This document shows positions 1 to 64,000 of a stretch of 64,000 nt of DNA, piece by piece. This DNA is from Debaryomyces hansenii CBS767. Taxonomy: Eukaryota > Ascomycota > Pichiomycetes > Serinales > Debaryomycetaceae. The stretch lies in contig NC_006046.2 in NCBI RefSeq assembly GCF_000006445.2, positions 1,054,001-1,118,000 on the forward strand. Direction: 5' to 3'. The stretch's first letter is position 1. Every line of letters begins with the position of its first letter. The notes under the pieces are model-generated. The model was not told where the DNA came from and searched no databases. It saw only the letters and a program-made list of their open reading frames with translations. Made by a program: the position numbers and the translations under genes.

Positions 1-803
1 TTCCACTTAATTTCTCCTTTTTCAAGATACTCTAAGACCATATAAATCTTATGAGAATTTAAATCATCTAAAAGTTCTTTTAACTTAACAATATGCTTAT
101 GGCTGCACATTTTCATAATAGCAATTTCTCGTCTTATTTTGATGTCATAATCACTAGGACCGTCATTTTTTACTTTAGAACCATGTCTCATTCTTAAAGT
201 TGGTCTCTCTCTCTTGGATTTCCTATTGACAATCTTAATCGCAACTAATTCATTATGAACTAAGTCTCTAGCTAGTTTGACTTTACCATGTTCCCCCCTA
301 CCAATTTCTCGCAATATTTCATAGGTATTGAGTACCTTACGTTTGGTTAGTGGATCGTATTCTAGAAAAACACTTTTTGTCTCCTTCACTGGTTTCATTG
401 GCGTTTCCACAGGAAGAGGTGTTGTTGAGGTTTCTTTCATTATGACACCCCTACTTTCTGACCTGCTTCCTGTTCTACTTCCCGTTCGGCTTCCTGTTCG
501 ACTTCTACTTGAAGTATCAAGCGGATCCTTACCTAGCGACGTCATCGAATTCTTTCTGGATTCACTTAAAGATCGGTGTAGCATTCCCGTAACTTTACCA
601 AACAAGTTATGTCTCAAGTCCTTATCATCTAACCCGTTTGCATCATTTAGATGTTCCCCATCTCTGGACGCCGATATCGTAGGACTTAGGGCTTCCGACG
701 TAGAAATACCCGTTGTCGCCGTAGCAAGTTTATTGAAAATGACCGAATTTCCAGCACTATTGGGTATACGATCATTATTCCCATTAGCATGTGTCGACGA
801 CAT
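1..803 (-). CDS. SAK1: Snf1-activating kinase, Sak1-like (5' part only; 3' end lies outside the window)
   Basis: The start is the ATG at 803-801 on the minus strand. The frame stays open to base 1, giving about 267 residues. Residues 1-150 are Ser/Thr-rich and low complexity, with a tandem RTGS repeat near residue 105. A kinase domain follows: Gly-rich loop IGRGEHGKVK, then VAIKIVN with the catalytic Lys, then REIAIMK with the helix C Glu, and the hinge MVLEYLEKGEIKW at the window edge. The GEHGKVKLARD loop is typical of the CaMKK-like yeast kinases Sak1, Tos3 and Elm1, which phosphorylate the Snf1 (AMPK) activation loop when glucose is low. SAK1 is preferred because of the long Ser-rich leader; Tos3 or Elm1 is the alternative. 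The catalytic loop and the C-terminus cannot be seen. Confidence 0.75.
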   Translation of the reverse strand, partial: MSSTHANGNNDRIPNSAGNSVIFNKLATATTGISTSEALSPTISASRDGEHLNDANGLDDKDLRHNLFGKVTGMLHRSLSESRKNSMTSLGKDPLDTSSRSRTGSRTGSRTGSRSESRGVIMKETSTTPLPVETPMKPVKETKSVFLEYDPLTKRKVLNTYEILREIGRGEHGKVKLARDLVHNELVAIKIVNRKSKRERPTLRMRHGSKVKNDGPSDYDIKIRREIAIMKMCSHKHIVKLKELLDDLNSHKIYMVLEYLEKGEIKW

Positions 804-1191
804 TTCAATAATTTATGTTCCTAGTATTGCTGGTTTAATATGTATATTAATGAAAATTCTGATCTTAATTAACACTTGCAATAATATGTACCATTTGGTG
901 GATTATTCGATGTATTTGTCAACGAACTAATATACTAGTTTCGTCTTTTTTTTCAAATATATACTACAGTTTTGATATGACTTGACAATTGTATTACCCT
1001 TAACCTGTTTTATATAGTATCTCTTAACAGATTTTGTCTTATCTAATACTGGGCACTTACTCATTCCTGTTGACATTGTTCATATGCCCACACTAGATTT
1101 TACAAAAATCATGTGACAAAATATTTTACTCTCTTACAAATCTATACTAAACGAATATAACGCTATACAAAAGGTAATCGTATGGAATAAT
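804..1191. other. Intergenic, SAK1 promoter and RPN13 3' flank
   Basis: AT-rich spacer between the SAK1 start and the RPN13 stop. I see no gene, repeat or recognisable regulatory site in it. Confidence 0.6.
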
Positions 1192-2189
1192 CTATTCGTT
1201 CATTTCATCGTCATTCTTAGATTCGACGTTAGGATGTTCTTCGTTTTCTTTTTCTTCCTTTTTGCCCAGCTCTCTCACACCATTCAAGAAAGATTCAATA
1301 CCCTCCCCTTGGTAATCATATTTCAAAGTCTGGGCTAAGAGGTATCCAGCACCACTTCCTTCTCTCAACAGCTCGCTTAATTTGTTCGTAGATTGCTGGA
1401 AGAAGCCGCTTCTTACCACATCCAAAATGTCGTGTTTGGTGGGATTCGTAGATTCAGGTAAGTGGCTCGCATATAGTTGAGATAACTGGTCTGGAGACAA
1501 GGTGTCAAGGTGTTTTTCAATCAATTCCACCGTTAACACGTCTGAAATGGATGCAATGGGCAACTTGATGCCTTCTTGGCTGGCAGTGTTTGCTTCTTTG
1601 GTGGCGGCCGAAGAGGAGGTGCTTTGGGGTAATACGGCCTCTGGCTTGGTTCTAGTTGCGTTAATAGACATGGTCCTAAGGATACTCTTTTTTATTATGT
1701 TTGTCTTTATTTACATTATATTGTGCTTGTATAACTTAAATAGAAAGAACGTACTTACTCTTCGGTTTCTTCTTTAGCTTCCTGTTCGTCTTCTTCACCA
1801 CTTGAAGAAATCAATTTATTCACCTTATCCAATATGCTCTTGTCCTTGGTGGTCAATTTGCTCAATTCCTCGTCGTCCCCGACGTCTTGTAACCAATACA
1901 AATTCTTTCCTCCAGAACTCAAAAATGTCAATGCAACTACTCGTCCTGTTTTACACGAAGTCACCTGTTTAAAACTGACATCTCCTGGTATGACTAACAA
2001 TTCATCTTTCTCGATGTTTCCTGACCCATTTGACTTTGGCGACCACGTAAAGTCAAAGAAATCTTCATCATCTGCGTTTGGCTTGAGTGAGATGACTCCC
2101 TTATGTGGTAATGGTGTGCAACGCTTAGTTTCTTCGTCATATTCCACTTTACCGGCGTTGAATTTTATTGTTTTAGACGCCATATTCAA
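1192..2189 (-). CDS. RPN13: Proteasome ubiquitin receptor Rpn13 with Pru and DEUBAD domains, one intron
   Basis: The model is complement(join(1192..1651,1759..2189)), 296 residues. Exon 1 (about 144 residues) is a Pru domain: it opens with SKTIKFNAGK, followed by KGVISLKPN, FFDFTWSPK and NLYWLQD, as in Rpn13/ADRM1. Exon 2 carries a DEUBAD-type helical domain (FFQQSTNKLSELL, then YQGEGIESFLNGVRELGKKEE). In other species this domain binds and activates the deubiquitinase Uch37. A charged tail ends the protein. Rpn13 sits on Rpn2 in the 19S particle and binds ubiquitin through Pru loops. The Saccharomyces protein, about 156 residues, has only the Pru part, so this longer form is the ancestral layout. 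The start could also be the second ATG, at 2183. It is divergent from the CinA-domain gene, about 200 bp away. Confidence 0.87.
1652..1758 (-). other. RPN13: Intron of RPN13
   Basis: The donor GTAAGT starts at 1758. A branch-like TATTAAC lies 8 nt before the acceptor ACTAG, which ends at 1652, and splicing there is in frame (GA|A). A second AG (CCTTAG, ending at 1676) is also in frame and would add 8 residues, but it has no good branch site. The branch-to-acceptor distance matches the CDC3 and PHO85 introns in this window. Without splicing, translation stops at the TAA inside the donor. Confidence 0.8.
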
Positions 2190-2390
2190 TGTGTTATATC
2201 TGTAATTCTCAATGGATGCTCTATTAGTCTACAATGAATAGAAAGAACAGATCTATTGAACTATTGGGATCATAAATATCGCCACTCAAAAGCCAAAGTG
2301 CGCGTACACGACTCGCTTTTGATAAACTATCTACCTTTATTATACGAATTGTCATATTACCTACGAAATTACAGATAGGTAAACAGCAAT

Positions 2391-2912
2391 ATGGGATTTC
2401 CACCGGCAGAAATTGAAGAATTGGTTGGTAACATAGCTGAGCTTTTAAGATCGAGAAATCAGACATTAGCTATATCAGAAGCTGCTTGCGGGGGATTATT
2501 GTCAGCATACATAATATCAATTCCGGGTGCATCCAATTTCTATATTGGAGGTAAGTTGGTGTATGCGTTGAAGCAGAGATTGAAGCTCTCTGGATGGTCA
2601 GAAGATGAAATCAGTCATTATATGGGACCATCGGAGCAGGTAGCATTAAAATTGGCTCGGACCACTAAATACGAGCTTGGGTCGACGTTCGTGTTATCGG
2701 AAACTGGGTTTGCGGGACCTACAACCAACTTGCATATGCTGAATTTGGCAAGCGATGTGGATAAGGTCGGGACTGTCTATTTGGGACTAAGTGGGCCTGG
2801 TGGAGAGGTGTCGTGTGAAAGACACACCGATAATGGGAATAGATCGGAGAACATGGCAGCATTTGCCAAAATGGGGTTGGAGTTCTTATATGAACAATTG
2901 GAAAAGCAGTAA
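2391..2912 (+). CDS. CinA C-terminal domain protein (possible nicotinamide-nucleotide amidohydrolase)
   Basis: A 173-residue protein that is one CinA_C domain with no N-terminal MoCF-like domain. Visible family motifs are TLAISEAACGG near residue 25 (bacterial PncC has a similar AESCTGG), SIPGASNFYIGG, the YA-K turn, and ETGFAGPTT near residue 103 (compare SGIAGP). In bacteria this fold deamidates nicotinamide mononucleotide to nicotinate mononucleotide. Stand-alone versions are common in fungi and their role is poorly known. The usual bacterial Ser-Cys pair is replaced by Ala-Ala-Cys (EAACGG), so activity should not be assumed. There is no targeting peptide or membrane segment. Confidence 0.8.
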   Translation: MGFPPAEIEELVGNIAELLRSRNQTLAISEAACGGLLSAYIISIPGASNFYIGGKLVYALKQRLKLSGWSEDEISHYMGPSEQVALKLARTTKYELGSTFVLSETGFAGPTTNLHMLNLASDVDKVGTVYLGLSGPGGEVSCERHTDNGNRSENMAAFAKMGLEFLYEQLEKQ

Positions 2913-4579
2913 ACATGAAGTTATGGTATTAGATTTATAGATGTATGTATTAGGGTGCACGATTTTCAATCATTTAGTCAATCCTATTACTGGGGTTAAT
3001 TGGTGCAATTCAGAAGTAATGAATAAGTATGAGATCCCTGATAATGGTAATAATGGTACTTTATGGTGCTTTATGTAGTTTCCCTTTATGTTATCCCTGT
3101 ATCCAAAAAAAAATGTAGACCATTGAGGTCAATGATTAGTAGATGGAAGTTTTAATCTCCTAAATCAAAGACAATGCTACAGAACTCTCCTCGGTGACTT
3201 GTAGCATTTGTGGCTTGTTGGAATGATATGACACCTATATTTCGTATTTCTGTATTTGGGTTGGATATATGACATCCGGGTTTCTTATTTGATTTTTCGT
3301 AGATGGCTTTGGGGACTACGAATTGGTCACCACATCATGCTAACCAACCTAGACATATTATATTTCATGTATGTTTTCCTTTTGTACAATAGGGAATAAC
3401 CGGGAAGATGAATCCAGATAAATAAAACTTACGGACATCCAATATCATATCTGGTATCAGAGTTCTTTTAAAGTGAGCGCTCTTTGCAGCCTACGGTATA
3501 GACTACTTTTTTTTTTTTCATATCAAAAACAGCATTTCCATAAATTAGGTGGGCCCGGATTGGTTACTAATACCTTGTTGTTGTTATTCTAGCTTGCTTC
3601 GTGGATAAATGATTTTTGCTGACTTTTTGTAATCAATTTCTATATTTCTGTCAAATTTTCAAACTTTCTGTAAATGGTAAATTATGCAACAAAACTTTTG
3701 CACAGATTTAACTACAAAAATAAGTTAAACATTTTAAATTAATTATAAGGTATGCTTATTCATGGTTAATATAGAGGAATATACTGTTAGTAGTCTGAAA
3801 GCTTACTACTGATTATTTGTTCATTCAAGAATATCATAGAGACATATTTAGGGGAGGACATGACCCACTGGGGTTTTCTGTTTTATCTGTTAAATTCAAG
3901 ACCACAATCAATATAACATAATTTAGGAAATAGATGCATCAATTTCATCTATCTTCTATCTTTTTTTTTCTCGTGTTGTGTCTTGGTTCTGTCATTTAAC
4001 AGAAACATTCGTACGTGGTAAAACGTAGAACCACCTTCTAATTATAATTATTCCTTGCAAACCTACCGCTTGCCGAGTACATACTTCGACAAGAAATGTA
4101 TAACAATGACGAATTTAATGATATATACTCTACAAATGCTTACATGGATTGAAAATGAAAGATTGCTTCACCTCAGTATGTGAAATTTTGACCAACATAA
4201 ATCATCTAATTCATATCCTTACAATACGGGATAGGCACTAAAAAAATAAGAAGCACATATAGCTAGGAGTAGATAGTATATACATTCTGAACACACAATT
4301 ATCTATTTGATATTAAGGCTACCCCGAAGGTAATTAAAATAAACGTAGTAATTTTACACCCATTTTGAACATGTGAGAGACACGTATTTGTGTTTTTTTT
4401 TTCAAGGCCAAAAAGCTTGAACGATCTCGAATCAATTATTGGGAAGACAACAAACAATTAATTTATAGATAAATTATACTTACGATTAAGTACAGATTAT
4501 CTTATTAGGATTGATTATTGTAAAATTCAATAAATAACGAAAGGATTTTTGTTTTAATAATTATTGAGATTAATTCATT
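2913..4579. other. Long intergenic region upstream of CDC3
   Basis: A 1.67 kb AT-rich stretch without a credible ORF. It holds several T runs (for example near 3505-3518, 3961 and 4395). I see no tRNA A/B boxes, LTR ends or long repeats. A short RNA gene (snoRNA or other ncRNA) could be hidden here, but I cannot identify one by eye. Confidence 0.5.
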
Positions 4580-5991
4580 ATGAGTGGTATGTTTACTTGT
4601 GATAAACTGATATTAACGATCGATTAGACGCCTAATACTAACATAACATAGCCGAAGTAGAATCTATTCCTCAAGTTGAGAATCAAGCATCAGCAGCTTA
4701 TGAAAATACAGCTAAACAAAATCCGATAGAAAATATTCAACAAGAGCTTAAGATTATTAAGCGTAAGTTGAATGGATATGTTGGGTTTGCAAACTTACCA
4801 AAGCAATGGCACAGGAAATCGGTCAGAAGAGGTTTTACATTGAATATAATGATTGCCGGAGAAAGTGGGTTGGGTAAAAAAACTTTGATAAACACGTTAT
4901 TCAACAGGGAAATTTTATCTAATGACATTAACGAGGAATCAGCAGAATTCGATGACGGAGAGACCCAACCTGTCAGAACCAGAACCGACAAGGCTGAAAT
5001 TGAAGAAGATGGTGTTAAATTGAACTTGAGTGTTATATCTACACCAGGATTTGGTGAATCAATTAACAATGCTGACTCTTGGAAGCCAATCGTTGACGAA
5101 ATTAATGACAGGTTTGATGCCCACTTAGAAGCAGAAAGTAGAATAAATAGATCTGCTATTGTTGACAATAGGGTCCACGCGTTCCTTTATTTTATTGAAC
5201 CAACTGGTCACTCTTTGAGATCTTTGGATATTGCTCTTATGAAAGAGATTCACGAAAAGGTCAATTTGATTCCAGTTATTGCCAAGTCGGATACGTTGAC
5301 TGAAGAAGAAATTATCGATTTCAAGCAAAGAATCTTAGAAGATATTAGGTATCAAGGAATTAAGACCTTCAATCCAGCTCAATATGACAACGATGATGAA
5401 GAATCTTTTGCTAACACTCAGAGCATCATGAACAAATTACCATTTGCTGTGGTTGGATCTACTAAGGAGGTCGAAACTGTCGACGGCAGAATTGTCAGAG
5501 GTAGAAGCTATCCATGGGGTATAATCGAAGTTGACAATGAGGAACACTGTGACTTTATAAAATTACGTCAATTATTGATAAGAAACTTTTTAGAAGAATT
5601 AAAAGAACATACCGCCAATTCATTATATGAAAATTACAGATCCGAAAAATTATTGAGAATGGGAATCCAACAAGATAACTCGGTCTTTAAGGAATTCGAT
5701 CCATTGGCAAGACAAGAAGAAGAGAAGAGCCTCCACGAAGCTAAATTGGCTAAGATGGAAGCAGAAATGAAGAATGTTTTCCAACAAAAGGTTTCAGAAA
5801 AAGAGAAAAAATTACAAAGATCAGAAGCCGATTTGTTTGCTAGACATAAAGAAATGAAAGACAAATTATCTAAACAAATAAAATTATTAGAAGATAAGAA
5901 AGAACAATTAGAGAAGCAAAAATCGTTACCCCAAGAGCCAGCACAACCAGCACCGGCACCAACAAAGAGTCGTAAGGGTTTCTTACGTTAG
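4580..5991 (+). CDS. CDC3: Septin Cdc3, one intron
   Basis: The model is join(4580..4586,4652..5991), 448 residues. Exon 1 is only ATGAGTG, and exon 2 continues in frame as AEVESIPQ. The protein has the Cdc3 signature NGYVGFANLPKQWHRKS, a septin GTPase domain (residues about 65-350) with P-loop GESGLGKK, G4 motif AKSD and the septin-unique RGRSYPWG, then a C-terminal coiled coil (about 360-430) and the Cdc3-type tail GFLR. Cdc3 is a core subunit of the hetero-octameric septin rod at the bud neck. The P-loop Ser/Thr is Lys (GKK) and the G3 Asp is Ser (STPGFG), so GTP hydrolysis is probably lost. This fits the view that Cdc3 is a catalytically silent septin. Confidence 0.93.
4587..4651 (+). other. 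CDC3: Intron of CDC3
   Basis: Donor GTATGT at 4587, branch TACTAAC at 4636-4642, acceptor ATAG ending at 4651. It follows a 7-nt coding exon. Retention gives a stop after 14 further codons. Confidence 0.88.
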
Positions 5992-6447
5992 ATGAAACTA
6001 ATGAATTTATTTTTATCTATGAGGGAGAATCTTTATTTCATTATTGGCTTTTATATATGTTTTAAATATAGGTAATACGAGATAACCGTAGATCCAAATA
6101 TTGGTCGTTTCGGCGCATACTATATCTATGTGTTCTGTCAAAACTCAGAACTACTAAGAATAAGTCCTGTAGTGTGGTGTACTAAATTTCCGTCCTATTG
6201 TTCAGGTGCGAATAATTATGACCATCTGGAATTCTTTCCGTTTGACTATTGTACTCGGCTTGAATAAGTAGGACAAGTTTCTAAAATCTCGTGACCGACA
6301 TTATAGCAATTTTTCAAAATGAATATGACAATTCAAATTACGTTAGCCCTGAAATTTGTATAAATAATTTAAGTAATCGAAAGAACTGATACCCAATTTA
6401 TCAATTAAGTCTTGTTCGAACTGTTAACGTATTTAATTGATATTTAA
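5992..6447. other. Intergenic, CDC3 3' flank and POM33 promoter
   Basis: AT-rich spacer. I see no coding or repeated element in it. Confidence 0.6.
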
Positions 6448-7340
6448 ATGTCTAATCAAGCTAAATCTGCTCCGAATGCTGCTACAAGCAAGCCAGCTAC
6501 TAGTGCCTCAACTACTGCAGGGGCCCCAAAGAGCAAAGGGGTCAATACCAGTCAATTGGTTGAAACTATCCAAGTATGTACAATCGACCTTGTGTCTACC
6601 TTTAAGATGAGTTACTAACTAAATATTTTTAGACTTTACAATTTGCGTGGTTTGTTGGCCATGTTTTGACTTTATGGGGAATTTTCCTCTTCACCTTGAC
6701 TTTTATCAAAAGTGGAAGCCGTTTCCATAGGTTTTGGTACCAGTTGGCGTTATTTGGTATTATCGAGAGTTTTGGTATATTGTTGTACCAATTAATCACC
6801 AAGAAGGCTCTTAAGGTTAACCAAATCTTAAAAGACGACAACACTCAGTACTTCTTATTAGGAAGTGTTTTGCTTTTAATCAGACCATACGTGCTTATTC
6901 CATTATTACCATTCGCATTGTTTTCCTTGTTCCATGTATTAGCATACACCAAGGGATACCTCTTGCCTATTTTCGGTATGGCTGACAGGGGAATCTCCAA
7001 GCAAATTGAAAATTTCATCAGCAAAAACAATACCAAGTCTATCCAAGTTGCCAGTTTATTAGAAATCTACAGTTTCTTGTGGTTGACCGTCAGAGTTATC
7101 TTATTCAGAAAAAGATCGCTCATTCCATGGGCCTTCTACGCCGTTTTCCTCAAAATGAGATACGAAAAGTCCATTTTCACCAGAAACTACTTCAAGTCTT
7201 TGGAACTCCAATTGGATGAAGCTGTCAACAAAATTAACAACCCAGCTGTCAAGGATGTATGGATCAAAGCCAAGGGCGTCATCAGAAATGCCGGTGGAAT
7301 CTACCTCGTTAACGACTACACCAAGGAAAAACTGACCTAA
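6448..7340 (+). CDS. POM33: TMEM33-family membrane protein Pom33, one intron
   Basis: The model is join(6448..6573,6633..7340), 277 residues. Exon 1 encodes a polar Ala/Ser/Thr-rich head. Exon 2 starts at TLQFAWFVGHVLTLWG and holds about four hydrophobic segments (near residues 45-70, 75-100, 120-150 and 185-205), followed by an amphipathic, basic C-terminus. This matches the TMEM33/Krueppel-homologue family (yeast Pom33 and Per33). These proteins act in the nuclear envelope and ER, help place nuclear pore complexes and bind curved membranes through the C-terminal helix. Pom33 and Per33 cannot be told apart here. The CTG codon at 7332-7334 would be Ser in a CTG-clade species. Confidence 0.85.
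6574..6632 (+). other. POM33: Intron of POM33
   Basis: Donor GTATGT at 6574, branch TACTAAC at 6613-6619, acceptor TTTTTAG ending at 6632. Both exons join in frame. Confidence 0.9.
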
Positions 7341-8113
7341 CCTCCTCAACCTCTATTTCCCACCACTATTCTCCTACTTTCTGTTAATTTATTTTTTTCT
7401 ATAATATTGGTTATTACTATGTTTATTTTAATACATTTTTCTTGTTAGTACATTTGCTTACATCTGCACGTTCACGGATCTTCTACCACCGGACGTTTCA
7501 GTAAAATTGTCTTGCCAGAGTTCTGTGATGGCAATACGTACTGTAACCGCACCCTAAACACCATCAGAACCATTGTTTTAGCATTACCATTAATGTGTTA
7601 CTGAGCCATTATAATCGTAGATTTAGATTCTATTTATACATTATAAAGTTCCCATACATATTAAGGTTCTCTAATTTGTGGTCTACGTCATACAGTTTTC
7701 CATGCGCTAAGTTCCATGCATCGCCTGGTGCGCGATAAAACCCTATTGGTGTATAAATGTATCTGGTGTATAGCAGATAAAATCTCATCGATGATATCAT
7801 AATGCAACTTTTTTCGCAACATTTGGTGGTTCCAAAAGATTCCATTCGATTCCGCAGGTTTCTATGAGCGTCGAAATGGCTTTCGGCAACAAGAAAAGTG
7901 CGATTTTCAGTAATTATTCTCAATCCAGTATAGAATATTGTAGAATTATATGGAAACGGGATTGTGCATGGGCGATCAAAAAAAACTTATTATTCCAAGT
8001 ATAAAGGTCGACAAAAATCCTTAATTAATTGAAAGTTTTTCTTCTTTTAGATATAGATAATTGGTTATTATATTTCTAATACATTAATTAATTTTCATTT
8101 ATAATATACAAAT
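7341..8113. other. Intergenic, HSP70 promoter
   Basis: It holds the step-type heat shock element described separately, and an AT-rich leader (about 8010-8113) before the HSP70 start. A 97-codon reverse frame at 7630-7923 looks like chance. Confidence 0.6.
7829..7863 (+). promoter_or_regulatory. Step-type heat shock element
   Basis: TTC triplets begin at 7830, 7840, 7850 and 7860, exactly 10 bp apart and in the same orientation, with one more at 7845. This is the step-type arrangement that yeast Hsf1 can bind. It lies about 250-285 bp upstream of the HSP70 start. The spacing is seen directly; Hsf1 binding is inferred. Confidence 0.6.
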
Positions 8114-10060
8114 ATGTCAAAAGCTGTTGGTATTGATTTAGGTACAACCTACTCTTGTGTTGCTCACTTCGCTAACGATAGAGTCGAAATTATCGCTAAC
8201 GACCAAGGTAACAGAACCACTCCATCTTTCGTTGCATTCACTGACTCTGAAAGATTAATTGGTGATGCTGCTAAGAATCAAGCTGCTATGAACCCTTCTA
8301 ACACCGTTTTCGATGCTAAGAGATTGATCGGTAGAAAGTTCAGCGACGCTGAAGTTACCGAAGATGCTAAGCACTTCCCATTCAAGATCGTTGAAAGATC
8401 TGGTAAGCCACACATCGAAGTCGAATACAAGGGTGAAAACAAGGTTTTCACTCCAGAAGAAATTTCTTCTATGGTCTTAAGTAAGATGAAGGAAACCGCT
8501 GAAGGTTACTTAGGTGAAAAGGTTAACGACGCTGTTGTTACCGTTCCAGCTTACTTCAATGACTCCCAAAGACAAGCTACCAAGGATGCTGGTTTGATTG
8601 CTGGTTTAAACGTTATGAGAATCATTAACGAACCAACTGCCGCTGCTATCGCTTACGGTTTAGACAAGAAGGACGCCGAAGAAAAGAACGTTTTAATTTT
8701 CGATTTAGGTGGTGGTACTTTCGATGTCTCTTTATTATCTATTGAAGATGGTATTTTCGAAGTCAAGTCTACCGCTGGTGACACTCACTTGGGTGGTGAA
8801 GATTTCGATCACAGATTAGTTAACCACTTTGTTAACGAATTCAAGAGAAAGAACAAGAAGGACTTATCTACTAACCAAAGAGCTTTAAGAAGATTGAGAA
8901 CCGCTTGTGAAAGAGCTAAGAGAACCTTATCTTCTTCCGCTCAAACTTCCATTGAAATCGATTCCTTATACGAAGGTGTTGACTTCTACACTTCTATCAC
9001 CAGAGCTAGATTCGAAGAATTATGTCAAGATTTATTCAGATCCACTATCGACCCAGTCGAAAAGGTCTTAAGAGATGCTAAGGTTGACAAGTCTTTAGTT
9101 CACGAAATCGTCTTAGTCGGTGGTTCTACCAGAATTCCAAAGGTCCAAAAATTAGTCTCTGACTTCTTCAACGGTAAGGAACCAAACAGATCTATCAACC
9201 CAGATGAAGCCGTTGCTTACGGTGCCGCTGTCCAAGCTGCTATCTTATCTGGTGACACTTCATCTAAGACTCAAGATTTATTGTTATTAGATGTTGCTCC
9301 ATTATCTATGGGTATTGAAACCGCTGGTGGTATCATGACCAAGTTGATTCCAAGAAACTCTACTATCCCAACCAAGAAGTCTGAAACTTTCTCCACTTAC
9401 GCTGACAACCAACCAGGTGTCTTAATTCAAGTCTTTGAAGGTGAAAGAGCTAAGACCCAAGATAACAACTTATTAGGTAAGTTCGAATTATCCGGTATTC
9501 CTCCAGCACCAAGAGGTGTTCCACAAATTGAAGTTACCTTCGATGTTGATGCTAATGGTATCTTAAACGTCTCCGCCTTAGAAAAGGGTACCGGTAAGAC
9601 TCAAAAGATTACTATTACTAACGACAAGGGTAGATTATCTAAGGAAGATATCGAAAGAATGGTTTCTGATGCCGAAAAATTCAAGGATGAAGATGAAAAG
9701 GAAGCTGGTAGAGTCCAAGCCAAGAACGCTTTAGAATCTTACGCTTACTCCTTAAAGTCTACCTTAGGTGAAGAACAATTCAAGGAAAAGTTAGATGCTG
9801 CTGAAATCGAAGAAGTCACCAAGGCTGCTGACGAAACCATTGAATGGTTAGACTCCAACACAACTGCCACTCAAGAAGAATTCTCTGACAAACAAAAGGA
9901 ATTAGAAGGTAAGGCCAACCCAATTATGGCTAAGGCTTACCAAGCCGGTGCTGCTCCAGGTGGTGCTGAAGGTGCCGCTCCAGGTGGTTTCCCAGGTGCT
10001 CCAGGCGGTGCTGCTCCAGATGCTTCTGCTGACGGTCCAACTGTTGAAGAAGTTGATTAA
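8114..10060 (+). CDS. SSA2: Cytosolic HSP70 chaperone, Ssa type
   Basis: A 648-residue HSP70. The nucleotide-binding domain (1-about 385) shows [16 protein letters not shown], the [17 protein letters not shown] phosphate region, [10 protein letters not shown] and the [11 protein letters not shown] adenosine loop. The linker [11 protein letters not shown] leads to the substrate-binding domain and lid. A Gly/Ala/Pro-rich tail ends in EEVD, the docking motif for TPR co-chaperones, so the protein is cytosolic. There is no signal peptide or HDEL. Codon use is strongly biased (TTA/TTG Leu, AGA Arg, no in-frame CTG noticed), as expected for a very highly expressed gene. The heat shock element upstream suggests Hsf1 control. 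SSA paralogues cannot be separated by eye, so the number is provisional. Confidence 0.93.
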
Positions 10061-10250
10061 TTTAATAAAAAAAATAAAATATAAATAAATATTGCGAATA
10101 TTTTGGGTTAAATTGTACTAGATAAAGAATAGATAATTGTGTATTTTTTATTTATTAATGATTATAAGATTTAGATTGAAAAGTTTATTGTAGTTGAAAT
10201 CAACAAAGATTTCATTCAGAAATTCGAGGTAGATATATTAGACTATAAAA

Positions 10251-10315
10251 AGTCCAATCTATTGAACAAAGGTTGTGCCAGACATTAAAGTCCAATCTAC
10301 AAAGGTTGTGCAGAC
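10251..10315. repeat. Imperfect tandem repeat of 27-33 bp
   Basis: The first copy is 10251-10283 and the second 10289-10315. Both contain AGTCCAATCT and AAAGGTTGTGC and end in CAGAC. The second lacks the internal ATTGAA and one C. Confidence 0.8.
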
Positions 10316-10712
10316 TCTTATTAACTTACGACAATAGCTATTATACTATTATATCTGACAAGTGCAGCAAATGTATGTAGTAAACTACTGTTGTGCTTCA
10401 ATTACGGTTCCAGGTTTTCTGGGGCTAATCAACGTAAAACTATTACGATTTCCGATGTTCTCATCGGTCGGCTAACCAATCCTGATCCGGATATTTCGTT
10501 TAGTAGCCTATTTTAGTCATTGTGTGCCAACGACGGACTTGCTGCTCGGAAATATCTATTTCATTTTATCGCAACCTCTACATTGCTCACTCGCAAGATG
10601 ATACGGGCCGTTCCTCCATAATCTTTTCATGGACCACTACCATATCTCCCCCCATGGATACAGTGACTCAACCATGGATTTTTAGTGGCTAGACAATTGC
10701 CCTGCATACACA

Positions 10713-10745
10713 CCAACAAATGTTGAATTTTTCAACACCTGTTGG
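10713..10745. repeat. 33-bp palindrome in the acetyl-CoA synthetase promoter
   Basis: Arms 10713-10727 and 10731-10745 surround TTT. CCAACA pairs with TGTTGG and TGTTGAA pairs with TTCAACA; one dinucleotide (AA opposite CC) is unpaired. It may be a cruciform or a dimeric protein site. It lies about 690 bp upstream of the start. Confidence 0.75.
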
Positions 10746-11419
10746 TTGGGTCATACAAAATTTCATTGCGAGCCCGTTGACATTCCAAAATATACTTAAC
10801 CTTATTACAATTCTTTGACCGTAATCTTCCGACCTGTTCCAAGAATTTGGAATTTCGAATTTGATCCTTTCACCCAGACATAGGCCTCAGCTTCAAACAA
10901 TGCTATTCCAAAGTCCGTATCCCCAGATTCCGGTTTAGAGTCACACTTCTATTGCTACTAACCTTATTCGCGTGTTATCCACGGGACCATATACAGTCAA
11001 TAGACGTATATTGTTGCAAAGAAGCATGAGGTACCCATCAAAAGGTCTTGAGTTACACAAAATTGCGTCACTCAACAACTTTAAATCGCATTATTCTCGT
11101 TCATTCTGTACGAAACGTTCAATAATTTTCAGTCAAATCTTTAAGTCCGATTCTCTTTTTGCAAATATTATTCTAACTTAATAAAACGATTATATAATAA
11201 TAGACAATAGTATAATCACAATTACTGGATAAAAACAGGTATTTGCACTTATCAATTGATTAATACCGTTAGTATATAAAGAATTGTATCCCCACAGCCA
11301 ATTTTTCAGGTAGATTTGGAAATTTTTCAACTATAATAATATTTATATATTAGATTTTTTTAATTTTACCCATTATTTATTGTGATATTTATTCAGCTTA
11401 GAATTAGTAATTATTAGAC

Positions 11420-13459
11420 ATGACCAGTTCTCCAACACATCAAGTTGTGCACGAAGCCAACAACATCAAGAAACAAGAAACTCCAAAAGAATTTTTCGAA
11501 AGACAGCCACGCCAAGGGCACATTACTTCGTTAGAACAATACCAAGAATTATACGAGAAGTCAATTAACGACCCAGAAACCTTTTTTGGTGAGTTTGGTA
11601 AGGAATTGTTGCACTGGGACAGAGACTTCGAAAGAGTCAAGTCTGGATCTTTGTTGCATGGCGATGCAGCATGGTTTATTGGAGGTCAATTGAACGCATG
11701 TTACAACTGTGTTGATAGACATGCATTCGCTACTCCAAACAAGCCAGCTATTATCTACGAAGCTGATGAAGAAAAGGACTCTAAGATCTTGACTTTCGCC
11801 GAATTGTTGAGAGAAGTCTGCCAAGTTGCAGGTGTCTTACAAAGCTGGGGTATTAAGAAAGGCGACACTGTTGCCATTTATATGCCAATGAACTCGCAAG
11901 CGATCATTGCTATGTTGGCTGTTGCTAGATTGGGTGCTATCCACTCTGTTATTTTCGCTGGTTTTTCTTCTGGTTCCATTAAGGACAGAGTTAACGATGC
12001 ATCTTGTAAGGCTTTGATCACCTGTGACGAAGGTCGTCGTGGTGGAAAGACCATTAACATCAAGAAATTGTGTGACGAGGCTTTATTGAACTGTCCATCC
12101 ATTGAAAAGGTTCTTGTTTACGAAAGAACCGGTAATAAGGAAGTTACCTTAAAGGAAGGCCGTGATTACTGGTGGTCTGAAGAAACCCAAAAGTTTGCAG
12201 GCTACTTACCTCCAGTTCCAGTTAACTCCGAAGATCCATTATTCTTGTTATACACCTCAGGTTCTACTGGTACTCCAAAGGGTGTTGTTCACTCTACTGC
12301 TGGTTACTTATTAGGAGCTGCCTTAACTACTAAATACGTATTTGATATCCACCCAGAAGATGTCTTATTCACTGCTGGTGATGTTGGTTGGATTACTGGA
12401 CACACCTACGCGTTATATGGTCCATTATCTCTTGGTGTGCCAACTGTCGTTTTTGAAGGTACCCCAGCTTTCCCAGATTACGGTAGATTATGGCAAATTG
12501 TTGAAAAACATAAGGCCACTCACTTCTATGTTGCTCCAACCGCCTTAAGATTATTAAGAAAGTCTGGTGAACAAGAAATTGAGAAATACGATTTATCTTC
12601 TTTAAGAACTTTGGGATCTGTTGGTGAACCTATTTCTCCAGATATCTGGGAATGGTACAACGAAAAAGTTGGTAAGGGCCAATGCCATGTCACTGATACT
12701 TATTGGCAAACGGAATCTGGATCGCACTTCATTGCTCCAATTGCAGGTGTCGTTCCAAACAAACCTGGTTCTGCTGCTGTACCATTCTTTGGTATCCAAA
12801 CCTGTCTTATTGATCCAGTCAGTGGTATCGAAATTCAAGGGAACGACGTCGAAGGTGTTTTAGCCGTCAAAGATACCTGGCCATCCATGGCCAGATCGGT
12901 CTACAAGAACCATACCAAATATATGGACACCTACTTGAACCCATACCCAGGATATTACTTCACGGGTGATGGTGCCGCAAGGGATCATGATGGATACTAC
13001 TGGATCCGTGGTAGAGTTGATGACGTTGTTAATGTTTCTGGTCACAGGTTATCGACTGCTGAGATCGAAGCTGCTTTAATTGAACATAATGCAATTTCTG
13101 AAGCTGCCGTTGTCGGTATGAATGACGACTTAACGGGTCAAACTGTTGTTGCTTTTGTTGCATTGAAGGAACACCTTATCGCTAACCTTAAAGCCGACGA
13201 ATCCCCAGAAGAAGCCTTGAAATTGAAGAAAGAAATGATCTTACAAGTCAGAACTCAAATTGGTCCATTTGCTGCTCCAAAGTCTGTTATTATTGTAGAG
13301 GATTTACCAAAGACTAGATCTGGTAAGATCATGAGAAGAATCTTAAGAAAGATCGCAGCCGGTGAAGCTGATCAATTAGGTGATATTACCACTTTATCTA
13401 ACCCGCAATCTGTTGCTGGTATTATTGGCTCTTTTGATAGCCAATTTGGTAAGAAGTAG
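11420..13459 (+). CDS. ACS2: Acetyl-CoA synthetase
   Basis: A 679-residue AMP-forming acetate-CoA ligase that makes acetyl-CoA from acetate, ATP and CoA in the cytosol or nucleus. An ACAS N-terminal domain (about 15-90) precedes the ANL adenylation core: [12 protein letters not shown]-loop near residue 278, [10 protein letters not shown] near 430, [24 protein letters not shown] near 520. The [11 protein letters not shown] motif near 632 carries the catalytic, acetylation-regulated Lys. There is no N-terminal targeting sequence and no peroxisomal SKL. The length is nearer to Saccharomyces Acs2 (683) than Acs1 (713), but the assignment between the two isoforms is weak. The enzyme is certain, the number is not. 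Isocitrate lyase, which consumes its product's derivatives on two-carbon substrates, lies 21 kb away. Confidence 0.93.
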
Positions 13460-13603
13460 ATTTATATAAGCTTATTTATTTCTTAGGACGCTAATATAGT
13501 CTTATATAATGGTCAATAATTATTGTAAAGTGTCGCAACTTTTTGTAGGTAAATTTGTATTGAGAACTTTTTTTGGTATAAACTCATCTTTAAATAGGTA
13601 GTT

Positions 13604-14890
13604 ATGAAAGATATATCTGTTATAGTGAAATACTTTGTGTTATTCAAGAGCATTCAGCTAATAATAGTTTACTTTACACCGGTTCAATTCGATACATCGT
13701 CACAGCTAATAATTGAAAAATATCGGAATGATAAATTGCAGGTTCTAAGCGACTGGAAACTACCATTTCAGATCAGTGATTCAATACTATCCAATATAAT
13801 CGATAAGTTCATTACCTGGGATGCTGTATACTTCAGTGATCTATTTCTCAATGACATCAAGTATGAGCATCAATTCGTGTTTTGTCCTTTATGGTGGAGA
13901 ATAATAAAATGGATACCGATTGGTGAAGGTAATTATTACAAGAAATTGATGTTGGGAATGCTATGCTCGAACATATGTCATCTTGGTACGTGCATTATAC
14001 TATACTATTTGACATTCGAAATGTTCAAAACATCGAGTCTTTTCACTAAGACGTTGCGGGAGTTTTCATTGATTTCGTCGATTATTTACATCATATCACC
14101 AGCGGGGATATTTTTAACGGCATCATATTCTGAAAGTCCATGTGCATTGTTTTCAATGGCATCGATTTACTTGAGAGAGATATCTATAAATCGAGAGAAC
14201 TTTAACCATTTGAATTCTAAGAATTCGTTAAAGACGCATTGGATATATAAGGTGACGTACTTACTTTCTGGAACGATGGTGAGCATCGCTTACGGGATTA
14301 GAGGCAACTGTTTATTATTAGGGGCAATGTTTCTTTTTGACTTGTACGAATTTGGCATCAGAAACCGGGATATCACCGACAGCATATTATCATTAGTCAG
14401 TGGGGGTCAAATATTCGTGTCAATAATAGCACTTAACTGGTACACATATGCGATATTCTGCCCTGCCAGAGGCGAGTGGTGCCAGAGCTGGATACCATCA
14501 TTATTCAGCTATGCACAATCTCATTACTGGAACGTGGGGTTTTTCAATTACTGGTCGTTAGCCAATATCCCCAACTTTTTGTTTGCATTACCAACGATCG
14601 TGCTAACGTTGCAGAGTTTTAAGCATTTCACGGAGGAGAAACCAGTCAAGAACCTTCTTCCAGTCATGATAGTGAATGGTATGTTGTTAGTAGGGGCCGT
14701 GTTCTGGTGGCACGTACAAATATTGACCAGGATCTCGTCGTTTTTGCCACTTATGTACTGGTTTGTGGCAAGCATGTGGATATCAGACAGCCCGACGTAC
14801 AAGCGATATAGTGAGAACACGATGAAGTTTATGATTGGGTGGAACTTGATCCAGACGAGTATGTTTGCGGCCTTCTTACCACCGGCGTGA
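13604..14890 (+). CDS. GPI18: GPI mannosyltransferase II, Gpi18 (PIG-V family)
   Basis: A 428-residue polytopic ER membrane protein that adds the second mannose to the GPI anchor precursor from dolichol-phosphate-mannose. PIG-V features are an N-terminal membrane segment, then FITWDAVYF with the conserved lumenal WD near residue 70, the FCPLWW motif near 90, and [12 protein letters not shown] near 168. GIRGNCLLL and about eight further hydrophobic segments follow. Saccharomyces Gpi18 has 433 residues. The CDS starts 144 bp after the acetyl-CoA synthetase stop. Confidence 0.88.
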
Positions 14891-15100
14891 GCCATATAGT
14901 GAGACAAGAAAGCATACTCTCAATATGCCAATAATTCTATAGAATATAGTAATTTAAGATACATATACAATTCAATATGTCATTACACTAGGCCTAAGTT
15001 CAAACTACACAATATATTAGAATTACCTCTATAATACGATACCAAAATCATTCATAAACCCACTAGCTTTGAGATTCAGCCCCCACTATCAAATAAAATG

Positions 15101-17110
15101 TAAATCAAACAAACACACGTTCTAAAGCATTAAAATCTTGCTGCTCCAGTCCACTATCATAAATATTAACATTGGGCCTAGAAAGTGCAAAATCAATGAT
15201 GTATACTTGCCCTTCTTTTGTACAGAGAATATTGTCTTCTTTAATATCCCTGTGTACAATTCCGTTCCGGTGAATCACCTCCAATTGTTTCCTAGCCTTC
15301 TCATATGTTTCCCGGTCTTTCGGTAACGGGGCTTTCTCGATATATCGAAAAAGGTTGAAGTGCCCTTTCGCAACATACAGTTTGTCCATGGTAATCATGA
15401 CCTGCCCCATCTTTTGACGAACGTAGCAACTATTGAACTCAGGGTCTTTGGACAAGATTGAATAGCATAATCTTTCAGTGCGGTACCATTCATAACACAC
15501 GTCTTTCTTTTCTTCAAAAGAATAACCTTTAAATTCATATCTGTTAACCATGCGCGGGTCATACACCTTTGCAACTAGAGTTGTGTTGTCATCGATCAGT
15601 TCTAGCAAGAATCTCTTGAAACATATAGCCTCTAGTTTAACTAATTGTGCATTAAATACATCTGAATTTTGCATTAAAACGTAGTTACTGTTCTTAGGCA
15701 TATTGATAGGCATTTCATCTGCTTCTCCCTCTTTCGCTTGTTCGGTCTCCTCACTAATAGATTCGAACACGGACATGTTCGTACCTCTTGTGCTTGGGCG
15801 ACTTCCAGAACCTTCCGACAGGTTCAGGCTTTCTTCACTCAAGATCGCGTCCGTCAATGCTTCTCCAGATAGCTTTAGATGTTCTTCCAATCTGCGAACC
15901 CTTTCTTGTTTGATTATCATTTTCGAATCTTCCTCGACTGATTTATAGATGTACGCCAATAGTGATTCTCGCAACGTGGGTTTAGCCGAGTGGCAGTTTC
16001 GAATCAGATACTTAATTGGAACTATTTTTTTTGATTCGTTGCCCATTTTCACTGGTCTCAGGTTGTGAACGTTCCGTTCGAAAGAATCAAGGTCTAGTTC
16101 CACAAACACAACGACATAAGAGTCTGTAAGTATTCCCTTGTCAGTCTTGAAATAAAGCATCTCGCAGATTAGCTGTTTCATTATTTCCTTTTGATCTGAA
16201 AAAATGCTTCTTATTCCGTCTAATGGCTTGCCATTATAGTCAGGCAATAGAGGATACTTTTTAACCTCTGTAACACAATACACTAGGCTCCCTTTACTAA
16301 TAACTATGTCAGTTCGACACATGAAGTCGACAATAAGAGGTAAAGGTCGGTGCCATGTAGCTGGTCGTTCAGTCTCAACTTTCGTTACAATGTCTAAAGC
16401 AATTTTCAACATTTTACATATTGGGCGAATCAAATATGTAATAAAAGCGTCTCGAAAGGGTCCTTCTAAGGCCCCTTCTAGTGGAATCAATTCGTATTCA
16501 TGGAAAGCAAAACCTATAAGGGCGTCTGCCAAATCGTTATCCTCTATTCGACGGAAAATTTCCCTTATAGTGATGGCCACTTCGTCATCCCCCATTTCTG
16601 TCAAATAATTGTTACCGCACCTAAAATAGGGAAATTGTTTGATGTAATTATTAGAGCTTCCTTTATTACCACTACTCGAAGAATTACTCTTATTCTCTAT
16701 TTCATATTCACACATAGGAAGCGACAAAATGAGCCTGAATAGCCTCTTAACATGGTGTGGGTAGCTTCTCCTTAAGTCTATAAGAAACTCCAGATATCGA
16801 GTTTGAACTCTTGAAATAAAATGATCCATTTCTTGATTATCAACCTTAAACAACTCGTGAATTAGAATCCGGTAATCAACTGTCATCACTCTCCAACCTG
16901 GATAAAAATCACGATAACCGTACATCTCTAATTCATCTTCAACGCATTTAGACATTGCGAGATACAATGGATGCTGTGAAACTAAATCCCTGGAAGCTTC
17001 ATTCATAGCTACTTCATTGCGATTAAATTATCTTCCTAAATACTTCTCCATATTATACTACTTCTATTATATATTGAATCTTAAACATATTATGCTATAC
17101 ATTATATGCA
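15101..17110. repeat. Tandem duplication unit A (2.0 kb)
   Basis: Together with unit B at 17315-19331, this is a direct duplication with an offset of 2214 bp. It includes the whole coding region, a few bases after the stop and about 100 bp of promoter. Unit B has a 7-bp insertion in the promoter. A 204-bp spacer (17111-17314) is not repeated. Confidence 0.92.
15105..17006 (-). CDS. PD-(D/E)XK nuclease-kinase fusion protein, tandem copy A
   Basis: A 633-residue protein. Residues 1-170 are a variable N-terminal region. Residues about 172-310 look like a restriction-endonuclease fold: RTDIVI (Asp233), then VTEVKK (Glu247, Lys249), 14 residues apart, then a helix with Gln272 and Gln278. A linker with a Ser-rich patch spans about 350-440. 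Residues about 450-633 form a kinase-like domain: TTLVAK (Lys480), TERLCYSIL (Glu511), VHRDIKEDN (Asp587, Lys589, Asn592) and IIDFALS (Asp605; Gly of DFG replaced by Ala). It ends 26 residues after DFA, so the large C-lobe helices are absent. This order resembles the nuclease-kinase effectors related to Crinklers. There is no signal peptide or membrane segment. Domain calls are by eye. The biological role is unknown. Confidence 0.72.
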   Translation of the reverse strand: MNEASRDLVSQHPLYLAMSKCVEDELEMYGYRDFYPGWRVMTVDYRILIHELFKVDNQEMDHFISRVQTRYLEFLIDLRRSYPHHVKRLFRLILSLPMCEYEIENKSNSSSSGNKGSSNNYIKQFPYFRCGNNYLTEMGDDEVAITIREIFRRIEDNDLADALIGFAFHEYELIPLEGALEGPFRDAFITYLIRPICKMLKIALDIVTKVETERPATWHRPLPLIVDFMCRTDIVISKGSLVYCVTEVKKYPLLPDYNGKPLDGIRSIFSDQKEIMKQLICEMLYFKTDKGILTDSYVVVFVELDLDSFERNVHNLRPVKMGNESKKIVPIKYLIRNCHSAKPTLRESLLAYIYKSVEEDSKMIIKQERVRRLEEHLKLSGEALTDAILSEESLNLSEGSGSRPSTRGTNMSVFESISEETEQAKEGEADEMPINMPKNSNYVLMQNSDVFNAQLVKLEAICFKRFLLELIDDNTTLVAKVYDPRMVNRYEFKGYSFEEKKDVCYEWYRTERLCYSILSKDPEFNSCYVRQKMGQVMITMDKLYVAKGHFNLFRYIEKAPLPKDRETYEKARKQLEVIHRNGIVHRDIKEDNILCTKEGQVYIIDFALSRPNVNIYDSGLEQQDFNALERVFV

Positions 17111-17318
17111 GTATAATGGTTGCAAGATTGTTTCAAGAAGGTCCAGTTAGAGCTAGATGAGTCGTCTTGCACATCCATGTCATCATCTGACGGTCATTAT
17201 GCTTGTATATTATTTGATCGCTTGTGGAAATTGATGTCTGGCTATTAAATACTTACTGGTGTTTTGCTTTCAATTACCACGATTTACACCTTAACTTTCG
17301 GCTTTTTGCTAATATAAA
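17007..17318. other. Spacer between the two nuclease-kinase genes
   Basis: The first 104 bp are the promoter of copy A and match the promoter of copy B. The remaining 204 bp (17111-17314) are unique and have no ORF or repeat that I can see. Confidence 0.7.
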
Positions 17319-19331
17319 TCATGCAAACACACGTTCTAAAGCATTAAAATCTTGCTGCTCCAGTCCACTATCATAAATATTAACATTGGGCCTAGAAAGT
17401 GCAAAATCAATGATGTATACTTGCCCTTCTTTTGTACAGAGAATATTGTCTTCTTTAATATCCCTGTGTACAATTCCGTTCCGGTGAATCACCTCCAATT
17501 GTTTCCTAGCCTTCTCATATGTTTCCCGGTCTTTCGGTAACGGGGCTTTCTCGATATATCGAAAAAGGTTGAAGTGCCCTTTTGCAACATACAGTTTGTC
17601 CATGGTAATCATGACCTGCCCCATCCTTTGACGAACGTAGCAACTATTGAACTCAGGGTCTTTGGACAAGATTGAATAGCATACTCTTTCAGTGCGGTAC
17701 CATTCATAACACACGTCTTTCTTTTCTTCAAAAGAATAACCTTTAAATTCATATCTGTTAACCATGCGCGGGTCATACACCTTTGCGACTAGAGTTGCGT
17801 TGTCATCGATCAGTTCTAGCAAGAATCTCTTGAAACATATAGCCTCTAGTTTAACTAATTGTGCATTAAATACATCTGAATTTTGCATTAAAACGTAGGT
17901 ACTGTTCTTAGGCACATCGATAGGCATTTCATCTGCTTCTCTCTCTTTCTCTTGTTCGGTCTCCTCACTAATAGATTCGAACACGGACATGTTCGTACCT
18001 CTTGTGCTTGGGCGACTTCCAGAACCTTCCGACAGATTCAGGCTTTCTTCACTCAAGATCGCGTCCGTCAATGCTTCTCCAGATAGCTTTAGATGTTCTT
18101 CCAATCTGCGAACCCTTTCTTGTTTGATTATCATTTTCGAATCTTCCTCGACTGATTTATAGATGTACGCCAATAGTGATTCTCGCAACGTGGGTTTAGC
18201 TGAGTGGCAGTTTCGAATCAGATACTTAATTGGAACTATTTTTTTTGATTCGTTGCCCATTTTCACTGGTCTCAGGTTGTGGACGTTCCTTTCGAAAGAA
18301 TCAAGGTCTAGTTCCACAAACACAACGACATAAGAGTCTGTAAGTATTCCCTTGTCAGTCTTGAAATAAAGCATCTCGCAGATTAGCTGTTTCATTATTT
18401 CCTTTTGATCTGAAAAAATGCTTCTTATTCCGTCTAATGGCTTGCCATTATAGTCAGGCAATAGAGGATACTTTTTAACCTCTGTAACACAATACACTAG
18501 GCTCCCTTTACTAATAACTATGTCAGTTCGACACATGAAGTCGACAATAAGAGGTAAAGGTCGGTGCCATGTAGCTGGTCGTTCAGTCTCAACTTTCGTT
18601 ACAATGTCTAAAGCAATTTTCAACATTTTACATATTGGGCGAATCAAATATGTAATAAAAGCGTCTCGAAAGGGTCCTTCTAAAGCCCCTTCTAGTGGAA
18701 TCAATTCGTATTCATGGAAAGCAAAACCTGTAAGGGCGTTTGACAAATGTTTATCCTCCATTCGAAGGAAAAGTTCCCTTATAGTGATGACTACTTCGTC
18801 GTCCCCCATTTCTATCAAATAATTGTTACTGCACCTAAAATAGGGAAACTGTTTAATGTAATGATTGGAGCTTCCTTTGCTACCACTACTCGAGAAATTA
18901 TTCATATTGTCTATTTCATATTCACACATAGGAAGCGACAAAATGAGCTTGAATAGCCTCTTAACGTGCTGTGGGTAGCCAAGTTCTAAGAGTGCTAAAA
19001 ATCTCAGATATTGAGATTCAACACTTGGGACAAAGCCTGCTGCTTCTTGATTATCTACTTTAAATATCTCTTGAATTAGAATCCGATAATCCACTGTCAT
19101 CACTCCCCAACCTTGATAGAAATCACGATAATCGTACATCTCTAATTCATCTTCAACGCATTTAGACATTGCGAGATACAATGGATGCTGTGAAACTAGA
19201 TCCCTGGAAGCTTCATTCATAGCTACTTCATTGCGATTAAATTATCTTCCTAAATACTTCTCCATATTATACTACTTCTATTATATATTGAATCTGAAAC
19301 ATATTACATATTATGCTATACATTATATGCA
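17315..19331. repeat. Tandem duplication unit B (2.0 kb)
   Basis: Second copy of the unit described at 15101-17110, in the same orientation. The match runs from the TAAATC just before the stop to the ATTATATGCA in the promoter. Confidence 0.92.
17319..19220 (-). CDS. PD-(D/E)XK nuclease-kinase fusion protein, tandem copy B
   Basis: Same length (633) and same architecture as copy A, with every candidate catalytic residue kept: Asp233, Glu247 and Lys249 in the nuclease part; Lys480, Glu511, Asp587, Asn592 and Asp605 in the kinase part. Differences from copy A are concentrated before residue 170 (roughly 35-40 changes, many non-conservative, for example QEAAGFVPSVES against QEMDHFISRVQT). The following 460 residues differ at only about a dozen positions, half of them in the Glu-rich linker near 420-440. 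Both frames are intact, so both copies are probably under selection or very recent. The role is unknown. Confidence 0.72.
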   Translation of the reverse strand: MNEASRDLVSQHPLYLAMSKCVEDELEMYDYRDFYQGWGVMTVDYRILIQEIFKVDNQEAAGFVPSVESQYLRFLALLELGYPQHVKRLFKLILSLPMCEYEIDNMNNFSSSGSKGSSNHYIKQFPYFRCSNNYLIEMGDDEVVITIRELFLRMEDKHLSNALTGFAFHEYELIPLEGALEGPFRDAFITYLIRPICKMLKIALDIVTKVETERPATWHRPLPLIVDFMCRTDIVISKGSLVYCVTEVKKYPLLPDYNGKPLDGIRSIFSDQKEIMKQLICEMLYFKTDKGILTDSYVVVFVELDLDSFERNVHNLRPVKMGNESKKIVPIKYLIRNCHSAKPTLRESLLAYIYKSVEEDSKMIIKQERVRRLEEHLKLSGEALTDAILSEESLNLSEGSGSRPSTRGTNMSVFESISEETEQEKEREADEMPIDVPKNSTYVLMQNSDVFNAQLVKLEAICFKRFLLELIDDNATLVAKVYDPRMVNRYEFKGYSFEEKKDVCYEWYRTERVCYSILSKDPEFNSCYVRQRMGQVMITMDKLYVAKGHFNLFRYIEKAPLPKDRETYEKARKQLEVIHRNGIVHRDIKEDNILCTKEGQVYIIDFALSRPNVNIYDSGLEQQDFNALERVFA

Positions 19332-19579
19332 CCACTAAAATGAAGCATTAGTGATTGGTTGCACAGCAGTTTCTCATTCAGGAAGGTGTAGGGGGATGAA
19401 CTATATTGGCTTGCTGATTCATGCCATCCACCAATTACTCAAGCTCGAACTGGCACAACAAATGCGAATCGTTCCACTAGCACAATTTTTACGAGATTCA
19501 CCTACATTACTCCTTCATAATTCATCAAAATATATTACTAACGATTCTAATATACAAGAAATAAATGATACATGCACCC
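19221..19579. other. Intergenic between nuclease-kinase copy B and histone H3
   Basis: The first 110 bp are the duplicated promoter. The rest has a 94-codon forward frame (19351-19635) that runs into H3 antisense and has no recognisable similarity; I do not call it. Confidence 0.6.
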
Positions 19580-21069
<1,490 letters not shown>

Positions 21070-21337
21070 TTTTATACGATCAATATATGGGTTTATGTTA
21101 TGAAAGGCATTGTAGGATGTAGAGTAGACTGGAGGTCTAAAATAGACTGGGGACGATATGAATAGGTTGATTAGGGGCCTGAAAATTGGAATGGTTTCTA
21201 TGTGTTCTATATGGGTATTATATAGGTACTATTTGCTCTATTTGGGTATAATTTCGGCATGATATCTCTGTATGTATTCTATCTATGTAGTCTAGGACCA
21301 TCCTTCTTCTTCTGACTATCTATGGTGGCGATTCATT

Positions 21338-22033
21338 TCATATCGCTCGGGTCAACACCTCACCTGGCTGGTACAACACCAGTTCCACCTGCGTTTCTGT
21401 CATCCCCTTCACAAGCACATGGAGATGCGAGATTGTCTTCACCGACTGCAACGCCTCCCAATTCTTAAACCACACGATGTTCTTGCGGTCGATGCCCATC
21501 CCATCCACAAACGTCTTGCAGACGTATTTTTCGATGATTTCTCTCGTGGCAGGCGAAATGTCCCCGATGGGTGACGTCTCGTCCGGCTCGATCCGCAACT
21601 TTGTCCACACACACATGTGCATCACATCGTCCTCAAAATAGTACGGAAAGTGGTTGGGTACGATTTTCAAGTCATCTTTGTGGGTAAATAACTTGTAGCT
21701 AGCAGGACTAATGACTATCTGGTTGTCGGGAACCGCATTTCGAATAACCTCATCCCAGCTCATACCTCCATTCTCCTTAGGATCGTACCATTTCAACTCG
21801 TTGCTCAACAAGTGCTTGAAAATCGTAGTATGGTTTTTCTGGAGCTGTGCTTTAAAGCTATGGTAGTTTTCCGTCTGCTGCAACGACCGGGCAAATTTTT
21901 CGAGTCTATTCTCTCCAACAATCTCCTTCACCTCCTCCCACGTATATTCTTTGTCTCTAATTTTAGATGGTGGCATTCCTGGTGTGTGAACAACTCTGAT
22001 TTTAATGTGAGTATCAGTTTTCGTAGTAATCAT
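21338..22033 (-). CDS. GIG1: Gig1-like protein (DUF3605)
   Basis: A 231-residue soluble protein. It matches what I know of the DUF3605 family, whose named member is Candida Gig1, a GlcNAc-induced cytoplasmic protein. Family-like segments are YTWEEVKEIV near residue 30, KWYDPKENGGMSWDEVIRN near 82, NHFPYYFEDDVMHMCVWTK near 128, and IVWFKNWEALQSVKTISHLHVLV near 186. The conserved HLHVLV and WFKN motifs suggest a fold with a functional site, but no reaction is known. It is divergent from a phosphoglycerate mutase gene, 342 bp away. Confidence 0.75.
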   Translation of the reverse strand: MITTKTDTHIKIRVVHTPGMPPSKIRDKEYTWEEVKEIVGENRLEKFARSLQQTENYHSFKAQLQKNHTTIFKHLLSNELKWYDPKENGGMSWDEVIRNAVPDNQIVISPASYKLFTHKDDLKIVPNHFPYYFEDDVMHMCVWTKLRIEPDETSPIGDISPATREIIEKYVCKTFVDGMGIDRKNIVWFKNWEALQSVKTISHLHVLVKGMTETQVELVLYQPGEVLTRAI

Positions 22034-22375
22034 TGCGAAACTTCTTATTTGTCACTCTTTAGTGTACAGTTACCAAAATGCCCTCTTTTTTTGGGATTTT
22101 GTTAGACAAATATCTTTAAAATAACCAGGGATACTCCCGTTATCACATCGGAAGGTATGGGATGCCCACAATATATATAAGTACAAGATTTAGTGACAAA
22201 CCAGTTGGTTACATTATCGATGTTACATTCTGCAAAAATGCAACCAGAACGCTCGTGGTCTTCTCGGCTTTTGTGTCATAATACCCGATTTTTCACTATC
22301 TTGACATTATTGTTCACTATACTATAAACGATTGCAAGAAACCGGAACCAAATTTATCGGTTTAAGACACGTAGA
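22034..22375. other. Divergent promoter between GIG1 and the phosphoglycerate mutase gene
   Basis: 342 bp with ATATATATAAG near 22171. I see no clear activator site. Confidence 0.6.
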
Positions 22376-23137
22376 ATGGCTGTCCATAAATTAATAATAT
22401 TACGTCACGGAGAATCGGAATGGAATCATGAAAACAGGTTCTGTGGGTGGATCGATATACCATTAAGTGAAAAGGGCCGGGATGAGGCCAAGTTTGCTGG
22501 CCACTTGATTCAAAAGTACAATCTTAAACCAACAATTACTTACACATCGAAATTGACGAGATCGATACAGACAGGCGACATTATTCTCGAAGAATTGGGC
22601 CGGTTGTGGTGCGATGTTGTGAAGACATGGAGGTTGAATGAAAGACACTACGGGGCATTCCAAGGGAGAGATAAGAACGAGGTGTACCGTGAATTGGGCG
22701 CGGAAAAGTACCAGTATATCAGAAGAAACTACAACGGGACACCACCACCAATGGAAACTCAATATAAGGATGATTGTATCGATGAGAGGTACGAAGTGGA
22801 TGATGTTGATATTGCAGATCTTCCACGAGGCGAATCGTTGAAGTTAGTGATGGAGAGAGTGATTCCGTATTTACGGAAGGAAATTGTTGAAGGAAGCTTA
22901 ATTGGCGACAATAAGACGGTGCTTGTGGTAACACACGGAAGTATAGTGAGGAGCGTGATTAAGTATTTCAAGGGTGTGAGTGATGCTGATATCTCGAAGA
23001 TCAACGTTCCTACCGGGGTTCCGATGGTGTTTGAATTGGATGACGATTGTAACATGGTGAAGGACTACTACTATCTTGATCCAGAGTTGGCAAAGAAAGG
23101 AATTGAGAAGGTAAGCAACGAGGGCACCAAAAAATAG
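22376..23137 (+). CDS. GPM2: Phosphoglycerate mutase family protein, Gpm2-like
   Basis: A 253-residue cofactor-dependent phosphoglycerate mutase. It has LRHGESEWN (phosphorylated His11), FCGWIDIPLSEKG, TSKLTRSIQT, RLNERHYGAFQGRDKNEV with the Glu-Arg-His block near residue 88, and VVTHGSIVRS near 182. The main glycolytic Gpm1 of yeasts has a more strictly conserved sequence. Changes such as PPPMETQYKDDCIDERYE in the substrate-lid region suggest the divergent Gpm2-type paralogue. All catalytic residues are present, so it may be active, unlike Saccharomyces Gpm2/Gpm3, which appear non-functional. Confidence 0.82.
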   Translation: MAVHKLIILRHGESEWNHENRFCGWIDIPLSEKGRDEAKFAGHLIQKYNLKPTITYTSKLTRSIQTGDIILEELGRLWCDVVKTWRLNERHYGAFQGRDKNEVYRELGAEKYQYIRRNYNGTPPPMETQYKDDCIDERYEVDDVDIADLPRGESLKLVMERVIPYLRKEIVEGSLIGDNKTVLVVTHGSIVRSVIKYFKGVSDADISKINVPTGVPMVFELDDDCNMVKDYYYLDPELAKKGIEKVSNEGTKK

Positions 23138-23824
23138 CCCGAATGCCAACGTTCCGAAACTTAGAATATAGACTATTGTTCTAGAATAATCCGAGAAAAT
23201 TAATGTGCTATAATATCAATACCGGTATTCTGGGATAACCACGATCTCCTAATCTCTTAGATAACCACAACATACATAAGAAGTAAGCGAATGGTAAGGT
23301 TAAGAGTTGCAAGGTGATTTCATAAAGATATAGCAAGACTAAGGCTTTCACGTAGGAGCTGTCACTTATAGAGTACTTAATAGAATTATATTATATTTAT
23401 CATTTATGTCTAAACACTTTAACTTTCGCAACTTATATGGTTAAACAGGGTTTACTAATAAATAAATACGGTAACATTCATGCCGTATACCCGTCTACAT
23501 TCAGAGACAGAAAAGTTTAAATCTCCGACTCGCACCGTTGATGTCGGCTTCCACGGCTGTAAATACGGTTTTAACGGACCAGTGACTGATACCGGTTATA
23601 AGCTTATTTCCTTTATCTAGGCACACATACATAATAAATGCCTACATATTGGAGGTATCGTTAATTCCCTTGATAGAACTGCATCTCGGAGTCTACTTTA
23701 ATTCCGGATTCTTAATAGGACTACGTACTGACTATATAATAAAACAAGAATTCCTTTCATTTGAAAACAAATCATAATTACTACTTACAGGTTATCAATT
23801 AATCAATATAAATTAAATAAGAAA
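23138..23824. other. Intergenic, promoter of the alpha/beta hydrolase gene
   Basis: 687 bp, AT-rich and without an ORF. A few CCG-containing sites occur near 23525-23600 (for example ACCGGTTATAAGC). I see no clear element. Confidence 0.55.
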
Positions 23825-24739
23825 ATGGCAGCTACTTGGAATGAATCTGATAAAGAAAAAATGAACCCTTTAGTTGAATTCTTCAACAAGGGTTTAAGAA
23901 GTCCTGTGTTTAGGCGTCCAGATGAAGTTGGTTTGGCTTATGAAGATGTTTTCTTTCCTTCACAGGACGGGGTTCCTCTCGAAGGATGGTTTATTCCTGC
24001 AAAATCCAATAAAATAATCATTTGTAATCATTTCATGCCTGGAAATCGTTACGGTTATGCAGGGCATTTGGAAGGGTTCCAAAATTTTGGCGGTTTCGAA
24101 GTGAACTTTCTTCCTCAATATAAGGCACTTCATGATGCAGGCTACAATATATTGGCGTATGATTTAAGAAATCATGGTCTTAGTGGTCAAGGAAACGGCG
24201 GTAATGTTGCAATTGGTCTCAGAGAATATCGTGATGTCATTGGATCTTTGCAATATGTCAATTCAAGAGCTGATACTAAAGACATGGTCAAAGGGTTGCT
24301 CAGTGTCTGTTTAGGTTGTAATGCCACGATTGTTGCAATGGATAAGAATCCAGAGTATTTTAAGGACATTAAAGCGATGATTGCACTTCAACCAATTTCT
24401 TTGAAGTATTTTATTGAAAAGGCTGCGGAAAACCAGAATTTGAAGGTTGAAGAAGCAACAAAATACTTTGCTGAGAGTCTTCGTAACGTTAATGGGTTTA
24501 TTCTTGAAGAGCTTTCGCCAACGCCATACGCAAAGAGTGTAACTGTTCCCACCAAAGTGTTCCAAGTGCGCAATGATTACCGTACCAATGTTGCAGATGT
24601 ACAAGAAATCTATGATACATTGCTGTCTAAACAAAAGGAGCTTTACTGGATTGAAGGAACAGATGAAAGATTTGAGGGATACAACTTTTTATCCAGAAAT
24701 CCTCAACATATGATTGAGTGGTTTGAGAAATATGTTTAA
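23825..24739 (+). CDS. Alpha/beta hydrolase with a cysteine at the nucleophile elbow
   Basis: A 304-residue single-domain hydrolase-fold protein. Strand-loop features are DGVPLEGWFIPAK near residue 48, the NHFMPGNRYGY oxyanion-side loop near 68, NILAYDLRNHGLSG near 108, and the elbow GLLSVCLGCNAT at 157-168. There Cys162 sits where most members have Ser (GxSxG), as in dienelactone hydrolases. A candidate acid is Asp251 (RNDYRTN). The expected catalytic His after GT-x-RF (about 279-283) is missing, and the only nearby His is in NPQHM. The family is of the uncharacterised type seen in bacteria and fungi. The substrate is unknown and catalysis uncertain. There is no targeting signal. Confidence 0.75.
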   Translation: MAATWNESDKEKMNPLVEFFNKGLRSPVFRRPDEVGLAYEDVFFPSQDGVPLEGWFIPAKSNKIIICNHFMPGNRYGYAGHLEGFQNFGGFEVNFLPQYKALHDAGYNILAYDLRNHGLSGQGNGGNVAIGLREYRDVIGSLQYVNSRADTKDMVKGLLSVCLGCNATIVAMDKNPEYFKDIKAMIALQPISLKYFIEKAAENQNLKVEEATKYFAESLRNVNGFILEELSPTPYAKSVTVPTKVFQVRNDYRTNVADVQEIYDTLLSKQKELYWIEGTDERFEGYNFLSRNPQHMIEWFEKYV

Positions 24740-25012
24740 ACCTAGTCATTATTATGCTATGCACTAAGCGATGCTTCTTGTAGTTTATATTTTACTGATA
24801 TATGAAGGAATATACTGTTTTAAGATAAAAATTTTCAGCGTCTATTATATCAATATTGAACAACTTGTTGTCGATGGAATAAACTTGTATCATGATCATA
24901 ACGGGAATTCTTCTTATTTGTACGTTGATGATTTTGTATAAACAAGCTACAATTATGCTCTTAGTCAAAGTAAAACGTAATATTATAAATAGGATCTTTA
25001 AATCTTTGATTT

Positions 25013-27271
25013 TTATGTAATACTATTGATAAAAGGATCCGCATTGTAATTAAGATGTGCTAAGAATTCTTCAAACGTATAATCAAGTCCGAGATCAGCG
25101 GTATTCCAAAACTCATCAATCAGCATTACATCCCCTACTGACTTATTAGTGTTCGTATCAATGGTCGAATAAGTGCTATTTTGCATCATTTCTGGATATT
25201 TGTTTTTGAAATAATCCAAAATTATTTTTACTGTGAAACAAAGAAGAAAACAATGGAAATACTTAACAGAAAGCCGAACGGTTGTTCCATAGAACTGTTC
25301 AATTACGCAAAGAAAGTTCTTAAGACATTCTTCTTTATTTTCATGTACTATTTTAGTCCAAAATGCAGCAGCTACAGAAGAAGGCCTAAAAGTTTTCGCA
25401 GCTTTGTATAATGACACTTCACCATTTAAGATCCTAAGCAAAAACCCACTAAGTACACACATCACCGTTTTCATCGGATTCCAAATTTGTGGACCAAGTA
25501 AGGTTTCAAATTCAGGACAGACCACAATGGATGCGTCTTCTGCAAATTGAAACGAAACACCAAATATAGTGAAGATATTTTCAACAGCATGGTATAGGTA
25601 CTTTTCCTTGGCTTCTCCTGTGGCTGATAAATATAACAAATACTGTAGAGTGAGAAGGTTATGTGAGATCATCATACGAAGCATGATTTCATAAGCCGCT
25701 TCAGCCAGTTCTGCAATCAGACCCCTCGAATTATATAATATTTCAAACGGACGTATTCGTTTGTTCAACAAATCATCAAATTCTGATAATAATTCCTCTA
25801 CTTCCGCTATCATTGTAAGATCGTTCCCATGATTAAGAATTTTCACAGTTTTCCTCAACAAGCGGGCAGTCGTACACTTAATATTGAACGAATTAGCTAT
25901 TGTCTCATTTGATGACCAGAATTCATTACTCAAAAGGTCCCTGAATGGTTCTTTAGTGTCACTCCCATTATCTTGTACTAGCAACGGCATTCCGAATTCG
26001 AACGCTTGCAAAGAATCAAGGTATAAAAGAGATGCCCATGTTTTTCTCCACAAGTGAATATCGCTATTGTCAATAGTAAGCACCGCTAACGTACTAGGGT
26101 CTTTATGTAAGCCATGAAACCTTGCCATTTGTGCAGCAATTGCAACTAGAATATTCGACCCTGATGTCTTATCTTCATTCTCAGGACAATGCATTCTATA
26201 AACCTTGAGAAACAATACAGCTTGGATTTTTCTGAAGTCTATCTTTTCATATCCGCGAGACCCTAAAATAAGGTGCTGGGCATAATCCACATAATAAGAA
26301 GATATATTTGCGTTCGTATTCTCTATTAGCTGTAACAAATCACTATCGGGCCCGCCCAGATAAGTATTCTGATTTTTCTTTAACGGTATAGTTAAATATG
26401 CAAATCGTAACACGATGAAAAGAATGGCAATTGTTGAGCCTCTATAACAGAGATCATCATGATCTATTGTTTCTTTATTCTTAAATATTTGGCCAACCTC
26501 ATTCATGAATATTCTTTCGTCAATAATAGGCGCAAATATGTAGCACAACCTAAAAAATCTTTGAATTAACCCATTAACAATTCTTAGGGATGGAAGCGCC
26601 GGGAGTACCAAGGGTTCATCAGGTGCTATAGTATCAACCTTAGTGCAATCATCTACAGTAGGGCAATTCTGGCTAAAATCTGCATCATTCTGAATTTCTA
26701 ACGACGTTGATTTGAGTTTAAACTTTTGGCTCTGTTCTTTAAGGTAATCGGAAAACACATCTACCGAGTAACGATCATTCAAGAGAAGAAACATATGCGA
26801 TGTGGGACCAAAATAGAGAACCTTCAAGTTCTTTATGCAATACCGGTGCGAGAACTTGCTTAAATCAAGAATATCTCTATTTTCGTGTTGCTTGCCTCTT
26901 ATAGTTTCATCAGCGTCAAATACGGATGGCGGGGAAGTATCTGTTGATCCAATACTGGCGTTCTCCAGTTCACGTCGCTGTATTTCTATTGTCGATTCCA
27001 AAGACCTTATGGTATCTTTTAACCCCATTATCTCCTCTTGTAACCTTTCTATTGCCGCTTCAGCGGTTCGCGTACCTTTGGACCATGGTTGTGTTTCGTA
27101 TTTACATGAGTTTTCACCATCTTTCAGGAGACAGTTACTACAGGTGGGCCGCTTCTTATCACATTTAATTTTTTTGCTCCTACACGTTGAGCATGAAGTG
27201 GGTATTCGTGTCCGAGACTTTCTGACTCTATTTCCATCGGAAGGGGTAGTCGTAGGTGTTGAATGAAGCAT
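25013..27271 (-). CDS. Zn2Cys6 transcription factor
   Basis: A 752-residue fungal regulator. The start is taken as the first ATG (27271) upstream of the zinc cluster; the frame continues further upstream without another ATG. The zinc cluster is CSTCRSKKIKCDKKRPTCSNC at residues 27-47 plus Cys56 (C-x2-C-x6-C-x6-C-x2-C-x8-C). A basic linker and a dimerisation coiled coil (about 75-110) follow. The fungal-specific regulatory domain begins near 260 (FFRLCYIFAPIIDERIF), with LYLDSLQAFEFGMPLLVQD near 455. Its target genes are unknown; I do not recognise a named orthologue. A TATATATATA run and a CACGTG E-box (27354-27359) lie about 85-100 bp upstream. Confidence 0.88.
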   Translation of the reverse strand: MLHSTPTTTPSDGNRVRKSRTRIPTSCSTCRSKKIKCDKKRPTCSNCLLKDGENSCKYETQPWSKGTRTAEAAIERLQEEIMGLKDTIRSLESTIEIQRRELENASIGSTDTSPPSVFDADETIRGKQHENRDILDLSKFSHRYCIKNLKVLYFGPTSHMFLLLNDRYSVDVFSDYLKEQSQKFKLKSTSLEIQNDADFSQNCPTVDDCTKVDTIAPDEPLVLPALPSLRIVNGLIQRFFRLCYIFAPIIDERIFMNEVGQIFKNKETIDHDDLCYRGSTIAILFIVLRFAYLTIPLKKNQNTYLGGPDSDLLQLIENTNANISSYYVDYAQHLILGSRGYEKIDFRKIQAVLFLKVYRMHCPENEDKTSGSNILVAIAAQMARFHGLHKDPSTLAVLTIDNSDIHLWRKTWASLLYLDSLQAFEFGMPLLVQDNGSDTKEPFRDLLSNEFWSSNETIANSFNIKCTTARLLRKTVKILNHGNDLTMIAEVEELLSEFDDLLNKRIRPFEILYNSRGLIAELAEAAYEIMLRMMISHNLLTLQYLLYLSATGEAKEKYLYHAVENIFTIFGVSFQFAEDASIVVCPEFETLLGPQIWNPMKTVMCVLSGFLLRILNGEVSLYKAAKTFRPSSVAAAFWTKIVHENKEECLKNFLCVIEQFYGTTVRLSVKYFHCFLLCFTVKIILDYFKNKYPEMMQNSTYSTIDTNTNKSVGDVMLIDEFWNTADLGLDYTFEEFLAHLNYNADPFINSIT

Positions 27272-28057
27272 AATTTCGGTGCTTAGAAAAGAATCATGTC
27301 GAGAGATGGAACAGTTCTTATGCGCATTTTTTGTTACGTCCGGTAATCCCGTCCACGTGATATATATATACGCCGCAGCATTATTGCAACCCTTTGCCAA
27401 TTCCTATATCGAACAGGTGTTCTGTTCCCCAGCCATAAGTATTCTCCTTCTCGTTCAAAAATACCTCGTTCAAATCAGTATTCTCCTTCTCGCCCAAAGA
27501 AGAAAATGCGATTTCATAATCAACATTGGCATCAACAGACAGCCCTGCCTGCAAAAGCAACAAGTATTGAGAATATTGCGAATCGCGTGTGCCTTACCCA
27601 GAACAACATCCACATGTATCATAATGTATAGCTCGACAGTCCTTCACCCGGCCATGCTATTCATTCATTAACTATCCCGTTAAGTTGAGTCAGTTTATCT
27701 ATTCATGGCTTTTCCGACGTTCTCCGAGTATGCCGGTTCTTATCGCTGTCACTGAACATTCGCTAGCATTTGCACGCCGCACGCCGAACCAGCTCGTCAC
27801 CACCTCTGTTTCCTCAATATTTCCACCATTTCGTCTTACTTGTAGTCTTCCGTCTTCTCCGTCTCTCACCAATTCCCCATATTGACAAGTACTTTACTTC
27901 TTTCCCGATACTTCGCCCTATCTCTTCCGTACCGTATCTGTCCCATCACCGTTACCAGTTTCACACCCGGACACCAAGTAAGGCATCACATCCACACACC
28001 CACACATATCCTCGCCTATTAGCCCGATTCAGTAATCGTCCGCAACCCGTTTGCGTA

Positions 28058-28070
28058 GAAGTTTCGAGAA
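28058..28070 (+). promoter_or_regulatory. Canonical heat shock element upstream of RPN4
   Basis: A perfect three-unit GAAnnTTCnnGAA (GAAGTTTCGAGAA), 552 bp before the RPN4 start. Hsf1 is known to activate RPN4 in Saccharomyces, so the site is probably functional. Confidence 0.65.
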
Positions 28071-28461
28071 GAAATATCACGCTACCTTCGCATACTTAAC
28101 ACTGACTCCGACATGGCCCTTTACGGACTCCCATCTGCAAAAAGCAATCCGCATCGATGATCGTATTGATGACAAATATCGGAATTAGGAGTTAAATTTC
28201 TCATATATAGATCATTCACACTGTCGCAGACGCCAAACGAGCATTTTTTTCTTCTGTTTGTTACAAGGACAATCGAAATCACTTACGACTGGTACACGTA
28301 ATACCCACAATATTTGGTATTATTATTTTTATTATTATTATTATTATTAATAATAGACTCACACAACAAAAGTAACCACAGGTTTTCAAACTAACACATA
28401 CATAAGTACAACTAACACATAGTTGTATCATATATTAATAGCATTCTCGTTCTTACTAGTA

Positions 28462-28475
28462 TTAGTAATTAGTAA
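28462..28475 (+). promoter_or_regulatory. Tandem Yap1 response elements upstream of RPN4
   Basis: Two adjacent TTAGTAA sites (28462-28468 and 28469-28475), each matching the TTA(C/G)TAA Yap1 consensus, about 150 bp before the RPN4 start. Yap1 control of RPN4 is established in Saccharomyces. Confidence 0.6.
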
Positions 28476-28621
28476 TTAGTGTGGTTGTTACATAAGACGA
28501 TTAGTCGTAATTCGCATCGCACATTTAAAACGAGAACAAATTCCTTTTGATTATAAACTGTTGATATTTTGGTTTATTCTATAGAATCAAAGGTAAATTG
28601 GAATACACACAAGAAAAGAAG

Positions 28622-30082
28622 ATGACATCGTTGATAATACCACGGATGAAGAAAACCATCAGCGATATTATGGACGACGAATTATATGAGGTGCCTGAGA
28701 GCCCAATACAAGCCCAAGGGGGCCGGAGCGACTCGCCAAAGCCGTATCTTAAAAGAACAATTTCCAACGCTGGAAATAGCGGAAACAGCATTACAGGAAA
28801 CCAAATGTATGGCAGTATGAACGGTAGCGGTAATAACTTGTCGAGTTTGCTTAATATCCCTGATACATTCATCGATCAATACAATAGGTTGAACAGCACC
28901 GTTAATAACGGGGCTGGGGCCGGAAATGGAATGGGAACTGGCGCAGGCGGTGAAGATTACACCATGGTCCCACAAGCATATAATGATGAGTGGTACGGGG
29001 GAGGAAACGACGTGAATCCGTTCACAGACTACGGAAACCCTGACTCGTTGAGCACACAGCAACAGACGCATTCATTTATCCAACCACAGGATCTCACTCG
29101 CAGGAGAAGGATCACCACGTTGGACGACGAAACCATGTCTCACCAGAAACCGCTCAAGGACGAAGACCAGTTTTTGTACAACCCTGATATCCAGCCATCG
29201 CAGCTTATCACCAACAAGAATTTTTTGAACGAAGACTACTTGTATTCGGACTCATTATTCATTCCAAACCAGGCCGAAGGGGCCGCCAACGGTATATCGA
29301 TGGGCGACTACGAAAACAATTTTATGGATGGCTTTGACGAAGAAGTCGAAGAAGAGCTTTCCGATGATGATGATGACAACTATTTTTATGATGATTTTGA
29401 TGACTCGACAAACCATACCCACAACGAGTATTTTGACGCCAGTACCTCTGCGTCCACACCTAAGAGTGACATGATGGGCGGTTACATTGATGACTTTGGC
29501 GTGAATAGCATACCAGAACGTGATGACGATGACATGATGATTGACGATGTTAATATGGAACCTTCTTCTGATCATATCATAGAACAGTTAGAGGACAATA
29601 AGCCGTTACATAATTCAGTTGAGTCTTCAGTCGAACCATACAATGAGTTGTATAATGAAACAACGGGAGACTCGTCGAATGATAGTACAGCTGAACCATA
29701 CACCGATCCATCATCTCCATCAGAACACCATGATATTAAACATGATATGCATAAGACAGCGGCCGAGATATCCGCCAATAACCCCAACCATCAATGTGAT
29801 TTAATTAATCCATCGACAGGCCAACCCTGTAATAAGCAATTCTCAAGGCCATACGATTTAATAAGACATCAAGAAACTATTCATGCTACAAAGAAGAAGA
29901 TTTTCAGATGTGTGATCTGTGAGGGTAGGCTACATGGTGGAGCAGGTAATGGTAAACTGAAGACATTTTCAAGAGGTGATGCATTATCTAGACATATCAA
30001 AGTGAAGCATGGTCTAGTCGGCAAAGATGCTCTAGATTTAATTAATGAAGCCAAGGAAAATGTCGAATATATTTATGTTTAA
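28622..30082 (+). CDS. RPN4: Proteasome-gene transcription factor Rpn4
   Basis: 486 residues from the ATG at 28622. The N-terminal half is disordered, Asn/Gly/Gln-rich. An acidic activation-type segment (DEEVEEELSDDDDD near residue 240) follows. Two C2H2-type fingers lie near the end: CDLINPSTGQPC...RHQETIH (about 392-421) and CVICEGRL...SRHIKVKH (about 432-463). The tail ALDLINEAKENVEYIYV is typical of Rpn4 in Candida-type yeasts. Rpn4 activates proteasome subunit genes, including RPN13 as a likely target here, and is itself a very short-lived proteasome substrate. The promoter carries a heat shock element and Yap1 sites, which suggests stress induction. Confidence 0.9.
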   Translation: MTSLIIPRMKKTISDIMDDELYEVPESPIQAQGGRSDSPKPYLKRTISNAGNSGNSITGNQMYGSMNGSGNNLSSLLNIPDTFIDQYNRLNSTVNNGAGAGNGMGTGAGGEDYTMVPQAYNDEWYGGGNDVNPFTDYGNPDSLSTQQQTHSFIQPQDLTRRRRITTLDDETMSHQKPLKDEDQFLYNPDIQPSQLITNKNFLNEDYLYSDSLFIPNQAEGAANGISMGDYENNFMDGFDEEVEEELSDDDDDNYFYDDFDDSTNHTHNEYFDASTSASTPKSDMMGGYIDDFGVNSIPERDDDDMMIDDVNMEPSSDHIIEQLEDNKPLHNSVESSVEPYNELYNETTGDSSNDSTAEPYTDPSSPSEHHDIKHDMHKTAAEISANNPNHQCDLINPSTGQPCNKQFSRPYDLIRHQETIHATKKKIFRCVICEGRLHGGAGNGKLKTFSRGDALSRHIKVKHGLVGKDALDLINEAKENVEYIYV

Positions 30083-30296
30083 ATAGTTATAAATAGCAGA
30101 TTAATTATTAATTAGTAAACTTTAAGAATTAATATAATGAGTATGATTTTAATGCTACGTGGTGTCAGATTGTAGGAGCAAATGAATTGCAAATGTATAT
30201 ATGTTTATGTATAGGATGGTAGTTTGTTGTTCATTCACATATATGTATAATGAAATTATAGTACAGTTGTTTGTATAGCTATGGCACAAGGACAAT

Positions 30297-31244
30297 TCAC
30301 TTTGAATTTGCCGTGGGTAAAATGCTTAGTTGATAGTTTCTAAAATGTAAATACTGGAATGCAATGATAATATCTAAACCCATTTGAAATAAGGCGGCCA
30401 AGATAAAAATAATTGAAATGTTATCAGTACCGAACACCAAATAACTAATTTTTGTTAAATCGCCCCCGAGCCAACTTAACAATAACATGATCTTGAAATT
30501 TCTGATTGACTTCAATCTATTCAACATCAATATTTGGGGCAATGGTAATAATGCTTCGATGAACAATCCCAATACACCAATGAAAGAACCGTAAGTCTCA
30601 TTGTGGTTAAAGATAGCAGTTAATACCCCAAAAATTAACGAAAATTTCAAGATATACTTCCAATAGTCACTCTCATCATTCCATTGCCAGAATAACTTAG
30701 GTCTTTTATAGTGTACATCAAAAAAGTTGAGGGTATATCTAAAAATTGTAGTCAAGTAAACCGCCATATACACGTAGTAGTCATCTGCAATTCTACCTAT
30801 CAGTTCGACTACCCCATTAGTCGCGTATGTTTCATGATAAGTAGGGTATGTTGATACCAGGAGATGCCTTGGTAAGTACGAATTCAATTCATTTTTAAAT
30901 GACGGAAGCGGCTCCAAATACTCCGGCTTAAAGCTTTTGGGTCTATAGTTAAGCGAGATTTTCAACAACAAGCTTTGTATGAAAACCATTACAATCAGCT
31001 GTCTCAATAGAGAAATCTCATACGGGGTTATAATATAGTAGAATATTCTTAGGATCAGGGACATTAACATGGTTGCACATATATCAATCGAAAATCCCAT
31101 CGATGTTTTTTTGGTGTAGATTCCGTAGCATGTTGTACCATACGAAAATAGTGGAGTGAAGGATATGAAGATATTAGCACATTTCTGTAAGTCTGGTAAG
31201 TAATCCAAATACTCGAGGTATTCAGGAGGGAGCAAATATGGCAT
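30297..31244 (-). CDS. ANY1: PQ-loop membrane protein Any1 (SLC66A2/PQLC1 family)
   Basis: 315 residues from the ATG at 31244 (MPYLLPPEYL); upstream in-frame codons lack an ATG. About seven hydrophobic segments contain two PQ-loop repeats: the first around FSYGTTCYGIYTKKTSMGFS near residue 38, the second around LLPLPQILMLNRLKSIRNF near 245 with the PQ dipeptide. The layout matches yeast Any1/Cfs1, an endosomal and Golgi membrane protein. It antagonises the requirement for Neo1 and other phospholipid flippases and probably acts as a scramblase. It is convergent with RPN4, 214 bp apart. Confidence 0.85.
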   Translation of the reverse strand: MPYLLPPEYLEYLDYLPDLQKCANIFISFTPLFSYGTTCYGIYTKKTSMGFSIDICATMLMSLILRIFYYIITPYEISLLRQLIVMVFIQSLLLKISLNYRPKSFKPEYLEPLPSFKNELNSYLPRHLLVSTYPTYHETYATNGVVELIGRIADDYYVYMAVYLTTIFRYTLNFFDVHYKRPKLFWQWNDESDYWKYILKFSLIFGVLTAIFNHNETYGSFIGVLGLFIEALLPLPQILMLNRLKSIRNFKIMLLLSWLGGDLTKISYLVFGTDNISIIFILAALFQMGLDIIIAFQYLHFRNYQLSILPTANSK

Positions 31245-32392
31245 TATGTTGTATGAATATGAAAGTATAGTTATTGATTCAGAAGCTGGTTTATATGAGA
31301 TGATTTCGCGGGTTATACAGGAACGCCGACAAGCCGGTGTTCTGCCATGGCTCACCAAACAAGGCTTTCACGGTATTCAATAAATAACGTGATTATAATA
31401 TATTATGAGGCACTGTGTGTCTCTATGTAGTTTTCGTGTAGTGACTGTGTGATTCCATCATTAGACTCCATCGCAGGTTAAATTAATATGACTTATATGT
31501 CTCTTTTTTTAACGATAGAACGGAAAGCATATAACCACGACTGAGTTCTAAACACCTATAAGAGCAAAAGACTAAATATCCAACCCGCTAGGTTTAGATA
31601 CATAGATGTAACTAATGAGGATGATATTAAGAAGATTTATTGTACCGGGGATTCGAGTTGAGCACCTTTATGATACTAGATGAGAATATCAAGCTTAATA
31701 ATATAAATGAGGGCTACAAGAACTGTAAAGTGATTACCGAAAGGGAGATGAAGACCGGATTAAGGACATAATGTCAGATAGATATGATATCATAGATAAG
31801 ACTGTAAGTGTATTTGCGACCAGTGCGAAGTTTGATAGCCACAAGAACTTCAAAAGTGTATCCAGTTTCGAATATAGGAGAGATGAAGGGGACTTCTAGG
31901 AAAGAAGCAAACAATCCATATACTTTTCAGAATTGGTATTGCTGTTCCTATAGGACGGTAGGAATATATATCATGATTCATCAATAGATGTAATGGTATG
32001 CTATATTTACTTTTCTGCACTCCTGTTTTTGCAATATTTATGCTTGATTATACAGCATGCTAGTTAAGGCAGTCTAAGCTGACAATCTTAGAAGCATTAG
32101 ATAGTATAAACAAAAGACAAATTAACAGTAACATAACCATTATCCAATATATTCGATGTAAAACTCACTTAAAATATCCTACCTATCGTAGGAGTTCTGT
32201 GAAAGACTTTTTGAGTATGCTTCTGGGGTCTTTGCACCACACATACTTGTACTTTCCTATTTGTATTTTCCTATTTGTACTTACCTATTTGTACCGATAA
32301 TTTATGTCATACAGTATAAAAGGAGAGGTAATTAATGCTGATTTTTGCAGCATGCTACATAATTTACCTCTTTAAATTAGTATAAATTTAAA
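31245..32392. other. Intergenic with a decayed coding relic
   Basis: 1.15 kb between ANY1 and the coiled-coil gene. The middle part (31640-31960) looks like a broken reading frame (separate entry). The last 200 bp, with TACCTATTTGT-like and CCTATTTGTA repeats (32255-32300), is the promoter of the coiled-coil gene. Confidence 0.5.
31640..31960 (+). pseudogene. Decayed coding relic left of the coiled-coil gene
   Basis: Two overlapping frames read like protein. One runs to a TAA near 31769 (KLNNINEGYKNCKVITEREMKTG). The next is a 42-codon frame, 31771-31899 (MSDRYDIIDKTVSVFATSAKF...). They could be one gene broken by a frameshift and stops. Its 3' part shares GCGAAGTTT, AGAGATGAAGG, AAAGAAGCA and CATATAC in the same order with 33290-33419. 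The parent gene is unknown. Confidence 0.35.
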
Positions 32393-33181
32393 ATGACAGA
32401 ACCATTAGATAGTGAAAGACCTAATATACAGTTGGGTAATGTATATTCTAATATAGTCGAACTCAACCAAATCGTTCCATCTATTATAGAAAACATGATC
32501 GACGAAAAGATAAGACAAGCACCTGAATGGTTTACGTCGGAAATAAATAATATCAAGACTAGCTTTACCAATATGGATAATAAGCTTACTTCACTCCAGA
32601 AAGAGGTTGCTTCACTCAAGACAGATATGGATGGCAAGGTTGCTTCACTCAAGACAGATGTTGCTTCACTCAAGACAGATGTTGCTTCACTCAAGACAGA
32701 TATGGATGGCAAGGTTGCTTCACTCAAGACAGATGTTGCTTCACTCAAGACAGATATGGATGGCAAGGTTGCTTCACTCAAGACAGATGTTGCTTCACTC
32801 AAGACAGATATGGATGGCAAGTTTACATCACTTGAGGCAGGCTTGTATGACAATTTTGCTTTAGTTGATTCGACATTTGCTAAATTGGAGTACAGTCATT
32901 TATGTTTGTTTAATTCTTTTAGAAGGATGAACGGATATGAAGCTGTTAGTGTACCATTTTTAAATAGAGAAGAAAATCAAGAAGAATTGCCGCTAATTCT
33001 GTCAGTTCAGGACATTGATGGATTGACTAAAGAAGAATGCCAACGATTTTTAAGGGGATACAATATTGAATTTCATCCAAATGAAACAATCAAACTAAAG
33101 GAAAAATTAAGGGAAGGAGTAGGTTTAATGGCTAGGTATGACTATGAATACAAATTTGCAACTTTTTCCACGCCTAATTAG
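32393..33181 (+). CDS. Coiled-coil protein with a heptad minisatellite and a Mug135-like C-terminal domain
   Basis: 262 residues. The N-terminal 70 residues are helical. Residues 72-143 are eight copies of VASLKTD, four of them extended by MDGK, forming a coiled coil from heptads (7) and hendecads (11). The C-terminal part (about 165-245) has LFNSFRRMNGYEAVSVPFLN, then LPLILSVQDIDGLTKEECQRFLRGYNI. It resembles the Mug135-like C-terminal domain found in fungal coiled-coil proteins of unknown function (recalled family, moderate confidence). There is no signal peptide or membrane segment. The neighbourhood is poor in genes and holds relics on both sides, so this is probably a fast-changing accessory family. 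Confidence 0.7.
   Translation: MTEPLDSERPNIQLGNVYSNIVELNQIVPSIIENMIDEKIRQAPEWFTSEINNIKTSFTNMDNKLTSLQKEVASLKTDMDGKVASLKTDVASLKTDVASLKTDMDGKVASLKTDVASLKTDMDGKVASLKTDVASLKTDMDGKFTSLEAGLYDNFALVDSTFAKLEYSHLCLFNSFRRMNGYEAVSVPFLNREENQEELPLILSVQDIDGLTKEECQRFLRGYNIEFHPNETIKLKEKLREGVGLMARYDYEYKFATFSTPN
32606..32821 (+). repeat. In-frame coding minisatellite, 21/33-bp units
   Basis: 216 bp made of eight units in the order 33, 21, 21, 33, 21, 33, 21, 33 bp. The 21-bp core starts GTTGCTTCACTC and encodes VASLKTD; the 33-bp form adds MDGK. The copies are almost identical, so unit number is likely to vary between strains without breaking the frame. Confidence 0.95.
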
Positions 33182-33289
33182 TTCAGTCTTATGGAATCAT
33201 AATGTTCATCGTTATTGTTATTTTACTTACGGCATCGACTCATTAGGAGCAATGCGATATAGCTAGAAAAAGTATGCATGCTAATATAT

Positions 33290-33419
33290 AAGTTCTGCGA
33301 AGTTTATAATTTCGGTTTAATATATATCAAATGTAGAAGAGATGAAGGAAATGTTTAAGAAATTAAACAAAGAAGCAGAGGATACATATACCAGAACTGT
33401 GCCCGATAAGCTTGTTTGA
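33290..33419 (+). pseudogene. Decayed coding relic right of the coiled-coil gene
   Basis: A short open stretch reads as SNVEEMKEMFKKLNKEAE, continues DTYTRTVPDKLV and ends at the TGA at 33417-33419. Its upstream side is closed by stops. Order-conserved blocks match the relic at 31640-31960 (EMK...KEA...YT), so the two flank the coiled-coil gene as diverged copies. Confidence 0.35.
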
Positions 33420-34170
33420 TAAATTGCATACATTTTTCACGCCTTTTTAGATACAAAGGAAAGATAGTATCATTCCAATACAATAGTGAGGTTTCAGCAG
33501 GATATGCTACTTAAAGGCAAATACATACCGACAGATCAACGCAAACGCGGTTGCAATAGTTTCGCACTCGAGACCATTACGGTTTGACATAATTCTTCTG
33601 ACTCGATTCGACACCAGCAACTGGCATGGATCACAAGAGCATATATACCGGTACACCAGGTTACACCAGGACACATAGGAATTTGCCCCGAGATACTCGG
33701 ATGATATGAAATTTTTTTTTGAGTGCCAAAAGTCGTAGTCAAAAGCCCCGGTACATATTTTCTCTACGAAATTCTTGAGATCGCTAATCCTTTGTTTGAC
33801 GTCACTCGATGTAATCATATTCACAACCCCCCGGACTTGCTGCGGTCCTTCGAGCTCTGCGACTATTTACACACTTGGAGATTTTGAACTTGTTCTGCAC
33901 TCAGTTCCGATCATCATCTCAGCTTACGAGTTTCTCTTTGAAGATGATTGCGAAAGTATTAGCCAATATCAACCAGTCTAACAACTACGCTGACTTATAT
34001 TCTTGCCTTACGTCCACACCATCTCCGTACGTCATATCATACCAAACCGTTCATTAGCCTCGGCAAATCTACTATTAGTCTCACGGTGGATTGGCGGAAA
34101 CAATAGCTTCCAGCGCATATTTTTTCGGTCCCGAGTCGGTGTAGGACCAATCATTCGCACCCACTCCTGA

Positions 34171-34208
34171 TTACAATGGTAATGACGATGATTCATTAAT
34201 CATTGTAA
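34171..34208. repeat. Inverted repeat upstream of ICL1
   Basis: TTACAATGGTAATGA (34171-34185) faces TCATTAATCATTGTAA (34193-34208) across 7 nt. About 13-14 pairs form, with one bulge or mismatch. It is about 440-475 bp before the ICL1 start. Confidence 0.6.
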
Positions 34209-34325
34209 CTCCGAGCTATCACATGGACAAGTGGATCATGGTTCTTTAACACCGGTCATTTTCAGTGCCTATAATTTATACCGGTTTTTCATACGGTCTT
34301 CGACTGGAATCGTGTAGACATTCAC

Positions 34326-34336
34326 CCATCTAACCG
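34326..34336 (+). promoter_or_regulatory. Carbon-source-response-like element 1
   Basis: CCATCTAACCG matches the CSRE consensus CCRTYSRNCCG at 10 of 11 positions. In Saccharomyces this site binds Cat8 and Sip4 and drives gluconeogenic genes such as ICL1. Binding here is inferred. Confidence 0.5.
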
Positions 34337-34445
34337 TTTGCTAGACATCCCCCGGTCTACTTGTGGAAGAATCCAGTACTTGTAGCCTTCACTTAGTATC
34401 CATTGCAGATCCTCGGCGTCGGAGGTGTATAGTATTCTGGGGTTT

Positions 34446-34456
34446 CCATCTATCCG
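34446..34456 (+). promoter_or_regulatory. Carbon-source-response-like element 2
   Basis: CCATCTATCCG, 10 of 11 to the CSRE consensus, with the same deviation as element 1 and exactly 120 bp from it. It is about 190 bp before the ICL1 start. Confidence 0.5.
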
Positions 34457-34646
34457 AGGGTTTGGTGCGTTTGATCATCGCACGACTCGTTGCTTAAGGG
34501 TAAACGGAAGAAAGGAAAGTCTGGGGTAGGGTGAAAAACGACAATTTAAATAGCAGAATAATTCCACATATTTTTCAGGTTTTTGGCAAGCTATTATTCA
34601 GATATTGACTCTAAAGTAATACAATAATTACAATATAAATATCATT

Positions 34647-36299
34647 ATGCCATACACTAAAATAGACGTTAACGAAGAAGAAAAATTCTTCCAAGATCAA
34701 GTTAAAGAGATCCAACAATGGTGGAAAGAACCTCGTTGGGCCAAAACCAAGAGAATCTACCAAGCTGAGGATATTGCCAAGAAGAGAAGTAGTTTGAAGG
34801 TTGACTACCCATCTTCTAACCAAGCTAAGAAGTTATACAAGTTGTTACAAGAGCATGACAAGAACAAGAGTGCATCATTCACATTCGGTGCCTTGGACCC
34901 AGTGCAAGTGACCCAAATGGCCAAGTACTTGGACTCCATCTATGTTTCCGGATGGCAATGTTCTTCTACTGCTTCTACTTCTAACGAGCCATCCCCAGAT
35001 TTAGCTGATTACCCTATGGATACCGTTCCAAACAAGGTTGAGCACTTATGGTTTGCTCAATTATTCCACGACAGAAAGCAAAGAGAGGAAAGATTGAATC
35101 TTTCCAAGGAAGAACGTGCTAAGACCCCATACACTGATTTCTTGAGACCTATCATCGCTGATGCTGACACTGGTCACGGTGGTATTACTGCTATTCTTAA
35201 ATTGACCAAGTTATTCGTTGAAAGAGGTGCTGCAGGTATTCATATTGAAGATCAGGCTCCAGGTACCAAGAAGTGTGGACATATGGCTGGTAAGGTTTTA
35301 GTTCCAGTTCAAGAACACATTAACCGTTTAGTTGCCATCAGAGCATCTGCTGATATCTTAGGGTCTGACTTATTATGTGTTGCTAGAACTGACTCTGAAG
35401 CTGCTACTTTACTTACCTCAACCATTGACCACAGAGACCACTACTTCGTTCTTGGTGCTACCAACCCAGAATCCCCAGATTTGGCTGCCTTGATGGCTGA
35501 GGCTGAATCTAATGGTATCTACGGTGATAAATTAGCTTCTATCGAAGTCGAATGGACCAAGAAGGCTGGTTTGAAATTATTCCACGAAGCCGTCATTGAT
35601 GAAATCAACAACGGTAACTTCTCCAACAAACAAGCTTTGATCAAGAAATTCACCGACAAGGTTAACCCATTATCCGCTACTTCTAACAAGGAAGCTAGAA
35701 AACTTGCCAGAGAAATCTTAGGTAAGGATGTTTTCTTTGACTGGGATGTTGCAAGAGCTAGAGAGGGTTACTACAGATACCAAGGTGGTACTCAATGTGC
35801 CGTTATGAGAGGTCAAGCATATGCTCCATACGCTGATATGATTTGGATGGAATCCGCATTACCAGACTTCAAGCAAGCCAAGGAATTCGCTGAAGGTGTT
35901 AAGGCTAAATGGCCTGATCAGTGGTTAGCTTACAACTTGTCTCCATCTTTCAACTGGAACAGAGCTATGCCACCTAATGAACAAGAAACCTACATCAAGA
36001 GATTAAGTGAATTAGGTTACGTCTGGCAATTCATCACCTTAGCCGGTTTACATACTACTGCTTTGGCTGTGGATGATTTCGCTAACCAATACTCTCAAAT
36101 CGGTATGAGAGCTTACGGTCAAACTATCCAAGCTCCTGAAATCGAAAAGGGTGTTGAAGTTGTTAAGCATCAAAAATGGTCTGGTGCAGAATACATTGAT
36201 GGTTTATTAAAGATGGTCACTGGTGGTGTCTCTTCTACTGCTGCTATGGGTGCTGGTGTTACTGAAGACCAGTTCAAAGAAAAGGCTGCTGGTAAGTAA
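34647..36299 (+). CDS. ICL1: Isocitrate lyase
   Basis: A 550-residue glyoxylate-cycle enzyme that splits isocitrate into glyoxylate and succinate. It shows [12 protein letters not shown] near residue 103, the Mg-binding DADTGHGG near 172, the catalytic KKCGHM near 210 (Cys is the general acid/base), the NLSPSFNWN loop near 430, and TLAGLHTTA near 460. The C-terminus is AAGK, so there is no canonical PTS1; localisation cannot be read from the tail. Codon bias is strong, as for an abundantly induced enzyme. Two CSRE-like sites upstream fit derepression on acetate, ethanol or fatty acids, together with the acetyl-CoA synthetase at 11.4 kb. Confidence 0.96.
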
Positions 36300-36508
36300 G
36301 ATATTTAGTCACGATTAATATTTATTTATAATCATTATTTAATTTAGTTCTTTTTATTTCATATAGTTAAGATATATGCCTATTTATTAGTTATTTCATC
36401 TGTATTAACGTTTATTTAACATACGTCATAGAAACGATCAAGTCGCATCGCTATCGCAGAAAAATAATTTTTTTATTCTCTTTATCGGACTATGAATATC
36501 ACATTGGT

Positions 36509-37717
36509 ATGGGGTTTATACAGCCAGGAAGATCGTTAAAGAAACGTAAGATAAAGAAAAGTCAAAGTCCACATGTCGTGCAATATGCTCCTCCGAATAA
36601 ATCAATTTTAGAGAAGTTTCCACATGAATTATTGTACCGAGTATTCGTTTTAACTGGCTTAAAAGAGAATAACTTATCATTGACAAATAAATACTTCAAT
36701 AAGGTCTTGTCGCTTAATAGTAGACGAATATATAATACGTATTGGCCTGGAAAAAGAATCCTATTGGACATAGTTGACATTCACTTCACGTATGATTTGA
36801 ATCAGAACATTAATATTCCAAAAATTAAAAAGAAAATCCAATATTACACGAGTAAAATCCCAGGTAATGGGAACGAAAATCTCCGCAACCTTAAGGAAGG
36901 TATAAAAGTATTTGAAGAGATATCTTCTGCATTATCTGCAGATTTGTTCAATTATAAATTTATCTCATCTGAGTTTCTTGATCTATTTAACTTGACAAAA
37001 TCTCATGCATTGGAATATAATGTTATTTTGGAAGAGATAAAGGAAAGACCTAAATTCATAAAGGAGAATGATAAAGCTCTCATGAAGGAGTGTAAGCGTA
37101 TGAATGTTAGTATTCCTGAATCGGAGGACGAATGTGATAACATGGCAAGAATGGCTGACCAACTATTTAATTCAAACACTCCAGATATTGTCCCTCGAGA
37201 CTCATCACCAGATAACCAGGAGAACAACAACACAAATAAATATTCCTACGCGACATATACCAAGTCACCTAAATTATCAGCCAAGTTTTACGATAATATC
37301 ACTCAGAAGCGATTGATATTAATGTCAAAAATGTGTCATTTCGGATTTATTGTGGAAGATATTGACAAGCTTTTCATCAATACAATACGTTCATTTGATA
37401 GAGATGATTGGGAGATGGAATATTGGCGTGATTCGTTTGATGTACTACTTGACCTTTCAAAGTCTGTTATCCCAACCTCGGCAATAATCGAAGGGTTTGA
37501 ATCAATTACGGCATGTAAGCCACAGAACAAGCAACACTACTATACAATAACGAACCGGTTACTAGAACTATATTTTAGAGAAGATCAACGAAATGGTGTT
37601 GATGATTCAAGTATATGGTATTATATTGTGAGCACTAAAAATCATAAATATTTTGACATGATCATGAACTTTGCCGGAAAACCAAGTAATGAAATATTAG
37701 CATTAATGCATACATGA
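36509..37717 (+). CDS. F-box-like protein of unknown function
   Basis: 402 residues. After a basic, disordered head (KKRKIKKSQ) there is a probable F-box at about residues 31-68: ILEKFPHELLYRVFVLTGLKE, then NNLSLTNKYFNKVLSLNSRR. This has the Pro-x-Glu-Leu and the spaced hydrophobics expected of an Skp1-binding motif. The rest is charged and helical and has no repeats (no LRR, WD40 or Kelch) that I can see. Similar lineage-specific F-box proteins occur in Candida-clade genomes. It probably serves an SCF ubiquitin ligase or an Skp1 complex; the substrate is unknown. Confidence 0.65.
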   Translation: MGFIQPGRSLKKRKIKKSQSPHVVQYAPPNKSILEKFPHELLYRVFVLTGLKENNLSLTNKYFNKVLSLNSRRIYNTYWPGKRILLDIVDIHFTYDLNQNINIPKIKKKIQYYTSKIPGNGNENLRNLKEGIKVFEEISSALSADLFNYKFISSEFLDLFNLTKSHALEYNVILEEIKERPKFIKENDKALMKECKRMNVSIPESEDECDNMARMADQLFNSNTPDIVPRDSSPDNQENNNTNKYSYATYTKSPKLSAKFYDNITQKRLILMSKMCHFGFIVEDIDKLFINTIRSFDRDDWEMEYWRDSFDVLLDLSKSVIPTSAIIEGFESITACKPQNKQHYYTITNRLLELYFREDQRNGVDDSSIWYYIVSTKNHKYFDMIMNFAGKPSNEILALMHT

Positions 37718-37834
37718 ATATAGATATATAGATATAAATATATTTCACACATACTGAAATAAGGGAAATTCAGTGCGATATATAAAAAGTATAAAAATGA
37801 TGAAGTGAAGGCGTAATTTACATGAAAAAATATT

Positions 37835-38939
37835 CTATCGATATGTCTGAGGATCCATCTGTTGCAGCTGTTGAGCTTGTTGTTGCAGTTGCTGTTGCAG
37901 TTGTTGGTATGGATCTGCTAAATGTTGCATTAACGGATTTGGGTTTGAAATTTCGTGGAACCATGGGTGTTGTAATGCTTGTCTAGCAGTGATTCTTGCG
38001 TCTGGTCTCATTTGCAACAAACTACTTAATAAATTAAGCCCCATCGAATCTAAGTTTGGAATTAACAACCTCAAATCTTGTGGAACAAATATTTGCCAAT
38101 TATTCTTAAAGTTGGCATACGATGAAACACCTGGCCACGTTCTTTCATTAGGAGTACCCATCAATCTGAAAATTTTAATCAATTGGTCATCATTTGAAGT
38201 ACCAGGGAATAATGGCTTGCCTGTGCACATCTCTGCAAAGATACAACCAGCTGACCAGATATCAATTGACGCTGTATAAGCTCTAGACCCCAATAACACA
38301 TCTGGCGCCCTATACCATAATGTCACAACTTCATTCGAGAATGTATTGAATGGAATCCCAAAAGCTCTCGCAAGTCCAAAATCACCCAACTTTAATTCTC
38401 CCTTATTGTTAATCAATAAATTCTGAGGCTTTAAATCACGGTGCAATACTCTATTATCGTGACAGAACATTATTCCCTTCAATAACTGGAAAATAAATGA
38501 CTTGACAATTTTCAAATCTAATGCTCCCTGGTTACCATGTGCTTCCATATACTTTTTCAAGTCTTTATCCATAAACTCAAACACCAAAGTAAGCTTATTT
38601 TCGGTATGAATAACATCATAGAGGGTCACGATATTTTCATGATCCAATTCCTTCATTAAAGAAATTTCTCTTATTGCTGTGGATGGTGTACCTTCTTCAG
38701 AGTCTAAGTTGATTTCTTTCAATGCCACAAGCTGCCCATTAGTACGATTTCTACCTTTATAGACAGTAGCATATGTTCCTTCACCTAATTTTTCAAGCTG
38801 CTGAAATCTATACCAGTTAGTTACATTTTGTTCAGACGTGTTACATTGTATTTACCCTTCATTTTTCTAAGCCAATACTGTAAATCATCCAATTCATGAT
38901 AGTTAAAATAAATACTTACTGAGAAGAGGACCCAGTCAT
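37835..38939 (-). CDS. PHO85: Cyclin-dependent kinase Pho85, one intron
   Basis: The model is complement(join(37835..38807,38920..38939)), 330 residues. Exon 1 encodes MTGSSS plus two bases of Gln; exon 2 continues [18 protein letters not shown]. Saccharomyces PHO85 has its intron at the same codon. Kinase landmarks are the Gly loop [17 protein letters not shown], the [14 protein letters not shown] helix, [19 protein letters not shown] and the activation loop [17 protein letters not shown]. It pairs with Pcl cyclins to control phosphate, glycogen and nutrient responses. A Gln-rich tail after residue 300, absent from the Saccharomyces protein, ends MDPQTYR. Confidence 0.95.
38808..38919 (-). 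other. PHO85: Intron of PHO85
   Basis: Donor GTAAGT at 38919, branch-like AACTAAC 8 nt before the acceptor TATAG, which ends at 38808. Retention leads at once to a TAA in the donor (CAG TAA). Confidence 0.9.
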
Positions 38940-39120
38940 CTTATTACTTTGTCTAATGCCAATTAACTTTCTATAAGGACTATGCTAAAAATATATAAAG
39001 CTGGTATTATATCCTAATCGAAAGAAAGGGCGGTAGTTGAAAAATTCATTTCTAGATATTGTATTTCTATATACAGGATTAAATTTGTAGAACGATAATG
39101 GATACATACATACTAGTAAC

Positions 39121-40905
39121 CTAGTGATTTCTAGGTGCCTTTTTCATCAAGTTTATAGAGTTCTCGACCCATCCTTCTGCCCCACCTTCTAAAGCCAAAA
39201 TATCAAGGACTCTAGTTTGAGTTACCTCATCGTTTTCGTCGATACAATGAGGTTGTCTTTTAGTTGCAATAATCGCAGCATTTCTTGTACTTGGGATCCT
39301 GAGCATTTCCTTTTCGACTATCCAACCCATCTGCTTCGCCAAGTCCTCAGTATGGTCTACTAAGGCGCCATATGTCGATACATTTTGTTGTTGGTTTGAT
39401 TTCTGTTGTTTCCGTGGTGAATATCTAACCTTTGCGCCTGATAATGCATGTGAACAACATGGTATTACCATGAATGGATAACCCAACAACGGTATCCAGC
39501 ATGTTAATTCATCTGAATGATTTCCGATTATAAATGTATTTGGTGGAAATTCTTCTGTTGTACAAACTTGAGATGATTCTAATAAATTGGCAGAGGAATA
39601 TGTCGTTAATGTGGAGCTCGAATTAGTATGACTTGTAGATTTGTCGTCAGCAGGGACGTTCTCGGCTTCGCAGCTGCAATTGTTCTTGGAAGGAAGCTGA
39701 GGTGCTTGAAAATATCTAAAGTTATCGGTGACATTAGGGATTAACCTCGACAATGCAGGATGTGGTTTTAATAATACGCTTGGAATGATAATCTGTTCCG
39801 ACAAGTTATTTTGAACGTTTTCTGGATAGGTACTCCAGGATTTTCTTGAACGAGCATCTATTCCTTTACCACTATAGCCTTCCATGTTCAAAATGTATAC
39901 TAATAACCCATTACCACAACCTAAGTCTCTAAATTCGAAATCTTCCCTAGACTTATATTTTACTGTCCAAAGCTCAATTAAAAATGCAGCAATCGCAAGG
40001 TCTTCAAAGACATGCTTTTTAGGATCAGTACTTTCACACCACAGATTCACTAAATTAGAGGAATACTTTTTCTTCAAAGTTATATATCTATTTTGGAATG
40101 CTATTTTTGGTACAACTAAATCATGATTCACCCTTTTTTCATACCCAGATTTTGCCCCAAGGGAATGTTTACTAGATGTTTGTAATAATCTAAGAGCGAT
40201 TCTTATTGGCCTTTCAGTTACATCCAAATTTCTTAAAGACAATTGTATCTCAGGCGACGTTTTATAATTCTGGTAATTGAATGGTAAATATTGAATAGAT
40301 AAAGTTGATTTATGATATAGTATCCCCACGCCATAGACAGGAGGTAAATAAAAAGGAATCTCGTCACTTGATTGTATATGGGGAATGTATACCACTAGAA
40401 CAGAATCATCTGATTCTTTTTCTGTATGACTCTCGGGATCGGCATTTGAGCTAGATAAAACCAAGCAAGTCTGGTTTATTATGTGATCTTTGAACGGGTT
40501 TCTAGGTATGATTCGCCTGACTACTTCACATTTAGTGTTCAATTTTAATTCACTATTATTCAATGAAATTGTTCTCAAGTCGATATCATCAAGGTATCTA
40601 TGTAGTATAACGTCATCGGGATTTTCTGATGGAAATTCAGGTACCTTATTTATTAATTTACTGACAAAGGTAGAATCTCCATTTTCAACGTCAAACACAT
40701 TTTCTTTCAATATATCTGCCCTCATGATTACAGTCGAATTTATGTTAGGTTGTTTTATCAAGTTTGACATCGCAGTTTCGAAGTGATGAGCTTCAATATC
40801 AACTGCAGTTTGATAAATAGGTACCCATGGGTCACCTATCTTTGAAGTCTCAGAGAGTAACAACTCAGCATCAAAATCATTTTTTGACTTTGTATGTTTA
40901 ACCAT
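39121..40905 (-). CDS. TRM44: tRNA(Ser) Um44 2'-O-methyltransferase Trm44
   Basis: 594 residues. The methyltransferase core has DLGCGNGLLVYILNMEGYSGKGIDARSRKSW near residue 325 (motif I, SAM binding), NTFIIGNHSDELTCWIPLL near 455 (motif IV region), and a Cys-containing PCCSHALSG near 486. This arrangement is typical of Trm44, which makes 2'-O-methyluridine at position 44 of tRNA-Ser in the cytoplasm. The N-terminal 300 residues are family-specific. In a CTG-clade yeast the enzyme would also act on tRNA-Ser decoding CTG, if that tRNA has U44. Confidence 0.88.
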   Translation of the reverse strand: MVKHTKSKNDFDAELLLSETSKIGDPWVPIYQTAVDIEAHHFETAMSNLIKQPNINSTVIMRADILKENVFDVENGDSTFVSKLINKVPEFPSENPDDVILHRYLDDIDLRTISLNNSELKLNTKCEVVRRIIPRNPFKDHIINQTCLVLSSSNADPESHTEKESDDSVLVVYIPHIQSSDEIPFYLPPVYGVGILYHKSTLSIQYLPFNYQNYKTSPEIQLSLRNLDVTERPIRIALRLLQTSSKHSLGAKSGYEKRVNHDLVVPKIAFQNRYITLKKKYSSNLVNLWCESTDPKKHVFEDLAIAAFLIELWTVKYKSREDFEFRDLGCGNGLLVYILNMEGYSGKGIDARSRKSWSTYPENVQNNLSEQIIIPSVLLKPHPALSRLIPNVTDNFRYFQAPQLPSKNNCSCEAENVPADDKSTSHTNSSSTLTTYSSANLLESSQVCTTEEFPPNTFIIGNHSDELTCWIPLLGYPFMVIPCCSHALSGAKVRYSPRKQQKSNQQQNVSTYGALVDHTEDLAKQMGWIVEKEMLRIPSTRNAAIIATKRQPHCIDENDEVTQTRVLDILALEGGAEGWVENSINLMKKAPRNH

Positions 40906-41071
40906 TACTTTGCTATTTAATCTAAAGCTTAATCAAGTTGTTTTCCATATGTTTCTTTCATCATCATTCCGATGGCTGTAAAATATGAAAAAAAATTCGT
41001 CACGTGCATTAACCTATATACTTATTGCATCCAATATTTTATGAAACCTAGGGAATATGATTAGTTCTATA

Positions 41072-42796
41072 TCATAAGTCAATAAAATATGCATCACTAA
41101 CATCTGAGAACTTATGCTTCTTATAGCAGTAGTGACACTTAAAAATTTCAGAGCCTTTTTTTGATAATTGCCACACACTATCTCTTAAAGCTAAATGCTG
41201 GCAAAATTTCAAAACCACTACAGGGTTTTGCATAAAACTCAATATATCAGCATTAGCTTGAGTCATCTTTATCTTCTTCGTTATATGTTCTTGATCGAGT
41301 TGGTATTCGTCATCTAGTGTTATTGGAATCAATTGTTCTTTGGATACGGGACAAATAAATATCGGGTGGTAATTAAATAGAAACTTATTTGAATCTGGTA
41401 ATTGAAATGGTAGGTCATAATGGTAGCTTGCTTCAAAATTGACAATCGTACCATCTCCGCTTGAAATTCCGTAGCTCGTACCATTATTTCCAGTGGTATC
41501 GTTACCAGGAGTTGGTAAAGTGGTAATTGATTGGGAAACTTTCGAGACTTTGTTCAATTTCATTTGAATTTTATTGTACTTATAAAAGCTAGGCAAGTTG
41601 ATAAAGCCAGCAAGAACACTTTGAAATATGGAAGAGTCATTCGATAGATTCAAGTCTTTACAATAATCTGATATGAATTCATTTGAGAGATTAACAAAAA
41701 TGGACTGGTTGCCGTGAATATTCTCGAAGTTGGCTAAGATTTCTCCAATAAACTGAGACTGTTTATACTGTCCCGTCCTGCTATTTTGATCCGCATTAAA
41801 AGATTGTTTCATTTTAGTAATGAATTCTGAAAGCATATTGGCCATGTATTGTTGGGAATTATTTTCATCCTGAGTGGTTTTAAACAAAAGTAACGTCATA
41901 AGTGGAGAGATTTCATGGAGATAATCTTTGAAAAACTTGGAAAAATTATCTTTTGCATATAAGTAAGCTGCCAACACTCTGTCCAGATCAAATGAACGTT
42001 TTTCCTGGTCCCCGTTAAGAAGTATGGTGAATTGAAGCATATGAAATTTGAATTCTATTTCGTAGTGGTGAGATAGCCTAATTGGTTGGGAAATACCTCC
42101 AACACCACGAGACCCACTTTTGTCGGAATTATACTTATCTTTGAACCAGTGCAATACCTTAGATAAATCGTGCCTCACAACAATATCGTCAACAATTTCA
42201 TTCAAGAGCTTGAACTTTTCAAGAAGAGTTTCATCAACCATCAAGGTACCTTCTGGGTCGATTTCCTTAATCATGTCCTTAACAAGATCACATTGTCCAA
42301 TCTTCAATAAATGAATAATAATTGCTTTAATCAATTCACCGTGGTTTTGCAATTTAATCGCCCTAATATCATTTGTAATATCGGGAGTCAAGTTTGTTGG
42401 AGACTCTGTTAAGTCATGTTGATTATATTTAACTGGAAAATTGTTCAAATTAAGGGGGTATGTATATGCCTCATCTAAATCTACGTTAAATTTGCTGTTG
42501 TTAAGGATATTTTTCAGAAACTTATTAATACTAGCATTGTAAGTCTTAAGATACACGATAGACTCATTATACCAATTGTCCGACGATTTCTGTAGGTTCT
42601 CAAACGGATCATCTTTATTATCGCGATCTACTCCATTTTCTTCTTCAACTAACTGTTCTTCCAAGGCCGCTTTTGTCAGTTTCAATTCTTCCAAGAAATT
42701 GTCACACACCCCTAAAATACCATCCAAACTATCCTTCCCACTATCCGTAAATAGAGTAGTCTCTGACGATAGACTATCTAGTAAAAGCGTACTCAT
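41072..42796 (-). CDS. RMD5: GID/CTLH ubiquitin ligase subunit Rmd5 (Gid2)
   Basis: 574 residues. A helical N-terminus leads to LisH/CTLH-type helices (HGELIKAIIIHLLKIGQCDLVKDMI near residue 152, then the CTLH-CRA region to about 390). The C-terminal degenerate RING has FICPVSKEQ near 482, then FCQHLALRDSVWQLSKKGSEIFKCHYC and the end YFIDL. Rmd5 and Fyv10 form the catalytic heart of the GID complex, which tags gluconeogenic enzymes for degradation when glucose returns. Compared with Saccharomyces Rmd5 (421 residues) this one has longer linkers and about 30 extra residues inside the RING loop. Confidence 0.85.
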   Translation of the reverse strand: MSTLLLDSLSSETTLFTDSGKDSLDGILGVCDNFLEELKLTKAALEEQLVEEENGVDRDNKDDPFENLQKSSDNWYNESIVYLKTYNASINKFLKNILNNSKFNVDLDEAYTYPLNLNNFPVKYNQHDLTESPTNLTPDITNDIRAIKLQNHGELIKAIIIHLLKIGQCDLVKDMIKEIDPEGTLMVDETLLEKFKLLNEIVDDIVVRHDLSKVLHWFKDKYNSDKSGSRGVGGISQPIRLSHHYEIEFKFHMLQFTILLNGDQEKRSFDLDRVLAAYLYAKDNFSKFFKDYLHEISPLMTLLLFKTTQDENNSQQYMANMLSEFITKMKQSFNADQNSRTGQYKQSQFIGEILANFENIHGNQSIFVNLSNEFISDYCKDLNLSNDSSIFQSVLAGFINLPSFYKYNKIQMKLNKVSKVSQSITTLPTPGNDTTGNNGTSYGISSGDGTIVNFEASYHYDLPFQLPDSNKFLFNYHPIFICPVSKEQLIPITLDDEYQLDQEHITKKIKMTQANADILSFMQNPVVVLKFCQHLALRDSVWQLSKKGSEIFKCHYCYKKHKFSDVSDAYFIDL

Positions 42797-43207
42797 TGAA
42801 CCTAGTAGGCGATTTAAACAGAAATTATACGACTTTTATATTATCGTAATAGAAGGTTGATTATTACCGGGGCAGCTTTCATATCGGCTTCTTGGAATAT
42901 CTTATCAATTATCTATATACAGGTATATAAGAACACTTGAAGTCTTCAAAACCAATTTTCTGGTATTAATCTGCTTCGTTTCTATATACTCTTTCTATGT
43001 AAGGTGCTGCTGTCATCGAACTTCTGGATATCTAATCGTGTTGTCATATATTCTTTCGTAAATCAAAAAGAGTTGGTCCACGAATAATCGAAAATAAATA
43101 ATCTTACAAATCGTGTAGTAGACATACCAACCAGCACTCATTCTCCATAGGTACACCTCAATTATAGAATGCTACCAGTCTAATGTAATAGATTCAGAAT
43201 ATATCGA
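42797..43207. other. Intergenic between RMD5 and ELC1
   Basis: 411 bp, AT-rich, promoter of RMD5 and 3' flank of ELC1. I see nothing specific in it. Confidence 0.6.
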
Positions 43208-43516
43208 TTAAATGTCCAAAAAATCAGCTTTTACCAATAATTCTAATGCAAGGTGGGTAGGAATATTAAATTCAGGAACATTTCCTGATTCAGCTTGATC
43301 TCTATATTTATAATGATAGTATAGGTATTCCACCACACATTCCAAGATATCTCCATCCATATCTAGATTAATCTTTCCTGTTTTGCCCTCTTCAAACCCT
43401 TGCGTGCTTCTCAACACAGACGAAATCAGCGCTACCTCCTTAAGCACTATAAACTTAAAGTTGTCAGCAGATACCAAAGTAACATATGAAGAGTCGATAT
43501 CTGAATCGTTTGACAT
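43208..43516 (-). CDS. ELC1: Elongin C
   Basis: 102 residues with the Skp1/BTB-POZ fold. It shows YVTLVSADNFKFIVLKEVAL near residue 11, SVLRSTQGFEEGKTGKINLDM, then ILECVVEYLYYHYKYRDQ and the conserved end LELLVKADFLDI. Elongin C is the adaptor of cullin-3-type ligases and in yeast joins Ela1 and Cul3 to remove stalled RNA polymerase II. The length equals that of other yeasts (about 99). It is divergent from VPS16, 173 bp apart. Confidence 0.95.
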   Translation of the reverse strand: MSNDSDIDSSYVTLVSADNFKFIVLKEVALISSVLRSTQGFEEGKTGKINLDMDGDILECVVEYLYYHYKYRDQAESGNVPEFNIPTHLALELLVKADFLDI

Positions 43517-43689
43517 CGCAACAATAATTAGCTAGTATTATAATTCAGTATTAATATAATGTATGGGTGATATATTTATAAATTGACTTTATGGTAAATA
43601 TCACGTGTATATCAATTCATAAGAATTTGGTTCACTTAAGTTAGGGAACACATCTATACCAGTAATCTACAAAGGATTGTACTAGAACT

Positions 43690-46551
43690 ATGCTAGCTAA
43701 TCCAAGACTTGGGTGGCAGAAGCTTCAAGATGTTTACTACTGTCTCCGACCATGTTACGAGACATTAAATTGGTCAATTGAAAATATTTATTCCAATTAT
43801 AGGATAGCGATATCAACAAATACGACACTAATTGCGTTGGCATCGAGGTTTGTTCCACATCCAAATGTCATAGACATATATTCGTTGAGTGGAGATAAAA
43901 TATGGTCCGTTATTTTTAACAGTACTGCTACAGAACATATAGTGGATTACGTATTTAGAAACGAGGAATTATGTGTCGTTTTGAACAGCCAAAAGTTCAG
44001 ATACTATCAAGATTTCAAAGGTAACTTTAGCGAACATTCGTATACCAAGAACCTAATAACTCTTGATGATACAGGCATAAATAATCCATTAAACGGGCTG
44101 AATAGAAAGGATAATTCTAATCGGGCAGGTAATTTTGCTCCGCAACTGCAATTTATAACTGATTTGGAGAGTAACCAACAAGAGGAAGTGTTTCAAATCC
44201 GTGAAGTTAAGATTTGGGGAAATTTTCTAGTCTTAAAGTTGACTAATAGGTTCATAATCACAAACTTAGATACGTTTGCGAACTACCAAATACCGTTCGA
44301 AATCTCGTTGGCTTCTAAGATGCATTGTGTCAATCCGTTGCATTTCGACGATGAGTCTTTAAATATGCTTGTCAGTTTTGATAAGACAATAATTCTGATA
44401 AAGATAGACTTGAGGTTGAGTAATTACGAAATTATAGATCACGGTTTGACTGAAGGACCTTTTACACAATTGACAGCATCACCCAATGGTCAGTTGATTG
44501 CATTGTTTAATTCTCAAGTCGAAAGGATATTTGTCATAAGTAATAAATTTGACCAAGTCTTACTCGAATATGACACTTCTAATGATTCCTCTTCGCCATA
44601 TCAAGTAGAATGGTGTGGAAATGATGCTATTGTACTCTCTTTAAAAGACGAGTTGAAGTTGATTGGACCCGGCCAAAATTCAATTTCCTTTTTTTATGAT
44701 ATCATTGATGAGGAAGACTTTGATTTGGACTCACTTTCAAGAAGCAATCAAAACGAAGAATTTTCTTTTACCATCCCAATATTTAAAACTGAGCCTGATG
44801 GCTTGAAAATTATTACTAAAAAGAAAGTTGAGTTTTTAAGTCGAGTTCCTGATGTTAGTATAAACCTACATCAAATTGGATCATCGCATCCAAGCAGCAT
44901 ATTACTTGATTGCATTGATAAATTATCGCAACATGCATCTAAGTCAGATACTAATATTTCTCTTTTAAAATCAGATGATTCCCTTCTTCTTGCAATTAAT
45001 GATTGTTTAAAGGCATCTCTTAATGAATTTAATCAATCATGGCAAAAAAAAATGTTAAAGGCGGTGTCCTTTGGAAAGGCTTATTACGATGATTATTATA
45101 ATGCTGATGAATACTTAAAAACTTTGAACTACCTCAAGGTATTGAATCAGTTAGGATCATCGGAACTTGGAATATTTTTAACTTACAACGAGCTTTTAAG
45201 TATTGGATGGGAGGAATTGATCCAAATGTTATTAAGAAGAGACTTACATTTCCTTGCATTAAAAGTGATCGATTTACTTGATTTACAGAACTTGAAAGAA
45301 CTCGTGTATATCCATTGGTGCTGTTACAAGATAAGAAAAGAAATGAATATGTCCGATATGGAGCTTTTTGAAATAATTTCTAAGAAGCTAACATCAGCTA
45401 TTGGTCCGAATATTAAAAATTCGAGAAATTATATATCTGTTGACAAGATATCGAATGTTGCCTATGAGGAAGGCCGTATCAATTTGTGCAAATTATTGAT
45501 CAATTTTTCACCTTCTGCAGTAAAAAAGGTAAACCAGTTTTTGAAATTTGGAGAATTTGAGTTGGCGTTGATAAAGTCATTTCAGAGTGGAGATTATGAT
45601 TTATGTCGTTTACTTTTACTCCATCTTCGTGATATATTATCGGTATCACAGTTTTTTAAAATTCTAAACCAAAACGAACAAAAAGGTTTAATTACTGATA
45701 CTTCTAATAAAGAATTCAAAGATAAAGGCTCATCAAACGAATTTTTGTTTATTAGCGGTGACTTAATAGGAAACTTTTGGGTGGAAAGTATTGGCAAGTT
45801 TAACAAATCATCATTAAAAAAGTTTTATAAACAGGAAGACAAAACCTCGGACCTTAAACTTCTAGAAGTAAAATCATTCATATCAAAGTCAGACGTTGAT
45901 GAGACAGAAAACGAAAGTTATTACGATACGTATAAGTTGCAACTATCGAAATTGACTGGTCGCACCACTAATAAGAAAAGCGCAAGAATATATCAACGTG
46001 AAATCGAAATTTTAGAGCTAAAGAAACGACTTTCGGAAACATATCAAGTCAATTTTTTTAAAGAGGAATCAGTCAATCCAATTCTCATAAAATTAATACA
46101 AATGCATCAAATAAAGCCTGCTTTAAAAATTGTAAAAGAGTTAAAAATTCGTCAAGAGAAATTTTGGTATCTAGTGCTTGATGCGTATACCAAAAACAAG
46201 GAATTTGATAAGCTATATCAGTTTGTGTCGCACAGAAGTGATTCAAAAAGTGACAAACCTATTTTCAAGTCTCCAATAGGGTTTAAGCCGTTTGTCGAGA
46301 CCTGCATGGCATATAATGGGCCTAAGGATCAGATTTCAATTTACATCAACAATTGCTCTGATATTCACTACTCTGAAAAAGTTGAAATGTATATGCAAAA
46401 TGAGGATCTAATCCTGGCTGCTAATGAAGCTTTTAAATATAAGGACATTAACCTTTTAAAGGTAATTAAAGAAAATGCTATGAACCTTGGTAATGGGCAT
46501 GAAAATATGTTGAACGTAGTCAAGAGCTATATTACAAGATTAGGCTATTAA
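43690..46551 (+). CDS. VPS16: Vacuolar sorting protein Vps16 (HOPS/CORVET core)
   Basis: 953 residues, longer than the roughly 800 of Saccharomyces. The N-terminal half is a beta-propeller (Vps16_N): LGWQKLQDVYYCLRPCYE at the start, TASPNGQLIALFNS near 260, VEWCGNDAIVLSL near 306. The C-terminal half is an alpha-solenoid (Vps16_C): EEGRINLCKLLINF near 596, FWYLVLDAYTKNKEFDKLYQF near 823. Vps16 binds Vps33 and forms the core of the HOPS and CORVET tethering complexes on vacuoles and endosomes. The stop lies only 5 bp from the CHL4 stop on the other strand, so the 3' UTRs must overlap. Confidence 0.9.
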   Translation: MLANPRLGWQKLQDVYYCLRPCYETLNWSIENIYSNYRIAISTNTTLIALASRFVPHPNVIDIYSLSGDKIWSVIFNSTATEHIVDYVFRNEELCVVLNSQKFRYYQDFKGNFSEHSYTKNLITLDDTGINNPLNGLNRKDNSNRAGNFAPQLQFITDLESNQQEEVFQIREVKIWGNFLVLKLTNRFIITNLDTFANYQIPFEISLASKMHCVNPLHFDDESLNMLVSFDKTIILIKIDLRLSNYEIIDHGLTEGPFTQLTASPNGQLIALFNSQVERIFVISNKFDQVLLEYDTSNDSSSPYQVEWCGNDAIVLSLKDELKLIGPGQNSISFFYDIIDEEDFDLDSLSRSNQNEEFSFTIPIFKTEPDGLKIITKKKVEFLSRVPDVSINLHQIGSSHPSSILLDCIDKLSQHASKSDTNISLLKSDDSLLLAINDCLKASLNEFNQSWQKKMLKAVSFGKAYYDDYYNADEYLKTLNYLKVLNQLGSSELGIFLTYNELLSIGWEELIQMLLRRDLHFLALKVIDLLDLQNLKELVYIHWCCYKIRKEMNMSDMELFEIISKKLTSAIGPNIKNSRNYISVDKISNVAYEEGRINLCKLLINFSPSAVKKVNQFLKFGEFELALIKSFQSGDYDLCRLLLLHLRDILSVSQFFKILNQNEQKGLITDTSNKEFKDKGSSNEFLFISGDLIGNFWVESIGKFNKSSLKKFYKQEDKTSDLKLLEVKSFISKSDVDETENESYYDTYKLQLSKLTGRTTNKKSARIYQREIEILELKKRLSETYQVNFFKEESVNPILIKLIQMHQIKPALKIVKELKIRQEKFWYLVLDAYTKNKEFDKLYQFVSHRSDSKSDKPIFKSPIGFKPFVETCMAYNGPKDQISIYINNCSDIHYSEKVEMYMQNEDLILAANEAFKYKDINLLKVIKENAMNLGNGHENMLNVVKSYITRLGY

Positions 46552-46556
46552 ATAAA

Positions 46557-47999
46557 TTATAAAGTTTTAGAAAATTTACCTTCTTTAATAACACCGCAGC
46601 TGGTTCCTTCTTCGCCTGTAAGCCAACAAGGAATTGTAGCAGGATCTATAATCATATCAGTTTTGTTTGTAGTTTTAGTAGAGATTTCGTGTAGGCCCGC
46701 AAACACGTCCAATCCACTCAACTTCATAGTTATCCGACTGAAGTTATCCTCCTCCATCTCATTTTGATGTAGGGGATTCGCATTTTCTACTTTGTCCTTG
46801 GTCTTGATTTCGTCTTTAATTATAAATTCAGAGTATTGAATTGGAGCAACCGAGGTAAATTCATTCCTACCACTTTTGAAACCTTCAGTACCTTCTTCGT
46901 CATCGCTGCTATTGAGATTACTGTCGTACATCCGAGTCCTCCTTTTTCTCAGATTCCCCGCTCTTTCCTTATCATCAAATAACTTCTCTGACTTAAGTTT
47001 CCCATTTATAGATCCTTTGAATCTTAAGTTGGCAATTTGTTTCAATTTTTTCAAGCCTATATCATCATTATCGTCGTCATCTTCGTTTTCTGATTCATTT
47101 TTCTCTTGTAAAAGATTGTGCTTCTCTGGTGGTCCTAATGGTAACATATCTACTGTGGCATCGGCGTAAGGTGTCCAAATACCTAAACTATTACCAAATC
47201 TTGAATTTCCGTGTAATATATGCATTGATTCTAATGATCTTATGGGTTTTTGGTTTGGCGACGTCTCAAGCCTGAGTAAATTCCTAGGATTTTGAGGAAT
47301 ATTTCTTTCAACAGCCTGTAGCACAATTTTAGCTACTATATCATTTCCAGTCGAATGTATAATATGTGGAGAATTCATCGGCACAGCAAGAAAATAAGGC
47401 CGATGAGAAGAAATATGAGGCCTGTTGGCATTATTGGAAGCATTGATTGGTTGCAAATCAAACACTTGGATCCTGATTATTATTAAAGGAAATACTGGAT
47501 GACGACACACATAGATGTACGTCATGTATAATAAATTCAACTCCTTCGCCAACTGATCAAGAAAAGTCTTGGGATTTAGCAGTACCGGTACTTCTTTATT
47601 ATCCATATCTCTTACTGTAGACAGTATCCAATAATATGCGTTTGGTCTATCCACAATCAATTGGCAATCTACTTGTGATAACTGGAGTAGATTTAACCCA
47701 TTGGACCAATATTCAAAAAGTAATTTATCAATAATCTTTCTTTTGGGGAATTTCGAAGTAGCATGTTTAATTTCATTCACTTCTCGTAAAACTTTCTTGT
47801 TCAACTCCTTTTGCTTATACTTGTTTTGGCCCTTATCAATATGTGGTTGTGTATTCAAGAGCTTCGGCCATATATACATTAGTTCCAAAAGAGATGATCT
47901 GGTGAGTCGGGAGAGTATATTATTCAATACTTTCTTAGGCAAAACTGGTATATAAGTATTTGGTAACACATTCTGTCGTTCTTTTCCATTCTTAGCCAT
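46557..47999 (-). CDS. CHL4: Kinetochore protein Chl4 (CENP-N)
   Basis: 480 residues. Chl4-type motifs are LLFEYWSNGLNLLQLSQVDCQLIVDRPN near residue 93, KTFLDQLAKELNLLYMTYIYVCRHPVFPLIIIRIQVF near 144, RPYFLAVPMNSPHIIH near 198, and the C-terminal LDVFAGLHEIS...WLTGEEGTSCGVI. An acidic stretch (ENEDDDDNDD near 304) precedes a conserved LRFKGSINGK. Chl4 with Iml3 (CENP-N/L) links the CENP-A nucleosome to the rest of the inner kinetochore. It is convergent with VPS16. Confidence 0.9.
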   Translation of the reverse strand: MAKNGKERQNVLPNTYIPVLPKKVLNNILSRLTRSSLLELMYIWPKLLNTQPHIDKGQNKYKQKELNKKVLREVNEIKHATSKFPKRKIIDKLLFEYWSNGLNLLQLSQVDCQLIVDRPNAYYWILSTVRDMDNKEVPVLLNPKTFLDQLAKELNLLYMTYIYVCRHPVFPLIIIRIQVFDLQPINASNNANRPHISSHRPYFLAVPMNSPHIIHSTGNDIVAKIVLQAVERNIPQNPRNLLRLETSPNQKPIRSLESMHILHGNSRFGNSLGIWTPYADATVDMLPLGPPEKHNLLQEKNESENEDDDDNDDIGLKKLKQIANLRFKGSINGKLKSEKLFDDKERAGNLRKRRTRMYDSNLNSSDDEEGTEGFKSGRNEFTSVAPIQYSEFIIKDEIKTKDKVENANPLHQNEMEEDNFSRITMKLSGLDVFAGLHEISTKTTNKTDMIIDPATIPCWLTGEEGTSCGVIKEGKFSKTL

Positions 48000-48197
48000 T
48001 CCTGAATTATCTATTACAATTCACTGTCTATGCATTATCCTATATGATCTTGTGTTTACTCTTCTCTATATGTCATTTTATGCGGGTAACTCTCGAGAAG
48101 AGCGATCTGCATACACTAAATTTTTTTTTAGTTTTTCAGATTAAAGGCTGCTATAATAGAAGATATATTCATTGAAGGGAAACTTAAAGATCGTATA

Positions 48198-50357
48198 ATG
48201 TCTGAAGAAGAAGTAATAGTCCCTCAGAAACAAGAGGATCAAGTTTTAGATGAAAATTTAGACAGAAGAACGTTGTTCGTGCGTTCTATCCCGTTTGAAG
48301 CCACATCTTCAGAATTAGAGGAATTTTTTTCACAATTCGTCCCAGTGAAGCATGCAGTAATTGTTAATGACGAGAACCAAAAATCAAGAGGTTTTGGGTT
48401 TGTTTCATTCACGTTAGATGAAGATACATTGACGGCATTAGTTGAATCTAGAAAGTCGAAATTTAAGGGTCGTTTATTAAGAGTTGATATTGCGAAAAGA
48501 AGAGAGCGTAAAGATAGAACAAGCAGCAGTGTCACAGCTAGTAAAGAAAGAACTGTGGCAGCACCTGTCGAAAAGAGAAGAGCTAGATTAATTATCCGTA
48601 ACTTGCCTTGGTCTTGTAAGAAACCAGATCAATTGAAGAAGATTTTTTCTAAGTATGGTGCAGTGTACGATGCGTACATCCCAAAGAAGAAAGGTGGGCA
48701 GATGTGTGGGTTTGCATTTGTGACAATGAAAAAGGACTCTGCGGCCGAAAAGGCTGTAAAAGATTCTGTTGGATTGAAGATCGACGACAGAGAAGTCGCT
48801 GTTGATTTGGCCATTGAAAAATCTAAATGGGAAGAAATCAAAGAAGATGAAGACGAGGAAGAAGAAGAAGAGAACGAAGAAGAAGATGAAGAAGAGATAG
48901 ACCCAAGTCAAGAAGATGAAGTCGAAGAAAATGACGATGAAGAATCTGATGTTGCGGAAGATTTTGACGAATTAAATAATCCTGATTCTAAGGTTGCTGA
49001 AGAAGATGAGGAAGAAAAGGAGGAAGAAGAAATACCAAGGAAAAAGAATAATAAACAAGAAGCATTTGCCCTTTTTGTTCGTAATATACCGTATGATGCC
49101 ACACCTGAGTCCTTGGAAGAGCATTTTGAGCAATTTGGACCAGTTAAGTATGCATTGCCTGTTATTGATAGGGAAAGCGGATTAGCAAAAGGTTCTGCCT
49201 TTGTTGCGTTCAAAAAAGAAGATGCTTACCTTGATTGTTTAGATAATGCACCATCTGTTGCTTCTACGTCATTGTTAATTGCTGATGATGTTTCTCCAGC
49301 TTATGTCTATCAGGGACGTATATTGTCCATTGCATCTGCTGTTGATAGAGAATCTGCTCATAAATTGGCTGAAAGAAATGTTGAAAAGAGAAAAGAGATA
49401 TTAGGTAAGGCGCCATCTGAAAAAGATAAACGTAATTTATACTTGTTGAATGAAGGTCGTATTACCGAAAATTCTAAATTAGCTCAATTCATATCAAAAA
49501 CTGATCTTGAAATGAGAGAAAAATCTTACAAGTTGAGAGTCCAACAATTAAACAAAACTCCATCATTGCATTTATCTTTGACAAGATTAGCTATTAGAAA
49601 TCTTCCAAGAGCTATGAATTCAAAAGCTTTGAAAGCATTGGGTCGTAAGGCTGTTGTTCAATTTGCAACTGAAGTGAAGGAAGAAAAAAGACAACCATTA
49701 TCAAAAGAGGAACTCAACCGTTCTGTTAAACATAAGCATGATATTGGAGAATTTGAAACAGATAAGAAAAAGACAAAAAAATTGGGTGTTGTTAAACAAG
49801 CTAAAGTTATCAATGAAATCAAAGGAAGTGGTGAAATTGGACGTAGTAGAGGTTATGGTTTTATCGAATTCAGAGATCATAAAACTGCATTGATGGGTTT
49901 AAGATGGTTAAATGCTCATGAAGTTACTATTCCTGAAGTTTTAGAAGGTATGACCGATGAAGAAAAAAAATTAGCCGAGTTGGAAGGTCTTGCAAAAAGA
50001 AAATTAATTGCTGAGTTTGCTGTTGAAAACGCTGAAGTTGTCAAAAGAAGAAGGGAAAAAACATACCAAGCTCGTAATAACAAAGAAGATGAAAATAATA
50101 CAGAGAAGAAGAGCTTCGATAGGAAGAGAAAAAGAGATGACAGGGATGGTGGTAAAGATAATAAGGGTGACCCGAGAAAGAACGATAAAAGAGCAAGAAA
50201 GGGCCCTAATAGAAAAGGTAATATGAATAAAGGTGCAAAACCTACACCTAATGGAAATCAAACCGAATCTAAAGGACCACAGAACAAATCTGGTTTATCT
50301 GATAACGTTAAGAATATCATTGGTATCAAACGTAAGAGAAGAAAGGGCAAAAACTAG
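48198..50357 (+). CDS. NOP4: Nucleolar RNA-binding protein Nop4, four RRMs
   Basis: 719 residues. RRM1 (about 24-103) has RTLFVRSI and [11 protein letters not shown]2 (about 128-208) has RLIIRNL and CGFAFVTM. A long acidic block (215-285) follows. RRM3 (about 290-385) has FALFVRNI and GSAFVAF. RRM4 (about 465-600) is split by an insert and has LAIRNLP and RGYGFIEF. The tail is very basic ([20 protein letters not shown]) and fits nucleolar localisation. Nop4 is needed for 60S subunit assembly and 27S pre-rRNA processing. It is divergent from CHL4, 198 bp apart. Confidence 0.93.
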
Positions 50358-50892
50358 TCACTGTAAAATCCTTTTGTTAATTCATATAGCTGCATGTACC
50401 ATACGTAAGATGATTATAATAACACGTAAAATTTAGATCACACGTAGAAAGTAAAACAACAATGTAGTTCAATTTCTGAGATCACTTCAATCCTTTTTTC
50501 AGTTATCAAGACTTCGATTGCATCCACGATAATTTCTATTTCAGTCAAAGGTTTTATTTTTATACTATGTAATAAAAGTAATGATACTATACAGTAATTG
50601 AATATGTAGAGAAAAATATCTAGGTAAAAGAACGGTTAACATTCATCATAATCATTAGAGTCAATTAAAAAGCATTTGTAAAGCATGACAAACACTTGGG
50701 AAGGATAAGCAAATTAAAAATTGAATTGATCATGTCATGAGATATGAAAATATAAACACATCTGTAATGCAACGTATTATCTCATAATTTGATGTCATGA
50801 TACCAAAATGCACTATCAGGTAACACACAGAGTTTTGTATTGAATTTTCGAGTAGACTTAGGCAATTGAATATTCATTGAGGTGTGAACCCA
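50358..50892. other. Intergenic, 3' flanks of NOP4 and SIT4
   Basis: 535 bp between convergent genes, AT-rich. I see no ORF or repeat. Confidence 0.6.
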
Positions 50893-51837
50893 TCATAAGA
50901 AATAATCACTTCTTTGTTGTTTATTAGGATTATTCTTTGCCGTTAAATCACCATCTTGAACGGCGCTGAAGATTTTAAAGTTCGGTTCCAAATCTTCATC
51001 AACTTGCATCACACTAGCTACGTTACCACATCTATAACAATAATTTGGAGCCGACCAAACTGTAACCACATCTTTATCTTTGAAATGATATCGAAACCCT
51101 TCCATTACTAATTGATGCGCTCTAGCAATCAAACCTAAATTGTTTATATGATTAAATTCACGACTGACTTTAGAACCGAACAACCATCCAGCACCTCTAG
51201 GTGATACAGCCCATGTGTCCACATTATCAGGGTCAGACCAGACTAAGTCACAGAACCCCCCTTCGTGCGGAACCTCTTGTGCCCTACTTAAAACTCTGAT
51301 CTGGTCAAGCATTCTGATCTCGGGTGATAAACCACCGTGGACACACAATATTTTACCGTCCACAATTGCAGCCAATGTTAAAAAGTCAAATACTTGGCAG
51401 CAGTATTTCCACACTGTCGTAGAGCCATACTTGGTTAAACATTCTTCGTAGAAACCGTAAACCTGTGTAATTTGTCTTGATTCGTGGTTACCACGAACCA
51501 ATGTTATTCTGTGTGGATACTTCACCTTTAAAACCATTAATAATGTGAATGTTTCCAAGGAAAAATATCCTCTATCAACGTAATCACCTAAAAATATATA
51601 GCTGACATTGTTATCATCCCTAGGTAACCCTCCTGATATACGAAATAACTCTAGTAAATCGTGAAACTGCCCGTGGATGTCCCCACAGACCGTCACAGGA
51701 CTTTGGACTGGTTGAATATTGGACTCTTCCATGAGCAATTCCTTCACCAATTCGCATAATTGTTTCATGTCCGACTCAGATAATGCAATACATTTCTTGA
51801 TCTGCTCCAACCATTGATCTGGTCCTCTTTCACTCAT
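50893..51837 (-). CDS. SIT4: PP6-type protein phosphatase Sit4
   Basis: 314 residues, a single PPP catalytic domain. It shows [10 protein letters not shown] near residue 53, [12 protein letters not shown] near 83, [19 protein letters not shown] near 114, HGGLSPEI near 167 and [12 protein letters not shown] near 263. All metal ligands are present. The end SDYFL is the methylated Leu tail of PP2A-like enzymes. The N-terminus [13 protein letters not shown] is specific for Sit4/PP6. Sit4 works with SAP proteins in TOR signalling and G1 progression. Confidence 0.95.
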
Positions 51838-52330
51838 TTTGTTTTATGTATGTATTCAAATGTAAATGATGGTTGCTATTCGATATAAACTTTAAGATAT
51901 AGGAAAATTGTCTATTCTTCTATTGAAATCCACTTAATCTTAGGCAAAAAAAACCAACGGTATTATCCTTTCCTCTTTGATAGTCTTGTAATAAATACTC
52001 GCCAACGTAACGCTATTTCCTTACTAATATCGAAACTTTAGATCAAGCTCTCTTAGATAAAATATCCCAATATGGATAAATAAATTGTCAAATAAGACTA
52101 TCTCCTAAAATAGAGTCGATTCAGCAAATTATATAGACTTATTTAAAAGCTTCGGCACCCTTAAATCGTATTATCTATTAGTATTATACTAAGTCTGAGT
52201 TCCTGTTCAGCGAACTTTTTCATTTTTTCGTTGGACGCTTTAAAAACTTACACAAAAAATCGTTTCAAAGAACGGTAATTTTTTTTTCGTTCAAGTCTAC
52301 TGTACATATCAAAGCACATTAACGACAAGG
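51838..52330. other. Divergent promoter of SIT4 and RSM18
   Basis: 493 bp, AT-rich with T runs near 52265-52290. I see no specific site. Confidence 0.6.
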
Positions 52331-52909
52331 ATGTTGGTTAATAGGGTGATGAAAGCTGCTAGCGGGGCCCGGGTTACCCCAGTGCGTTGTATTGGTACAA
52401 GAAGCAGAATTTATAATAAGTCGCTCCCATCGACACCAGAGATGAAGAGCAGTGAATCATGGGCAGGAAACGAATCGTCCAATAATAATAGCTCAGTTAT
52501 CAGTAGAGTCGTTGGTATGGCTAGATCATTACAGGAGAACACGCAGCCTCCAATTAACATTGCAAAGCCATTCACCAAGAAATTCAATCTGAGTGAAACA
52601 TACGATCCATTTGATTTCTCAAACGATAAAATGGACATCGAAAAGAGAGAAAGAAGACAAGCAGTGCCATATGAGAAGATGGTGGATCCGTTCCAAAAGG
52701 CTGGTGTCGATCCGTTAGACATATATACCATGCCAGAGATTTTATCGAGGTTCTTGAGCTCGACGGGCCAGATTTTACCTAGAGAAATAACTGGGTGTAA
52801 CGCCAAAAACCAAAAGAAATTGTCAAACGCCATCAAAAGAGCAAGAACCTGTGGCTTGTTGTCTACGGTCCACAAGCACTCCAGATATCTTGCTACCAGA
52901 AACATGTAA
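52331..52909 (+). CDS. RSM18: Mitochondrial small-subunit ribosomal protein Rsm18 (bS18m)
   Basis: 192 residues. The first about 30 are basic, Ser/Arg-rich and lack acidic residues, as in a mitochondrial presequence. The bS18 core is at the end: ILSRFLSSTGQILPREITGCNAKNQKKLSNAIKRARTCGLL, then HKHSRY. It binds the small ribosomal subunit platform. CTG at 52589-52591 (residue 87) would be Ser in a CTG-clade yeast. Confidence 0.88.
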   Translation: MLVNRVMKAASGARVTPVRCIGTRSRIYNKSLPSTPEMKSSESWAGNESSNNNSSVISRVVGMARSLQENTQPPINIAKPFTKKFNLSETYDPFDFSNDKMDIEKRERRQAVPYEKMVDPFQKAGVDPLDIYTMPEILSRFLSSTGQILPREITGCNAKNQKKLSNAIKRARTCGLLSTVHKHSRYLATRNM

Positions 52910-53236
52910 TTGTATATAGTCAATAAATTTACGTTCATCCACAAACTTTTTTCAGTCTATTTTTCTTTGCAATTTTGATAGTAAACGTTTAGGTTGTTTT
53001 TTCATGCCTAATTCTCACTCGCCATTACATAGAGTCACCTCCTAATCCATTACTATATCCCCCTTCTAAACGGTCAAATCGAGCCATTGATCGTTCCATT
53101 AGGGAAGCTTGGGTTGTGATTCCTGTATATAATATGGCCAATAACATGACCCGACTTCCCAGGACTGATAAATGGCTAAGTAGGCCCCTGTTCTTTTTCC
53201 TACCGTTTCGCCACTATTTTATCAATTAAACTAACA
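52910..53236. other. Intergenic, INH1 promoter
   Basis: 327 bp. I see no coding content or clear element. Confidence 0.55.
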
Positions 53237-53488
53237 ATGTTATCTCAATTAGTTGCTAAGCGTACCTTACAATCGTCCGTCAGACAATTCTCCACCGCCA
53301 GAGTTGCATTAGGTACTGATTCTCCAAATGCCAACAACGACGCATTCTCCGAAAGGGAAAAGGCTCAAGAAAACGTCTACGTCAAGAAGCATGAAGCCGA
53401 ACAATTAAAAGCCTTAAGAGAAAAGTTACAACAACAAAAGGAAAGTATTAACAAGTTAGAGGACGAAATCAACAATATCAAGAAATAA
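53237..53488 (+). CDS. INH1: Mitochondrial F1-ATPase inhibitor (Inh1/Stf1)
   Basis: 83 residues. A presequence (about 1-22, MLSQLVAKRTLQSSVRQFSTA) precedes the IATP domain: AFSEREKAQENVYVKKHEAEQLKALREKL, then a coiled coil to the end. It blocks ATP hydrolysis by F1 when the membrane potential collapses. Inh1 and Stf1 cannot be told apart from length alone; Inh1 is the usual name. Confidence 0.88.
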   Translation: MLSQLVAKRTLQSSVRQFSTARVALGTDSPNANNDAFSEREKAQENVYVKKHEAEQLKALREKLQQQKESINKLEDEINNIKK

Positions 53489-53958
53489 GCATGATTTATT
53501 TGCCATTGGTACTAAGTCCAAAATTTCAAACTTTTTCACTTTAGTTTTTATTTATACCGATTATCAATAATTCCAATTGATTCTTTTATAATAATTATGG
53601 ACATGGCCAATTGATTTGATTCTATTGCAAATTGCAAATGAAAATGAATTGGTTTAGCTAGTGTTATATTGGTTATTTGCAATAAATATTGTTGCTATAG
53701 AACTTGTAGACCTAAAAAACTCAATTATACTACGCTTGGGAATGATGTTCTATAATCACACTTCACTGGCATTGAGCACCTACCCAATTCCTGTTACGCT
53801 ACTTAGTTAGTTGTCTGACCTCTTAATGAAGATTGTTCTGCTATCAATGGTATAATGCTGTAATCGTCATATGCAGTATCGCTTGCAGGTTTTAATTTGT
53901 TTTCTATTTTAGGAATTCCTACTTTTCAGACCATTATTATACCAAGATAACTAGTATC
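53489..53958. other. Intergenic
   Basis: 470 bp, AT-rich, with short repeats of GCAAATTGCAAATG type near 53628-53640. I see no gene. Confidence 0.55.
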
Positions 53959-55749
53959 ATGACGCTTAAAGATACAATAAATGGTGTGGTGAAGCCTAAT
54001 GTATATGATGAAGGCAACAAGACCGGGCTGTTAATTTCCGAGGATGTTGCTGGAAAATCCGTACGGGCGGCAATGCCCAAGAGTAGATCTCGCATCGAGA
54101 ATGTACAAAGTAATGATTTGAACATCGAAATAAGCCAAAGAGATATTGATAAGGCAGCAAAGAAGTATCATAAAGAGATGAAAGTTCGCCGGAGACAGCA
54201 AAATGGGGGGAATGAAGCTGCACAGCTACAACATGGGTTTCTGTCTGTCTTGACGCAGGTTCTTTTCAGTGAGATTCAGGAACAGCAGCAAGAAGTAAAG
54301 CAAGAAGTACAGCAAGAAATGCGTCCTAGATCTCGACTGCGGTCTCACCTGAAAAATCCGAAACATAGGCGGTCTCAAATGGCCAATAATGAGCATGGAC
54401 ATCGTAGAGAGAGGCCCCAAGAAAGAGAGAACCAGGCTGCACAAGAGTCTTCTTTGAGACGTCTGAAACATCTGAAACAACATCCAGAAGGGTTTGTAGG
54501 GTGTCTGGAGGACTATGAGTCGCTGAGTCGCCAGTCATTTCGTACTCAGGAGCTGTTACAAGAGGCATCACATATACGGCTCGGAAATCCGATGCAAGTG
54601 AGGCTGCAAGATGAACAAGCTCAAGTTGCTAATGATGAATTATCTCACAAAACTCGAAGACATCAAAAACATGCCATACGGCAGCATACCTCGCTCGAGA
54701 ATGCAGAACTGTCGTTGGAGTCTGAAGAAAACGGTTCAAGACAAAGGCGTCATAAACACACGAGACAACACCAAAAATGCCTCGAAACTTCTCCAGGTGC
54801 AAGTTCGAATCAACGCAACCATAGACAGGTCCTGGATCCACAAGGAGAACCGCCATGGTCATCGGAAATAGTTTCAGTGACACGTACAAGACATAATCGA
54901 CAAAGACGCCCACAAGCAGATCAAACACAAATTTGGGAAGAAATTCCAGAAACATCTTCAATACAAAGACGTCAACGTCATCTTGCACAGCAACATGGTC
55001 CGCCAGGGAGTCCGGCCAGATCACACGCAACAGATTCAGAATCCCGTTTGAAACAAATTGTGCAACAACTGAGTCAAGTTCCAGATGAACCACACTTTGC
55101 TTCGCATCAAGGAACAGACTCGGGGCCAATACAAACACATCTAAGAAGTCCTATATTAAATGATGTCATAAACGAAGAGCTGCGGGCCAGTCAACGAAAA
55201 CCTCGAAGTCACAATTCACCCAGAATATTACATCCGTGCGATAGGCATCCTTCGAGCGATGATACACCCCAAAGTACCCCAAGTCAAGAAGATCGCCCTC
55301 CCTCAGACGAATATTACGCTGGTAACGAAGCTGAAATACCCCCTTACCATGCTACACTCCACAAATATTTGGATTTGATATCCTACGATCCTCGAGTGGT
55401 ACCATGTTTAAGGGTTAACAGATCCCTAATCAGAAGTAACGACAAACTAACAGAGTCCATCTTCCAATTTCTGAAGTTCAATTTATTTCCAGAATCGATT
55501 GATCCTTGGGAAATATCCCATATTGATGATCAACATTACGATGACTTAATTCCTGATTTAATTCCGCTAGAAACAGACAGCAGCGATGTTCTGCCAAATA
55601 TACCTTACGAATCTCATTACAGTCATCATAACAATATGGTGCCGCAAATAATTAGCGATGATGACTACGAATATGCGTTATATTTATCAACGCTTGAAAA
55701 TAATGTACATAATTACGCCACGGGTATAGGTTCCATCGTTAGAGGTTAA
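53959..55749 (+). CDS. Uncharacterised Arg/Gln/His-rich protein
   Basis: 596 residues that I do not recognise. Residues 60-450 are low complexity, very rich in Gln, Arg, His, Ser and Glu, with many RRQ, RRHK and QRR patches and EVKQEVQQEM-type runs; predicted disordered. The last about 130 residues look folded and acidic: ATLHKYLDLISYDPRVV near 468, SIFQFLKFNLFPESIDPWE near 495, DDDYEYALYLSTLENN near 570. A continuous 1.8 kb frame and normal ends support a real gene. The DNA is richer in C and A than its neighbours. It could be a nucleic-acid-binding or regulatory protein; no function is claimed. Confidence 0.6.
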   Translation: MTLKDTINGVVKPNVYDEGNKTGLLISEDVAGKSVRAAMPKSRSRIENVQSNDLNIEISQRDIDKAAKKYHKEMKVRRRQQNGGNEAAQLQHGFLSVLTQVLFSEIQEQQQEVKQEVQQEMRPRSRLRSHLKNPKHRRSQMANNEHGHRRERPQERENQAAQESSLRRLKHLKQHPEGFVGCLEDYESLSRQSFRTQELLQEASHIRLGNPMQVRLQDEQAQVANDELSHKTRRHQKHAIRQHTSLENAELSLESEENGSRQRRHKHTRQHQKCLETSPGASSNQRNHRQVLDPQGEPPWSSEIVSVTRTRHNRQRRPQADQTQIWEEIPETSSIQRRQRHLAQQHGPPGSPARSHATDSESRLKQIVQQLSQVPDEPHFASHQGTDSGPIQTHLRSPILNDVINEELRASQRKPRSHNSPRILHPCDRHPSSDDTPQSTPSQEDRPPSDEYYAGNEAEIPPYHATLHKYLDLISYDPRVVPCLRVNRSLIRSNDKLTESIFQFLKFNLFPESIDPWEISHIDDQHYDDLIPDLIPLETDSSDVLPNIPYESHYSHHNNMVPQIISDDDYEYALYLSTLENNVHNYATGIGSIVRG

Positions 55750-55968
55750 TTTTCTATTTCGAACTAATGTTCTTGTTAAATAGTTAGATAGCAAAGAGGT
55801 ATGGAATTGCTTATATAATATGTCTCATCTTATCAATTTTTCAGCGAGCCTCTCAGAGATTCTTAATTTCAGCTTATTTTCAACTCATCCTATACTGCTT
55901 TTTTCATTATCTCCTCCATTTAATTGTTAGGTAGAATATAAATTAGATTAGAACATTAACCAAATACT

Positions 55969-57288
55969 ATGTCGGCTCCTGAAGGCTTTAAAAAGGTCAG
56001 TGAAGACGCACATAAATCAAATCAAGAAATCAATTCTAATCCATACGGGCCAAACCCAGCAGACTTCTTATCCAATGTTTCAAACTTTCAATTAATCGAA
56101 TCTACGTTAAGAGAAGGTGAGCAGTTCGCAAATGCCTTCTTTTCAACTGAGAAAAAGATTGAGATCGCTAAGGCTTTAGATGAATTTGGTGTCGATTATA
56201 TTGAATTGACATCACCAGTTGCTTCTGAACAGAGTAGAAAGGACTGTGAAGCCATTTGTAAATTAGGTTTAAAGGCCAAGATCTTAACACACATTAGATG
56301 TCATATGGATGACGCAAGAGTTGCAGTCGAGACTGGTGTTGATGGTGTCGATGTTGTCATCGGTACATCTCAATTCTTGAGACAATTTTCTCACGGTAAG
56401 GATATGAACTACATTGCGGAATCTGCCGTTGAAGTTATTGAATTCGTTAAATCCAAGGGTATAGAAATCAGGTTCTCGTCTGAAGATTCCTTTAGATCTG
56501 ACTTGGTTGATTTATTGAATATCTACAAGACAGTCGATAAGATTGGTGTCAATAGAGTGGGTATTGCCGACACTGTGGGTTGTGCTAATCCAAGACAAGT
56601 CTACGAATTAGTTAGAACTTTAAGATCTGTTGTTCATTGTGATATTGAATGTCATTTCCATAACGATACTGGTTGTGCCATTGCCAATGCCTACACTGCT
56701 TTGGAAGGTGGTGCTAGACTCATAGATGTATCAGTTCTTGGTATCGGTGAAAGAAACGGTATTACTCCTTTGGGTGGCTTGATGGCCAGAATGGTTGCTG
56801 CTGACAGAGATTATGTTTTATCCAAATATAAATTGCATAAATTAAGAGACTTGGAAAACTTGGTTGCTGAAGCGGTTCAGGTTAATATTCCATTCAATAA
56901 TCCTATTACTGGATTCTGTGCATTCACCCATAAAGCTGGTATTCATGCTAAAGCTATTTTGGCTAATCCTTCGACATACGAAATTTTAAGTCCTGCAGAT
57001 TTTGGGTTGACTAGATACATTCATTTCGCCAACAGATTAACTGGTTGGAATGCTATCAAGTCAAGAGTTGATCAATTAAACTTACAATTATCTGATGAGC
57101 AATGTAAGGAAGTCACCAACAAGATTAAGAAATTGGGTGATGTTAGACAGTTGACCATTGATGACGTCGATTCCATTATCAAAGATTTCCATGCTGATGT
57201 TGCTACTCCTCATGTGAGACCAACGGAACCTGTTCCCCATGTGATTGAAGGCTTGGAAGAATCGGATGTTAAGAGATCTAAAAATTAA
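55969..57288 (+). CDS. LYS21: Homocitrate synthase
   Basis: 439 residues. It condenses acetyl-CoA with 2-oxoglutarate, the first step of the alpha-aminoadipate lysine pathway. It is a DRE-TIM barrel enzyme: [16 protein letters not shown] near residue 42, [12 protein letters not shown] near 77, HIRCHMDDA near 113, [10 protein letters not shown] near 168, [23 protein letters not shown] near 225 (metal-binding His pair) and [13 protein letters not shown] near 264. There is a C-terminal regulatory domain from about 320. No presequence is evident. The paralogue numbers LYS21 and LYS22 cannot be separated here. Confidence 0.95.
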
Positions 57289-57768
57289 ATGTTCGAGTTT
57301 ACGAGAAAGTAAATTTATTATTAGTTTTCGATGGATTATGTTTCCCTGTTTTATTTTATGTACGGTGTAATCTTTTACAATGATCAGATAAACTATTTTC
57401 GTAGATCGAAGCTTTTAAAGGACACTGTGAAGCTAACAGTGGTAATGGCCATCAGGCCTCTGTAATAACCATAGATATGCCTTTTTGCAATCAATTCTAT
57501 AAGCTCCTGAAATTTGGTGTTCTATTTTTTCCAAAGAAATACCTGATTCCTAGTACATTACTATCTCCTTAACACTTTTTTCTATTTTCAGTTGTATTGT
57601 ACCATATTTTTAATACGTCTTGAATAAAAACTGCAACAGAATACGAGATCTGTCAGATCAAAAGTGCGCATATATCACGATGACTAATTATCAAATGATC
57701 GTATTGAAAGTGTATAATTCACAATCCATACTAGCAGACCAAGCATTATCGGCCAAAGTGAAAGTAAA
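57289..57768. other. Intergenic, promoter of the aldo-keto reductase gene
   Basis: 480 bp. A TGACTAATTA element (57680-57689) resembles AP-1-type sites, weakly. I see nothing else. Confidence 0.5.
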
Positions 57769-58809
57769 ATGGAGTTTATAAATTTAGGTGAATCAGGACT
57801 CAAGATTTCTAAGGTGATTGTCGGATGTATGTCCTACGGTGATAAAAAGTGGGCTGATTGGGTCCTTGAAGATGAAGAAAAGGTATTTGGTATCTTAAAA
57901 AAGTGTTATGATAATGGCTTAAGAACATTTGATACTGCTGATGTTTATTCCAACGGTAAATCAGAAGAGCTTCTTGGTAAGTTTATCAAGAAGTATAATA
58001 TTCCAAGAGAACGGATCGTGATATTGACAAAATTGTATTTCCCAGTGGATGAAACTACCCCCGGTTTCAAATTGTCAAATTATAAGTCATTTCCAGAAAG
58101 TGACTATATTAATCTGCAGGGGTTATCTAGAAAGCACATATTCGATGCAGCCAATGCTTCTGTGAAAAGATTAGGTACATATATCGATGTGTTGCAGATT
58201 CATAGATTGGACAAGCAAACACCAAAAGCTGAAATTATGAAGTCATTAAATGATGTGGTTTTACAAGGACTTACGAGGTATATTGGTGCTTCAAGCATGA
58301 AGGCCACAGAATTCGCCCAATTGCAATTTATCGCTGAAAAAAATGGATGGTTCAAGTTCATCAGTATGCAAAATTATTACAATTTGCTTTATCGTGAGGA
58401 AGAAAGAGAGATGATTCCTTTCTGTAATGAATCTGAATTTGGAAAGGTAGGCTTAATTCCATGGTCGCCTAATGCAAGAGGCCTCTTAGCAAGACCCGTG
58501 AATATCCAATCTCAATTTAATAGAAATCCAACATCTGACAAAACCTTTAAGGCCTTGGGATTGGATGTCTTGTCTGAAAATGATAAGGAAATTGTGACGA
58601 GGGTTGAAAAAATAGCAAAAAAACGTGGCGTTAGTATGTCAGTGGTTTCTTCGGCCTGGGTATTAAGCAAAGGTTGTGCTCCAATTGTTGGTATTAATTC
58701 GGAAGAAAGAATTGACGACACTATTGAGGCAGTTAAGTTGAAACTTACTGAACAAGAGATAAATTATTTAGAAGAGCCATATGTTGCAAAAATGCCCCTA
58801 GCAGCTTAA
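57769..58809 (+). CDS. Aldo-keto reductase, Csh1/aryl-alcohol-dehydrogenase-like
   Basis: 346 residues, (alpha/beta)8 barrel. The catalytic set is visible: Asp and Tyr in FDTADVYSNGKSE near residue 58, Lys in ILTKLYFP near 87, His in VLQIHRLD near 145. NADPH-binding features are IPWSPNARGLLA near 236 and the C-terminal VGINSEERIDDTIEA near 308. This subgroup (Candida Csh1/Ifd proteins, Saccharomyces YPL088W) reduces aromatic aldehydes and is often induced by oxidative stress; the substrate here is unknown. The gene ends 77 bp before the SYG1 stop on the other strand. Confidence 0.9.
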   Translation: MEFINLGESGLKISKVIVGCMSYGDKKWADWVLEDEEKVFGILKKCYDNGLRTFDTADVYSNGKSEELLGKFIKKYNIPRERIVILTKLYFPVDETTPGFKLSNYKSFPESDYINLQGLSRKHIFDAANASVKRLGTYIDVLQIHRLDKQTPKAEIMKSLNDVVLQGLTRYIGASSMKATEFAQLQFIAEKNGWFKFISMQNYYNLLYREEEREMIPFCNESEFGKVGLIPWSPNARGLLARPVNIQSQFNRNPTSDKTFKALGLDVLSENDKEIVTRVEKIAKKRGVSMSVVSSAWVLSKGCAPIVGINSEERIDDTIEAVKLKLTEQEINYLEEPYVAKMPLAA

Positions 58810-58885
58810 ATTGATAATTAATATATTAAATATATAAATCCTATGAAGTCATAAAAGTATTCACTCAAACGAGTCTCTATCTGTC

Positions 58886-61768
58886 TCACTTTTGCAATTC
58901 ATCAGATTTAAATGTTATGTTGTCTTCTTCCCCTCCTTCTTCTTCTTCTTCATCATCATCATCACTTTCTTCATCGTTGACATCAACAACTGTCTTCCTT
59001 CTTTGAAAATCCTTGATATGAGCCTTATTTAAAGCATCAGTGAATGTACCCATAGTAGACTTCACGGTGGATCTACGGCGAAGCTCTCCTGGTGACTCCT
59101 TCGACTTAGCTGTTGGAATGCGACTGAGGCCAATATCAGCTTCATCCTCATTTTGATGTGCTCTTTCTGTATTTGTGTTCTCTTGCATAGGCTCAGCATG
59201 ATCTAAGTTACTATATTTCAACTCAACAAGTTTTCTAATTGATCTTTCTACTTTGCTAGAAATTGCATATGGTAGTGGAGAGTCCCTTGAAGCTCTAAAT
59301 AAGGTGACATTAGTACAATGTTCATTCTCCATTCTGAAAAATATCCAAATAAATCTCCTTAAAATTTCCGCCAATGCAACACAGAAACTAGTGACCGCCA
59401 GTTGCTGTATTTGACTAGTAAAAAATGCATAAAAGATCCACTGGAATCTTAGAATAACATCAATCACCATGGCACAGTAATAATAAATAGGTCTCTTAAA
59501 AAATAAATTATCTCTTAAGAGCTTATTCTTGGATCCACGCTGTAATAAGGACCAATCCATCATGATATCCCATGATGATGTATATAATGTATTAATAGCA
59601 GCAAATATTATGAATGGAATCCTATTTCTTTCACGATTATCAATACGATAAACACTTAATAAACAATAATAGAGGGTTGTAAAAGAATATTTCAACATGT
59701 TTGCTAAATGAGGAAACCAATCTCCCGTATCCATGTAACGTCTTAGGCACTGGAGAAAACGCCAAATACTTGGCAATGAGCTGAAGAACCCCATTGATCT
59801 TGACCTTGACGAACCACAAATGTTGTGCTTTGATGTATTGCTATCAGTTAATAATCCATTCCACTTATGTGCATACAAGCAGAAGAAGAATGAAATATTC
59901 CCCATAGTATAAGTTAATGAACATAAAATATCACCTAAAAAGAAATCTCTAAATTCGACAGGATAGAAGCCAGATAGTAATAATCTCCAAAGTGCAACTT
60001 GAAGCCATTTCCTACTTGACGCATAGAACTGATTGCCAGGCCAAATAAATAAGACTATCATGACTCCAAAGAATATCCAAGGCCAATCCCTACCAGGAAA
60101 TTTGTCTGGCCAAAAGTTATTCAGACTAAACCAGAATAATATCGAAAAAAAAGCAAATCCAAACGATGGGAGTAATAAAAATTGCTTGTAATTCAATGTG
60201 GACACCAAATTAAATTCGAAAATAAATTTATAGTTAATCTTGAATAAGTCAAAAACATATAAATTTATTCCAAAAAGTAGAAATGCTAATATTAACAAAA
60301 AGAATCCTCCCCAGATTTGTAATAAGAACCTTCCTTCAGGTAAATCACCGCTCAATATCTGTTGCAATCCAGCATATAGGCCCAAAATAAATAAAGGCAA
60401 TCCAAAGCCAATGAAAATCCCCGATGAAAAGAAAGGGGCATAAAATGACCTCTGTACTTTACTATTCAAGACATACGAAATGCTCTTCAATTTTTCTAGC
60501 GATCGCTTCCTATCAATTGTGGCGCTATCAAAGAATATTATGTATAATTCTTCTACTTGACCTATTAACCTGTCAAGTGTATCACTCGTTTGAAAATATG
60601 ACTCGTTATCAATTTTTTCCATATATGCTGCCGAAATAGATGTATGAATGGTTTTGTCAAATTTTTTCGTAATTTTTCTAAAAGCAGTTCTATTCAACTC
60701 TTTGAAAGACTTCAATAATGATAATGTACCATAATGTTCAATTATTGCATCCTTTAATTGCTTACGAGCATACGCATAGGGTACCCTGAAATGATCCTTT
60801 TTAACGCTATAATCTCTTCTTTTTGCTGTTCTCCTCATCGCTAACGTCTGTGGTTCTTGGTTTGAATAACTTGTAGTATTTGCCTGTTGATGAGGCGAGT
60901 CAGAATTAATATCTGAGTCAAGTGAAGTTAAATCTGTATCCTCGTCGTCCTTTGAAGAGGTCATACCATTCCTAATCCTATTCTCATGGTAATTAATATC
61001 GTCAAAATCATGTCCATCAGTCATATTTATATCTTTTTCTTCCTTGTTCTTCCATTTGTCTAAAAACGCAGTTGAAGGAAAAGATGGAAATTCAAATCTA
61101 TCCAACGCAACTAATGCACTTTTAGTATGGTATGCTATATCATGTATGTTGTTATAAATATTATCAGGATCATCGACAGAAGGCTTGTGTTTATTTTTTT
61201 GATGCTGTAATCTTTCTCGCAATACCATCGCTTTATGTTCTCGCAATTGATACAACTGATCTTGCAATAAGAGGAACTTTTCAAAATTATATTCCTCTTT
61301 TTCTTTGTAGAATGAGTTGACTTTATCTAACTCAGAATCGAGCCATTCTTTGAACTTACGCTTCTCTAATTCTAAATTGTCCTTTTTGTTAGATCGCAAC
61401 GAGTAATTGAAAAGTGACGACCTTATATTATCATCTGGTTTAGAATTCTTTTGAGCGTTCTTCCCATCTACTTCATTATCCACAATATTTGGTCTATCTT
61501 CAGAAGAACTATCCAATCGAAATTCTGTACGGCCCTGGTTATATTTCGCTGGCCCTTTGGAAGGAACTAACAATGGAGTACGGTCATCAGCATTTCTAGG
61601 ACTTTTCTTCCCTGAATTTGTATCATTCTTAATATTGTTTGAAGACTCATCTACATCCTCCTTAATATTATCAAGTCGTTTTATAAGCTTCTTACCATAC
61701 TTGTAATCAAGATATAGTGGCTTCCACTCTGGAACTAACCCTTCATTTAACAACTCCCCGAACTTCAT
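58886..61768 (-). CDS. SYG1: SPX-EXS membrane protein Syg1 (XPR1 family), complete copy
   Basis: 960 residues. The N-terminal SPX domain begins MKFGELLNEGLVPEWKPLYLDYKYGKK and, after a long polar insert, ends near residue 385 (KFDKTIHTSISAAYMEK). Several transmembrane helices (about 450-650) follow. The EXS domain (about 630-830) has RRYMDTGDWFPHLANMLKYS and WDIMMDWSLLQ. The tail is acidic (DEESDDDDEEEEEGGEEDN). SPX domains bind inositol pyrophosphates, and XPR1-type proteins export phosphate; yeast Syg1 was found as a suppressor of G-protein-alpha loss. Saccharomyces Syg1 has 902 residues. A tandem paralogue lies directly upstream. Confidence 0.92.
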   Translation of the reverse strand: MKFGELLNEGLVPEWKPLYLDYKYGKKLIKRLDNIKEDVDESSNNIKNDTNSGKKSPRNADDRTPLLVPSKGPAKYNQGRTEFRLDSSSEDRPNIVDNEVDGKNAQKNSKPDDNIRSSLFNYSLRSNKKDNLELEKRKFKEWLDSELDKVNSFYKEKEEYNFEKFLLLQDQLYQLREHKAMVLRERLQHQKNKHKPSVDDPDNIYNNIHDIAYHTKSALVALDRFEFPSFPSTAFLDKWKNKEEKDINMTDGHDFDDINYHENRIRNGMTSSKDDEDTDLTSLDSDINSDSPHQQANTTSYSNQEPQTLAMRRTAKRRDYSVKKDHFRVPYAYARKQLKDAIIEHYGTLSLLKSFKELNRTAFRKITKKFDKTIHTSISAAYMEKIDNESYFQTSDTLDRLIGQVEELYIIFFDSATIDRKRSLEKLKSISYVLNSKVQRSFYAPFFSSGIFIGFGLPLFILGLYAGLQQILSGDLPEGRFLLQIWGGFFLLILAFLLFGINLYVFDLFKINYKFIFEFNLVSTLNYKQFLLLPSFGFAFFSILFWFSLNNFWPDKFPGRDWPWIFFGVMIVLFIWPGNQFYASSRKWLQVALWRLLLSGFYPVEFRDFFLGDILCSLTYTMGNISFFFCLYAHKWNGLLTDSNTSKHNICGSSRSRSMGFFSSLPSIWRFLQCLRRYMDTGDWFPHLANMLKYSFTTLYYCLLSVYRIDNRERNRIPFIIFAAINTLYTSSWDIMMDWSLLQRGSKNKLLRDNLFFKRPIYYYCAMVIDVILRFQWIFYAFFTSQIQQLAVTSFCVALAEILRRFIWIFFRMENEHCTNVTLFRASRDSPLPYAISSKVERSIRKLVELKYSNLDHAEPMQENTNTERAHQNEDEADIGLSRIPTAKSKESPGELRRRSTVKSTMGTFTDALNKAHIKDFQRRKTVVDVNDEESDDDDEEEEEGGEEDNITFKSDELQK

Positions 61769-62021
61769 ATTAAACTAATTATTCTTATAATTCTAGATAT
61801 ACATAAAGTATACAGATCTTCCAATATTAATGATAACCTTAGTGCAAAGTATCTTACAATAAAACGAATAATAGATCTACTGAGGAGTTATTTTTTTCCC
61901 TGATTATTTGGAACCCCGTGCGTTCAGCAAATTTTTTGCAATTAAATATTAAAATACTTGTAAAAAGACAATACTATATATAATCCTATGAAAGTACCAC
62001 TCAAACGAGTATCTATATGTA

Positions 62022-64000
62022 TCACTTTAGCAAGTCATCAGATTCAAATACTATAGTATCTTCTTCGTCTCTTTCTTCTTCTTCATCGTCATCACTTTCG
62101 TCATCCTCGACATCAACAGCTGTCTTTCTTCTTTGGAAATCCTTGATATGTGCCGTATTTAAAGCATCCGAGAACGATCCAATAGATTTACGATGAGTAC
62201 GCCCTCCTGTTGAAGATATCGGCATAGCAGTTGGTATACGATGGAAACCAATTTCGGTTTCTTCATCATCTTGATGTGTTCTCTCTATACTTGAGCTTCT
62301 TTGAAGACGCTCAGTAGAACCTAGGTTATTATATTTCAACTCAACAAGTTTTCTAATTGATCTTTCTACTTTGCTAGAAATTGCATATGGTAGTGGAGAA
62401 TTCCTTGAGGCCCTAAACAAGGTAACATTAGTACAATGCTCATTCTCCACTCTGAAAAATATCCAAATAAACCTTCTTATAAGTTCCGCCAATGCAACAC
62501 AGAAACTAGTGACCGCCAGTTGCTGTATTTGACTAGTAAAAAATGCATAAAAGATCCACTGGAATCTTAAAATAACATCAATCACCATGGCACAATAATA
62601 GTAAATAGGTCTCTTAAAAAATAAATTATCTCTTAAAAATTTATTCTTAGATCCACTCTGTAATAATGACCAATCCATCATGATATCCCATGATGATGTA
62701 TATAACGTATTAATTAAAGCAAATATTATGAACGCAGTTCTATTTCTTTCTCTATTATCAATACGGTAAACACTTAATAGGCCGTAATAAATGGCCGTAA
62801 CAGCAAATTTCAACATGTTTGCCAAATGAGGAAACCAATCTCCTGTATCCATGTAACGCCTTAAGCACTGGAGGAAACGCCAAATACTTGGCAATGAGCT
62901 GAAGAATCCCATCGATCTTGATCTTGACGAACCACAAACGTTGTGCTGTGCTGTATTACCATCATCTAATAATCCATTCCATTTATTGGCGTATAGGCAG
63001 AAGAAGAATGGAATATTCCCCATGGTGTAGACTAACGAACAAAACATGTCACCTAAAAAGAAATCTCTAAATTCGACAGGATAGAAGCCAGATAGTAATA
63101 ATCTCCAAAGTGCAACTTGAAGCCATTTCCTACTTGACGCATAGAAATGAACACCAGGCCAAATAAAGATTACCATCATGACCCCAAGAAATATCCAAGG
63201 CCAATCCCTACTGGGTAGCTTGTCTGGCCAGAAGTCATTCAGGCTGAACCAGATTATTATAGACAAAAATGCAAACCCAAACGATGGAAGTAATAAAAAC
63301 TGTTTGTAATTCAATGCAGATACCAAATTAAATTCGAAAATAAATTTGTAGTTAATCTTGAATAAATCAAAAACATACATATTTATTCCAAAAAGTAGAA
63401 AAGCTAGAATTAGCAAGAAGAATCCTCCCCATATTTGTAATAAGAACCTTCCTTCGGGTAAATCACCATTCAATGTCTCTCGTAAGGCAAAATATAGTCC
63501 CAGAATAAATATTGGTAATCCGAAGCCAATAAAAACTCCCGATGAAAAGAAAGGAGCAGAAAATGACTTCTGCACTTTACTACTCAACACATAGGAAATA
63601 CTCTTCAATTTTTCTAGCGAACCTCTTCTATCAGTTGCATTATCAAAAAACACTACGTATAGTTCTTCAATTTGACTTATTAACCTGTCAAGTGTATCAC
63701 TTGTTTGAAAGTACGATTCGTTATCAATCTTCTCCATATATGGTGCCGATATAGATGTGTGCATTGCTAGGTCAAACTTTTTTGTAAGCTTCCGAAAAGC
63801 AGTTCTATTCAACTCTCTAAAGGACTTTAATAATGATAATGCACCATAATGCACAATTATTGCATCCTCTAATTGTTTTCGAGCATATGCATATGGTACC
63901 CTGAATTGATTTTTCTTAGTACTATAATCTCTTCTTCCTGCCGTTCTCCTCATCGCTGAACTCTGCGGTTCTTGCGTTAAATACCTCGCTGTATCTACCT
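62022..64000 (-). CDS. Second SPX-EXS protein, tandem Syg1 paralogue (5' end outside the window)
   Basis: The frame is open from the stop at 62022 to the window edge, about 659 residues. The first internal Met is at 63953, but the upstream codons (QEPQSSAMRRTA) still match the first copy (QEPQTLAMRRTA), so the real start is beyond base 64000. It contains the end of SPX, the membrane helices, the full EXS domain and a shorter acidic tail. It is about as long as the first copy in these regions, with patches of near-identical DNA. The two genes probably arose by tandem duplication and continue to exchange sequence. Confidence 0.88.
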   Translation of the reverse strand, partial: VDTARYLTQEPQSSAMRRTAGRRDYSTKKNQFRVPYAYARKQLEDAIIVHYGALSLLKSFRELNRTAFRKLTKKFDLAMHTSISAPYMEKIDNESYFQTSDTLDRLISQIEELYVVFFDNATDRRGSLEKLKSISYVLSSKVQKSFSAPFFSSGVFIGFGLPIFILGLYFALRETLNGDLPEGRFLLQIWGGFFLLILAFLLFGINMYVFDLFKINYKFIFEFNLVSALNYKQFLLLPSFGFAFLSIIIWFSLNDFWPDKLPSRDWPWIFLGVMMVIFIWPGVHFYASSRKWLQVALWRLLLSGFYPVEFRDFFLGDMFCSLVYTMGNIPFFFCLYANKWNGLLDDGNTAQHNVCGSSRSRSMGFFSSLPSIWRFLQCLRRYMDTGDWFPHLANMLKFAVTAIYYGLLSVYRIDNRERNRTAFIIFALINTLYTSSWDIMMDWSLLQSGSKNKFLRDNLFFKRPIYYYCAMVIDVILRFQWIFYAFFTSQIQQLAVTSFCVALAELIRRFIWIFFRVENEHCTNVTLFRASRNSPLPYAISSKVERSIRKLVELKYNNLGSTERLQRSSSIERTHQDDEETEIGFHRIPTAMPISSTGGRTHRKSIGSFSDALNTAHIKDFQRRKTAVDVEDDESDDDEEEERDEEDTIVFESDDLLK

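What the first reader, a model, noticed from the sequence alone, without database searches (positions are those of the whole stretch)
15101..19331. Tandem nuclease-kinase fusion genes in an accessory island
Two intact 633-codon genes combine a PD-(D/E)XK-like core (Asp233, Glu247, Lys249) with a kinase-like core (Lys480, Glu511, Asp587, Asn592, Asp605). This order resembles Crinkler-related nuclease-kinase effectors described in eukaryotes, which are thought to derive from transposon or conflict systems. In a free-living yeast such a pair between GPI18 and the histone genes is unexpected. It could act in genome conflict, self/non-self control or as a selfish element. The domain reading is mine and was not searched.
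Basis: partly seen in the sequence, partly recalled or inferred. Interest (0 to 1): 0.78.

Follow-up and report, generated by a model that had tools for sequence, protein, structure and literature searches.

The report
Yeast nuclease-kinase gene family
Two neighbouring yeast genes that fuse a predicted DNA- or RNA-cutting enzyme to a small kinase belong to a family of about forty related genes in the same genome, many of them near chromosome ends and with front parts reshuffled between copies; this looks like genetic-conflict machinery, but no function has been tested.

Summary
The two 633-codon ORFs are real (15105-17006 and 17319-19220, minus strand). The kinase is clear: Pfam Pkinase E 2e-10, RIO-like minimal fold. 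The nuclease is supported indirectly: E181, D233, E247-x-K249 and Q278 lie on a restriction-endonuclease-like order of helices and strands in an AlphaFold model, and D/E/K are kept in 18 of 19 intact paralogues. No profile or fold match to a known nuclease was obtained.

The setting was misread. The window lies in what looks like the Debaryomyces hansenii CBS767 genome, which holds at least 39 long intact frames of this kind: 10 like the window's, 9 of a sister group, and 20 with Pfam DUF3698, whose region carries PD...DxK in the 10 examined. The last two groups crowd chromosome ends with fixed polarity. In recent duplicates of the first two groups the N-terminal third is more diverged than the body; in the sister group N-terminal and body trees conflict.

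Best reading: Crinkler-like intracellular conflict effectors. Crinkler membership is not shown.

The parts
15105..17006 (-). Copy A, 633-codon nuclease-kinase gene
   Evidence: ORF; named residues present; kinase Pfam hit
17319..19220 (-). Copy B, 633-codon nuclease-kinase gene
   Evidence: ORF; named residues present; kinase Pfam hit; AlphaFold model
17311..19331 (-). Duplicated unit holding copy B, including about 110 bases upstream
   Evidence: blastn 95.5% identity to 15097-17110
15097..17110 (-). Duplicated unit holding copy A, including about 100 bases upstream
   Evidence: blastn 95.5% identity to 17311-19331
18729..19133 (-). Copy B codons 30-164: diverged N-terminal segment
   Evidence: dS 0.307, dN 0.167 against copy A, versus dS 0.028 in codons 165-633
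16515..16919 (-). Copy A codons 30-164: diverged N-terminal segment
   Evidence: as for copy B
18171..18728 (-). Copy B codons 165-350: predicted PD-(D/E)XK nuclease (E181, D233, E247, K249, Q278)
   Evidence: conservation, predicted topology; no profile match
15957..16514 (-). Copy A codons 165-350: predicted PD-(D/E)XK nuclease
   Evidence: identical residues; no amino-acid difference from copy B in this stretch
17322..17870 (-). Copy B codons 451-633: RIO/Bud32-like minimal kinase (K480, E511, D587, N592, D605)
   Evidence: Pfam, VIA-align, model pLDDT mostly about 85-95
15108..15656 (-). Copy A codons 451-633: RIO/Bud32-like minimal kinase
   Evidence: Pfam; residues

Best explanation
The pair are two intact members of a large family, known so far from Debaryomyces and Priceomyces, of intracellular proteins. 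Each joins a variable N-terminal module, a PD-(D/E)XK-type nuclease and a RIO/Bud32-like kinase. Shown: the frames, the kinase, the family size, unequal divergence along the gene with tree conflict in the sister group, purifying selection on the nuclease stretch, and conserved nuclease-type residues. Inferred: the nuclease cuts nucleic acid; the kinase (or ATPase) part switches or tunes it; the N-terminal module sets target, trigger or partner. Most likely role, inferred: a conflict effector acting on invading or non-self nucleic acid or on rival elements, working like the REase-kinase class of Crinkler-type (CR) proteins, with N-terminal variety made by recombination between copies.
Against: No profile or fold match to a nuclease. 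The N-terminal module is modelled with low confidence, so its recognition role is a guess. No positive selection there (omega 0.54). Codons 420-633 show 3 synonymous and 9 replacement changes between A and B, so constraint on linker plus kinase is weak in this pair. Group I tree conflict is significant in one direction only (p 0.0013 and 0.16). One frame lacks the nuclease triad and one lacks the kinase Asp. No expression, activity or phenotype data.
Confidence: 0.5

Rival explanations
1. A signalling or niche-adaptation family of RIO/Bud32-type kinases in which the nuclease-like part is a scaffold or nucleic-acid-binding regulator.
For: A lineage without the nuclease triad keeps an intact frame and complete kinase residues in two forms 85% identical (P0009 = L036 1142-3007, and P0012). 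Kinase omega is low in several group II pairs, 0.09-0.14. Subtelomeric families often serve niche adaptation (general knowledge).
Against: Triad kept in 18 of 19 frames. One frame keeps the triad and loses the kinase Asp (L037). Nuclease-stretch omega is as low as 0.12-0.14 in older pairs.
Confidence: 0.2
2. A selfish family that uses its nuclease to copy itself by breaks and gene conversion, a homing-like element.
For: Tandem copies with homogenised bodies; many copies and fragments.
Against: Chromosome-end copies keep one polarity each (group II toward the telomere 8 of 8, group III 0 of 15), as plain exchange between chromosome ends would leave. Window flanks show no obvious terminal repeats by eye (no systematic search). 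Group I lies away from chromosome ends, 0 of 10 within 65 kb.
Confidence: 0.15
3. Residues 165-350 are not a nuclease; the D...E-x-K spacing is coincidence in some other alpha/beta domain.
Against: Five motif residues are invariant in 18 sequences of two groups about 30% identical and sit on the expected elements of the second model. The DUF3698 frames examined have PD and D-x-K in their own domain, 10 of 10.
Confidence: 0.15

Closest known systems
REase-kinase class of Crinkler/CR-type proteins (Zhang et al. 2016, not held and recalled; described in PMC5289972, passages read)
   Same: Order nuclease then kinase; several copies; recombination-driven variety of the front part (the last recalled).
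   Different: No LxLFLAK-type header motif in 29 of 29 frames; no secretion-like start by a crude check; no direct sequence comparison made.
RIO and Bud32 kinases
   Different: Fused to a nuclease-like domain; the chain ends 28 residues after the DFx Asp (residues).
Pfam DUF3698 (PF12479) proteins
   Same: About 640-codon frames with kinase and a PD...DxK region in the same genome.
   Different: The profile does not hit the window proteins; linked to them by the kinase only.
FunK1 fungal-type kinases (PF17667)
   Same: Fungal multicopy kinases with a long N-terminal part (recalled).
   Different: No PF17667 hit among 7 proteins scanned; 14 places hit in this genome, 0 of them at loci of this family.
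DUF5898 protein of Pandoravirus japonicus (A0A811BR09)
   Same: Best viral structural match, E 7e-7 over 514 alignment columns, more than the kinase alone.
   Different: TM-scores 0.25 and 0.34, rmsd 16: no shared overall arrangement shown; not followed up.

Membership tests
Protein kinase superfamily | Pfam kinase profile above its cut-off | tested here: met
   PF00069 40.7 and 40.6 bits, cut-off 31.7
Protein kinase superfamily | Lys, Glu, HxD Asp, Asn and DFx Asp | tested here: met
   All in both copies; in 19 intact group I+II frames only the HxD Asp varies, once
PD-(D/E)XK nuclease superfamily | Conserved D and (D/E)-x-K, with alpha-1 Glu and Gln as in some branches | tested here: met
   D/E/K in 18 of 19, E181 in 19 of 19, Q278 in 19 of 19
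PD-(D/E)XK nuclease superfamily | Core alpha-beta-beta-beta-alpha-beta order with the motif on strands 2 and 3 | tested here: met
   Predicted model only, mean pLDDT 68.5, core blocks mostly about 80-90
PD-(D/E)XK nuclease superfamily | Profile or fold match to a known member | tested here: inconclusive
   No profile match; fold lists filled by the kinase
PD-(D/E)XK nuclease superfamily | Nuclease activity | not testable with these tools
   Needs a bench assay
Crinkler/CR REase-kinase proteins | Nuclease followed by kinase | tested here: met
   Kinase by Pfam, nuclease by motif and model
Crinkler/CR REase-kinase proteins | LxLFLAK-type motif of the N-terminal header | tested here: not met
   0 of 29 frames; some CR proteins lack the motif according to PMC5289972
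Crinkler/CR REase-kinase proteins | Sequence relation to a known CR nuclease-kinase | not tested
   No CR sequence was fetched
FunK1 (PF17667) | Match to PF17667 | tested here: not met
   Not listed at E up to 1 for 7 proteins; 0 of 14 genome hits at loci of this family
DUF3698 (PF12479) | Match above cut-off 25 bits | tested here: not met
   Window proteins: not listed. The two group III proteins scanned: 144.9 and 156 bits

The most novel reading that the evidence does not exclude
Debaryomyces carries a dispersed, combinatorial nuclease-kinase system in which recombination swaps recognition parts between copies. Nuclease-dead sisters, one of them head to head with an active-looking copy (L036, 1142-3007 minus and 3436-5424 plus), act as antidotes or dominant-negative partners. 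That would be a toxin-antidote or self/non-self system of a budding yeast, giving strain-specific incompatibility or immunity to mobile elements.
Probability: 0.15. Interest if true: 0.88.

Novelty: new variant of a known kind. Interest (0 to 1): 0.58.

Why it matters
If right, a tractable food-associated yeast becomes a model for Crinkler-type nuclease-kinase proteins, which are mostly studied as plant-pathogen effectors. It would suggest a function for Pfam DUF3698 (nuclease core of a kinase fusion), and it would show recombination reshuffling the front part of a conflict-like family, partly at chromosome ends. In the held library no paper contains DUF3698, nor PF12479 or any of three locus tags of the family. 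Three papers hold both Crinkler and Debaryomyces; only titles and abstract openings were seen, and none is on this topic by title. Subscription papers are mostly not in that library.

Tried and rejected
Sequence links for the nuclease: Pfam and NCBIfam gave only kinase-region hits for the window proteins (for copy B), as did the 25 of 32 PADLOC rows shown for copy B. Residues 165-350 as a profile gave four PLK4 chains at E 0.56-0.61 in the PDB, judged chance; Pfam on the 18 pieces gave 5 families, best E 0.04, judged chance. The DUF3698-region profile gave three nitrogenase chains at E 0.022-1.3, judged chance. Hhalign of the two nuclease regions: probability 0.2%, no match.

Fold searches: the kinase filled the lists, so absence of a nuclease there says nothing.

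Positive selection on the variable segment: not seen (omega 0.54 in codons 30-164); unequal divergence is the signal. It is not universal: of 15 group I/II pairs the 9 recent ones have the higher N-terminal dS, in L038/L039 only 1.4 times that of the nuclease stretch, while the 6 older pairs are lower or mixed. Of 8 group III pairs, one (L056/L058) has a clear N-terminal excess; in the others the N-terminal dS is near or below that of the nuclease stretch (L055/L056 excepted: N 2.4, body about 1.2-1.3), and among the recent ones the kinase is lowest.

FunK1: 14 PF17667 places in the genome, none at loci of this family.

Viral or prokaryotic relatives: pattern scans gave 3 viral and 29 prokaryotic stretches, none a relative; these find close relatives only.

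Literature: searches on kinase/subtelomere families, tandem arrays, nuclease-kinase effectors, FunK1 and killer toxins gave nothing on this family in the listings. In the passages shown of PMC2876123 (12 of 28 places) and PMC2822764 (8 of 8) it is not named; the word kinase has 0 occurrences in both main texts.

Synteny of the GPI18-H3 interval elsewhere was not testable: no other yeast genome is held here.

Rows dropped: P0001 from A1; P0001, P0021, P0023 and P0047 from A5 (43 of 47 found proteins used); the nuclease-dead frame L036 1142-3007 from A6 (18 of 19). Of 20 intact DUF3698 frames, DNA was held for 10 and only those were examined for residues. Shorter or broken pieces (in L026, L041, L042, L051, L053, L054) were left out of trees and residue counts.
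Full report
What is there. Two 633-codon frames lie in tandem on the minus strand, 15105-17006 (copy A) and 17319-19220 (copy B). Gaps to the neighbours and between the copies are 214, 312 and 359 bases. Neighbours are a PIG-V-type mannosyltransferase (GPI18-like) and an acetyl-CoA-synthetase-like gene on one side, histones H3 and H4 on the other. This is compact yeast sequence, not a separate island.

Where it comes from. The window is part of contig C4 (1,606,296 bases) of an assembly of 12.18 Mb in 8 contigs. DEHA2C10340p, DEHA2E07348p and DEHA2D00352p of Debaryomyces hansenii CBS767 lie on records of 1,587,442, 2,007,515 and 1,606,296 bases, the lengths of contigs C3, C5 and C4. I take the window as D. 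hansenii CBS767 chromosome D (inference). CTG is probably read as serine there (recalled); 8 CTG codons per copy are affected, none at a named residue, and models and alignments here used leucine for the window proteins.

Conservation of the two active sites. In 19 intact frames of the window's group (I, 10) and a sister group (II, 9), D233, E247 and K249 are kept in 18, Q278 in 19, the kinase Lys and Glu in 19, the HxD Asp in 18, and E181 in 19. The exceptions are informative. One frame (L036 1142-3007, identical to P0009) has G/R/T in place of the triad but complete kinase residues, and a form 85% identical (P0012) shows the same loss. Another (L037) keeps the triad but has Asn for the kinase Asp. 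Groups I and II align over 565 columns (hhalign E 4e-57).

A third group. Kinase similarity led to further frames of about 640 codons. The two scanned match Pfam DUF3698 with 144.9 and 156 bits at about residues 181-280. In the 10 frames whose DNA I held, this region carries PD and D-x-K, and the kinase residues examined are complete, 10 of 10. Profiles link this group to I and II through the kinase only, and the nuclease regions do not match each other. That DUF3698 is a nuclease core is a proposal from motif and architecture.

Family size and place. There are 10 group I and 9 group II intact frames. DUF3698 gives 38 places in this genome, 20 of them in frames of 593 codons or more without stops. 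Of those 20, the kinase was examined in 10; two more have a kinase hit in a frame of the same length close by (C2 near 1339900 and C6 near 2292700). The counts are lower bounds. Within 65 kb of a chromosome end lie 8 of 9 group II and 15 of 20 group III frames, against 0 of 10 of group I. All 8 such group II genes point to the telomere and 0 of 15 group III genes do. Seven of nine group II genes have an intact DUF3698 domain within 3 kb. Fixed polarity is what exchange between chromosome ends would leave (inference). Relatives with an organism name are from D. hansenii, Debaryomyces tyrocola and Priceomyces carsonii; the searches scored about 8000 candidates each and reach only relatives sharing short exact words.

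Mosaic evolution. Copies A and B differ little in codons 165-633 (dS 0.028, dN 0.008) but much in codons 30-164 (dS 0.307, dN 0.167). All 9 recent pairs of groups I and II that I computed, this one included, have a higher dS in the N-terminal third than in nuclease and kinase, for example L043/L044 with 1.05 against 0.11 and 0.02; in L038/L039 the excess is small (0.23 against 0.16 and 0.12). The 6 older pairs do not show it; in L050/L044 the N-terminal third is the more similar part (0.55 against 2.2 and 1.5), which fits exchange of N-termini between subfamilies. In group II the C-terminal data reject the N-terminal tree (AU p 7e-99) and the N-terminal data reject the C-terminal tree (p 0.03). 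In group I only the first direction is significant (p 0.0013 and 0.16). Group III does not follow this pattern: among its recent pairs the kinase is the least diverged part and the nuclease stretch is usually as diverged as the N-terminus. Omega in the variable segment is 0.54, no sign of positive selection. Codons 165-420 show 5 synonymous and 0 replacement changes between A and B, with a neutral chance of about 5e-4; codons 420-633 show 3 and 9, so constraint there is weak in this pair.

What it most likely does. Conserved nuclease-type and kinase residues, a reshuffled front part, narrow known distribution, many copies and no signal-like start (crude check) together fit an intracellular conflict effector. 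A review describes REase plus kinase as about one sixth of CR (Crinkler-type) C-termini, with toxicity assigned to the nuclease and regulation to the NTPase or kinase part (PMC5289972, passages). The primary paper (Zhang et al. 2016) is not held; what I know of it beyond that review is recalled. The works-like claim is reasonable. The is-a claim is not shown: the header motif is absent from 29 of 29 frames, and no Crinkler sequence was compared.

Verdict. The setting was misread: a large family, not a lone island. The function stays inferred. Novelty: a new variant of a known architecture, in a lineage for which the searches made found no description.

Noticed in passing
L044 672-2597, L045 4037-5968, L049 4021-5943, L050 1423-3354, L052 157-1848, L054 3125-5098, L055 740-2659, L056-L058: DUF3698 frames: the Pfam domain of unknown function covers a PD...DxK region upstream of a kinase, so DUF3698 may be a nuclease core.
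   Followed up: partly
L036 1142-3007 (minus) and 3436-5424 (plus): A nuclease-dead, kinase-complete paralogue lies head to head with an active-looking one, 428 bases apart.
   Followed up: partly
L037 805-2583: Paralogue with the nuclease triad intact but Asn in place of the kinase HxD Asp.
   Followed up: no
chromosome ends of G000, e.g. L044, L045, L049, L050: Group II and DUF3698 genes pair up near chromosome ends with fixed polarity, 8 of 8 toward and 0 of 15 toward the telomere.
   Followed up: partly
window 21338-22033: Gene beyond the histone pair encodes a DUF3605 protein of unknown function.
   Followed up: no
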